Of a DNA stretch of 37,541 nucleotides, positions 1 through 37,541 are shown piece by piece. Both the position numbers and the translations under genes were made by a program. Source of the stretch: a virus; IMG/VR virus record IMGVR_UViG_3300047552_001151, positions 1 to 37,541 of that record; one strand, 5' to 3'. Below the pieces are notes generated by a model, which worked only from the letters and a program-made list of their open reading frames with translations, was not told where the DNA came from and ran no database searches. Positions within the stretch are counted from its first letter, which is position 1, and every line of letters begins with the position of its first letter.

Positions 1-179
1 TCTGCAGACACACGTTTGCAACAACGATGGTTCAGAACGGCGTGTCATTACAAGAGCTACAGCACCTGTTAGGACACTCGTCCATTGAGATGAGCTTGCG
101 TTATGCACACTTTCAAAAGCAAGATGCAACAGCTAAGGCAGCAGCGATCCTCAATAAACAGAATGAAGCTATCGCGTAA
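1..179 (+). CDS. int: Tyrosine integrase, 3' end only (partial copy)
   Basis: The frame runs in from the left edge without a start and ends with TAA at 177-179. It encodes the C-terminal catalytic part of a tyrosine recombinase: the HxxR arginine-histidine stretch, the LLGHSS histidine and the LRYAH nucleophile tyrosine. It is the same sequence as the end of the full integrase at 36467-37534. The only difference is position 59 (CTA here, CTG at 37412-37414), and both codons encode leucine. I read it as the continuation of the intact gene across the join of a circular molecule, not as a separate gene. A true duplicated attachment site is the alternative. Confidence 0.9.
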   Translation, partial: CRHTFATTMVQNGVSLQELQHLLGHSSIEMSLRYAHFQKQDATAKAAAILNKQNEAIA

Positions 180-186
180 CAGCGCA
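1..186. repeat. Terminal direct repeat, left copy
   Basis: Positions 1-186 match 37356-37541 with a single mismatch at 59/37414. The exact match from 60 to 186 is 127 bases, ending exactly at the right edge of the window. This fits overlap of a circular genome assembled with a 127-base word and interrupted by a strain variant. An attL/attR pair is the other reading. Confidence 0.9.
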
Positions 187-215
187 AAAGACACCAGAAT
201 ACCTTGTGGGCGCTA

Positions 216-244
216 TTGCTCTTAACCAAAACGAGGTATATGAT
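216..244 (+). promoter_or_regulatory. Sigma-70-type promoter of the H-NS-like gene
   Basis: TTGCTC at 216-221, a 17-base spacer and TATGAT at 239-244. The expected transcription start near 251 lies downstream of the ATG triplets at 240-246, which supports translation from 279. Confidence 0.6.
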
Positions 245-278
245 GGATGATGTAACAACACCTAAGAAAGGTTCCAAA

Positions 279-686
279 ATGGCAGTAAACAAGATTGAAC
301 TCTCAACACTTCCTTACAAGCAACTGATTGCAGTGATGGAAGAAGCGCAAGCATTGGTGCATAGCAAGCGTAAAGAGGAGTTGAAGGAAATTGCAAAGCT
401 GTACATTGAGTCGCTGGAGTCTGCTGGCTTTACAAAGGCAGAGGGCATTGAGGCGCTAGGTGTACGCACTGCTGATGATGGCTCCGTAAAGATTGTCTCT
501 CGCTTTAAGTCAGGTGCTAAAGCTGGTGGTGTGGACATTCCTAAATCGTACTGGGGTAAGACATTTAAGGATGCAACCACAGGCGAAACGTGGACAAAGA
601 GCGCAACGGGTAAAGGCAAGCCAAAGCAATGGCTCGTAGATGCTATCAATGGAGGCAAGACGCTTGAGGAATTGCTCGTTAAGTAG
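279..686 (+). CDS. H-NS-family nucleoid protein
   Basis: A 135-residue protein. The N-terminal half is charged and helical, as expected for the H-NS oligomerisation region. The C-terminal third has the family DNA-binding core, with TGETW at about residues 101-105 followed by a lysine/glycine-rich KGKPKQW segment. Family members bind AT-rich DNA and silence or bridge it. I start at ATG 279 because an AAGG ribosome site lies 7 bases upstream and the predicted promoter ends at 244; upstream starts at 204 or 240 are untranscribed or badly spaced. It has its own promoter and a strong terminator, so it is an independent unit just after the integrase. Inference: it may silence phage or host genes during lysogeny, or counter host silencing. 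No CI-like repressor was seen elsewhere. Confidence 0.85.
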   Translation: MAVNKIELSTLPYKQLIAVMEEAQALVHSKRKEELKEIAKLYIESLESAGFTKAEGIEALGVRTADDGSVKIVSRFKSGAKAGGVDIPKSYWGKTFKDATTGETWTKSATGKGKPKQWLVDAINGGKTLEELLVK

Positions 687-707
687 TCACACAGCCACCC
701 ACACAAG

Positions 708-730
708 AAACCCGCTTAGGCGGGTTTTTT
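708..730 (+). terminator. Rho-independent terminator after H-NS-like gene
   Basis: AAACCCGC at 708-715, loop TTAG, GCGGGTTT at 720-727, then more T residues. A perfect stem with a T-run, 20 bases after the stop codon. Confidence 0.9.
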
Positions 731-761
731 CATGCCTGAAAGGTGGCGCTGTAAATACGGC

Positions 762-1286
762 ATGACAACACATACTATCGAAGAGCTACAAATGTTTGCA
801 AAGGAATTCTCTGCCTTAAGAAGTTTCCTAAAGATACATCACGGCATTAAGCTTAAATTCACGCGAGATGATTATATTGATTTATGGATAAGCTCTGGTG
901 TATGGCGTGAGCGTGGTAAAAAATTAGGTGAGTATTACATTCATTACGATAAAGCACTTAAGGAAATAGCTCTTAGTGATTGCACCATTAAGCAGCATGA
1001 AAGAACACCTAAGCAGCAAAAGGTACACGAGAGATACCTTGCTACGCAGGAAAAGAAGCGACTAAAAGGATTGCGTAAGGAAGGAGAGCCTATTACTCCT
1101 AAACCACGTAAACCTCGTGCGCCTAAAGAACCTGCTAAAGCAGATGCTAAACCAATGAGGTTTAGGGAGGATTTACCTATCTCTGAGCGTATTGTTGAGG
1201 CGGCCAAAATACCACAAGGCAGAAGGCAAAACATTAGTCTACTTAAGCAGCGGATGAAACTTGCTGCAAATATGGCTCAAGCCTAA
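762..1286 (+). CDS. Unknown protein with basic proline/lysine-rich middle
   Basis: About 174 residues from ATG 762; a start at 732 would lie in the terminator T-run. The N-terminal part contains a W-x-x-SG-x-W-x-x-RG pattern within residues 40-60, also present in the small gene at 34117. This resembles the core of phage proteins related to HNH/AP2-type homing modules, but no catalytic triad is visible. The middle (about residues 85-135) is rich in K, R and P with repeated KPRKP/APKEP elements, suggesting a flexible nucleic-acid-binding linker. TGTAAATAC lies just upstream. It precedes the terminase genes, where phages often carry nuclease-like or packaging accessory genes. Function not recognised. 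Confidence 0.65.
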   Translation: MTTHTIEELQMFAKEFSALRSFLKIHHGIKLKFTRDDYIDLWISSGVWRERGKKLGEYYIHYDKALKEIALSDCTIKQHERTPKQQKVHERYLATQEKKRLKGLRKEGEPITPKPRKPRAPKEPAKADAKPMRFREDLPISERIVEAAKIPQGRRQNISLLKQRMKLAANMAQA

Positions 1287-1298
1287 GGTTTACCACTA

Positions 1299-1307
1299 CA
1301 TAAATAG
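1299..1307 (+). promoter_or_regulatory. ATAAATA box (candidate late promoter)
   Basis: CATAAATAG, 25 bases before the ATG at 1333, with no good -35. One of a recurring set upstream of structural genes. Confidence 0.4.
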
Positions 1308-1332
1308 GTATATTGTTTAACGGAATATACCT

Positions 1333-1863
1333 ATGGATGAATACAACTCGCTACCAGAACACTTAAAACAAGAACGCCGCATTGCGAGTCATCAGGTAGA
1401 GGTAGAGCGCAGACGAATTAATGACATGAATGCTCGCGTTGCCGTTTTGGAAATTAAAGTCTCTACCGCTGAGGGGAGAATTGAGGATACACACGCTACT
1501 CAAATTCGACTAATTGACAAACTAGATGCACATGTAGCGGCTAGCACAGAACGTGATCATCAACTGCAAAGCACCATAAATCAAATTACAAGTGCAGTAA
1601 CTACACTATCAGGTACAGTAGGTGAAACAAATACAACTCTTAAAGAGATCGCACAAATGGCAACCACAAGTGCAACTCAACTTGTGAAGTGGGACACTAT
1701 TGCAATGACAATTATTAAAGTTGCAACAGTAGGCGCCATTGTATTAGGTGGTGCGTGGAGTTTGTTCACTTGGATTGAAGCTAAGACGCATGAGAAAGTA
1801 GCAATAATAGATATTCCTGCTCATGTTGCTACTGAGATGGCAACGCCAGACAAAAAGCAATAA
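1333..1863 (+). CDS. Coiled-coil protein with one membrane segment
   Basis: A 176-residue protein. Residues 1-100 are strongly helical and polar with heptad-like spacing, so probably a long coiled coil. Residues about 125-147 (TIIKVATVGAIVLGGAWSLF region) form one clear transmembrane helix, followed by a short tail. A coiled coil before a membrane helix recalls haemolysin XhlA-type and some holin-accessory proteins, although those are shorter. It lies between an ATAAATA box and a terminator, just upstream of the small terminase gene, so it is probably a single late transcription unit. A lysis role is possible but unproven; no endolysin lies beside it. Confidence 0.7.
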   Translation: MDEYNSLPEHLKQERRIASHQVEVERRRINDMNARVAVLEIKVSTAEGRIEDTHATQIRLIDKLDAHVAASTERDHQLQSTINQITSAVTTLSGTVGETNTTLKEIAQMATTSATQLVKWDTIAMTIIKVATVGAIVLGGAWSLFTWIEAKTHEKVAIIDIPAHVATEMATPDKKQ

Positions 1864-1882
1864 TCAATTAATACTCTTTGTT

Positions 1883-1906
1883 AGCCCACCTAGCGTGGGC
1901 TTTTTC
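1883..1906 (+). terminator. Rho-independent terminator
   Basis: AGCCCAC at 1883-1889, five-base loop, GTGGGCT at 1895-1901, then a T-run to 1905. It follows the membrane coiled-coil gene. Confidence 0.88.
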
Positions 1907-1958
1907 ATGCCTTTTCCGTTGCACTAAATAGATGAGAAAACCATAAGGAGATGGATAT

Positions 1959-2405
1959 ATGTCCACAAAGAAAGCAACGGCTGAGGATAAAGAGAGCTGG
2001 TATCACACGGTTGTAAGCCTCGCATCCAGCGGCGTTAGCAATAAATCTATAGCTGCAAGGCTAGGGTTACCTCTTGAAGATTTCCAAGCATTAATGGAAT
2101 ACGAGGTTGATGGTAAAGCAATAGTTAAAGAAGCAATGGATTTAGCAAGGGCTGAGTTTGAAATCTCTCGCGTTGCAGTTAAAGATCAAATCCTTAGTGA
2201 CCCAGATACATCAACTAGTTTGAAATACAAAATAGTTAGGGAAGACCTTAAGACACTTGAAGATTGGGCACCAGCTACAAGAGCAGTAAAGGTAACTATT
2301 GAGAAGTCAGCAGGTGACTTTGCTTTTGAAGCATTTACTAATGACGAGTTAACACAAATTGCAGAACAAAGCGCAGGCGTAGATAACACAGATACTAATG
2401 AGTAA
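1959..2405 (+). CDS. terS: Terminase small subunit (putative)
   Basis: A 148-residue protein. Residues about 12-45 form a helix-turn-helix (SSGVSNKSIAARLGLP region) like those small terminases use to bind the packaging site. A long helical oligomerisation region follows, with an acidic C-terminus. Its last codons overlap the start of the large terminase gene by 8 bases, the usual arrangement for this pair, implying coupled translation. AAGGAG lies upstream of the ATG. The call rests on the HTH, length and position. The upstream box is CACTAAATAG at 1922-1931. Confidence 0.75.
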   Translation: MSTKKATAEDKESWYHTVVSLASSGVSNKSIAARLGLPLEDFQALMEYEVDGKAIVKEAMDLARAEFEISRVAVKDQILSDPDTSTSLKYKIVREDLKTLEDWAPATRAVKVTIEKSAGDFAFEAFTNDELTQIAEQSAGVDNTDTNE

Positions 2406-3675
2406 AGCTAAGGTAAGAAAGATAAAACTGCTTCCTTACCAAGAGGTATTCATACATGATCACACTCGCTACTTGGCACTAGTAGGAGGACTTGGTACAG
2501 GAAAAACAAAGAGCGCCGTATACAAGGCGCTTTATCTGTTGCAAACAAATAAAGGTTGCAGTGGTATAGGTTGTGAGCCAACGGGTCCACAGTTGTCAAT
2601 TTTCACAACTGAGATGGATAAGACATGCCAAGAGCTAAACATCAAATACAAATATAACGGTGGTGGCAGAAATAGTCCTGCCTTCTATCAATTTGATTTT
2701 GGGGCTGGTCCACAGCGCCTTTGGTTAGTATCTGCTGAGAACTATAAGCGAACACTAGTTGGTTACAACGTAGCATTTGGTTTTGTTGACGAGTTTGACA
2801 CGATACCAAATAAAGAAGAAGCATTACAGATGTGGAATGCTCTTAATGACCGCTGTCGCGACCCTAAAGCAAAGCTAAGGCAAACATATTGCACAACTAC
2901 GCCAGAAGGTTTCCATGCAGTGCATCACTTGTTTGTGGAAAACGCGACAGAGCAGCACAAGCTAATTCAAGTTAGCACGTATGAAAACAAATTCCTGCCT
3001 CCATCATATATTGATGATCAATTAAAGCGTTATACACCACTGCAAGCAAAGGCAAAGATATATGGTCAATTTGTGAACGCCTTTTCTGGTGCTGTCTACT
3101 ATTGCTTTGACAGAGAAAAGAATTTCACAAATAAGACTATCGCTGATTTTCCCACAAATGCCATCCTACATATTGGCATGGACTTCAACGTAGAGAACAT
3201 GAGCGCAGTAATCAGCATTGTGCAAGACGGTAAGGTGTATGTGGTTGATGAAATCACTGGCGAGAAGAATACGCAAACAATGATTCAAGCATTAAAGCGT
3301 AAATTCCCTAATCGCGTTATGTACATCTACCCAGACAGCAGCGGTAAGAGTAGCAGTGCTAATGCATCTGTTAGCTCTATGACAATGCTTAAGGATGCAG
3401 GTTTCCAATGCTTCTACAAAGGCAATAACCCAAGCATCGTCAAAGAACGAGTACCAGCAGTTAATGCGCTCTTTAAGAATGCAGCAGAGGAAATGCGCTG
3501 CTTCGTAAACTTAAACAAGTGCACAGTATTAGTTAAGGGTTTGGAACAACAAGGCTACCTAAATGGAAAACCAGACAAGACAAGTGGACTTGATCACTGT
3601 CTTGACGCCTTTGGCTACTTCTGCGCATTCCGCTTTCCTGTAGTTGGTCACGGCAGTATCACCGTGCATAAATGA
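2398..3675 (+). CDS. terL: Terminase large subunit
   Basis: A 425-residue packaging motor: an N-terminal ATPase drives DNA into the prohead and a C-terminal RNase H-like nuclease cuts it. Visible motifs are Walker A GGLGTGKT at 30-37, Walker B ending in D131-E132 (FGFVDEFD), and metal-binding acids of the nuclease at D262 (HIGMDF), D313 (YPDSSG) and D399/D403 (GLDHCLDAF). Length is typical of the family. The start overlaps the small subunit gene and the portal gene follows after 33 bases. The packaging type (cos or headful) cannot be read from the protein alone. Confidence 0.95.
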   Translation: MSKAKVRKIKLLPYQEVFIHDHTRYLALVGGLGTGKTKSAVYKALYLLQTNKGCSGIGCEPTGPQLSIFTTEMDKTCQELNIKYKYNGGGRNSPAFYQFDFGAGPQRLWLVSAENYKRTLVGYNVAFGFVDEFDTIPNKEEALQMWNALNDRCRDPKAKLRQTYCTTTPEGFHAVHHLFVENATEQHKLIQVSTYENKFLPPSYIDDQLKRYTPLQAKAKIYGQFVNAFSGAVYYCFDREKNFTNKTIADFPTNAILHIGMDFNVENMSAVISIVQDGKVYVVDEITGEKNTQTMIQALKRKFPNRVMYIYPDSSGKSSSANASVSSMTMLKDAGFQCFYKGNNPSIVKERVPAVNALFKNAAEEMRCFVNLNKCTVLVKGLEQQGYLNGKPDKTSGLDHCLDAFGYFCAFRFPVVGHGSITVHK

Positions 3676-3677
3676 TG

Positions 3678-3686
3678 CAATAAATA
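3678..3686 (+). promoter_or_regulatory. ATAAATA box before portal gene
   Basis: CAATAAATA, 22 bases before the portal ATG at 3709, with no recognisable -35. Part of the recurring structural-gene motif. Confidence 0.4.
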
Positions 3687-3708
3687 TAAGAACGCAAGGA
3701 AACACGAT

Positions 3709-5244
3709 ATGTTTGGTCAACAAAATGAAGCACCAATAGCACTAGGCTTTACGGCAAAGCAATGGGTGGACTTTCTGAATACAGATAAAGCCGTAGATGC
3801 TATGAAGGCTCTAAATTATTTAGATGGCCAACAAGAGCAGGAACTGATTAAGGTATTAAACGATCCGTCACGTGGCAGAAGCAAGTGGCGTGAACGTGGA
3901 CTAACACCTCGCTTCCGCAACTTAACAAAAATGGTTGTAGAGAAATCAGGTCTATTGTTTAAAGATGCGCCTCCAATCCTTGAAGTCTATAACGCAGACG
4001 AAGTAACAAGCAATCCTGGCGCAACTGCATTACTTAACGAACTTTTTTCTAAGATTGAATTTACAGAGTTCGCAATGAACTTTGACACTGTATTGCGTCT
4101 ATTAAAGACTGCAATCGTATTGGTTCAGTGGGATGCAGAAGAAAAGCATTGGTGCTTGGATGTGTTACATCGCGGTAATTGCGAAGTAGTAATTGATCCG
4201 CGCACACGTAAGCCAGTTGGCATGATCCATCGCACTAGCGATAACTCCTATTGTGTATGGACTAATGATGAAGTGATTGAATTAACGCAAGGTACTGCGT
4301 CACTAGGTATTGGTTCGCGTGAAGCAAATCCATACGGAATTATCCCTATTGCTGTGTTCTATGACCAAAGTACACCGCGTACAGGCTTTTGGGTTGAACA
4401 AGATAAGAGCTTGGTTAACTTGAATGAAATGGTTAACTTGCATATTACTGATTCTGAGTACTCTATCTTGTGGAGCAAGATGAGCACCTTGTTTACAAAT
4501 ATGCGTCCTGCTGGCAATGGACAAGACAATATTGAGGTCGCGGAAGTGGTTAATAGCCCATTGCCACGTATTGTGCCTGCTGGTGCATTGTCTGCTGGTT
4601 ATCTTGCAGGTCCAGGTCAAGCAGTGGTATTAGATAGCATGGGTGTAGATAACCCATTCGTTCGTTATGAGAATCCTAATATTGATCTTAAGCCGCTAAA
4701 CGAAGTAGTTGATAGCTGGATTAAAGGTTATGCAGGTGATTGGTCTGTACGCATTGAAGTGGCAGGGCAGGGACGTGCGCAGAGTGGCTTCCAGCTGGTT
4801 GTAGAAGAAGCAGACAACTTAGATTTGCGTAAGCAGCGCCAGCGCATGTTTGAAAGCGGCTTTAAGCGCCTTTATCGCGCCCTAGCAACTGTGTTCAACA
4901 CTGCTATGGGTACTACTGCATTCCCGCTAGATTCGCAGCTATTCGCGCAGTTTGATGATCCTGTATTGCCTGTAGACATACAAGTACAAGAAACAGTATG
5001 GGCACAACGTATCTTAGAAGGCCGTGCAACAGAGATTGATTACTTTAAGACTGTATATGGAATGACTGACGAAGAAGCAGAAGCTAAGTTCGTAGATATT
5101 GTCGAATTCCAAAAGCGCAAAGCCATTCTATTAGGACAAGACGTTGCAGTAGTTGAAGCAACAGATGAACAAATGTCGCTAGATGAAGAAACTGGCGTAG
5201 ATACAGTAGAAATAGATGGTTCGCCTGATAACGACGAAGCATAA
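3709..5244 (+). CDS. Portal protein
   Basis: A 511-residue protein with the size, position and character of a siphovirus portal, which forms the dodecameric DNA channel at one capsid vertex. Residues 50-100 (SRGRSKWRERGLTPRFRN region) and the long helical stem after about residue 350 (KQRQRMFESGFKRLYRAL) fit the portal fold. The style is that of the DUF4055/SPP1-like portals. It lies directly between the terminase and scaffold genes. The C-terminus is very acidic. No MuF-like head morphogenesis gene follows, which is slightly unusual. Confidence 0.85.
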   Translation: MFGQQNEAPIALGFTAKQWVDFLNTDKAVDAMKALNYLDGQQEQELIKVLNDPSRGRSKWRERGLTPRFRNLTKMVVEKSGLLFKDAPPILEVYNADEVTSNPGATALLNELFSKIEFTEFAMNFDTVLRLLKTAIVLVQWDAEEKHWCLDVLHRGNCEVVIDPRTRKPVGMIHRTSDNSYCVWTNDEVIELTQGTASLGIGSREANPYGIIPIAVFYDQSTPRTGFWVEQDKSLVNLNEMVNLHITDSEYSILWSKMSTLFTNMRPAGNGQDNIEVAEVVNSPLPRIVPAGALSAGYLAGPGQAVVLDSMGVDNPFVRYENPNIDLKPLNEVVDSWIKGYAGDWSVRIEVAGQGRAQSGFQLVVEEADNLDLRKQRQRMFESGFKRLYRALATVFNTAMGTTAFPLDSQLFAQFDDPVLPVDIQVQETVWAQRILEGRATEIDYFKTVYGMTDEEAEAKFVDIVEFQKRKAILLGQDVAVVEATDEQMSLDEETGVDTVEIDGSPDNDEA

Positions 5245-5247
5245 ATA
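5240..5247 (+). promoter_or_regulatory. ATAAATA box before scaffold gene
   Basis: CATAAATA overlaps the portal stop codon and lies 40 bases before the scaffold ATG at 5288. Confidence 0.35.
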
Positions 5248-5287
5248 ATTTACATAGCTTGGATAAGCACTAAAAGGAAATTGTTAT

Positions 5288-5884
5288 ATGGCGGATGCCG
5301 AGAATATAGATAGTAGCGTGGAAACGCAAAAGACAGGACAAGCAGAAGTAAAGCCAACACAAACAGCAGACGAATTACTAATTCAATTGCAGGATGAGTT
5401 AGCAGCAACTAAAGCAAATCTTGAAAAGGCTCGTAGGGGTGAGAAGTTTAACCAGAGTAAGCGCATTGAGTTGGAAGCACAACTTAAAGACTTAACAGGT
5501 GAAGATTTCAAAATCAAGTATGAAGCCGCATCAACTGAATTAGAGCAGTTGAAAGGCACTTTGAAGAATCAGCTGATTGATAGCGTACTAAAGGACGAAT
5601 TATCTAAAGCTAATGCAAAGAGCATTTCTACTGTATTAAAGATAGTTGATCGTTCTAAGATTAAAGTTGAAGATGGACAAGTGGATACGAAGTCTGTTGA
5701 ATCGCTTATCGAAGAACTAAAGAAAACAGACGCCGTGCTGTTTCAGGAAGTACAAACGCCAGCAGTAAAGCGAACAGGGGAAACAACTCCTATTGCAAGC
5801 TTTAAAACAGAAATGCAAGCGGCTAAGACTCCTGCAGAAGTGCAGAAGGTATTAGCAAAGTACGGAATGGGTAGCACAATATAA
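5288..5884 (+). CDS. Capsid scaffolding protein (GP20-like)
   Basis: A 198-residue acidic protein. Residues about 28-100 are a strong coiled coil (LQDELAATKANLEKARRGEK, LEAQLKDL). After it comes the family pattern of the phage minor structural GP20/scaffold group: an ELSKANAKSISTVLKIVD-like segment, then IKVEDG and an EELKKTDAVLF segment near the end. Such proteins form the temporary core around which the capsid assembles and are then lost. Its place between portal and major capsid fits exactly. Confidence 0.82.
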   Translation: MADAENIDSSVETQKTGQAEVKPTQTADELLIQLQDELAATKANLEKARRGEKFNQSKRIELEAQLKDLTGEDFKIKYEAASTELEQLKGTLKNQLIDSVLKDELSKANAKSISTVLKIVDRSKIKVEDGQVDTKSVESLIEELKKTDAVLFQEVQTPAVKRTGETTPIASFKTEMQAAKTPAEVQKVLAKYGMGSTI

Positions 5885-5938
5885 AAATATTCTCTAAGCG
5901 ATAGCTAGGAATAACAAAAATAAAATAAGGAGCCAAAA

Positions 5939-6862
5939 ATGGCATTCACAACAAATTTAACGGGTACTACCCAACTTGATGACAGCTTAGTTACAGCCTT
6001 TGAACAGTTAGTATGGATCGCATTTGGTCAAGCTAACGTTAACGACCAATTCTTATCCAAGAAAGTGGACATTAATGCTAAGAGCATTCAAATGCCTAAG
6101 TATGCACGTATGGCAGTTGCTACTACTGCGTTGACAGAAACTGACGATGTTACATCTACAGCATTGGCAGATACAAAGGTTACATTCACACCAGCAGAAT
6201 ACGGTAATGCAATCACTATCACTTCTTTGGGCTCGTTCCAAACAGGTGGCTTAGTTGATGCTGCTGCCGCACAATTGATTGGTATTAACTACGGCGAAAC
6301 AATGGACGCATTGGCTATTGCAGCTATGGACGCAGCTTCCAATACATACGTTATTGGTGGTACTGCTGAAGGTTCCGTAACTTCTGGTCAAGTTGCTTCT
6401 GACGCTTACTTGAACTACTTCTATAACAAGTTGGCTCGCGCTAACGTTCCAATGATCAACGGTGCATACGTTATGGAAGCACACGATGACGTTATTGCTG
6501 ACCTTCGCGTAGCAACAGCAGTTGGTTCTTGGCAAGACGTAGTTAAGTATGCTGCTCCAGGTACAGCATTAGCTAACGAAGTTGGTATGTATAAAGGTTT
6601 CCGTGTTGTTCGTAACAACCGTGCTACTTACGCAGACCAATCTGGTGCTGGTACTGTTGACTTGTATAACAGCTACTTCTTTGGTGCTAACGCACTTGGT
6701 AAAGCTACAAGCAAGCCAGGTTCTGTTGTATTGACTGGTCCATTCGACAAGTTACAACGCTTCTACAACATTGGTTGGTATGAAGTATCGCAGACACAAA
6801 TTCTTGACCAATCCGCAATTTGGTTAGGTAAGTGCGCATCTAGCGTTGGTGCTAATGCTTAA
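5939..6862 (+). CDS. Major capsid protein (HK97 fold, N4-gp56-like)
   Basis: A 307-residue protein with the pattern of the N4-gp56-like branch of HK97-fold capsids. There is an N-terminal helix, a PKYARMAVATTALTE segment resembling the family's PRYxR...TxLTE region, a YGNAITIT strand, a YGETMDA helix near residue 120, and a C-terminal GWYEVSQTQILDQS strand-helix. An excellent AAGGAG ribosome site and a terminator directly after the gene suit very high expression. Codons look more biased toward common forms than in neighbours. The preceding 12-mer AAAAATAAAATA recurs before the tail tube gene. Confidence 0.88.
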   Translation: MAFTTNLTGTTQLDDSLVTAFEQLVWIAFGQANVNDQFLSKKVDINAKSIQMPKYARMAVATTALTETDDVTSTALADTKVTFTPAEYGNAITITSLGSFQTGGLVDAAAAQLIGINYGETMDALAIAAMDAASNTYVIGGTAEGSVTSGQVASDAYLNYFYNKLARANVPMINGAYVMEAHDDVIADLRVATAVGSWQDVVKYAAPGTALANEVGMYKGFRVVRNNRATYADQSGAGTVDLYNSYFFGANALGKATSKPGSVVLTGPFDKLQRFYNIGWYEVSQTQILDQSAIWLGKCASSVGANA

Positions 6863-6885
6863 TCGGTCATAAGCTGATGAAATGA

Positions 6886-6909
6886 AAGCCCCTTAAGTAG
6901 GGGCTTTTC
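6886..6909 (+). terminator. Rho-independent terminator after major capsid
   Basis: AAGCCCC at 6886-6892, seven-base loop, GGGGCTT at 6900-6906 and a short T-run. Confidence 0.88.
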
Positions 6910-6915
6910 TGTAAG

Positions 6916-6924
6916 TATAAATAC
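6916..6924 (+). promoter_or_regulatory. TATAAATAC box (best match to T4-type late promoter)
   Basis: TATAAATA is identical to the phage T4 late -10 consensus. It lies directly after the capsid terminator and 17 bases before the ATG at 6942, so it probably restarts transcription for the connector and tail genes. Confidence 0.5.
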
Positions 6925-6941
6925 TTCAATAAGGAATACCT

Positions 6942-7154
6942 ATGTTGAAGTTATTTGAGTTTCGTTGCCCAGAGTGTGACTATTACGCAGAGCGTTTAGT
7001 ACGTGATCCAGTTGAGGATGCTCCATTTTGTGCTAACGGACACGGCAAGACACAGAAAATCATCTCTACGTCTACCTTTCACTTTGCAAACGGCGCTGGC
7101 ACTGATATGGGCAAAGCGTATGCGTTTCGTAATCGCCCTCTATGGGGAGGATAA
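6942..7154 (+). CDS. Small zinc-ribbon protein (FmdB-like)
   Basis: A 70-residue protein beginning LKLFEFRCPECDYYAE. The CxxC pair near residues 10-13 and a CxNGHG element near residue 32 form a likely one-zinc ribbon like the FmdB family. Similar tiny proteins occur between capsid and connector genes in several siphoviruses; their role is unknown. It is followed after 5 bases by the connector gene, whose GGGAGG ribosome site lies inside this gene's last codons. Structural or regulatory roles are both possible. Confidence 0.75.
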   Translation: MLKLFEFRCPECDYYAERLVRDPVEDAPFCANGHGKTQKIISTSTFHFANGAGTDMGKAYAFRNRPLWGG

Positions 7155-7159
7155 TATAA

Positions 7160-7699
7160 ATGACAATCACGCTTATCGTTGAAGATGGCACAAAACCAAT
7201 TAACGCCAACACTTACGTATCGCTAGAGGATGCAGATGCATACCACACATCGCTTGGTAATGCAGATTGGCCTATTGGCACAGCGGAAGAAGAAAAGAAG
7301 CAAGCATTAATACTTGCTACACAGTCCGTTGATTTGCTATATGGTGCACGTTACATAACAACAATCTACCCAGACTCGCAGCAAGTGCTATTGTGGCCTC
7401 GTTTATGGTTTATTGATGGTAATGCTCGTGTAGTAAAGGAAAACACAATCCCTAAATGTTTGAAAGACGCAGTTTGTGAAATTGCTCTTAAACAGATGCT
7501 AGGTGATGACATTATGCCTTTGCAATCTGTAGTGAGTATGGCTAAGTCTAACAAGGTAAAAGTAGGCGACATTGAGACTCAAGTCGAATACTGGAAACCA
7601 GCAGAAGGTGAAAGCTATGACGGATTCCGTAAGGTAGATGTATTACTACGCCCTATTCTTAAGCTTGCAAATGCAGCTTCGTGGAAGTTGAAAGCGTAA
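7160..7699 (+). CDS. Head-tail connector (DnaT-like family)
   Basis: A 179-residue protein. The start TYVSLEDADAYHTSLGN, the WP-x-G element, the helix EEEKKQALILATQSVDLLYG and the LLWPRLWF segment match the phage family often labelled putative DnaT-like ssDNA-binding protein. By position it is the head-completion adaptor binding below the portal. I regard the DnaT label as a naming artefact and favour the connector role. The next gene starts one base after the stop. Confidence 0.75.
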   Translation: MTITLIVEDGTKPINANTYVSLEDADAYHTSLGNADWPIGTAEEEKKQALILATQSVDLLYGARYITTIYPDSQQVLLWPRLWFIDGNARVVKENTIPKCLKDAVCEIALKQMLGDDIMPLQSVVSMAKSNKVKVGDIETQVEYWKPAEGESYDGFRKVDVLLRPILKLANAASWKLKA

Positions 7700-7700
7700 T

Positions 7701-8024
7701 ATGACATACAACTACGCAGGTACTAAATTCGACATTGCTGCTGTTATTACACGAATGGGATTTCAAGTTACGCTATCTAAGACAGATGGCACAGTAGCAA
7801 AGACATTTGGTATATGGGGCAAGAATGAGAAAGTAACCGTAGACAGCGGCATTAGCCAAGTCTATGGAGAAAAGAAAACTCTTTATCTATCTGCAACAGG
7901 TAAACGTGCACCAGAAGTAGGGGACACAATCATCTTAGATGGTGCTAACTGGAGCGTTGATAACGTAGAGCAATACAAGCCAGCTAAGGTTGCTGTTGCC
8001 TATAAATTATTAGTGAGCAACTAA
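7701..8024 (+). CDS. Head closure (stopper) protein
   Basis: A 107-residue, mainly beta protein in the usual stopper position between the connector and an HK97 gp10-like protein. The KAEVGDTIILDGANWSVDNVE-like section resembles phage head-tail joining proteins that plug the portal channel before the tail attaches. Its stop codon shares bases with the next start (TAATG), indicating coupled translation. The call depends on order and size more than on sequence identity. Confidence 0.6.
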   Translation: MTYNYAGTKFDIAAVITRMGFQVTLSKTDGTVAKTFGIWGKNEKVTVDSGISQVYGEKKTLYLSATGKRAPEVGDTIILDGANWSVDNVEQYKPAKVAVAYKLLVSN

Positions 8025-8320
8025 TGAGCAATAAGAAGAAGATTGAAGATATGGCAGAGAAGCTAGATGTAGCTAAGATGTATTTTCAAAACGACTTCTT
8101 AGATCGTTGGTCAAGAAGGACACCAGTTGATACGGGTAGATTGCAAGCAGGTAATCAAGTGCACGTAACGGATACAGAGTTTCAATTCGTTAACGATGTT
8201 CCTTACTTCCCATACATAGAACACGGCACGCCTACACATCGCCCCGTAGGTATGCTTAAAACAACGACAGCAGAAGCACCAGCTATATGGAAAGCGGCTG
8301 CAAAGAAGGCAGGCTTATGA
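8024..8320 (+). CDS. Neck/tail completion protein (HK97 gp10-like)
   Basis: A 98-residue protein with the family's hallmark TPVDTGRLQAGN near residues 36-47 and the YFPYIEHGTPTHRPVGML segment near residues 65-84. In this family the conserved VDTGRL and xxxYIExGT elements mark the HK97 gp10-like fold at the tail-completion ring. It overlaps the next gene by ATGA. Confidence 0.85.
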   Translation: MSNKKKIEDMAEKLDVAKMYFQNDFLDRWSRRTPVDTGRLQAGNQVHVTDTEFQFVNDVPYFPYIEHGTPTHRPVGMLKTTTAEAPAIWKAAAKKAGL

Positions 8321-8718
8321 GCTACTACGCAATACACACCCTCTTAGACACACATTTACAGACAGTAGCTACTCTACCCCTACTGCAAACGGAAAACACG
8401 TTTATCCGCCCATCTAATGCGGCTGCGTGGTGCAGATCAACGCTACTTCCAGCAGCCACAACTACAGAGAGTATTGGGGTTGATGGACGCCAGCGCAAAA
8501 GCGGGCTCTTTCAAGTGGATTTATTCTATATAAATAATGGAGGATATAAGGACGCGAGCCAGATGGCTGACTTAGTTGTAGCAGCATTTAGCAAGGGTCT
8601 TTATTTAGATGACGGAACTTACAAGGTTATGATTTTGCGCTCTTATGTCGATGCGGCGAAACCATTTCCTAACTACTACCAGCTGCCCGTGGTAGTTGAA
8701 TGGGATTGCTTCGTATAG
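8317..8718 (+). CDS. Tail terminator protein (DUF4128-like)
   Basis: A 133-residue protein when started at the ATG at 8317 that overlaps the previous stop (ATGA); an apparent start 30 bases earlier lies within the preceding gene. It has the size and pattern of minor tail terminators: an N-terminal helix, a GRQRKSGLFQVDLFY strand and a C-terminal YYQLPVVVEWDC strand. The hexameric ring caps the finished tail and joins it to the head. It lies directly before the tail tube gene. Confidence 0.75.
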   Translation: MSYYAIHTLLDTHLQTVATLPLLQTENTFIRPSNAAAWCRSTLLPAATTTESIGVDGRQRKSGLFQVDLFYINNGGYKDASQMADLVVAAFSKGLYLDDGTYKVMILRSYVDAAKPFPNYYQLPVVVEWDCFV

Positions 8719-8752
8719 CAGGGCTTAAAAATAAAATATAGGAAACAATAAA

Positions 8753-9655
8753 ATGGCACAATCAAGTGGCGCAAATAGTTATGTAGCATATATCGCAGAA
8801 ACGGTATACGGCACAACACCAGCAACACCAGAACTTACTGGTTTACCTCTTACATCGTTTAACGTTAATCTTACTAAGACTAACCAAGCAGACAACTCTA
8901 TTAACTTAGATGGTCAGTCCCGCTTGACTACGTTTGGTAATGAGAACGTAGCAGGTGAAATTGATGACTCGTTATCTACACTGCACGATGCTCTATTGGA
9001 AAGTGCAATGCTTTCTACATTCTCGACTGGTGTATTGAAGATGGGTTCTACTAAGAAGTCCTTCACTTTTGAACAGGCTTTCCCATCCACTAGCATCTAC
9101 CGCACATTCACTGGTGTTGAAGTAGATAAGATGGCTATTAACGTGCCAGTTAACGGCGACGTAACAGTCAAATACAACGTTATTGGTAAGGCAATGACAG
9201 TTGGCGGTGCAACTATTGATACAAGTGGCACTATTACTGCACCAACTACATTCCGTTCGATGCGTCACAATGGCGGCTCCGTTAAAGAAGGCGGCTCTAC
9301 TATTGGTTACATCACAAACATCGCATTGAATGTTGATAACAGCTTTGACCAGAACTTTGTTTTGGGTTCTAACACAATCCATGAAACAACTGTTGGTCCA
9401 CGTAAGGTAACAGGTTCGTTTACTGCATTGTTTGAAAGCTCTGCAATTATGACCAAGTTCATTAACGGAACAACATCTAGCTTTGAATTTACAGTAAGCG
9501 ATGGCACAAACTCATACAAGTTTGATTTACCTAATATCTCTTACACAGCGGCAACTATTGGTGTTTCTAACCAAGCTACCATCCCTGTTGCAGTTACATT
9601 TACAGCTTCCTATGATGCTACCGCAGCATCTACACTTATCATTACCAAAGCCTGA
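8753..9655 (+). CDS. Major tail (tail tube) protein
   Basis: A 300-residue protein of the phage tail tube family. The opening AYIAETVYGTTPATPELTGLP is the usual N-terminal arm, and the EIDDSLSTLHDALLESAML helix and many beta strands follow. The C-terminal about 90 residues (SSFEFTVSDGTNSYKFDLP onward) are an immunoglobulin-like or closing strand region. It forms the stacked hexamer tube. A terminator follows, and the upstream leader carries the same AAAAATAAAATA 12-mer found before the major capsid gene. Confidence 0.85.
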   Translation: MAQSSGANSYVAYIAETVYGTTPATPELTGLPLTSFNVNLTKTNQADNSINLDGQSRLTTFGNENVAGEIDDSLSTLHDALLESAMLSTFSTGVLKMGSTKKSFTFEQAFPSTSIYRTFTGVEVDKMAINVPVNGDVTVKYNVIGKAMTVGGATIDTSGTITAPTTFRSMRHNGGSVKEGGSTIGYITNIALNVDNSFDQNFVLGSNTIHETTVGPRKVTGSFTALFESSAIMTKFINGTTSSFEFTVSDGTNSYKFDLPNISYTAATIGVSNQATIPVAVTFTASYDATAASTLIITKA

Positions 9656-9681
9656 TAACTTAATTGCTATTAACACAATTG

Positions 9682-9707
9682 GCCCGCTTTAATACAGTGG
9701 GCTTTTT
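9682..9707 (+). terminator. Rho-independent terminator after tail tube
   Basis: GCCCGCT at 9682-9688 pairs with AGTGGGC at 9696-9702 (one G-T pair), then a T-run to 9707. Confidence 0.85.
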
Positions 9708-9712
9708 GTTGA

Positions 9713-9720
9713 CATAAATA
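9713..9720 (+). promoter_or_regulatory. ATAAATA box before HNH gene
   Basis: CATAAATA just after the tail tube terminator, 82 bases before the HNH start, followed by a leader able to form a pseudoknot. Confidence 0.4.
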
Positions 9721-9723
9721 TTT

Positions 9724-9770
9724 GTGGGATAGGCAGGCCAGCCGAAAACGAGTGATGCCCACTTGCTGCC
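9724..9770 (+). other. Possible pseudoknot in HNH leader
   Basis: GTGGG at 9724-9728 pairs with CCCAC at 9758-9762 and GGCAG at 9732-9736 pairs with CTGCC at 9766-9770. The pairs interleave as in an H-type pseudoknot. Five-pair stems could occur by chance. Confidence 0.3.
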
Positions 9771-9802
9771 CTTTATTAATAGGCAATTAATGAGGCAACA
9801 TT

Positions 9803-10378
9803 TTGAATTACAACTATCACTACTATCTACTCTGTACAAGAGCACAAGATAGGCAACTCCCAAAAGACACACATACAGAGAAGCACCATGTCAAACCTCG
9901 CTGCTTAGGTGGCGAAGATATCGAAGATAACTATGTGCTATTGACGCCAGAAGAGCATTATTTGGCACATTTATTATTAGTGAAGATGTTTCCTGGCGTT
10001 AAAGGACTGATTTTTGCGGCTCATTGTATGACTGGTAATCCTTGGGGAACACGTAACAATAATAAGTCTTATGGATGGGTTAGAAAAGCTATGGCAGTTG
10101 CAGCGTCTGAAACCTTAAAAGGAAGACGAAAACCTGAAGGCTTTGGCGCTAAGGTCTCCAAATCACAAAAAGGAAAAATAGTTCCTTCGTCAGTTGGTAA
10201 TAAGATTTCTATTGCGAATAAAGGTAAAAAGAGAACACCAGAGCAATGCAAAGTCCAATCAGCAAAACTTAAAGGAAGACCTTGTAGTGTAGCTACCGCA
10301 GCAAAGATAGCGGAATCCAATAGAAGAACAAAAGCAGCAAAGAAGCTACTGTTAAATACACAAGAAGGAACAAAATGA
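9803..10378 (+). CDS. Free-standing HNH homing endonuclease
   Basis: A 191-residue protein. Residues 28-52 carry the nuclease core: H28-H29-V-K-P, N43 and H52. The C-terminal half has repeated SxxxKG(K/R)-type elements (SETLKGRR, KSQKGKIV, IANKGKKRT, SAKLKGRP), matching the NUMOD3 DNA-binding modules of homing endonucleases. It starts with TTG at 9803, with GAGG at 9792-9795; the nearby ATG at 9790 is out of frame. Its stop overlaps the ATG of the tail chaperone. No intron splits a gene, so it is a free-standing selfish element inserted between tail tube and chaperone genes. Confidence 0.9.
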   Translation: MNYNYHYYLLCTRAQDRQLPKDTHTEKHHVKPRCLGGEDIEDNYVLLTPEEHYLAHLLLVKMFPGVKGLIFAAHCMTGNPWGTRNNNKSYGWVRKAMAVAASETLKGRRKPEGFGAKVSKSQKGKIVPSSVGNKISIANKGKKRTPEQCKVQSAKLKGRPCSVATAAKIAESNRRTKAAKKLLLNTQEGTK

Positions 10379-10749
10379 AATTAAACCAATTTAAACCAAT
10401 CACACAAGACTTAGAACTACGTAACCCTAAAGACGATACACTTATTGGTATTGTCCTTAAGGTTGTAGGACCAGACAGCAAAGAAGTACGAGCAGCAGAA
10501 CGCCAACTACAAAAGGAAGGCATTGCACGTAGCAAGAAAGGCACTGAGATAGAGATTGAGGAAATTGAAGAAGTTCTTATTCGAAAATTTGCGGCCGCTG
10601 TCGTTGGATGGGATGAAAAATATAACGAAGATATGGGCGGTGCTTATAGTGCTGACTACGTACTCTCCCTGTTCAAAGACAGCGACTACCGCTGGGTAGT
10701 TGATCAAGTAGCTGCGTACTCGTCAGAACGACAAAACTTTTTTCGTTGA
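10375..10749 (+). CDS. Tail assembly chaperone, short form (lambda G-like)
   Basis: A 124-residue acidic protein between the tail tube and tape measure genes, the fixed place of the lambda G/T-type chaperones that coat the tape measure before tube assembly. It contains EIEIEEIEEVLIRKFAAAVVGWD, typical of these proteins. It ends TTT TTT CGT TGA, and a second open frame overlaps its end. See the frameshift product at 10375-11110. Translation is coupled to the HNH gene through ATGA. Confidence 0.8.
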   Translation: MKLNQFKPITQDLELRNPKDDTLIGIVLKVVGPDSKEVRAAERQLQKEGIARSKKGTEIEIEEIEEVLIRKFAAAVVGWDEKYNEDMGGAYSADYVLSLFKDSDYRWVVDQVAAYSSERQNFFR

Positions 10750-11110
10750 ACTACTTAACTTACTAACTCATAAAGTAGAGCTAACAGCAGAGTTAGATAG
10801 ACCATTAGGGGATGGAAGTAGTTTAAGAGAGTCCCTGTTATTCCAAAAGAAGATGTATGGAATAACTGACCCAAGACTTAAAGAAGATCCACTTCCGTTC
10901 TACTGCATATCTTTGTGGAATATGTTTTGGGCATTACATGCTACAAGGAATGTAACTTATGGTGGCATGTATCAACCAATATCCTACGCAGAGATAGAGT
11001 CATATTCACGACTACTGCAAATAGCGATTGAGCCGTGGGAAATTGAAATAATCAAGCGCATGGATAGGGCATTTATTAACTCCATAAATACGAAAGTTGG
11101 AGACAAATAA
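10375..11110 (+). CDS. Tail assembly chaperone, +1 (or -2) frameshift fusion (lambda GT-like)
   Basis: The frame that holds a possible ATG at 10853 is open from 10712 to 11110, so it overlaps the end of the short chaperone and has no good start of its own. At 10738-10749 the zero frame reads TTT TTT CGT TGA. A phenylalanine tRNA on UUU can slip one base onto UUC and continue GTT GAA CTA. The fusion would be about 244 residues. UUU CGU followed by a stop matches the known +1 shift site of influenza PA-X in its UUU-CGU core. The extension (ELLNLLTHKVELTAELDRP, then YGITDPRLKEDPLPFYCISLW) is the T-like part that binds the tape measure. A -2 slip on the six T residues reaches the same frame. Confidence 0.7.
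11083..11091 (+). promoter_or_regulatory. ATAAATA box before tape measure gene
   Basis: CATAAATAC, 19 bases before the ATG at 11111, inside the end of the chaperone frame. Confidence 0.35.
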
Positions 11111-13510
11111 ATGGATAACAGAATTGTCATTGATATAAGTGACGTAGAAAAGGCAAAGATAAGCCTTAGAGAACTAAGTGCCCAATTAGGTGTCTCTGGC
11201 AATGCTGCTACTCAAGCAGAGGGCAAGATTAAGGCAATGGCAGAAGCAATGAAGGCTGCAAACGCTGCACCTTTCACATCAGGCCTGCTATTGCTTACTG
11301 CCGCATTGGGTGGTGCCGCTGTTGCTGCTAAAGGCTTTATGGATAGCTTTGTAGAGTCAGCAGCAAATCTAAATAACCTATCTACAAAGACAGGCATTGC
11401 AGTTGAGCAATTGAGTATTATGAGTAGTGTCGCTAAGTTAAGCGGCACTTCAATGGATACAGTCACTGGCGCTGTAATGAAGTTTGAAAAGTCACTTGCT
11501 TCAAGTAGCAAAGAGACAAGCATTCAGGCTAAGGCATTTAAAGAACTTGGCATTAACACTAGCGACACATCTAAGACCACAGAGCAATATCTCGCAATGG
11601 CAGCGGATAAGCTAAGTGGATTGCATGATGGATGGCAAAAGAACAATATCGTTATGGCGCTGTTTGGTAAGACAGGCACAGACATAAATGAGTTCTTAGG
11701 CGACTACGCAGAGCGTGGAGATTTAGCTGCAAAGGTTACTGCTGAACAAGCGGCACAAGCAGAAGCATACGAGCGCACGATGCGCAAGCTAGAAGCTACT
11801 ACGAACGCATACAAAGCACTAATTGGTTCTGCATTAATGCCTGTAGCTAAGGCACTTAGTGACGAATTTTTGGCTATGGCTGGTAACGTCAACAAGCTAG
11901 ATCAATCACAAAAAGATGTATTGAAGAACGACATTGCTACTTGGGCTTTTGGTATTGCAAAGGCATTAGCAGCAGGTATAGACGTTGGCGTTATGTTCAT
12001 GGATATGTTGAACGGGACTGCTAAGGCTATTGGTGTCCTAATTGCATCAATGGTAACTATGGGTGATGTATTTAAGAAAGTGCTATCTGGTGACTTTAGT
12101 GGAGCATGGGAATTAGCAAAGACTAATGCTTCTCTATTAAAGGACGGAATGAAAGATGCGTGGGAGACAGCAACGCAAGGAAGCACCAAATACTACGACA
12201 TGGTTATTAAGGCAGAAGGTCGCTTCCAAGCAGAAAAAGGCAAGAAGGTAGGAGCTGATACTCGCCCAAATCCTAAAAACATTGGTAGTGATGAAGGAAG
12301 TGGTCCAAAAGATCGCGTGGCAGATTCAGGTTATACCGCTGCACTATTACGCGAGCAAGAGGCAATCATTAAGTTACGTGGTGAACTGTCTAAGCTAAAC
12401 GGTGTGCAACAAGAAACACACAGCCAGCTACTAAAAGCAGAGATTGATGCAGGTAAGTATGCTGGAAATATGGACAAATCAAAAGGTGCTATTCGTGCGG
12501 CTGCTACAGAGCAAGAACTAGCAATGCTTAAAACCAATGCAGCAATTGCAGACTCCATACAAGCAACTATTAATAAGACAAAACACGAAAAAGATTTGTG
12601 GGCTCAAGTAGAAAAGAATAACCAAGCGGAGGATGCTAAGGTTACATCGCTACGTAAGAGCATTAATGAAGGCAACATACAACGCGAAGTAATGAGGCGT
12701 TACGGTGCTACACAGAACGATGTGAACATTGCAATTAACAACTTTAACATCGCTCAAGCGCAAACAGCATTAACAATGGCTGAGTTAACTAATGCTAGTG
12801 AACAAGAAATTTCAACTCTACGTAAGAGGCTAGAAGTATTGCGCGAGTTAGGTGTATTGCAGCAAGACAAGAAAGAGGATGACGATGCGGAAGCAGCTCG
12901 TCAAAAGACTTTCTCTTATGGATGGGAGCAGTCGTTTAACAAGTACAAAGAAGATGCAGAGAATGCCGCTGGACATGCACAGACTGTATTTGGTGCTGCG
13001 TCTAAAGGAATGGAAAGTGCAATAACAAACTTCGTTAAAACAGGAAAGATGGACTTTGCAGACTTAGCTAGTTCCATCATCAATAGCTTGATTCAGATTC
13101 AAGCACAGAAGATGACTGCAAGCCTAATGAGTAGTTTGTTTAGTGCAGACGGTAATGTATTTGATAACGGCAATGTCCTTAAGAGCGCAGATGGTAATGT
13201 ATTTGATAGCCCAACACTACACGGCTACAGCGGCGGTATTGGCATGATAGGTGAGGCAGGACCAGAATCTGTTATGCCATTAAAGCGCAATGCACAAGGT
13301 CAATTGGGTGTTATTGCACAAGGCGGTAACTCAAGCAGCAATGTCACAGTTACTAACCATATCAATGTGCAAGGCACAAATAGCAGTATGAAAGACTCAA
13401 TTGATCAGGCAAGATTAATTTCTAATGCTATTGATATGAAGATTAAACAGTCGTTAGCTAAAGAACAATTGCCAGGTGGCATGTTAAGCAGCGCATCACG
13501 TAGGTTCTAA
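11111..13510 (+). CDS. Tape measure protein
   Basis: A 799-residue protein that sets tail length; by the lambda rule of about 0.15 nm per residue this predicts a tail near 120 nm. The N-terminus is helical, a hydrophobic segment lies near residues 55-77 (SGLLLLTAALGGAAVAAKGF), and another hydrophobic region lies near 275-320. Long coiled-coil regions follow. The C-terminus is typical of lambda-type tape measures: repeated SADGNVFD, then GYSGGIGMIGEAGPESVMPL and LGVIAQGG. It is preceded by the frameshift chaperones and followed by the M-like tip gene. Confidence 0.92.
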   Translation: MDNRIVIDISDVEKAKISLRELSAQLGVSGNAATQAEGKIKAMAEAMKAANAAPFTSGLLLLTAALGGAAVAAKGFMDSFVESAANLNNLSTKTGIAVEQLSIMSSVAKLSGTSMDTVTGAVMKFEKSLASSSKETSIQAKAFKELGINTSDTSKTTEQYLAMAADKLSGLHDGWQKNNIVMALFGKTGTDINEFLGDYAERGDLAAKVTAEQAAQAEAYERTMRKLEATTNAYKALIGSALMPVAKALSDEFLAMAGNVNKLDQSQKDVLKNDIATWAFGIAKALAAGIDVGVMFMDMLNGTAKAIGVLIASMVTMGDVFKKVLSGDFSGAWELAKTNASLLKDGMKDAWETATQGSTKYYDMVIKAEGRFQAEKGKKVGADTRPNPKNIGSDEGSGPKDRVADSGYTAALLREQEAIIKLRGELSKLNGVQQETHSQLLKAEIDAGKYAGNMDKSKGAIRAAATEQELAMLKTNAAIADSIQATINKTKHEKDLWAQVEKNNQAEDAKVTSLRKSINEGNIQREVMRRYGATQNDVNIAINNFNIAQAQTALTMAELTNASEQEISTLRKRLEVLRELGVLQQDKKEDDDAEAARQKTFSYGWEQSFNKYKEDAENAAGHAQTVFGAASKGMESAITNFVKTGKMDFADLASSIINSLIQIQAQKMTASLMSSLFSADGNVFDNGNVLKSADGNVFDSPTLHGYSGGIGMIGEAGPESVMPLKRNAQGQLGVIAQGGNSSSNVTVTNHINVQGTNSSMKDSIDQARLISNAIDMKIKQSLAKEQLPGGMLSSASRRF

Positions 13511-13511
13511 A

Positions 13512-13856
13512 ATGACAGCATTAATACTAACGGATAAGATTTCTCAATCATCTCAAGCAGGACGCGAGTATAGAGTTACAAAGATTAAGTTTGGTAATGG
13601 ATACGAGCAAAGAGCAAAGGACGGAATTAATAACATTGTTGATTCGTGGTCTTTGACTTGGGATAATCTTAGTCAAACAGATATGAACTCGCTAAGTGCG
13701 TTCTTTGACTCACTTGGTGGTACTACCTACTTTACTTGGCAAGCACCTACAGACTCTGCTTCTAAGAAGTGGACAGTATCTAAGTGGACTGCATCTGTAT
13801 TGGCTGGTACACGCTACAGCGTTAACGTTTCCATCGAACAAATCTACGATCTATAA
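13512..13856 (+). CDS. Minor tail protein, lambda gpM-like
   Basis: A 114-residue protein starting two bases after the tape measure stop. The pattern matches the phage minor tail family of lambda gpM: KIKFGNGYEQRAKDGINNIVDSWSLTW near residues 25-50, a GTTYFTW strand and a terminal WTVSKWTASVLAGTRYSVNVSIEQI. It belongs to the tail-tip complex assembled before tube growth. Gene order M-L-K-I-J after the tape measure is that of lambda. Confidence 0.85.
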   Translation: MTALILTDKISQSSQAGREYRVTKIKFGNGYEQRAKDGINNIVDSWSLTWDNLSQTDMNSLSAFFDSLGGTTYFTWQAPTDSASKKWTVSKWTASVLAGTRYSVNVSIEQIYDL

Positions 13857-13874
13857 GTTGCATAAGTATTGTAT

Positions 13875-14396
13875 ATGACAATACAACAGCAACTGATTAA
13901 ATCTGACATTCCTGCATTTGTCGATCTATACAAACTAGATGGAACGGATATAGGAATTACCGCTCCTTTCTACTTTACCGCTGCAACTGACGGAGTTAGC
14001 ACAGTTAGCTTTGGCGGGCAGGTATATACACCTATACCAATTGATGCATCTGGCTTTACTTCTACATCTGATGGTTCATTACCTAGACCTAAGTTAACAG
14101 TATCGAATGTAAACAAGTTTATTCAACCGTTTATTTTTCAATACAACTTCTTAGCTGGTGCGAGGGTAACTCGTACAAGGACTTTGGACATTTACTTAGA
14201 TGGCAGACCTACAGCAGACAGCACACAAAAGATGCCTGATCAAGTTTGGTACATAGACCAAATTGAAGGTATGACTAAGAGTGTTATCACATTCAGCTTA
14301 GTTAGTCCTATGGATCGTCCAGGTGTAATGCTACCTAAAAGACAAATACTTAGAGATCATGGATTCCCAGGTGCTGGCTTCCCATATCTAACGTAA
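13875..14396 (+). CDS. Minor tail protein, lambda gpL-like, without the cysteine cluster
   Basis: A 173-residue protein from ATG 13875. It matches the N-terminal part of the gpL family (VDLYKLDGTDIGI, YFTAATDG, FGGQVYTPIPIDASGF, SDGSLPRPKLTVSNVN). In lambda gpL the C-terminal region carries cysteines for an iron-sulphur cluster. Here the protein ends in LPKRQILRDHGFPGAGFPYLT with no cysteine at all. The stop is fused to the next start as TAATG, so the ending is genuine in this sequence. Probably a natural short variant of the family. Confidence 0.82.
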   Translation: MTIQQQLIKSDIPAFVDLYKLDGTDIGITAPFYFTAATDGVSTVSFGGQVYTPIPIDASGFTSTSDGSLPRPKLTVSNVNKFIQPFIFQYNFLAGARVTRTRTLDIYLDGRPTADSTQKMPDQVWYIDQIEGMTKSVITFSLVSPMDRPGVMLPKRQILRDHGFPGAGFPYLT

Positions 14397-15142
14397 TGGA
14401 TGCCTTTAACTACATCAAAAATTGGGGAGATGTAATCAATCATGTCCTTAAAGAATATCCAAACGAGGCTTGTGGTGTTGTGGACATGGATTGCTATTAT
14501 CATCCTTATCCCAATCTTCATGCTGATCCTTTGCACTGCTTTGAGTTGGATAGTGCTGTATATATTAACCACCAAGTCAAAGCAATCATACATTCGCACA
14601 CGTATGACCTTAAAACGTCTAACAGAGACTCAAGGGATATAGCTCGCTCTCCTAGCTTAACGGATCAAATCTCACAAATACGTTCAGGCGTGGAGTGGGG
14701 TATTGTTGTATGTGATGGAGAAGGAGTTGATCATCCTGTTTGGTGGGGAGACTATAACCACAGACCTCCTTTATTCGATAGGGAATACATAGCAGGGGCG
14801 CAGGAGTGCGTTAACTTTGCTTGCGACTGGTTATATCAAAACAGAGGCATTGAATTACCTCTACAGCCACACGATGAGAACTGGTATAGAGAAGGTGGCG
14901 ACTTCATCGACGAGCTGTATAAGTCATGGGGTTTTGAGGACATAAATATTACAGACCTGCGAGAAGGTGATGTAGTTATGTTCAAACTCAGGTCGCAAGT
15001 AGTAAACCACTTGGGAATTTATATAGGTAATGGACGAGTAGCACATCACTTGTATAAGAGATTACCAACAGTTGAGCCATTAGCTAAGTGGGAACATCAC
15101 ATACAAAGAGCAGTTAGGTATAAGGGAAATAACAATGATTAG
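14396..15142 (+). CDS. Tail-tip peptidase, JAB plus NlpC/P60 domains (lambda gpK-like)
   Basis: A 248-residue protein. Residues 1-110 resemble a JAB/Mov34 metallopeptidase: E24-A-C-G, then H66-S-H68 and an SPSLTD element. Residues about 130-248 are NlpC/P60-like with candidate catalytic C138 (AQECVNFACDW), H205 (VNHLGIYIGNG) and H217-H218. In this family the enzyme works at the tail tip, processing proteins and opening the peptidoglycan. The usual DC before the nucleophile is EC here. The start overlaps the L-like stop and the end overlaps the I-like gene by 8 bases. Confidence 0.88.
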   Translation: MDAFNYIKNWGDVINHVLKEYPNEACGVVDMDCYYHPYPNLHADPLHCFELDSAVYINHQVKAIIHSHTYDLKTSNRDSRDIARSPSLTDQISQIRSGVEWGIVVCDGEGVDHPVWWGDYNHRPPLFDREYIAGAQECVNFACDWLYQNRGIELPLQPHDENWYREGGDFIDELYKSWGFEDINITDLREGDVVMFKLRSQVVNHLGIYIGNGRVAHHLYKRLPTVEPLAKWEHHIQRAVRYKGNNND

Positions 15143-15707
15143 GAATGTCGTATTACACGGAATAGCTGCAAAGCGTTACGGAGCCAAGCATGAGGTGGAT
15201 GCAGATACGACATATATGCTATTTCGCGGTTTATCTCATAAGTTAGGCGTTGGCTTTAAAAAGCTAATCGCAGATAACAAGTGGCGTATCTTAAAAAACG
15301 AAAATAAGAATGTTCGTAAGAATGCTTTGTCTGAAATGCAAATACATAACGTATTGGATGACATAAAGACAATTCATATCGTTCCAGTGTTAGAGGGTTC
15401 TGGTGCTGTATTTCGCGTTATTGTGGGTGCTGTGCTTATTGCATATGGTACGTTTGGTCAAGCATATGGCGGTGGACCTTGGGCTACTAAATTAGGTATG
15501 GCACTTGTATTAGGTGGTGTAGCTCAAATGATTGCTCCTGTCCCGCGAGCATCAGGTCTAAATCAAAGTCTACAAATGACTTCCTATAACTTCTCTGGTC
15601 CACAGAATAACGTGCAGCAAGGTGGTCCTGTGCCGCTTGTATATGGCAAGGTTGGCAATGTAGGTGGGACAGTTATTAGCCTTGGTCTAACTTACCAAAA
15701 GAATTAA
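15135..15707 (+). CDS. Tail assembly protein, lambda gpI-like
   Basis: A 190-residue protein. The pattern HGIAAKRYGAKHEVDADTTY, the IHIVPVLEGSG strand and a central hydrophobic helical pair near residues 93-135 (FRVIVGAVLIAYGTF, LGMALVLGGVAQMIAP) match the gpI family. A C-terminal SYNFSGPQNNVQQGGPVPLVYGK segment resembles the conserved family tail. It works with the K-like protein in tail-tip assembly and is not expected in the mature virion. Confidence 0.85.
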   Translation: MIRNVVLHGIAAKRYGAKHEVDADTTYMLFRGLSHKLGVGFKKLIADNKWRILKNENKNVRKNALSEMQIHNVLDDIKTIHIVPVLEGSGAVFRVIVGAVLIAYGTFGQAYGGGPWATKLGMALVLGGVAQMIAPVPRASGLNQSLQMTSYNFSGPQNNVQQGGPVPLVYGKVGNVGGTVISLGLTYQKN

Positions 15708-15719
15708 AAGAGTAGAGTA

Positions 15720-18700
15720 ATGACAGATAAAGAAAATATTATTGGTGCAGGTGGTGGAAAAGGCGGTGGTGGTGATACACGTCAAGCAGTTATCGCTAAT
15801 GACACATTAAGCTCTAACTCCGTAGTTAAAGTTCTATTCGCTATTGGTGAGGGCGAAATGGGTGGGTTGGTAACTAATGACGCACGTAGCATTAGGTTTA
15901 ACAATACACCATTAATGAACAATGGTGGCAGTTACAACTATAACAACGTCACATGGGCAACTAATCCTGGTACTCCAGCACAAAGCTATATTCCTGGCTT
16001 CTCTACAACAGAGACATATTTCCCTGTTGCTAGTGGTACGCAATTAACTAATGCAACACCATACACAATGACAACATCAGGTCCGAATATTGATGCTGTT
16101 CGTGTTGATGTAACTATTCCTGCTTTGTCCAATACGAACACAAGCAATGGCGACGTTACAGGTACTGCTGTTGAATTCTCTTTATATAAAAAGACAATCG
16201 CTGCTGCCACATGGGTATTGGACCAGCACGTAACTATTAACGACAAATCTTCCTCTCCTGTGACATTGAGCTATTTGGTTCAAAATCCATCTGGTCAAAG
16301 AAATCCGTCTGATGCTATTGTTGAAACTTCCTCTGGTAATCCAGATAGTCACTTTAGCGACGTAACTTTATTAATGCACTTTGAGGGTACAGACTTAAAT
16401 TCTGATGGTATCCATCCGTCAGGTTCGACCTATGCTGGTAATCAATACTATGTAGATAGTTCAAACTATCATCGCTCTTGCACATCATATTCTGGTGGCA
16501 ATAAGATGTCTACAGCGCAAGCTAAGTTTGGTAGTTCGTCTGGTTTGATGACCGCTAATACTGCACACGCACCTGGCTCTGTATTAGTGAACAATGCAGA
16601 TGGTGGATTTGAATTTGATGGTGACTTTACCGTTGAAGCGTGGACATACTTAACAGCGAAATATGGCTACCCAACTATTCTGAAAGTAAGTACCCCAACT
16701 GGTTATTGGTCTTTACGTGTAAATGGCTCTGAATACGAGTTTGATGCTAATGGTGGAAATATCATTACCACTGGTGCAAAAGTAAACGCTAATCTAAATA
16801 AGTGGACTCACGTTGCTGTATCTCGTATTGGTGCAATGATGCGAATTTACATCGACGGTGTTATTTGCGGCATAGTATCTCATACAGGTACTATTGGTGG
16901 TACAGGCGGAACATGCAAAGTTTCTAGCGATACATGGGGTGAAGGATGGCAGGGTTACTTAGATGAAATTCGCGTCACTAAAGGCACAGGTCGCTACTAT
17001 GATGGCTTTGGTCCTGCTGGTGCGGCATTTCCTGACAATGACACATCTACATGGGCTACATGGAATAATTGGGTAACTAGCTCTACTGCTTATGGTGGTA
17101 CTGGTGGTTCTACATGGCAAGTTCAAGTTCGTAGAGATACACCAGATAACGGCTCTACATACTTGCTCAACAGCACTTATATTTCTGGTTATACGGAAGT
17201 ACAAGACGTAGCTATGTCATACCCTAATACTTGTGTACTAGGTATTCAGGCAAGTGCTAAGGATATTGGTAACTCCATTCCTACAGTATCTGGTGACTGG
17301 TATGGTCGCTTAGTTAAGATTCCATCTAACTACAACCCAACAACTAGAGCCTATACAGGTACTTGGAATGGAAGCTTTGCAACAATTAAGCAGTGGACTA
17401 ACAATCCAGCATGGATTTTGTATGACATGCTTACAGAGGCTCGCGCTGGGTTAGGTGTAGACGAAACATCTATTGATAAATGGAGTTTCTATGATGCAGC
17501 TCAATACAACGATGAACTAGTTTCTGATGGTAACTTGGGCACAGAGCCACGCTATACGTTTAACGGCTTTATTGCACAGCGACTAGGTAGCTGGGATGCA
17601 TTGAATCAAATCGCTGCAACTATGCACGGTAGATTAATCACTACAGGTCAAATCATTAAGTTGGTGCAGGATCGTCCTGCTAGTCCTGTTGCCTTAATCA
17701 CTAACTCTAATGTCATTAGTGATGGCGATACAGATTTCACGTATGCAACACCAAGCAAGACAACTCGCTTTACTGCATGTAAGGTTACTCTTAATGATCC
17801 TGATTACTCGTATCAAGTAAAGGACGTAATCTATAACGACACGTCAACAGGTGAACCTTATTTGCAAAATGATGTAAATGGTTTTGGTATTACAAGCGAA
17901 GGTCAGGCACGTAGATTAGCAAAGTGGTATGTATACACATCGCTATATGACAGCCTAACATGCACGTTTAAGGTTGGACCTGAGTTTGCGACATTAGAGC
18001 CATTCGACGTTATTAAGGTAATGGATACAAACGTTGCTGGTGCTATGTTAGAGGCACGAGTGGTTAGCACGTCTGGTTCGACTGTTACGTTAGATCGTGA
18101 CGTAACTATTGGCTCTGGTTCTTGGTCTATTGATGCTGTTGGTGCTGATGGCGTTAGCATTGAAACTAGAACTATTACTTCTACAAATACAACTACTAAG
18201 ACATTAACTCTTAGTGCTGCAATTACCAGCTTGATCAACAGTGCTGTAATCATTACAGGCTCTATTGTCCCACAGACATATCGTATTCTTTCCATTAAGG
18301 AAAACAAGGCTAATGAATTTGAAGTTAGTTGCATCCAGTACAGCGCATCTAAATTCAATACTATTGAAAACGGAACAGGAACAGCAGTAGCTACTTCAAA
18401 CTTCTTTGCAACACCTGATTTGCGTTCTGTTAATCCAGTAAGTAACTTCGTATTCCATCAAGTGTCTGTATTGCAATCTGATGGATCAGTTCAACGCTTC
18501 TTAGACTGCGATTGGAGTCCAACAGCTAGTGACTATGTTGTTAGTTATATTGTGTCGTGGAGCAAAGACAGTGGACCAATGCACGATGAAGGTTCTACAT
18601 ATCAACCACGTATACGTATTCCAATTACCGTTGACGGTACATATAAAGTAAACGTTATCGCTATTAACGCATGGGGTAAGCGTTCTATCGTTGCTTCTGG

Positions 18701-21700
18701 TACGTTCAATGCATTAATCTCTGCGCCAGTTACCGTATCTACTTTACCTGCGGTTACTGATTTGATGACAGCGGAAGGTAGCACTACTGCTTGGTATGGT
18801 TCAGACTTAAAGGTTAAATGGGTAGCTGGTGCTAATACTACAAACTCTGTATTGAAGGACTATATTGTTCAATATGCAGATACAAGTAACTCTGTTGTCT
18901 TTAAGACTACATACACAGTAGACACCAATCACGTATTGTCTATGTCTGACAATGCTGCAAGTAACGGCGGTGTACCTAAGCGTAATGTTATCGTTACAAT
19001 TAAGGAGCGAGATAACAATAACATGTTGTCCAGCCCAACAAGCATTACAGTCAACAATGCTGCTCCTGCTGTGCCAACTAATATTGCAACAACAGGTATG
19101 GCGTATGTCAACGTTATATCTTGGACACCACCAGAGGCATCGAGCAGCGTACTAGGTTACATGGTATGGGGTTCTAAGACTAATGGCTTTACTCCAAGTA
19201 GTGCTAACTTATTGTCCTTAGGGTCACTCAACCAATTTACTCATAGTGCATTAACTTCTGGTGATACTTGGTATTACAAGGTTGCTGCTTATGACTCTTG
19301 GGGTCACGCAAATGATGGTACTGGATTGAATATATCTTCTCAATACTCTCGTACTGTTGAGGCGGTAATTGGTATTCCGCAAGGAAGTGCAGTGCCAGGT
19401 ACAGGCACAGAAGGAGATTTGTTCTTCAATACGACTGATGGTAAGTTATATCGCTACCATAGCGGTGCATGGACTGCTGCTGTAGCGGCTAATGACCTGA
19501 CTGGCACATTAACAGATAGTCAATTGGCAGGAATTGCGGCAGCAAAGATTACAGGTAATATCGTTTCAAGTCAAATTGCAGATGCAGCGGTTACTTCTGC
19601 TAAGTTTGCATCAAATATTGAGCCCGTTACTACTGTTACTTCTGTACCATCCACTAAGTCGACAAGTACAGTATTCAATACAACTGATGGCAAGTTATAT
19701 CGCTGGAATGGAACATCATATGTAGCCACTGTCCCAACTACTGACTTATCTGGAACAATTACATCTGCTCAGATAGCGGATGCGGCGCTTACCACTGCTA
19801 AGTTTGCAAGTGGCATAGAGCCTGTTACCACAGTAACATCAGTACCAGTCACTAAGTCAACTAACTCTATATTCAATACCACTGATGGCAAGTTGTATCG
19901 TTGGAACGGAACATCTTATATTGCTACTGTTTCAGCAAGTGATTTATCTGGAGCTATTTCTACTACACAAATTACAGATAGTTCGATTACTACTGCTAAG
20001 ATTGCTGCTAATGCGGTTACCGCATCGCAGATAGCGGCAGACACAATCACAGCAGCGCAGATTGCTGCTGGTGCTATCTCTACAACTGAGTTGGCCGCAA
20101 ATGCTGTTACGGCTGCAAAGATTGCGGCTGGTACTATCACAGCGACTGAAATTGCGGCATCTACCATTACAGGTTCAAAGATTGCAGCAAATACTATCAC
20201 TGCATCTAACATTGCCGCTGACACAATTACAGCAGGTCAAATTGCAGCTGGTGCTATTAGCGCAACTGAATTGGCTACTGGTGCAATTACAACAGACAAA
20301 CTATTTGTCACTGGTAAAGGCAAGGCAATTAACGATGATCCTTCCTGTAAAGATGCAACTGCATGGACAGTAGGAGCAGGTGCATTCGTATCACAAGCAG
20401 ACACAACAGCACCAGTTGGCTCTTACAGCTTACGAGCAACTAACGGAACAATAATTAGCTCACGTACATTCCCTGTTGAAGCAGGTAAGACATATAAGGT
20501 GTCTATGTGGGCTAAACAAGTATCTGGTGCAGGTACTATGTACATACGTCTGTATTCCTACAATGCAGCAAATACCTTAACGTCGTATTTGGTTACTGGT
20601 TTGTCTCCTGTAACGTCAAACTTAGAAGGATTAACTGTCCCCGCTACTTGGACAAAGTATGTTGGTTACATTACTCCTGCTGCTGGTTGCGTATATGGTC
20701 AAATCTACTTACACCTAAACTGGAATACGACAGGTGTTACAGACTTAGCAGATATTAGAGCAGAAGAATACATCGGTGCTGACCTAATTGTAGATGGTGC
20801 AATTACAGCCGCTAAGATCGCTGCTAATACGATTACTGCATCTCAAATCGCCGCAGATGCAATTACAGCGAGTGAATTGGCTGCTGGTGCTGTTACAACA
20901 ACTGAATTGGCTGCTGGCGCTGTTACCACTGCGAAAATAGCGGCTGGTGCCGTTACTGCAAATGAGATAGCAGCGGGAACAATTACTGCGGCAAAGATTG
21001 CGAGTGGAACAATTACTGCTACTCAAATCGCAGCCAATACAATTACAGCTTCACAATTGAGTGTAAGTCAATTGAGTGCCATTAGTGCAGACTTAGGCAG
21101 TATTACGGGTGGATCTATGGCAATTGGGGCTTCACCTGTAATCAGTGGCACTACTATGACAGGAAGCGGCTTTAAGCTTAATACTGATGGAACATTTGCC
21201 TTAGGTGACTCAACTAGAAATATCGTTAGCAATGGTTCGCAAATTGCAGTTAATGGATTTGCTACCACTTACCAACAGCAAGGAAACTATTCATTAGGCG
21301 CCAGCGGCGGTTTAACTTCTGCAACAAAAACAGTTATTAATTCCTTTACTACAGCAAAAGGTAAAGTATTGTTTAATCTTACTTGCCATAATTCAGTTAG
21401 CTTTTCTGGCACAGTGGCAAGATTATATTTGGTAACTTTAACAGTCTGGGTTAGATATGGCACAACCCCTGTAGTTGCTGTGCCTGCAACTTGGTCAGGT
21501 ACTCTTACGCCTGCTCAGTCATCATATCAGTATTTTTATATTCCGTTGCCTGTGTCTATTTTCAGAGACTCTCTGGCTAATTATGTTGGCCTTCCACTTA
21601 GGGTTGAAGTTGATATATCTGGGCAAGTTCTAAATCTTGCAACAGGACAACGAGTTAGCGAACTAGTTAGTTCAGACTTTTACTATAACGCATCTTTATT

Positions 21701-21716
21701 GGATATTGTTTTATGA
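15720..21716 (+). CDS. Central tail-tip / host-specificity protein (lambda gpJ-like)
   Basis: A 1998-residue protein, longer than lambda gpJ (1132). The N-terminus (GAGGGKGGGG, then NDTLSSNSVVKVLFAIGEGE) is typical. Residues about 216-430 hold a LamG/concanavalin-type jellyroll inserted in the N-terminal part (LLMHFEGTDLNSDG, FTVEAWTYL, KWTHVAVSR, LDEIRVTKG). Residues about 560-680 are the tip-attachment J core (ILYDMLTEARAGLGV, WDALNQIAATMHGRL). FN3-like domains occupy about 900-1220. Three TDGKLYR modules, two arrays of IAA-xx-TITA repeats and a carbohydrate-binding-like beta domain between the arrays (about 1535-1690) follow. It forms the hub and receptor-contacting tip. Confidence 0.9.
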   Translation: MTDKENIIGAGGGKGGGGDTRQAVIANDTLSSNSVVKVLFAIGEGEMGGLVTNDARSIRFNNTPLMNNGGSYNYNNVTWATNPGTPAQSYIPGFSTTETYFPVASGTQLTNATPYTMTTSGPNIDAVRVDVTIPALSNTNTSNGDVTGTAVEFSLYKKTIAAATWVLDQHVTINDKSSSPVTLSYLVQNPSGQRNPSDAIVETSSGNPDSHFSDVTLLMHFEGTDLNSDGIHPSGSTYAGNQYYVDSSNYHRSCTSYSGGNKMSTAQAKFGSSSGLMTANTAHAPGSVLVNNADGGFEFDGDFTVEAWTYLTAKYGYPTILKVSTPTGYWSLRVNGSEYEFDANGGNIITTGAKVNANLNKWTHVAVSRIGAMMRIYIDGVICGIVSHTGTIGGTGGTCKVSSDTWGEGWQGYLDEIRVTKGTGRYYDGFGPAGAAFPDNDTSTWATWNNWVTSSTAYGGTGGSTWQVQVRRDTPDNGSTYLLNSTYISGYTEVQDVAMSYPNTCVLGIQASAKDIGNSIPTVSGDWYGRLVKIPSNYNPTTRAYTGTWNGSFATIKQWTNNPAWILYDMLTEARAGLGVDETSIDKWSFYDAAQYNDELVSDGNLGTEPRYTFNGFIAQRLGSWDALNQIAATMHGRLITTGQIIKLVQDRPASPVALITNSNVISDGDTDFTYATPSKTTRFTACKVTLNDPDYSYQVKDVIYNDTSTGEPYLQNDVNGFGITSEGQARRLAKWYVYTSLYDSLTCTFKVGPEFATLEPFDVIKVMDTNVAGAMLEARVVSTSGSTVTLDRDVTIGSGSWSIDAVGADGVSIETRTITSTNTTTKTLTLSAAITSLINSAVIITGSIVPQTYRILSIKENKANEFEVSCIQYSASKFNTIENGTGTAVATSNFFATPDLRSVNPVSNFVFHQVSVLQSDGSVQRFLDCDWSPTASDYVVSYIVSWSKDSGPMHDEGSTYQPRIRIPITVDGTYKVNVIAINAWGKRSIVASGTFNALISAPVTVSTLPAVTDLMTAEGSTTAWYGSDLKVKWVAGANTTNSVLKDYIVQYADTSNSVVFKTTYTVDTNHVLSMSDNAASNGGVPKRNVIVTIKERDNNNMLSSPTSITVNNAAPAVPTNIATTGMAYVNVISWTPPEASSSVLGYMVWGSKTNGFTPSSANLLSLGSLNQFTHSALTSGDTWYYKVAAYDSWGHANDGTGLNISSQYSRTVEAVIGIPQGSAVPGTGTEGDLFFNTTDGKLYRYHSGAWTAAVAANDLTGTLTDSQLAGIAAAKITGNIVSSQIADAAVTSAKFASNIEPVTTVTSVPSTKSTSTVFNTTDGKLYRWNGTSYVATVPTTDLSGTITSAQIADAALTTAKFASGIEPVTTVTSVPVTKSTNSIFNTTDGKLYRWNGTSYIATVSASDLSGAISTTQITDSSITTAKIAANAVTASQIAADTITAAQIAAGAISTTELAANAVTAAKIAAGTITATEIAASTITGSKIAANTITASNIAADTITAGQIAAGAISATELATGAITTDKLFVTGKGKAINDDPSCKDATAWTVGAGAFVSQADTTAPVGSYSLRATNGTIISSRTFPVEAGKTYKVSMWAKQVSGAGTMYIRLYSYNAANTLTSYLVTGLSPVTSNLEGLTVPATWTKYVGYITPAAGCVYGQIYLHLNWNTTGVTDLADIRAEEYIGADLIVDGAITAAKIAANTITASQIAADAITASELAAGAVTTTELAAGAVTTAKIAAGAVTANEIAAGTITAAKIASGTITATQIAANTITASQLSVSQLSAISADLGSITGGSMAIGASPVISGTTMTGSGFKLNTDGTFALGDSTRNIVSNGSQIAVNGFATTYQQQGNYSLGASGGLTSATKTVINSFTTAKGKVLFNLTCHNSVSFSGTVARLYLVTLTVWVRYGTTPVVAVPATWSGTLTPAQSSYQYFYIPLPVSIFRDSLANYVGLPLRVEVDISGQVLNLATGQRVSELVSSDFYYNASLLDIVL
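19430..19950 (+). repeat. Three TDGKLYR modules in J-like gene
   Basis: Copies begin near 19433, 19683 and 19881, each encoding TTDGKLYR(Y/W) followed by an alanine/threonine linker. The last two are 198 bases apart and closely similar in DNA. Confidence 0.8.
19985..20300 (+). repeat. First IAA/TITA helical repeat array in J-like gene
   Basis: About ten imperfect copies of a 10-11 residue unit of the type TITAxxIAAxA. DNA copies have diverged in third positions, so this is old or selected, not a recent expansion. Confidence 0.8.
20796..21065 (+). repeat. Second IAA/TITA repeat array in J-like gene
   Basis: About nine further copies of the TITAxxIAAxA unit after the beta domain. The two arrays frame a separate domain-sized segment at about 20300-20795. 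Confidence 0.8.
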
Positions 21717-22267
21717 CATTTTACGCTTACTATGATACAGACGGACGAATAACAGGAGTTAACAATGCTACTGATGCTCTAGGGGAGAGCCGAGTTGTTT
21801 GTGATCCAGATATAGACATTAATCTCTCCTACGTATATGGAGGGTCGGTGGTTTCTATGCCAGCTAAACCAAGTGTATATCACTACTTTGACTATACAAC
21901 TAAGGCATGGACAACGGCTAAAAATAATACAGAGCTACGACTACTAGAGCTAGAAGCTATTCGAGATACTAAGAACTCACTAGATATTACATGGGGCGGA
22001 CATTCATATCCGTGCACGGATGAGTGGCGAGGCAAGTTTGCCGCTGCCGCTGTGTCTTATAACTACTTAGGCGTATCCCCTCCTAAGTTGCCAAAAGATG
22101 GTGTAGATACATACATTGCAGGTGCAAACTTAGCATCTATATGTGGAGCGCAAGAGACTTACTTTGAAGCAGTTAAGACAAATTATGATTCTCTTGTCGT
22201 AGCGATTAATAATGCAGCAGACGATACGGCGTTAGCAGCGATTGATTTAACCGCTGGTTGGCCTTAA
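21713..22267 (+). CDS. Tail fibre-associated protein (DUF4376-like)
   Basis: A 184-residue protein overlapping the J-like stop by 4 bases. The central section RLLELEAIRDTKNSLDITWGGHSYPCTDEWRGKF followed by an alanine-rich helical C-terminus matches DUF4376 proteins, commonly encoded after host-specificity or fibre genes. They are thought to be fibre assembly or tip accessory factors. The TAA stop at 22265-22267 overlaps the stop of the convergent fibre gene. Confidence 0.72.
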   Translation: MTFYAYYDTDGRITGVNNATDALGESRVVCDPDIDINLSYVYGGSVVSMPAKPSVYHYFDYTTKAWTTAKNNTELRLLELEAIRDTKNSLDITWGGHSYPCTDEWRGKFAAAAVSYNYLGVSPPKLPKDGVDTYIAGANLASICGAQETYFEAVKTNYDSLVVAINNAADDTALAAIDLTAGWP

Positions 22268-25176
22268 TTAATTCTAATAGTTGTATGCTCTATGCCTTGA
22301 AGTTGTATAGTAGTTTCAACTCTGCTATCAACTTTCTTTCTAGTAAACGACTTGGCAATAGTTAGGAATAGTGCACTTAGCTTTGGTAGTATGTCGTTTA
22401 AGACGCTAGTTAGCGATGCAAACGATGTGACTACAGCGGTAAGTGCAATTTGCAATTGGCGACCTAAGCTACTAAATGCTGTTGATGTTACATTGGCAGC
22501 TTTTTCACCAAATACAAATTTAGCGATGCCACTAACGGTATTGCCAATTGCATTTAATGTGTAATATCCAATCTTTGTCATAGTTGAGGAATTGGCTACT
22601 TCTACACTTTTGTTTAGTAATGCTGCCTTGCTTGTATTGCTAACGGTTGGCGCAATTAGCGACTTAGATAGCGATGTAATCTTGTTAATAGTAACGTTAA
22701 CAGGTGATGCAACGTAATCCAAAACCTTTTGCGTAGATTTAACTAATGAGCTATTGCTTAATGATTCTGCACTGGCAGTTATATATCGCAATATCGCTAA
22801 TGTAATTGTGCTACTGAATGCAGTGGATGTGGATAGAGCAGAACTAATCTTATTAACTGCATTTGCCACACTTGCATTTGTCGCTAATGCAACAACAGCC
22901 ATAGCCTTTTGCGTAGATTTAACTAAGGAGCTATTGCTTAATGATTCTGCACTAGCTGTTATATATCGCAGTACCGCTGTTGTGACGACGCCAATTAATG
23001 CAGTTGGAATTGATAGTGAAGAAACAATCTTATTGACTAGGCTTACTTTCGATGCAGTCGTAGTGGGGTTAGCAGACTTACTGTACCCTATATATGACTG
23101 CTTTGAAGGTAATGATGTAACTGTGGCTAATTTGGATAAATTTCTTAAAGCTGGTAAAAGAGATGTAGCTAAAGTGGTAGCACTAGCTGACATTGTTTGA
23201 TAGTAAGTTCCTCCAAGTATAGGGGTAAGAGCAATGGGATTTTGATACCCATACATATTTTGGGCTTCGGCTGTAATTGCGTTGGTTGTGCGCTGAGTCC
23301 ATGTAATACCGTCAGGCGAAGTCGCTGCAACAGTTGTGCTGGATGAGTATGGAGATGCGCAGAATAAGTTGAGTGCATCATTATATGAAACCATAACCCA
23401 AGTGTTTAACCCACCTGGCAAAGTTGCCGTATTCCACGTAACACCATTGTCAGTTGAATAATGACAAGTTGATGATTGGTATATAATAACCATCGTACCA
23501 CCTGTGCCATTGACTACCTTAGACGCAATATTCCAAGGTGATCCTAATGTTGTTGGTCGTGTTCTTGCAGTCCAATTTATACCGTCTGGTGATGTAGAGG
23601 TAAAGTTTCCACTAATTGCACAGAATACCGAACCATTCCAAGTAATATATCCACCACAAGCATTTGGTAATGTGCCGCCAGTCCAATTTATACCGTCAGA
23701 GGAATAAGCAAATTTTGATCCTGCAACAGTAACAAAAACACCAGGTGTGGTAGGTCCACCAAAAGCAACACCACCAGCAGTACCAGAGCCGCCAGAGGCA
23801 TTAGGTAGTGATCCAGTTGTCCAAGTGCTTCCGTCAGTTGACCTTGCATAAGAAGAACCAGCAGTGAAAACCACTGCGCTATTACTATTAGCGCCAGCAC
23901 TTGATGCGTTGTTCAATCCAAAGCCAGTCATCGCTTGCCATGTTGCGCCGCCATCTATAGATCGTGCCCAGTTTCCTATTCCAGCAACTTGTGGTACGGC
24001 TATGATGTAACCGCCTAGTTTTCCTCTTGCTGCTACCCAGTTAGTCCCACTAACGGGCATAGTGGTGGAGTTCCAGTTAATACCGTCTGTAGAGTACTTT
24101 GCACCCGCAGCGCCTCCACCATATTGGTCAGGGAATATGATGAATGGCTTAGGAGAATCTAATACACTAAATGTAGCACTTGCTGTTGAGGTGGGCGCAG
24201 CACTTGCTGTTAATGGATATGTAGAGCCAACGGTGTGACTTTTTGTACCTGTGGTTGTAGATGTAGCAGCCGCAGTTAAGGTATATGTTACCCCTGCGAT
24301 TGGATCTGACATCATGCCATAGTTCTGGTTGAAATCAGAAATACCTGTTCGTGCAGTCCATGTTATACCGTCAGGTGATGTTGCTGTATTTGCAGAGTTA
24401 TACGAAAAGGTAGCAAATAATTGTAAATTTGGGTCCCATGTAACGTCGCGCCACAGCATACTTGCAGGCAATGTGGCATTGGTCCATGTAGAACCATTGT
24501 TTGTTGAATACTTGCATGTATTGGAAGATAGTCCATACATCACAACTATTGTTCCAGTTGATGGATTAGATGCTACACCCCAAGTATATTGACCTGATGT
24601 TGTATCACCAGTCCATGTAATACCATCGCTTGATTTCGCCACACCAGCGGTAGTTGTTGCGACAAATACTGAGCCATTCCATGTAATGTGACTGCCATAT
24701 GGAGAAGTGGCTGCTGGCATTGCGCCACCAGCAGTCCAAGTAGCACCATTATTGTCAGAATAGGAAGTTGTTGTATTGGTTGACGAAATAGAGACTAAGC
24801 GAGTCCCATTACTACCAATTGTGCCACCAGATGCATTTGGTAATGTTACCGTAGTCCAAGATGTGCCGTTAGATGAATAAGCTACAGATGAGCCTGAACT
24901 ATAGTAAAGCGCACCGTTATGGTTTACACCAATATTGCTTACTGCTATTGGCAGAGTGTAGCTAGAGAATGTAATACCATCTGTAGATGATCCACCAACT
25001 GTGTTACCGCGACGACCAGCGAAATACTTACCAGCAATCTTGCCTATGCCTTGCCAATTGTAAGCACCATTTGTGACCTCAGGTATTGTTCCGTAACTCC
25101 AGGTTATACCGTCCGCAGAATACCTGGTCTTATTTGTCGATACCCCGTACTGGCCAGGAAAGACAATGAACGCCAT
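22264..25176 (-). CDS. Giant receptor-binding/fibre protein with two predicted beta-propellers
   Basis: A 970-residue protein. Two homologous N-terminal halves start FIVFPGQYG (residue 3) and FIIFPDQYG (near 344). Each half carries seven Asp-box-like S-x-(D/N)-G-x-(T/N/S)-W motifs, the number expected for one seven-bladed propeller each. Residues about 690-970 are alanine/serine-rich helical repeats containing duplicated AESLSNSSLVKSTQK, and a short basic end. Asp-box propellers occur in sialidases and glycan-binding proteins, but no catalytic set is recognised. The gene starts through TAATG overlap with the 101-residue gene and lies opposite to the rest of the tail genes. Probably a receptor-binding fibre; enzymatic activity is unproven. 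Confidence 0.75.
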   Translation of the reverse strand: MAFIVFPGQYGVSTNKTRYSADGITWSYGTIPEVTNGAYNWQGIGKIAGKYFAGRRGNTVGGSSTDGITFSSYTLPIAVSNIGVNHNGALYYSSGSSVAYSSNGTSWTTVTLPNASGGTIGSNGTRLVSISSTNTTTSYSDNNGATWTAGGAMPAATSPYGSHITWNGSVFVATTTAGVAKSSDGITWTGDTTSGQYTWGVASNPSTGTIVVMYGLSSNTCKYSTNNGSTWTNATLPASMLWRDVTWDPNLQLFATFSYNSANTATSPDGITWTARTGISDFNQNYGMMSDPIAGVTYTLTAAATSTTTGTKSHTVGSTYPLTASAAPTSTASATFSVLDSPKPFIIFPDQYGGGAAGAKYSTDGINWNSTTMPVSGTNWVAARGKLGGYIIAVPQVAGIGNWARSIDGGATWQAMTGFGLNNASSAGANSNSAVVFTAGSSYARSTDGSTWTTGSLPNASGGSGTAGGVAFGGPTTPGVFVTVAGSKFAYSSDGINWTGGTLPNACGGYITWNGSVFCAISGNFTSTSPDGINWTARTRPTTLGSPWNIASKVVNGTGGTMVIIYQSSTCHYSTDNGVTWNTATLPGGLNTWVMVSYNDALNLFCASPYSSSTTVAATSPDGITWTQRTTNAITAEAQNMYGYQNPIALTPILGGTYYQTMSASATTLATSLLPALRNLSKLATVTSLPSKQSYIGYSKSANPTTTASKVSLVNKIVSSLSIPTALIGVVTTAVLRYITASAESLSNSSLVKSTQKAMAVVALATNASVANAVNKISSALSTSTAFSSTITLAILRYITASAESLSNSSLVKSTQKVLDYVASPVNVTINKITSLSKSLIAPTVSNTSKAALLNKSVEVANSSTMTKIGYYTLNAIGNTVSGIAKFVFGEKAANVTSTAFSSLGRQLQIALTAVVTSFASLTSVLNDILPKLSALFLTIAKSFTRKKVDSRVETTIQLQGIEHTTIRIN
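22725..22970 (-). repeat. 180-base-spaced direct repeat within fibre gene
   Basis: Positions 22725-22790 and 22905-22970 are nearly identical over about 66 bases and encode the duplicated ITASAESLSNSSLVKSTQK segment. The close DNA match marks a recent duplication, unlike the older propeller duplication. Confidence 0.85.
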
Positions 25177-25481
25177 TAGATAGCACTCCCACCAACATAT
25201 ACATTGGAAATTGTTTGGTTGTTGTAAGTTAGATCAGTTGCGTAATTGAATCCATAAAATGAACCACCTGGGGTATGGTAGATTGAATAGGCTACTGGAT
25301 TAATATTGGCCGCTATCTCTTGCTCAAGCACTAAGAACTCATCATTGCTAATGACGCTTTCTCCATTGATGATTTTTTCTAAAACTGAATTGGCAGTACC
25401 AGCTACAACTACCTGTTGCCCTAAGTAGTTGATACAAGTAATAGTATCTTGTCCGGTTGTATCTTTAATGGTTAATGTCAT
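25176..25481 (-). CDS. Unknown small protein of the fibre cassette
   Basis: A 101-residue protein. It begins MTLTIKDTTGQDTIT, is mixed alpha/beta and has no signal, membrane segment or familiar motif. A single cysteine lies near residue 17. Its TAA overlaps the ATG of the giant fibre gene (TAATG), so the two are translationally coupled, making a fibre chaperone or connector plausible. A terminator separates it from the 129-residue gene upstream, implying its own promoter. Confidence 0.65.
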   Translation of the reverse strand: MTLTIKDTTGQDTITCINYLGQQVVVAGTANSVLEKIINGESVISNDEFLVLEQEIAANINPVAYSIYHTPGGSFYGFNYATDLTYNNQTISNVYVGGSAI

Positions 25482-25510
25482 GGCTAAATCCTTTACTTGT
25501 ATAAACTTTA

Positions 25511-25550
25511 AAAAATTAGGCGAAGCAAAGTGTTACCTTCAGTTCGCCTA
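25511..25550 (-). terminator. Rho-independent terminator (minus strand)
   Basis: TAGGCGAA at 25517-25524 and TTCGCCTA at 25543-25550 form an 8-pair stem. On the minus strand it is followed by a T-run. It ends the transcript from 26558 to 25576. Confidence 0.75.
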
Positions 25551-25575
25551 TATAGGTATTTCTACCTCTGCAATA

Positions 25576-25965
25576 TTAAGAGTACTGAACCTTTAATGTT
25601 GCTTGAATAGAGTCGCCGGAGGCTAAGTTCACAACTGGGAAAGTTGCACTTAAGAACATATTTCCTGCGGTGCTTGCATCAAACAATCCTGCTTCATCAA
25701 CTGCGCGAGATGCAGTAGCGGTAATAGTGCCAACTACTTGATATGTGTCGCTGGTTGTTGTGGTTGTTTGCTGTGTGGATACGCCTAATACACGCGACTC
25801 TGCCGCTGTAGACAATGCTGTGTCTGCGGCAACGGCTGTGCGTGCTGCGGTTGTTGCGCCTGTACCAATACCTACATAACTAGGTTCAGTGCCTGCGCCT
25901 TTAAGACGGTTTGTTGTAATTGCTCGTCCTGCTGAGGTTAGGACTGTTGCTGTTCCGAAAGCCAT
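25576..25965 (-). CDS. Tail fibre/spike-type structural protein
   Basis: A 129-residue protein. The pattern SAGRAITTNRLKGAGTEPSYVGIGTGATTAA, then EAGLFDASTAGNMFLSATFPVVNLASGDSIQATLKV, matches a widespread family of small phage tail proteins found beside fibre genes. It is threonine/alanine-rich and mostly beta. Probably a baseplate or fibre attachment component. AAGGAA precedes the ATG at 25965. Confidence 0.7.
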   Translation of the reverse strand: MAFGTATVLTSAGRAITTNRLKGAGTEPSYVGIGTGATTAARTAVAADTALSTAAESRVLGVSTQQTTTTTSDTYQVVGTITATASRAVDEAGLFDASTAGNMFLSATFPVVNLASGDSIQATLKVQYS

Positions 25966-25992
25966 GATTTAATTCCTTATAAATTTTTGTTA

Positions 25993-26166
25993 TTACTTCT
26001 TAGCAAATCTAACCTTGAAGTATTGTTTGATCTTAAAGATCGCTGTTTTGAGAGGGTTCTTGTGATAGTACGCAACCACACCCAAATCTTCTTTGCTGCC
26101 ATCTGCACGGATTACTACCATTGATAGCTCTGCAGATTTGCAATCGCTTGTTCCTTGAAAAGCCAT
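25993..26166 (-). CDS. Unknown 57-residue basic protein
   Basis: The minus strand encodes a protein beginning MAFQGTSDCKSAELSMVV and ending FKIKQYFKVRFAKK. The ATG (26164-26166) shares one base with the upstream stop as TAATG, the same join used elsewhere in this cassette, so it is probably real. It has an IRADGSKEDLGVVAYY strand region and a strongly basic C-terminus. No family recognised. Confidence 0.6.
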   Translation of the reverse strand: MAFQGTSDCKSAELSMVVIRADGSKEDLGVVAYYHKNPLKTAIFKIKQYFKVRFAKK

Positions 26167-26558
26167 TAGCGTGTGACCTTTCTATTGATGTTGAATATCC
26201 CTTGTACTGCTTTGATGCTTACACCACCAGCTAAGTCTACAAATATGTCATATACATAGTTTGCTTGATCGCCAACAAAGCGAAGTGAGTTAGTTGATGC
26301 TGGAGTTAGTACAAGGTTAAATGAGCCTGGGGTTGTCTTTAGAAAAAGACCATTAGCGTCTGTTGCGCTAATAAGAGTAAGTGCAGAGTCATGTGTAGCA
26401 CGAACTTGCATACGTAATGAAGAGAGACTTATATCAAGTGGAATATAAGGATTTGTACTTGCGTTGTATGCTAATGTTGGATCAGTAAGAGTTTCAAGAG
26501 TGAACGATTCAATATGCGTTGCACCTTGATCTACTGTAATGTCTTTTGTTGTTGCCAT
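26166..26558 (-). CDS. Phage tail/fibre cassette protein with beta fold
   Basis: A 130-residue protein. The opening TTKDITVDQGATHIESFTL and the later LRMQVRATHDS and NYVYDIFVDLAGG...QGIFNI elements match a common phage family beginning with a DQGxT motif and an Ig-like or BppU N-terminal-like fold, found next to fibres. First gene of the minus-strand cassette, with a GCATAAATAC box 21-30 bases upstream. Likely a connector or fibre base. Confidence 0.65.
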   Translation of the reverse strand: MATTKDITVDQGATHIESFTLETLTDPTLAYNASTNPYIPLDISLSSLRMQVRATHDSALTLISATDANGLFLKTTPGSFNLVLTPASTNSLRFVGDQANYVYDIFVDLAGGVSIKAVQGIFNINRKVTR

Positions 26559-26578
26559 GGCTTATACCTGTGATGCAA

Positions 26579-26600
26579 GTATTTATGCACCAATAAATAG
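26579..26600. promoter_or_regulatory. Divergent pair of ATAAATA boxes
   Basis: On the minus strand GCATAAATAC (26588-26579) faces the fibre cassette. On the plus strand CAATAAATAG (26591-26600) faces the small membrane gene. The boxes are back to back with a 2-base gap. Confidence 0.45.
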
Positions 26601-26604
26601 CACT

Positions 26605-26775
26605 ATGCGCAGCATTAAACCTTATCCCAAAGACACCAATAAGTACCAATATACGAAGGACGATAGCCCATTAGTAATAGGTAAGTTTCTTCTTGGCTAC
26701 CTGGGGTTGGTATTGGTTGCGTGTCTACTAGCTTATGCGGTGTTTGTTCCCTTAGGTAAGCTAATGTTTCCTTGA
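26605..26775 (+). CDS. Small one-pass membrane protein
   Basis: A 56-residue protein from ATG 26605. The frame also extends to 26539, but that would overlap the divergent fibre gene. Residues about 25-48 (VIGKFLLGYLGLVLVACLLAYAVF region) form one strong membrane helix, with a charged N-terminal part containing several lysines and tyrosines. Size and topology allow a small holin or pinholin-like role, or superinfection exclusion, but nothing specific is recognised. The box CAATAAATAG is only 4 bases upstream, so initiation is uncertain. Confidence 0.55.
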   Translation: MRSIKPYPKDTNKYQYTKDDSPLVIGKFLLGYLGLVLVACLLAYAVFVPLGKLMFP

Positions 26776-26804
26776 ACTGTGGCGACATAGTTATTTCTCC
26801 AGTT

Positions 26805-26825
26805 ACAGTATTTACTAAATACTGT
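26805..26825. promoter_or_regulatory. Perfect 21-base palindrome at start of GIY-YIG gene
   Basis: ACAGTATTTA (26805-26814), a single central C and TAAATACTGT (26816-26825). It ends directly at the ATG and holds a TAAATAC box on both strands. Candidate operator. Confidence 0.6.
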
Positions 26826-27482
26826 ATGAGTAAAGAATATATCTATGCCTTGTACCATTACGTTAATGGAGATAAGGTTTACTTCTACGTTGGTAGGAGT
26901 GAGCGTGAGCAAGGCATTCGCTTCAAAGAGCATCGTCGTGCAGCTAACTCAAAAGAGGCTAGGTTTGACACAGACGTTTACAACTACATACGCGAAAAGG
27001 TGCTGTGCACCATTTTTGATGAAGAAGTGCTTTGCGTCTGTGAAGATGAAAACCCAAACGATTACGAGGACTACTACGTAATTAAGCTCATTAGGGCAGG
27101 GCACAAGCTGATGAACATGAAGGCTGGTGACGCTAAGAAGCTGGCTGAACTTGGAGAGATTGCAGCCACAGACGAGGTGATCCGTTCCGTAGGGGAGCTT
27201 CGTGCCTACAGAAAGCGCCAGCAAGACGCCTACGCAGCCTCTACAGCGTTGCGGAACGGTGTAGGGGGCATGGATGCATCCCCAATCCCAAAAACGCTCA
27301 GAGACGAGATTCGTGCGCTAGACGCAGGGATTGCTGCAACTGCGCAAAAAAAGGCAGAAGCTGCCAAAAAGCGGGAAATTGCGAAGGCTAAACGCGAAGC
27401 AGAGTACCAAATGTGGTTGGCTGCAAAACGTGCTGAATTTGACGCATGTCAATTTGGGTCAGAAAACGCAAGAAAAAGTTAG
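26826..27482 (+). CDS. Free-standing GIY-YIG homing endonuclease
   Basis: A 218-residue protein. The core is YIYALYHY (residues 5-12, in place of GIY), YFYVGRS (19-25, in place of YIG), R32 and H36, then EDYYVIKLI and LMNMK, which supply the usual glutamate and asparagine. The C-terminal 100 residues are basic, alanine/lysine-rich and helical, suitable for DNA binding. No good ribosome site precedes the ATG, which directly follows a perfect palindrome. Codon choice looks slightly richer in G/C than neighbours, consistent with lateral arrival. Confidence 0.8.
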   Translation: MSKEYIYALYHYVNGDKVYFYVGRSEREQGIRFKEHRRAANSKEARFDTDVYNYIREKVLCTIFDEEVLCVCEDENPNDYEDYYVIKLIRAGHKLMNMKAGDAKKLAELGEIAATDEVIRSVGELRAYRKRQQDAYAASTALRNGVGGMDASPIPKTLRDEIRALDAGIAATAQKKAEAAKKREIAKAKREAEYQMWLAAKRAEFDACQFGSENARKS

Positions 27483-27534
27483 GGTTCCAGTAACAGTGAT
27501 AAATAAATGTACTAGAGCAGAAAAGGAACCAAAA

Positions 27535-27705
27535 ATGACTCACATCAATTCTACAACCACAAGCACCTACAACGATACATTGGTGCGCATTAACGATTTA
27601 GAAGAAAGCTTATGGGCTGTTATCCGTATATTGGACAAGATGATTGCCAATAACGATGACCTAAAGCAGCAAGTGGCAAATATCAAAGACCAGATTAAAT
27701 GGTAA
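27535..27705 (+). CDS. Small coiled-coil protein, 56 residues
   Basis: Starts at ATG 27535, with AAAAGGAACC upstream and ATAAATA at 499-505 of the same kilobase (27499-27505). It contains DTLVRINDLEESLWAVIRILDKMI and a DDLKQQVANIKDQI heptad-like end, so it is probably a short coiled-coil oligomer. No family recognised. It is the last plus-strand gene before the structured early leader. Confidence 0.6.
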   Translation: MTHINSTTTSTYNDTLVRINDLEESLWAVIRILDKMIANNDDLKQQVANIKDQIKW

Positions 27706-27727
27706 AAGAGCCATTTAGATATATTTT

Positions 27728-27754
27728 TGCTGCGTGATCTAATAAAATAAATAC
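27728..27754 (+). promoter_or_regulatory. Possible promoter of the early/replication operon
   Basis: TTGCTG is followed about 17 bases on by an AATAAATAC-rich stretch (27747-27754) with -10-like hexamers. Weak by itself; the long structured leader that follows supports it. Confidence 0.3.
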
Positions 27755-27810
27755 TGTGTAGGCAGCGGTTGTCTACATTCATGTTTATTAGTTATTTTTC
27801 ACTTTAGTTA

Positions 27811-27946
27811 TAGCACCTGTCCCCTTCAATGGGGATAAGGGCTGAGTAAAGCGATTGACCTTGCTTTGCTCTTACTAATGCCTAGTAACCAGAAAACGGA
27901 TGTTCGAAACCATCCGTTTTCACCCAGTTTCGAGGGGGATTACTAG
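27811..27946 (+). ncRNA. Structured leader RNA with boxA-like element (nut/put-like candidate)
   Basis: Stems in order: CCCC/GGGG at 27821/27831; GAGTAAAGC/GCTTTGCTC at 27844/27863; an outer CTAGTAA/TTACTAG at 27882/27940 enclosing an 11-pair GAAAACGGATG/CATCCGTTTTC hairpin at 27892/27911. The hairpin loop (TCGAAAC, 27904-27910) is perfectly complementary to GTTTCGA at 27927-27933. TGCTCTTACT at 27867-27876 resembles boxA of lambda nut and rRNA antitermination sites. It ends 29 bases before the first early gene. Candidate antitermination or attenuation element. Confidence 0.6.
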
Positions 27947-27975
27947 TAGCACATGGTTGCATAGGAGAATCACAA

Positions 27976-28224
27976 ATGACAGATTACAAAGTAATAGAAT
28001 CAATATTACTCACTATCAAGCCGCCTAAAACTTCTGACGGCGATATAGATAGAGAAGATTTAAAGATGTGGGCAAATAAGGCATATGAATATGGCCTGTC
28101 CAAAGAGCAATGGGATAAGTTTGTCTACACGCACATTAAAGGGCACTACACAACAGGTAGCCAAAGCAGAGATGTACTTTTGCCCCTTATGGCTAAAGCA
28201 TTCTACCAAGAGTGGATTAAATGA
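27976..28224 (+). CDS. Unknown early protein, 82 residues
   Basis: First gene of the early operon, with TAGGAGA before the ATG. Helical, with a DGDIDREDLKMWANKAYEYGLSKEQWDKFVYTHIKG section that could be a small helical DNA- or protein-binding bundle. No family recognised. Its stop overlaps the next start (ATGA). In this position small proteins often modify the host or regulate replication. Confidence 0.7.
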   Translation: MTDYKVIESILLTIKPPKTSDGDIDREDLKMWANKAYEYGLSKEQWDKFVYTHIKGHYTTGSQSRDVLLPLMAKAFYQEWIK

Positions 28225-28520
28225 ATAACGAAGAATTGGTATTAGCCAACTTAAAGATTACAAAGTCTGAAAGCGACATGCTTTACAGGGAATACAGTCC
28301 TTACATATTTGCATCCTACGCAGATAATTTAAAAGTAATAGAGACTAAGCGCGGTGTGCAATTGGATATGACAGAAGAGGACTTTGAACGCCTTATGGAT
28401 ATGGCTGCACATGGGTTACACCATAGACGCTTTATGGACACGCATCCTGCCGCACAAGACTTATATATGCAGTACTTAGAAATGTACCACTTGACAATGA
28501 GCTACAGGAGTGAGAGATGA
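28221..28520 (+). CDS. Unknown early protein, 99 residues
   Basis: Overlaps both neighbours by 4 bases (ATGA joins). All-helical by pattern, acidic in the middle (DMTEEDFERLMDMAAHGL), with a histidine pair HHRRF near residue 72. No motif, membrane segment or signal seen. Co-translated with the primase genes. Confidence 0.7.
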   Translation: MNNEELVLANLKITKSESDMLYREYSPYIFASYADNLKVIETKRGVQLDMTEEDFERLMDMAAHGLHHRRFMDTHPAAQDLYMQYLEMYHLTMSYRSER

Positions 28521-28777
28521 AAACAAAAAGCCCAATAACGATTGATGCTGAAAATGCCGTTAGACAAGTAATAGCCAACATTGGCTTTGTAGAAAAATGT
28601 TTAATTCTAAATATTGATCCTATTGAGAAATTACAAGGTTTCTTAGATACATATCCATATCGTGAAGCTGATGTTAACTGGACTAAACAAGATATCAAAG
28701 ATAGAGAAGATTGGATGCAAGGCGTAGAGAATGTAATAGAGGAACTTAGGGAGGCAAAGAAGTGGAATACAAAATAA
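28517..28777 (+). CDS. Unknown early protein, 86 residues
   Basis: Overlaps the previous gene by 4 bases and the primase gene by 16. Helical and charged, with a C-terminal EDWMQGVENVIEELREAKKW helix. No family recognised. The tight overlap argues for a role close to replication. Confidence 0.7.
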   Translation: MKTKSPITIDAENAVRQVIANIGFVEKCLILNIDPIEKLQGFLDTYPYREADVNWTKQDIKDREDWMQGVENVIEELREAKKWNTK

Positions 28778-29688
28778 CTTACTTCGCTAACTTTCACGAT
28801 ACTTGTGTAGAAGTACACGACAGTATTGAGTGGGAGGAAATGGTATCGCTGTTTAGCGAACACACTCTTACAGAGAATAAAGACGGAATGATGTTTAATC
28901 TCTGCTCTTTTAAAGACAGGGATGGCATTAGGTGTGCAGACAATGTAGACAGCTACTATGGGCTAGTGCTTGACTATGATGGACATGGTGCAACACTAGA
29001 AGGCATTGTAGATAGATTCTTATCGTTTACACACTTAGGTTACACAAGCTTTAATCACGTTATTAAAGGCGTAGACAAGATGCGTGTCGTATTGCCGTTC
29101 ACTACACCTTGCCCAAAGGATGAATGGGAATCGCGCAAAGCAGGATTCTTAGAGTTTGCGGGTATTGAGATTGATAAGTCCTGCATATCGCATTCGCGTT
29201 CCTTTTACATGCCAGCATGTCCAGCAGCTGGTGTAGAGCATAAGTTAGCGTGGAACGTTAAAGGTGAGTGGCTTGATTGGACAGTTTTTGAGCCAGAGGT
29301 TAAGCCTGCCTACGTGCCTCCTGCTCTTACCTTTACAACTACACCAACTGACATGCAACGAGCGCTAGACGAGCTGTTTAGGCACGTTCCTGTAATGGAT
29401 AACGAGGGTAGGTATTGGCTTGTACGTGCAGTAGCAAGAGAGATAGGGGAAACCGCTGCGATAGCGGAATGCCAAAAGCGGTGGCCTGATGCAAATTGGA
29501 ACGGTAAGTATATAGATCAGGTTAAGCGTTTAACAGAGAATGGTCCTGGAATGGGGGCCATCATTAACAAGATTAAGAAATTTAATCCAACATACAAAGC
29601 TATTACAAAAGACGATTACAGGCTCGCTGTACTCAAAGCTAACATAAAAGTAATAGAAGAAAAATTAAAGGAATTGGAAAATGAGTAA
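28762..29688 (+). CDS. Archaeo-eukaryotic-type primase
   Basis: A 308-residue protein starting with GTG at 28762, with GGGAGG nine bases upstream. LVLDYDGHG supplies the acidic pair D71/D73 of the AEP fold, and SHSRSFYMPA (143-152) with H144 and R146 is the characteristic second motif of plasmid and phage primases of the RepB'/VapE-associated type. Residues 200-270 are a helical C-terminal domain (WLVRAVAREIGETAAIAECQKRWPDANWNGKY). It would make primers at the phage origin. It overlaps the ATPase gene by 8 bases; in many phages the two domains are fused. Confidence 0.8.
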   Translation: MEYKITYFANFHDTCVEVHDSIEWEEMVSLFSEHTLTENKDGMMFNLCSFKDRDGIRCADNVDSYYGLVLDYDGHGATLEGIVDRFLSFTHLGYTSFNHVIKGVDKMRVVLPFTTPCPKDEWESRKAGFLEFAGIEIDKSCISHSRSFYMPACPAAGVEHKLAWNVKGEWLDWTVFEPEVKPAYVPPALTFTTTPTDMQRALDELFRHVPVMDNEGRYWLVRAVAREIGETAAIAECQKRWPDANWNGKYIDQVKRLTENGPGMGAIINKIKKFNPTYKAITKDDYRLAVLKANIKVIEEKLKELENE

Positions 29689-31042
29689 TATTACAAAGAG
29701 GGAAGACATAGATGATATGTCTAAGGATGAATTAAAGAAGCTCTTGATGCTGATGCAGGCTGCAACTAAGAAGCAATCTCTCATTGAGTTTGTTGATAAG
29801 AATGCTAAGGGTGTAGTTAAGAAGACTTTAGAGAATACGCAACAGCTTCTAGACCACTATGGTATTACTATTCGCTACAACGAGATGACTAAGAACCATG
29901 AGTACTATATTCCTAATAAAGAGTTTCATGGCGACACCAAGGCTAATGCGGAGATGGCATATTTGAAGTCGTTAGCTAGGGATCAAGAATTACCTGTTGA
30001 TGATTTATTTGAACACGCCACATACATTGCTAACCAGAACGCCTATCACCCTGTTAGGGATTGGGTGGACAATATTGAATGGGACGGAAAAGATAGGTTG
30101 CAAGATTACTACGCTACTATCCAAACTACGGATATTGAGTTAAATCTTAAAGAGACATTTATGCGTAAATGGGCGCTTAGTGTTATGGCTGCTCTGTACC
30201 ACCCTAACTTTAGCTGTGAAGGTGTCCTTGTACTTTACGGTTTACAAGCTACAGGTAAGACGTCGCAAGTTTATTCATATTTCCCTAAAGAGCTTGCATT
30301 GGACTGCGTTAAGACAGGCGTTACGTTGACGGTTAGTGATAAGGACAGTGTGTTAAAGGCAACTAGCTCTTTAATTACTGAATTAGGCGAATTAGGCGCT
30401 ACCTTTAAACGCAGCGATATTGAGCAGTTGAAGGGATTTATTACGGAAAAGACAGACGTTGTTCGTCCCCCATACGAGCGCAAAGCAAATAGCTACAGCC
30501 GCCGCACTGTGTTCTACGCTACGGTGGACAAGTTAGGATTTTTGCAAGACGAAGAAAACAGACGCTTTTGGGTTCTAAACGTATCTGCTGTCAAAGCACC
30601 AAAATATGATTTAGGACAGTTTTGGGCACAGATGAAGGCGATGTATTTCGCTGTAGCACCTAAGATTACTACGCTAGAAGACCGCATTAAGCATAACGAA
30701 TGGGGATGGTTCTTAAGTCCTGCTGAACGACAAGCGTTAAAGAACAGTCAAAGCGAGTTTAAGAGCATTGACCCTATACGCGAGTTGCTGGACGATAAAC
30801 TTTACAGTGCACAAGATACGGTGATTAAGGGTGGCGAGTGGAAGAATAGCACCGCAATATTGCTTGGATGTGGCAAATCTAATGTCCATAAGTCTGAGAC
30901 TAATGTGGTTGCTGCGTTTTGCAGGGAAAACGGTTACCAATATAAGCCAAAAGGTAAGATGTTCTATGTTCGCTTTAAGGAAGCAATTATCTCTGGCATA
31001 AATGGTCCAGTTCCTAAGTTCAAAAGTAGGACGGAGGACTAA
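29681..31042 (+). CDS. VapE-like replicative ATPase/helicase
   Basis: A 453-residue protein of the virulence-associated E family. It contains the lead-in VRDWVDNIEWDGKDRLQDYY, Walker A GLQATGKT at 187-194, an LITELGELGATFKRSDIEQLKGFIT segment (acidic Walker B region plus sensor helix), and RRTVFYATVDKLGFLQDEENRRFWVLNV with the family's RRF-W. Together with the primase it is a split primase-helicase for phage replication. A candidate origin follows directly. The C-terminal 80 residues (SNVHKSETNVVAAFCRENGYQYK) look like a winged-helix DNA-binding end. Confidence 0.88.
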   Translation: MSNITKREDIDDMSKDELKKLLMLMQAATKKQSLIEFVDKNAKGVVKKTLENTQQLLDHYGITIRYNEMTKNHEYYIPNKEFHGDTKANAEMAYLKSLARDQELPVDDLFEHATYIANQNAYHPVRDWVDNIEWDGKDRLQDYYATIQTTDIELNLKETFMRKWALSVMAALYHPNFSCEGVLVLYGLQATGKTSQVYSYFPKELALDCVKTGVTLTVSDKDSVLKATSSLITELGELGATFKRSDIEQLKGFITEKTDVVRPPYERKANSYSRRTVFYATVDKLGFLQDEENRRFWVLNVSAVKAPKYDLGQFWAQMKAMYFAVAPKITTLEDRIKHNEWGWFLSPAERQALKNSQSEFKSIDPIRELLDDKLYSAQDTVIKGGEWKNSTAILLGCGKSNVHKSETNVVAAFCRENGYQYKPKGKMFYVRFKEAIISGINGPVPKFKSRTED

Positions 31043-31275
31043 GTTGGGTTACTAAGGGTTACTAACGGGTCACCATCTTTTTTGGACATGGTGACCCTGT
31101 AAGTTGTTGATTTCATTGAAGAAAATGCTTAGGGTTACTAAGTTACTATATATTTTATATATATCTTTAATACGTATATAGGTACTATAGCGAAAAGAGA
31201 GATAGTTAGTTACTTGGTGACCCTAGCAGAAAAATGTTCAATGAAATCAATGGGTTAGCGATACCTAGGGTTACT
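31043..31275. other. Iteron-rich candidate replication origin
   Basis: GGGTTACTAA occurs at 31046, 31056 (tandem) and 31132, and GGGTTACTA again at 31268. GGGTCACCAT at 31067-31076 forms a perfect inverted pair with ATGGTGACCC at 31088-31097, and GGTGACCCT recurs at 31216. TTGATTTCATTGAA at 31107-31120 is perfectly inverted at 31237-31250. Between these lies a strongly AT-rich stretch, 31146-31183. Iterons plus an AT-rich unwinding region beside replication genes is the classic origin layout. Confidence 0.65.
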
Positions 31276-31536
31276 ATGTGTTCTAAATACAAGATGAAAG
31301 ACATAAGAAAGTTAAGTTTGGCAAAGGCGTTGCAGCACGCCAAAGCGAATCCACCCCAAAAGAGCACGTTACTTAGGGATGAGATTGATAGGATCATTTT
31401 GGCTGCATTAGAGAAGCATAGTAATGGAATCCACGTAACTGCTAGGTACTTAGGAATTACGCCAAAAACGATGTGGCGTTGGAAGCAAAGATATGAGAAG
31501 CGCAGATTAGAGGGGTTAAAGGGTAATGAGCCATAG
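31276..31536 (+). CDS. Fis-type helix-turn-helix DNA-binding protein
   Basis: An 86-residue protein from ATG 31276. The region DRIILAALEKHSNGIHVTARYLGITPKTMWRWKQRYEKRR (residues about 38-77) is a Fis/NtrC C-terminal-type HTH. An in-frame ATG at 31234 exists, but it lies inside the inverted repeat, lacks a ribosome site, and would code across the last iteron. The AGGG before 31276 is itself part of an iteron. It may bind the iterons to control replication and its own synthesis, or be a transcription regulator of the early genes. Confidence 0.7.
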   Translation: MCSKYKMKDIRKLSLAKALQHAKANPPQKSTLLRDEIDRIILAALEKHSNGIHVTARYLGITPKTMWRWKQRYEKRRLEGLKGNEP

Positions 31537-32587
31537 AGCTGACTAGCGCCCCTACCGTTTTTTTGTCAAGTGAAAATCCTATTATTTTTCACTTTTTTTC
31601 AACTATTTTCGAATATTTTTCACTACTCTGTCCTATAAACCCACTGCACCTTTCACTAAGAAGTAACTCAGTTACTGGTGTGCCTTATTATTAGGCTGTC
31701 AAGCCAATCAGGTAATACCAGACTAATAAGACCTGACTTTAATCGACTTATAGAATCAATCATTTAAAAATTGCAGCGGGTAGTCATGACTTAACCATCA
31801 GCTCACTGTGGATAAAGGCAGTGGTATAGGTACAGTAACCATCAGCTCACTGCCTTTTCATACAGTGAGCTTATCTAATTGATTACCTGTCAAGCGATCT
31901 AAAATAAAAATAAAAAATAAATTTATTTCTGTGCGAATGGTATTGACAGCGATCATCAGGTAGTGATGGTCTTACCAATGTGCCTTAATAGTAGGCACAC
32001 TGTTATGCACAGTAATCCCTATGTGATAATCACTGTGCTATAGGATGTATAGCGATGTATCAGCCATAGGTAGTAAGGCTTAAGGACGCTCACTAATCCT
32101 TTATACAGTGCATTAGTGTTAAATGCATTATTGTCACATCCGTGTCACACCTTGTGCGGTCAAGCGTGGGGTGGTGATGGAGATAGCGATGGGAGATAAG
32201 ATGTAATCAACCTGTCAACAGTAGAGCATAGTAGACTAGGGTGGCTGGTTAATCGCTAAGGCTTGACAGGGGCCGCGTTGAAGGTGACAGAGTAGGGCGC
32301 GGCAGTCATCGTTGTCGCGAACGTTTTAAACTTGGGACTATTACTGGTAACTGTATCTTCTACAGTGCATGTAGGGGTATGCCTACTATTACTACACCTT
32401 TGCCCCCGCAATTTTTGTTCGACAGTTTCAAAATCCTAATTAAATTATCTTGCCTTCTATAGCCCTGTTTAAAGCAATATTCCACTGTCCAGCTACCAGT
32501 GCATACCCTACGAAAAAATCGCTGTTTTGACGCACGAAACAAGCCGTTTTGAGGCTGTTTTCATGCGGTTTAAGCGTGTTTCAGGCA
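31537..32587. other. Non-coding, repeat-rich 1.05 kb region
   Basis: No credible gene. It contains TTATTTTTCACTTT at 31582; the hyphenated palindrome GTAACT-C-AGTTAC at 31663-31675; a 17-base direct repeat (TAACCATCAGCTCACTG) at 31792 and 31836; AGCTCACTG/CAGTGAGCT stem at 31844/31863; TGTGCCT/AGGCACA stem near 31979-31999; GCACAGT/ACTGTGC at 32007/32032; CCTGTCAA/TTGACAGG at 32211/32263; and ACTGTA/TACAGT at 32350/32361. CTGTCAAGC recurs at 31696 and 31887. TGTCACA occurs twice, one helix turn apart, near 32132-32149. Candidate regulatory RNAs, second origin element, or partition-like site. Confidence 0.6.
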
Positions 32588-32611
32588 AGAAAAAGCGCCA
32601 ATAAAGGCGCT
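32588..32611 (-). terminator. Rho-independent terminator (minus) after adhesin-E-like gene
   Basis: AGCGCC/GGCGCT stem at 32594/32606 around AATAAA, followed on the minus strand by TTTTCTT. The 18-base stem-loop is identical to the one at 33142-33159. Confidence 0.85.
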
Positions 32612-32647
32612 ATGTAGTAAGTGACTAGTGCGAATTTTCGCTATATC

Positions 32648-33076
32648 TTACTTTGGGACCTTGCAAACTTCGTCAATAACGTAGGCAAGAATAGTACCAG
32701 GTGCAATATCTACAAATTCGTATGGGTTGATTTGAGCCGTAGTAGTATGTATAGAGTCTTTATTGGGATCACCATCGCCATATAGGGTTGCAGTCTTAAG
32801 GAAGTAAGACGTCTTTTCACAGTCAAAGTAATTTAACGCACTCATCCCTTTGAACGAAGTCTTAAGGTAAGGTTGTGGCTTTTGGTATACCCAAAATACC
32901 CAAGCCTTAACGTAATTGCTTTCCCTCTTAACCGTACTCCAATCTACGTATATGGCTGACTTGTCTTCTGTGGATGCGAAATAAGTGTAATTGCGTGGTG
33001 GCTTGTAAGGGTTACTGGATTGAGCGTAACTTATAGAGCATAAAGCAAGCGTGACAGCGATAGCGGCTTTTTTCAT
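32648..33076 (-). CDS. Exported surface-adhesin-E-like protein (moron)
   Basis: A 142-residue protein with a clear signal peptide (MKKAAIAVTLALCSISYA, cleavage after about residue 18). The mature part, SAIYVDWSTVKRESNYVKAWVFWVYQKPQ, a DCEKTSY element and a C-terminal IAPGTILAYVIDEVCK, matches the surface-adhesin E domain seen in beta- and gamma-proteobacterial envelope proteins. Two cysteines (near 100 and 139) could form a disulphide. It has its own TTGAAA-N17-TATGAT promoter and terminator, so it can be expressed from the prophage. Likely alters the host surface. Confidence 0.78.
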   Translation of the reverse strand: MKKAAIAVTLALCSISYAQSSNPYKPPRNYTYFASTEDKSAIYVDWSTVKRESNYVKAWVFWVYQKPQPYLKTSFKGMSALNYFDCEKTSYFLKTATLYGDGDPNKDSIHTTTAQINPYEFVDIAPGTILAYVIDEVCKVPK

Positions 33077-33102
33077 AATGTCCCTTTTTGAAAAACGGGA
33101 GC

Positions 33103-33131
33103 ATCATACTCCTACAGTTCAAAAATTTCAA
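33103..33131 (-). promoter_or_regulatory. Sigma-70 promoter of adhesin-E-like gene
   Basis: On the minus strand TTGAAA (33131-33126), 17 bases, TATGAT (33108-33103), 27 bases before the ATG. Confidence 0.75.
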
Positions 33132-33135
33132 GCCA

Positions 33136-33159
33136 TAAAAAAGCGCCAATAAAGGCGCT
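33136..33159 (-). terminator. Rho-independent terminator (minus) after SmpA-like gene
   Basis: The same 18-base AGCGCC-AATAAA-GGCGCT stem-loop as at 32594, here followed on the minus strand by six T residues. Confidence 0.88.
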
Positions 33160-33179
33160 TAAGTGGAGTAGGGTAGGTA

Positions 33180-33569
33180 CTAGTTTTGGATTGTAGTTAG
33201 TACATCATTGTCGAAATAAAGGTAATTGCCACCACCATATATCCATTGCTCATGCGTACCGTAGGCGTTGGTAGTAGTGTTAATCTTTTGCGGCTTACCC
33301 CAAGTAGAGTTAAGTACCTGCTCTTTGGTGTAGCCTATCTTTACACCTTCCTTCTCTGTAGATTTTCTCTTAGCAAACTTCTCAGCGGCTTTCTTGTTGG
33401 CTTCAATCTTTGCCGCCATTGCCTTCTTCTGCGCCTCAGACTTGCTATTGACCATAGCCTGAATTCGTTCGCAATTGGCTGGCTCTAAGCTACCCGCACA
33501 TTCAGGCGAACCAGCATAGGCTCCAAAAGCACTAGCAACCAAAGTCAAAACAACCAGAACCCGTTTCAT
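33180..33569 (-). CDS. Exported SmpA/OmlA-like small protein (moron)
   Basis: A 129-residue protein. A signal peptide covers MKRVLVVLTLVASAFGAYA. A lysine/alanine-rich helical stretch (SEAQKKAMAAKIEANKKAAEKFAKRK) follows. The C-terminal domain KIGYTKEQVLNSTWGKPQKINTTTNAYGTHEQWIYGGGNYLYFDNDVLTTIQ matches the BamE/SmpA-like fold of many beta-proteobacterial proteins. I start at the ATG at 33569: AAGGAG lies 6 bases upstream, while TTG two codons earlier falls within that spacer. Host-like, probably periplasmic. Confidence 0.78.
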   Translation of the reverse strand: MKRVLVVLTLVASAFGAYAGSPECAGSLEPANCERIQAMVNSKSEAQKKAMAAKIEANKKAAEKFAKRKSTEKEGVKIGYTKEQVLNSTWGKPQKINTTTNAYGTHEQWIYGGGNYLYFDNDVLTTIQN

Positions 33570-33582
33570 TTTCAACTCCTTA

Positions 33583-33990
33583 TTACAGCTTTGCCATCTG
33601 TGTGTGATCTACCAAATTACCCTTGCAAATCTTATCCCATTTTGCACCACCTAAATAGGCATCGTTGCCAACAAAAACGGCTTGGTTAGGAACCAACCCA
33701 CCAAAACTGTTCTTAGCGCGATATACAACGCAGAGGGTGGAGGCATCTTTGGAGCCAGCAGCCTTAATCACTTCAACGGAAGCAGGGTCTTTAGCATTTT
33801 CCTTAATGAACTTAATATCAGTGTAGATATTGTGGAAAACCTTAGCTTCAAAATCTTCCTTAGCTTGTTGCTCTGCCGTAAGCACAGGGGCTGGCTTAAC
33901 ACCAGCTTTGGATGAATTATCCATCGCAATAATCAAAACGCTAACAGCGGCAAAACCAATTAAGCCCTTCTTAACAAAACCTAGTGCCAT
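33583..33990 (-). CDS. Membrane-anchored host-like protein (moron)
   Basis: A 135-residue protein. Residues about 8-24 (KKGLIGFAAVSVLIIAM) form an uncleaved signal/membrane anchor. The outer part (VIKAAGSKDASTLCVVYRAKNSFGGLVPNQAVFVG) resembles small proteins widely found in proteobacterial chromosomes, with two cysteines likely to pair. Its ribosome site and spacer are identical to those of the gene at 33569 (AAGGAGTTGAAA before ATG), hinting that the leaders share origin. Function unknown. Confidence 0.7.
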   Translation of the reverse strand: MALGFVKKGLIGFAAVSVLIIAMDNSSKAGVKPAPVLTAEQQAKEDFEAKVFHNIYTDIKFIKENAKDPASVEVIKAAGSKDASTLCVVYRAKNSFGGLVPNQAVFVGNDAYLGGAKWDKICKGNLVDHTQMAKL

Positions 33991-34116
33991 TTTCAACTCC
34001 TTTATTTTGGTAATGCGTCATTGCTTTACCATATAAGTAGTCTACATTAAGTGGATTTAATAGTCGAATTAGCTATTCCAGTAACACTAAATAAGAGTAT
34101 TACAGGAACATGCATT

Positions 34117-34383
34117 ATGAGAACGAAAGACAAATCCAAGCCGCACTACGATTTCTATTACGACTGGTTATCGTCAATGAAAAAGAAAGGTGTTCCAGTC
34201 GAACTCACCCTACAACAGTGGTTAGACTTTTGGAATAACAGCGGGCAATGGGAGAATAGGGGCAGGGGTAGAATGGATTTCTGCATGTGCCGCAAGGACA
34301 CAGAAAAGCCCTTCTCCGTTACCAATATCGAATTACGACTTGTTAAGGATAAGGGCTATATCAATAGGAAGGCAAAGGGTTAA
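34117..34383 (+). CDS. Small phage protein with SGxWxxRG motif
   Basis: An 88-residue protein from ATG 34117, with AGGAA about 10 bases upstream and a CACTAAATA box near 34084. The core QQWLDFWNNSGQWENRGRGRMDFCMCRKDTEKPFSVTNIELRL is the pattern of small phage proteins related to HNH/AP2 homing modules, including the final N-I-x-x-R. It shares the W-x-x-SG-x-W-x-x-RG core with the gene at 762. No nuclease residues are evident, so it may be a DNA-binding remnant. Confidence 0.65.
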   Translation: MRTKDKSKPHYDFYYDWLSSMKKKGVPVELTLQQWLDFWNNSGQWENRGRGRMDFCMCRKDTEKPFSVTNIELRLVKDKGYINRKAKG

Positions 34384-34394
34384 GTATAATAAAT

Positions 34395-34415
34395 GGTCCT
34401 AACTACCTTAGGACC
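34395..34415. terminator. Hairpin between convergent genes
   Basis: GGTCCTAA (34395-34402), five-base loop, TTAGGACC (34408-34415), a perfect 8-pair stem. The minus-strand side is followed by ATTTATTA, so it may end the minus-strand operon. Confidence 0.5.
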
Positions 34416-34482
34416 AAAAGGTCGTCTCGCTGAGCGATCCTCCCTTACTCATTGCAGCTCTGAGTCTAAACAGGCTGCATAT

Positions 34483-34737
34483 TTAATGCAGCAATAAGAA
34501 GAAGGTCTTATCTTTATTGCTTTTGAAGGTGAACTTCATAAACACTTTTTCTCGCGTGGGTTTGAAATCTATCTCACACTTATACCAAACACCAATGTGT
34601 TCACGATAAGCTTTAACGTAATCTTTGTGAGGTATATCATTTTTTATTTGATAATCAACCCAATTTTTGAATTTGTTTTCATAATTAAGTACCCATTGCG
34701 GCAGATCATCTCTATTAACAATTACGCTAACTGTCAT
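34483..34737 (-). CDS. Unknown protein, last gene of accessory operon
   Basis: An 84-residue protein when started at the ATG that overlaps the upstream stop (TAATG at 34735-34739). It contains VNRDDLPQWVLNYENKFKNWVDYQIK and a KVFMKFTFKSNKDKTFF end, aromatic and basic. No family recognised. Co-translated with the 211-residue gene. Confidence 0.6.
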   Translation of the reverse strand: MTVSVIVNRDDLPQWVLNYENKFKNWVDYQIKNDIPHKDYVKAYREHIGVWYKCEIDFKPTREKVFMKFTFKSNKDKTFFLLLH

Positions 34738-35372
34738 TAGTCCCACCCGTTTGTTATCTTTGATACGCACTGGTTGTGATAAGGCATGTAAATCTCTGCA
34801 AATTCTTCTGCCTGTTTATCAACAATGTCACAATACTTCTTAAAGAAGTTTGTTTCAGTCTTAGTGAGTTTAAGTAATGGGTTAGGACTTTCTACCATGC
34901 TCTTAGATAACGCCTGGCTTAAAGATGGTCTTACTGCTTCTGCTAGTCTGTCCATCTTCCACGAGCAATGATGGAATTCATCTATATCATTTTCATCTGC
35001 TTGGAATGCAGTAACGAAAGTTTCAAAATACTTTAAGCTTAGTAAGGAAACATGCTCACCTTTAACCTCATCGCTAAACATAAAGAGCATTGTTGAATGC
35101 GTGGTATTTCCGCTTTCATTTGGTATAAATTCATCTACTTTTCCAATAGCACCATAGCTGGTTAATGCGTAGGAAAAGTTACCTAATATCTTAGCGGGTA
35201 TTGAGCTAAAGTTAGGGTTAACATAAGCCTGTTTAACCTTCTTGCGGTCAGGTGCTTTATCTAACTTAAGTACCTTATCACAACCAACTGTTTTCTTTAA
35301 TTGTGCCGCTGTAGGCATATCCATTGCGTTTTCATATGTTGTGCGAAAGACAGCGAATTTGACTTTAGACAT
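34737..35372 (-). CDS. Unknown 211-residue protein of accessory operon
   Basis: Starts at ATG 35372, with AAGGAG six bases upstream; a GTG two codons earlier overlaps the previous stop. Mixed alpha/beta: AVFRTTYENAMDMPTAAQLKK at the N-terminus, a basic KAPDRKKVKQAYVN stretch, and a helical C-terminus with two cysteines (KKYCDIVDKQAEEFAEIY, NQCVSK). No signal or membrane segment. No family recognised. Its place beside a DpnD-like gene and near the integrase suggests a defence, anti-defence or lysogeny function, but this is only inference. Confidence 0.65.
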   Translation of the reverse strand: MSKVKFAVFRTTYENAMDMPTAAQLKKTVGCDKVLKLDKAPDRKKVKQAYVNPNFSSIPAKILGNFSYALTSYGAIGKVDEFIPNESGNTTHSTMLFMFSDEVKGEHVSLLSLKYFETFVTAFQADENDIDEFHHCSWKMDRLAEAVRPSLSQALSKSMVESPNPLLKLTKTETNFFKKYCDIVDKQAEEFAEIYMPYHNQCVSKITNGWD

Positions 35373-35374
35373 TA

Positions 35375-35560
35375 TCACTCCTTAAGTTCTTCAATGCTTG
35401 CTATATCCTGTTCCCAGTTCTTTAGCTGTTCCATTTCTAACGTATCAGAGCTATTAAGCTTTAGTGCCTTTTCTTTAGCCTTATCAATGCTTGTGGCTTT
35501 AACCTCAACACAATAGGTTGCCTTAAGTTCTATGGTTATCCAATAAGATTTCGTTGCCAT
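35375..35560 (-). CDS. Small DpnD/PcfM-like protein (tentative)
   Basis: A 61-residue protein. SYWITIELKATYCVEVKATSIDKAKEKALKL shows two beta strands and a helix, as in the DpnD/PcfM-like small proteins of mobile elements, whose role is poorly known. GGGAGG precedes the ATG. First gene of a three-gene minus-strand operon with a TTGAAA-N17-TATGAT promoter. Confidence 0.6.
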   Translation of the reverse strand: MATKSYWITIELKATYCVEVKATSIDKAKEKALKLNSSDTLEMEQLKNWEQDIASIEELKE

Positions 35561-35583
35561 ATGCCTCCCAAATTGACGCGAAC

Positions 35584-35612
35584 ATCATAGCCTAAACAGA
35601 TCGCTTTTTCAA
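35584..35612 (-). promoter_or_regulatory. Sigma-70 promoter of accessory operon
   Basis: On the minus strand TTGAAA (35612-35607), 17 bases, TATGAT (35589-35584). Same two hexamers and spacing as the promoter at 33103-33131. Confidence 0.75.
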
Positions 35613-35660
35613 AAAGGCGAAGCCAGACTGACTACTTCTTTAACCAACTAGGAGTAAGTG

Positions 35661-35930
35661 ATGGCATTGTTTAAGTTAGGTCAGATAGTTGCTACACGTG
35701 GGGCATTAGCATTCTGTGAGAAGCACAGCATTAGTCCTTTGCAACTCATTACAAGACACGCAAGCGGAGATTGGGGTGACATCTGCAAAGAGGACAACAA
35801 GGCAAACGTAGATGCACTTGCCTATGATGGGCGCATCCTTAGTAGCTACAAGCTATATGGCGAAAAACTGTACTGCATCACTGAATGGGATCGCAGTGCG
35901 ACAACGCTACTTCATGCCAACGAGTACTAG
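35661..35930 (+). CDS. Small mobile-element protein with GDWGD motif
   Basis: An 89-residue protein from ATG 35661, with TAGGAG upstream. It has the pattern of a small family common on integrative elements, plasmids and phages: LITRHASGDWGDICKEDNKANVDAL near residues 30-55, RILSSYKLYGEKLYCITEWDRSATTLL and a final ANEY. Annotated in other genomes only as plasmid-related or hypothetical. Function unknown. A strong terminator follows. Confidence 0.75.
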   Translation: MALFKLGQIVATRGALAFCEKHSISPLQLITRHASGDWGDICKEDNKANVDALAYDGRILSSYKLYGEKLYCITEWDRSATTLLHANEY

Positions 35931-35953
35931 CACTACCCAGCCCCACGCTACAG

Positions 35954-35976
35954 CGCCCTACGGGGCGTTTTCTTTT
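35954..35976 (+). terminator. Rho-independent terminator
   Basis: CGCCC (35954-35958), loop TACG, GGGCG (35963-35967), then TTTTCTTTT. Confidence 0.85.
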
Positions 35977-35979
35977 GGC

Positions 35980-36466
35980 TACGAGCATGGTTTTTCTCTC
36001 TGCGCTACACTGTTGTCACACATTTTGCAGTGTGACAAAGTGCGTTAAGTTAGTGTTTGCCAACCCCAAAACGACGTGCCTAAAGGCTGCAAAAGTTGTG
36101 ACAAATCTTAAACAGTAACACCTGACAGATGGTTGTAACAGCTAGAACCCGCATAGACACTGGCTTTGCTGCTATTGTTTTTGCACACGGTATTAATTCT
36201 TACAATTCCTCCCGCCTCTTTTGACCTGCTAAGTTAGTAGGTACTGCCTCTGTAAGCAGCATGGATGCTGGCTTTCTCAACTTTAGAACTCTCTACCTAA
36301 CTAGATTCTGTTGAAATCTAGCGGGTAGGAATTAGTTTTTCAGAAAGTTAAACAAAACCAGCTTGTACGCTGGGAGGCAAGGCAATAGAATGTAATTCCT
36401 ACACGCTGTCAGACTGCGTAAAGTGTGACAAAAACTGCTACAAAATCACAGTGAAAAGGAAGAAAA
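35980..36466. promoter_or_regulatory. Repeat-rich region upstream of integrase (possible attP/control region)
   Basis: No gene seen. TTGTCACAC at 36013-36021 is perfectly inverted as GTGTGACAA at 36030-36038, and the TGTGACAAA word recurs at 36097 and 36424. CTAGATT/AATCTAG at 36301/36315 is flanked by CTACC/GGTAG at 36293/36324, forming an extended hairpin. CCAGC/GCTGG pairs at 36358/36369. Candidate sites for integrase arms, excisionase or a repressor. Confidence 0.5.
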
Positions 36467-37534
36467 ATGGCTACTAAGGAACTCCCAAAAGGGCTGTTGC
36501 TAAGGGGCGACACGTACCACCTTCGCTTTACGTACAAGGGCAACCTAGTTGCGGAAAGTGCACACACGAAGGACTTACGCGAAGCAGAGCGACTACTCAA
36601 CAAGAAGAAGGCAGAGCTGCACCAGTTGGTGGTAATGGGAGGAGGGCGCATCACTACGCTACACAAGGCAGTGGATGAGTACGTTGCGAGCATCCTCAAA
36701 ACGAAAGGCAAGAACGGCGCGAGGGTGGCGTTAAAGAAGGTTACGGATGCAATACCCAACAAGTCCGTTAAGAAGGTGGAGATGCACGAGATAGAGAACG
36801 TGTTTAGTGATCTATCTAAAACGTATAAGGCAAGCTCCGTTAAGCTCTATAAGTCATATTGGAATGCCTTTGCTAACTGGTGCGAGAAGCAAAAGTATGG
36901 AGATATAGGTAGGTTTGCTATTGGGACAATGAAGTACGGGCGCATTCGCTTCTTAACACCAGATGAACAAAAGAAGCTATTAGCGGAACTAGGTTACAAA
37001 GAGGATTACAAAGGTAAAAATCCAACAACAGATAAAGCAAGGGGAGAAAATTACGACTTAACCGTAATGCTGTTGGACACAGGACTTAGGTACAGCGAAG
37101 CAGCAAAGATGGATTGGTCACAAGTGGATTTAGACAGAAAATTGCTCTACGTCTATCGCTTAAAGGACGGTACACCTACTACTTTGTCACTTACAAATCG
37201 TCTTTATGAGGTCTTAGTGCGCCGTAGGAAGGATGTTGAAGGCGAATACGTCTTCCCAACCAAGCTAACCAACACCAATAACGGCTGGAAATGGATGGGA
37301 ATAGCAGCTAAAAGGGCAGGGATTTCGCTCACGCAGGGCAACATAACGCCGCACATCTGCAGACACACGTTTGCAACAACGATGGTTCAGAACGGCGTGT
37401 CATTACAAGAGCTGCAGCACCTGTTAGGACACTCGTCCATTGAGATGAGCTTGCGTTATGCACACTTTCAAAAGCAAGATGCAACAGCTAAGGCAGCAGC
37501 GATCCTCAATAAACAGAATGAAGCTATCGCGTAA
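36467..37534 (+). CDS. int: Tyrosine integrase
   Basis: A 355-residue site-specific recombinase for phage integration and excision. Residues about 10-50 form an N-terminal beta-type arm-binding domain (LRGDTYHLRFTYKGNLVAESAHTKDLREAERLL). Residues about 65-150 are the core-binding SAM-like domain. The catalytic domain has R208 (DTGLRYSEAAK), H296 and R299 (PHICRHTF), H322 (LLGHSS) and nucleophile Y331 (LRYAHF). Full length, with AAGGAAG before the ATG. Its end is repeated at positions 1-179, so the reading continues into the H-NS region on a circular map. Confidence 0.95.
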   Translation: MATKELPKGLLLRGDTYHLRFTYKGNLVAESAHTKDLREAERLLNKKKAELHQLVVMGGGRITTLHKAVDEYVASILKTKGKNGARVALKKVTDAIPNKSVKKVEMHEIENVFSDLSKTYKASSVKLYKSYWNAFANWCEKQKYGDIGRFAIGTMKYGRIRFLTPDEQKKLLAELGYKEDYKGKNPTTDKARGENYDLTVMLLDTGLRYSEAAKMDWSQVDLDRKLLYVYRLKDGTPTTLSLTNRLYEVLVRRRKDVEGEYVFPTKLTNTNNGWKWMGIAAKRAGISLTQGNITPHICRHTFATTMVQNGVSLQELQHLLGHSSIEMSLRYAHFQKQDATAKAAAILNKQNEAIA

Positions 37535-37541
37535 CAGCGCA
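37356..37541. repeat. Terminal direct repeat, right copy
   Basis: Matches 1-186 with one difference at 37414 (G here, A at 59). The final 127 bases are identical to 60-186. Confidence 0.9.

Follow-up and report, generated by a model that had tools for sequence, protein, structure and literature searches.

The window analysed here, a stretch of 37,541 nucleotides of viral DNA, corresponds to positions 1 to 37,541 of the IMG/VR record IMGVR_UViG_3300047552_001151. On its plus strand, a leader precedes a replication operon (27976-31042) that comprises three small ORFs, a primase-like gene (28762-29688) and a gene encoding a VapE-like helicase (29681-31042), with a Shine-Dalgarno-like AGGAGA (27963-27968) serving the first ORF, which starts at 27976. 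A promoter-like start region (27743-27754) consists of TAAAAT followed directly by AAATAC, and its TAAATA box is common to the compared leaders. We infer that the transcript starts near 27755 and that the working molecule is the transcribed RNA. Elsewhere in the window, the integrase gene has its 3' end spanned by a 186-nt direct terminal repeat (1-186 and 37356-37541, 99.5% identical). Though classed as linear, the record probably represents a complete genome, circular or permuted, of about 37.36 kb. The replication operon is followed by a long non-coding stretch (31540-32450), a candidate replication origin, which contains numerous repeats as well as strong hairpins (z about -6.8 near 31741-31930). 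The end of the early operon carries an AT-rich, terminator-like hairpin, GTGAAAA...TTTTCAC followed by a T run (31566-31600), which a GC-demanding terminator scan missed. Two near-identical minus-strand terminators, AGCGCCTTTATTGGCGCT (32594-32611 and 33141-33160), adjoin small secreted-protein-like genes, one of them with similarity to Adhesin_E, and strong folds are also predicted within the terminase gene (3061-3190) and before the integrase gene (36241-36370), both with z about -7.

The leader itself (27756-27960) folds far better than shuffled sequences, with z about -6 to -6.7. For its segment 27811-27946 the minimum free energy is -58.9 kcal/mol, whereas 200 dinucleotide shuffles average -32.9 and none of them reaches so low a value (z -6.5); the fold of 27756-27990 gives z -5.9. 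Immediately 3' of the inferred start lies H0, a 5' hairpin of 9 bp (27756-27778), followed by the outer stem P1, in which 27779-27797 pairs with 27937-27956, leaving 27941 and 27950 unpaired. P1 has pair probabilities of 0.91-1.0 at 27780-27792, encloses every hairpin except H0 and has equivalents in other leaders. Inside it, hairpin P2 (27812-27843), of the form ACC...CCCC-TTCAAT-GGGG...GG, is equivalent to P2 of leaders L324, L003, L333, L017 and others, and is followed by P3 (27844-27871), with 11 bp including two G-U pairs and a 5' arm, GAGTAAAGC, identical to that of L324. The next element is a small hairpin, TTACTA/TAGTAA (27872-27888, pair probability 0.7-0.99), whose 3' arm doubles as the 5' arm of an alternative CTAGTAA/TTACTAG stem (27882-27888/27940-27946) that is excluded by P1 and costs about 4 kcal/mol to force. 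Copies of CTAGTAA, TTACTA and TTATTAG allow several mutually exclusive pairings, and inclusion of the next 30 nt shifts the lowest-energy fold so that part of the Shine-Dalgarno region pairs with 27794-27800; the outer pairing is therefore less certain than the inner hairpins. A repeated ATTTTTCACT (27794, 31584 and 31615) did not exceed chance.

The core of the leader consists of two adjacent hairpins. Hairpin A (27892-27921) has 11 perfect base pairs (27892-27902/27911-27921, pair probability 0.95-1.0) and an 8-nt loop, TTCGAAAC, while hairpin B (27923-27936) has a CCC/GGG stem and the loop AGTTTCGA. Positions 27904-27910 of the first loop are perfectly complementary over 7 nt to positions 27927-27933 of the second, and the pairing is best described as loop-loop kissing. 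Two hairpins with complementary loops in this arrangement were found in 14 of 8000 shuffled window leaders under a looser setting (kiss of at least 6). The loop of hairpin A also carries the palindrome TTCGAA, and the hairpin core, a terminator-like stem CGGATG/CATCCG-TTTT, is followed by TTTTC. The earlier note on this DNA had described an 11-pair hairpin with a loop complementary over 7 bases to a downstream segment, which is exact at 27892-27921 and 27927-27933, the segment being the loop of hairpin B. The perfect stems it reported are present as P2, P3 (two of its pairs being G-U) and the CTAGTAA/TTACTAG arms, the last of which are disfavoured relative to P1. Likewise, the structured RNA of about 135 bases that it proposed does fold strongly, but the element is longer, H0 and P1 having escaped that first reading.

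Searches for known families returned no covariance-model match at the gathering score in the window with Rfam 15 (including C4 and pRNA), three chance matches far below the cut-off for the leader alone at E up to 10, and nothing relevant in the relatives. The leader showed no DNA similarity to cultured phages, and an exact pattern for the hairpin A arm gave 0 matches. For the leaders of L017 and L088 the only matches were short hairpins in unrelated phages, a strict pattern returned a coding false positive (L087), and loose patterns yielded mostly chance matches and were useful only for L088. Leaders of relatives, all uncultured phages, were gathered from IMG/VR via the VapE-like helicase and a Prim-Pol alignment; no close relatives of the window primase were found, and cultured phages with distant helicases (Mano, Mica, Alexa, SFCi1 and PY6) present different operon layouts.

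Leaders were assigned to type 2 when they held, before the primase operon, adjacent hairpins A (at least 9 bp) and B (at least 3 bp) with loops of 7-9 nt sharing at least 6 complementary bases. The window, L326/L327, L329, L331 and L332 present this arrangement, with A and B 0-1 nt apart and inside P1. The letters of the window, L327, L329, L331 and L332 leaders are wholly different, and so are their loop pairs: TCGAAAC/GTTTCGA in the window, GTGAGAA/TTCTCAC in L327 (and L326), CTGAACC/GGTTCAG in L329, TGGTAG/CTACCA in L331 (7 with a G-U) and CTCGCCT/AGGCGAG in L332. Loops from the same phage form a mean of 6.8 Watson-Crick pairs, compared to 2.5 and never more than 3 for loops swapped between phages (n = 5), and among all 120 permutations the true assignment ranks best, a test that guards only in part against the segments having been defined after the folds were seen. 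Modules with a stem of at least 9 and a kiss of at least 7 occur only six times outside these leaders in 5.9 Mb, both strands, by manual count from the descriptor-search list, a chance rate of about 1 per Mb. Hairpin B and the kissing helix together span 10-12 bp, similar to the 9-11 bp of hairpin A, and the two could lie side by side in one molecule. No conserved unpaired letters were found in type-2 elements, and the A stems of the relatives have no U-tract after them. Since MAFFT alignments of these elements ignored structure, the counting of pairs relied on segments placed by hand; the independent members amount to five type-2 loop pairs and six type-1 pseudoknot helices, several of the relatives' records being fragments.

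A second group of leaders follows a different layout (type 1), consisting of P1, a strand that pairs with the P3 loop to form a pseudoknot, P2, P3 and, in most, P4. It is found in nine leaders (L003, L004, L006, L017, L018, L088, L319, L324 and L333), several of them near-duplicates, with P2 usually reading ACC...TTCANT...GGT and the P4 hairpin loop GCAAG or similar. Distinct helices number six for the pseudoknot, where the changes are compensated, seven for P1, seven for P3 and six for P4, with no mismatch in the listed segments; the pseudoknot of L088 taken alone is not significant (5 bp, 0.11). The P2-P3 portion of the window resembles that of L324, with a similar H0 region and the same hexaloop TTCAAT. 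P1, P2 and P3 are all present in the window, but a search for a strand between P1 and P2 that could pair with its P3 loop produced no convincing candidate. The window accordingly combines a type-1-like P2-P3 with a type-2 A-B module.

Both types always lie between the TAAATA start region with its 5' hairpin and the replication operon. L320 has the start box and lacks the element, even though its primase shares 68% identity with the one encoded by the type-1 phage L088. Because the window combines both modules and L320 lacks the element despite this primase, the leaders look like exchangeable cassettes, which may carry type 1, type 2, both modules or none. The two folds differ in topology, and a shared function is an assumption on our part. 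Some leaders show further features at this place. Directly after the type-1 element, L004 (1527-1574) and L018 (1787-1834) contain a 15-codon ORF (MTISQGHKSHTI.IV) with a good Shine-Dalgarno sequence, a possible leader peptide that is absent from L006 and L017. In the equivalent place, L325 (2903-3018) harbors a TAAATA box along with a hairpin enclosed by a stem and a strong intrinsic terminator, CCCCGATTATTGCCGTTTTCGGGG-T7, followed by a second TAAATAA box ahead of the operon; this could be a small RNA or an attenuator, or just the end of the upstream operon.

At the level of sequence comparison, these results show that pairing and shape, rather than letters, are kept by selection in a leader at a constant place. 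The covariation search that the earlier note had suggested as a check turned out favorably, the loop pairing being retained with compensated changes across five phages, and its view of a complex, selected RNA ahead of the early/replication operon is upheld by the strong fold and by the covarying loop pairing in relatives.

The context of these leaders is also informative. TAAATA is present in 14 of 15 aligned leaders, L006 having TAAGTA instead, and is preceded by TATAAT in L088/L319 and by a TTGACA-16-TATACT promoter in L327. In several relatives the gene upstream ends in the TAA of the box, so read-through from upstream may occur there. A hairpin follows the box in all 12 of the 12 leaders inspected for it (mean z -2.3), with differing arm sequences. 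The first genes of the operon differ between phages and contain no recognised domain, which points to action on the whole transcript or on the polymerase, not on one gene; the first genes of the window, L003 and L088 had no family match in searches that short arginine-rich peptides can escape.

Taken together, we tentatively propose that the leader is a cis-acting, RNA-only element that acts on the early transcript or RNA polymerase and is put-like in logic without being a member of put. This protein-free action on transcription carries the highest single weight among the readings considered, and we still hold it as a possibility short of an expectation. Lying at the 5' end of the early (replication) transcript, the structured RNA would fold while RNA polymerase leaves the early promoter. 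It would need no dedicated phage protein to act in cis, its most likely target being the elongating polymerase or the access of Rho (antitermination or antipausing, as with HK022 put), with the result that the long co-directional replication operon would be transcribed through. Among the scanned proteins, neither an N/Q-like gene product nor an RNA-binding domain was recognised, which makes an action by RNA alone reasonable, and the element suits such a role because its hairpins stand at the very start of the transcript, before phage-specific first genes. Since no integrase (PF00589) or HTH_3 repressor gene was found in the records of the relatives, the role would belong to ordinary early expression. 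No strong intrinsic terminator was detected inside the window replication operon. Downstream terminators, suggestive in a first list, were discarded as a correlate, since with one filter they occurred in 4/12 element-bearing phages versus 0/6 others, which is not significant. To our knowledge, very few cases of protein-free control of early phage transcription have been described. The broader proposition, that these kissing-hairpin and pseudoknot cassettes form an exchangeable, hitherto undescribed family of phage leader RNAs constituting a protein-free processive antiterminator besides HK022 put, is more tentative still. Such a shape-defined family, in apparently virulent uncultured phages, would escape sequence searches and Rfam, and its leaders would provide compact RNA parts.

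An antitermination site of the nut type, proposed in the earlier note on the basis of a boxA-like element, was not supported. The boxA-like TGCTCTTACT is indeed present at 27867-27876, but it is not distinctive: the window contains 11 copies of YGCTCTTWM, most of them inside genes, against 3.1 expected, with no shuffle reaching 11. The first half of TGCTCTTACT is buried in the P3 stem and the word has no constant place in relatives, so that the leader does not present a single-stranded boxA at a constant position. No boxB-plus-N arrangement was found.

Among the alternatives to an RNA-only action on transcription, we rank first, while considering it unlikely, an autogenous translational operator, in which a replication protein would bind the leader and the A-rich ribosome-binding-site stretch and stop translation of its own operon. 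In type-2 leaders roughly 20-45 nt, including an A-rich stretch, separate the end of the structure from the first start codon, the operon encodes DNA-binding replication proteins, and the Shine-Dalgarno region of the window is able to pair with 27794-27800. However, the first genes vary by phage and the type of element does not track them, type 2 offers no conserved unpaired letters for recognition, and the Shine-Dalgarno sequence lies outside P1. Ranking below it, and doubtful in our judgment, is a 5' stability element, whereby the 5' hairpin and the knotted domain would protect the early mRNA from 5'-end-dependent decay and, any compact fold being sufficient, fold types would be freely exchanged. 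The constant presence of the 5' hairpin, the lack of sequence conservation in type 2 and the cassette-like replacement of leaders agree with this explanation, but a plain 5' hairpin would do, and the fact that exact long-range pairing is retained points to a more specific requirement.

The earlier note's other suggestion, a switch between hairpin A and a competing helix that would control the terminator-like stem, draws on the mutually exclusive pairings of the CTAGTAA, TTACTA and TTATTAG copies and on the TTTTC after the hairpin A core. We regard it as improbable and do not favor it, given the near-complete pairing probability of hairpin A, the joint retention of A, B and the loop pairing in relatives and the absence of U-tracts after their A stems. 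We assign even less probability to RNA immunity of the P4 CI or P1 c4 kind, in which a processed leader RNA would pair with the leader of an incoming phage and terminate early transcription. The leader of a replication operon is the same place as that of P4 CI, a segment complementary to the loop is present nearby and covaries, and in the window an integrase is present while no CI-type repressor was recognised; yet a single closed domain holds both partners, a second copy of the target was not seen downstream, and there is no Rfam C4 match. Moreover, PF00589 and HTH_3 are absent in 15/15 other records, several of 33-45 kb and some of them fragments, and the relatives look virulent, which makes lysogenic immunity unlikely as a general function; in the window itself, with its integrase and no recognised repressor, it may yet apply. 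Least probable of all, pairing of the loops between molecules (as an RNA multimer or a phi29 pRNA-like packaging RNA), or stem-loops serving as ssDNA or primer origin structures, is suggested by the complementary loops of two arms that a closing stem encloses and by the palindromic TTCGAA, but is countered by the lack of an Rfam pRNA match, the presence of a large terminase, lengths that fit intramolecular pairing (A of 9-11 bp beside B of 3-5 plus 7) and the better candidate origin in the repeat-rich stretch at 31540-32450.

Several known systems provide a frame for the RNA-only reading and its alternatives. The phi29 pRNA is a three-way junction with two arms that bear complementary loops, as seen here, but the present element has no Rfam match and lies ahead of replication genes, in a phage whose large terminase is an ordinary one, and its 7-bp loop pairing can close within one molecule. 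P4 CI and P1-P7 c4 are structured leader RNAs of replication or antirepressor operons, and the element described here shares with them both this location and the complementary segments nearby, while differing in that the partners belong to one closed domain, the relatives appear virulent and Rfam C4 is not matched. T4 gp32 shuts off its own translation at a pseudoknot in its mRNA operator; as in that operator, a tertiary fold and then an unstructured ribosome-binding-site stretch precede a replication gene, but here the fold is a kissing-hairpin or multi-hairpin pseudoknot domain and no SSB was identified. With lambda nut (boxA/boxB with N) the leader has in common its position and a boxA-like word, which in the window is not distinctive and is not accompanied by a recognised N-like gene.

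HK022 put is a structured RNA of ~70 nt at the start of the early transcript, with two adjacent stem-loops and no dedicated protein, and adopts a V shape with a 5' duplex/triplex; it makes sequence-specific contacts to the polymerase zinc-binding domain, specific bases being needed for this contact (PMC9378689). No loop-loop pairing is described for put in the sections consulted (PMC9378689). In HK022 we recognised putL by its AGACG/CGTCT 5' duplex and then folded it; the window leader has no AGACG-N7-CGTCT and, instead of a two-stem V, forms a P1-closed multi-hairpin domain. In contrast to put as portrayed there, the loops of the present leader kiss inside P1 and its type-2 module has no fixed unpaired letters, but both are structured RNAs at the start of an early transcript and would share a protein-free logic.

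Follow-up and report, generated by a model that had tools for sequence, protein, structure and literature searches.

A putative iteron-type replication origin directly downstream of a VapE-domain helicase gene in a 37.5-kb phage record

Genomic setting and anatomy of the repeat cluster

What is the function of the short repeats crowded into positions 31043-31276 of the virus record IMGVR_UViG_3300047552_001151, between the gene of a VapE-domain helicase and that of a small HTH protein? The record, all 37,541 bp of which were analyzed and are referred to below as the window, carries genes for the large terminase, major head, minor tail and tape measure proteins, with an integrase gene near its right end. 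A first-pass annotation had proposed a replication origin here, with the HTH protein as iteron binder and regulator of its own synthesis. The genes and elements in question are as follows.

28762..29688, + strand: primase-like gene, 308 aa (phrog_9765 DNA primase, E 1.4e-7, a weak match)
29681..31042, + strand: VapE-domain helicase gene, 453 aa (PF05272, E 6.8e-40; phrog_1313 DNA helicase, E 2.1e-51)
31046..31054, + strand: iteron 1, GGGTTACTA
31056..31064, + strand: iteron 2, GGGTTACTA, in tandem with iteron 1 at 10 bp spacing
31067..31075, + strand: iteron 3, GGGTCACCA, left arm of a 10-bp perfect hairpin with iteron 4
31089..31097, - strand: iteron 4, GGGTCACCA, right arm of the hairpin with iteron 3
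31107..31120, + strand: left arm of the 14-bp perfect inverted repeat
31132..31140, + strand: iteron 5, GGGTTACTA, at the left edge of the AT core, paired with iteron 6 in the DNA fold
31141..31190, no strand: AT-rich core, presumed unwinding element, overlapping the most AT-rich 50 bp of the record
31215..31223, - strand: iteron 6, GGGTCACCA, right of the AT core
31237..31250, - strand: right arm of the 14-bp perfect inverted repeat
31268..31276, + strand: iteron 7, GGGTTACTA, overlapping the possible HTH start ATG 31276
31276..31536, + strand: small HTH protein gene, 86 aa from ATG 31276 or 100 aa from ATG 31234 (PF13384 HTH_23, E 1e-6)

The helicase matches PF05272 with 137.3 bits against the curated cut-off of 25, which places it among the VapE-domain (superfamily 3) proteins, and it is probably the replication initiator. 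The adjoining primase-like gene has no Pfam match; its counterparts at the same place in two relatives (L004 and L002) contain PriCT_2 and Prim-Pol domains, and its product is the probable partner of the helicase. The helicase gene stops at 31042 and iteron 1 begins 4 bp further, so that the putative origin lies directly 3' of the initiator gene and a primase gene directly before it, the order of SaPI/PICI-type rep-ori segments; for the primase, the phrog_9765 support is weak.

The cluster consists of a single 9-mer, GGGTYACYA, present seven times within 231 bp, as four GGGTTACTA and three GGGTCACCA copies. The four former copies, two of them in tandem (+31046, +31056, +31132, +31268), had been correctly described in the first-pass annotation, and an A follows three of the four as a tenth base. 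The three GGTGACCC half-sites listed there are likewise present (+31067, -31089, -31215), two of them in a perfect 10-base inverted pair (31067-31076/31088-31097, the first two GGGTCACCA sites), but they lose their standing as a separate element, being the same 9-mer with two C for T changes. Five iterons lie to the left and two to the right of the AT-rich core. Both other elements of the earlier description were found in place: the 14-base inverted repeat flanking the core (TTGATTTCATTGAA, 31107-31120/31237-31250), which is the only perfect one in the record with arms within 200 bp, and the AT-rich stretch itself, with 31135-31184 (16% GC) tying for the most AT-rich 50 bp of the record.

Seven of the eight GGGTYACYA matches in the whole window belong to the cluster, while dinucleotide shuffles of the whole window averaged 0.80 matches and never reached eight, the degenerate pattern having been picked after the sites were seen. 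A motif-independent score, which counts the 8-mers that recur within the 260 bp following the helicase gene, came to 25 versus 1.2 for shuffled sequence (p = 0.005, the lowest value that 200 shuffles allow) and was matched by just 0.4% of 282 other windows. Two further repeat-dense stretches of the window (20720-21000 and 22680-22990) are both situated within long ORFs (15720-21716 and 22264-25176, respectively).

Folded as single-stranded DNA, the cluster region gave a z of -6.0, with iterons 5 and 6 pairing around the core inside the 14-bp repeat. The hairpin at 31067-31097 is strong (RNA fold z -4.8) and could in principle act as a transcription terminator or RNA regulatory element, the remainder being spacer. 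We regard this as very improbable: the stem is not followed by a T run, the promoter and terminator scan of 30800-31700 revealed neither kind of site, no Rfam match was obtained, and the hairpin arms coincide with iterons 3 and 4. We assign no role to the spacer hairpin, since its conservation fell short of significance among close relatives (z -1.4 to +0.2) and reached it in a single contig, L185.

Downstream of the HTH gene, about 1.1 kb (31540-32640) contains no convincing ORF, tRNA or Rfam match; it includes imperfect palindromes TGTGCCTTATTATTAGGC (31680) and TGTGCCTTAATAGTAGGCACA (31979), a 17-bp direct repeat TAACCATCAGCTCACTG at 31792 and 31836, and an A/T-rich stretch at 31896-31932. 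Cumulative GC skew, proposed earlier as a check of the origin, does peak near 32.5-33.5 kb, yet is uninformative, since in this linear record the curve follows gene direction.

Recurrence of the layout downstream of related helicase genes

A helicase search of viral contigs yielded close relatives with 45-52% identity, and in nearly all of them the helicase gene is directly followed by an AT core with short repeats of their own around it. These repeats are of the TTTACATC type in L003/L004, TTACAGC type in L096/L097, ATAGTCGC type in L089 and L092-L095, TAGTAGCA type in L098 and AGATGA type in L002; L005 and L091 contain the AT core, with a repeat score that is not significant. The AT cores of the relatives are alike, several ending in TATAG(C) or close to it, although their automatic alignment is loose. 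As to conservation in close relatives, by which the first-pass annotation would have judged its own reading, the letters of the repeats thus differ and the layout stays the same.

Viruses, bacterial genomes and plasmids together supplied 34 non-redundant VapE loci for a wider survey. In 19 of these, the 260 bp that follow the VapE gene fell within the locus's top 5% for repeated 8-mers (binomial p 2e-16), or in 18 of 33 without L126, which came from a scan for the motif itself. Over the loci, the 3' stretches averaged 11.9 repeated 8-mers versus 1.8 upstream of the gene, and they exceeded the remaining noncoding gaps there (median 10 versus 2, p 2e-5). The iterons differed from locus to locus, reading TGTAGACA (L130, L042), CGTAGACA (L043), AGTGTTACT (L044, Staphylococcus), TGTCCACYA (L045), GTGTAAAC (L040), AGTGAACC (L111) and GGGTCACC (L126). 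The last locus, a separate VapE phage contig, contains seven GGGTCACYA-type sites starting 14 bp after the VapE gene, of which only the position of the cluster is independent evidence, as the contig was found by its motif. The 9.9-kb plasmid pPSEST02 (L107) has a VapE gene with a GTGGTGGGAT repeat cluster directly 3' of it (4080-4400). The remaining 15 loci, including GenBank phages ep3, FoX5, Alexa and VP16T, showed no top-5% enrichment 3' of the VapE gene, nor was such enrichment detected there in the E. coli 9.1-kb plasmid pSCU-121-2 (L108). In Shewanella phage SFCi1 and Pseudoalteromonas phage PY6 repeats are found upstream of the VapE gene instead; these are GTGCAC-rich or GTGCCCC/GGGGTGCA repeats beside an AT-rich stretch (L106 480-830, L105 790-1180).

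The dyad GT(N1-2)AC was 2.2 times more frequent than expected 3' of VapE genes and marked in 11 of the 34 loci, ranking first of 16 dyads tested, its enrichment having been spotted after the sequences of these same loci were viewed. The TA..TA dyad was likewise enriched, which may merely reflect AT-richness.

Taken with its anatomy, this recurrence in many independent elements makes the origin reading of the cluster a well-supported one as far as sequence comparison goes. The first-pass proposal of an origin is borne out also by its match to PICI and SaPI origins shown to work and to an SCCmec origin shown to be bound (PMC6092414, PMC7581432). PICI origins invariably comprise an AT-rich region with an iteron set on either side, situated 3' of the initiator gene; for the E. 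coli PICI EcCICFT073, plasmid maintenance by the rep-ori segment was tested (PMC6092414). The window shares this layout (pri, rep, then the iteron origin) with SaPI/PICI rep-ori segments such as that of EcCICFT073 and with SCCmec origins, but differs in its iteron, GGGTYACYA, and in being a 37.5-kb phage record and not a satellite: the PICI satellites lack a full structural gene set of their own and depend on a helper phage, whereas terminase, head, tail and tape measure genes are all present here. The cluster is very probably a phage-borne case of the origin kind known from staphylococcal and E. coli phage satellites. Our literature search found no paper containing both 'VapE' and 'iteron', the layout itself being known from PICIs and SaPIs.

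The helicase as the candidate iteron binder

If the cluster serves as an origin, which protein reads it? The nearest solved structure to the window's helicase, by both sequence (4e-37) and fold (7.5e-11) in the PDB, is PriRep1 with dsDNA (7pds, "similar to D. nodosus vapE"), at about 16-17% identity over the fold alignment. The C-terminal part of the helicase is predicted to form a winged helix at about residues 365-430 (pLDDT about 80); the ATPase part was modelled with low confidence. Relative to the window's protein, the helicase cores of the close relatives are 53-58% identical and their C-terminal domains 18-26%, the values in the more distant L099 being 43% and 14%. Such a drop is as expected if the C-terminus follows the iteron. 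In SCCmec, the C-terminal domain of Cch2, a self-loading helicase, binds repeats downstream of its own gene (PMC7581432), and a corresponding course of events is proposed here; Cch2 differs in belonging to the D5/Primase_Cterm family and in having just three 5-nt iterons at its putative origin.

Two other binders have to be weighed. An origin whose iterons are bound by some other protein of the phage, for instance the primase, whose gene is also near the cluster, or by a host factor, with VapE acting as helicase only, appears unlikely to us, given that the C-terminal domain of VapE varies in step with the iterons, that in SCCmec it is the helicase C-terminus itself that binds (PMC7581432), and that in L126 and pPSEST02 the cluster occurs with different neighbour genes. 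Alternatively, the repeats might be no origin at all, but operators through which the downstream HTH protein would hold down expression of its own gene and possibly of the region. An HTH is clearly present in that protein, and AGGG precedes ATG 31276 by 5 nt, with iteron 7 overlapping the A of that ATG; the earlier claim that the last iteron covers the ribosome site of the HTH gene thus holds if the gene starts at ATG 31276 and falls if it starts at ATG 31234. Still, the seven sites, spread across 231 bp on both sides of an AT core, are more than an operator needs, the scan of 30800-31700 contains no sigma-70-like promoter, and the layout recurs beside helicases with other, unrelated downstream genes. 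The viral collection yielded no relative of the HTH protein, nor did one turn up beside any such cluster; its proposed part as iteron binder and self-regulator is unsupported. We consider the operator explanation improbable, slightly less so than the terminator one, and the HTH protein is probably a neighbour and not the binder; the predicted winged helix at the VapE C-terminus is the likely and better candidate.

Considering these facts, 31043-31276 is very probably a theta-type phage origin, with the VapE helicase as the initiator that binds the iterons via its C-terminal winged helix. We infer a course of events in which this domain of the VapE-domain (superfamily 3, AAA+) protein would recognize the GGGTYACYA iterons on both sides of the AT core, and hexamers would assemble at them; the core would then melt, the helicase load itself and unwind the DNA, and primers would first be made by the product of the upstream primase gene before the host polymerase takes over. 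A DNA search of GenBank phages with the cluster region gave no match. The locus offers a testable origin and initiator for a phage type with no near DNA-level relative in GenBank. A simple rule is suggested as well, namely that iterons just 3' of a VapE gene would locate the origins in many prophages, satellites and small plasmids.

The same iteron beside a second helicase family

A scan of viral contigs for GGGTTACTNNGGGTTACT returned 32 stretches. In 17 of them, 4-8 GGGTTACT sites cluster on the 3' side of a D5_N / NrS-1-type helicase gene, no more than 4 kb away and mostly right at its 3' end. Many matches of scans with a looser motif were set aside as tandem repeats with no VapE or D5 helicase match within 4 kb. 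In the clusters from phi105-like Bacillus phages (L007, related by BLAST to Bacillus phage phi105 and two similar Bacillus phages, and others), the helicase gene is immediately followed by 4-8 sites grouped around an AT core. These clusters share with the window an identical 20-mer, GGGTTACTAAGGGTTACTAA, whereas the helicase gene codes for a D5_N / NrS-1-type primase-helicase, about 800 aa long, in these phages and for VapE in the window. This sharing despite a different helicase family, and the recurrence of GT(N1-2)AC dyads in VapE iterons, are the less expected of our observations. The common 20-mer may reflect shared descent of the origin, exchange or convergence; the literature search for GGGTTACT returned only unrelated papers among the matches listed.

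A broader generalization can be put forward only tentatively, and we hold it to be rather doubtful: that a common GT-N(1-2)-AC kind of iteron is recognized, via a shared C-terminal winged helix, by initiator helicases of both the VapE and the D5 type, be they from phages, plasmids or satellites, that unrelated helicase families ended on the same 20-mer, and that the origins of many unannotated elements might be predictable from the helicase gene alone.

In L185, eight GGGTCACCA sites, several of them arranged as hairpins like that of the window, are found at 2696-3104, at the 3' end of a DUF5906/PriCT_2 gene.
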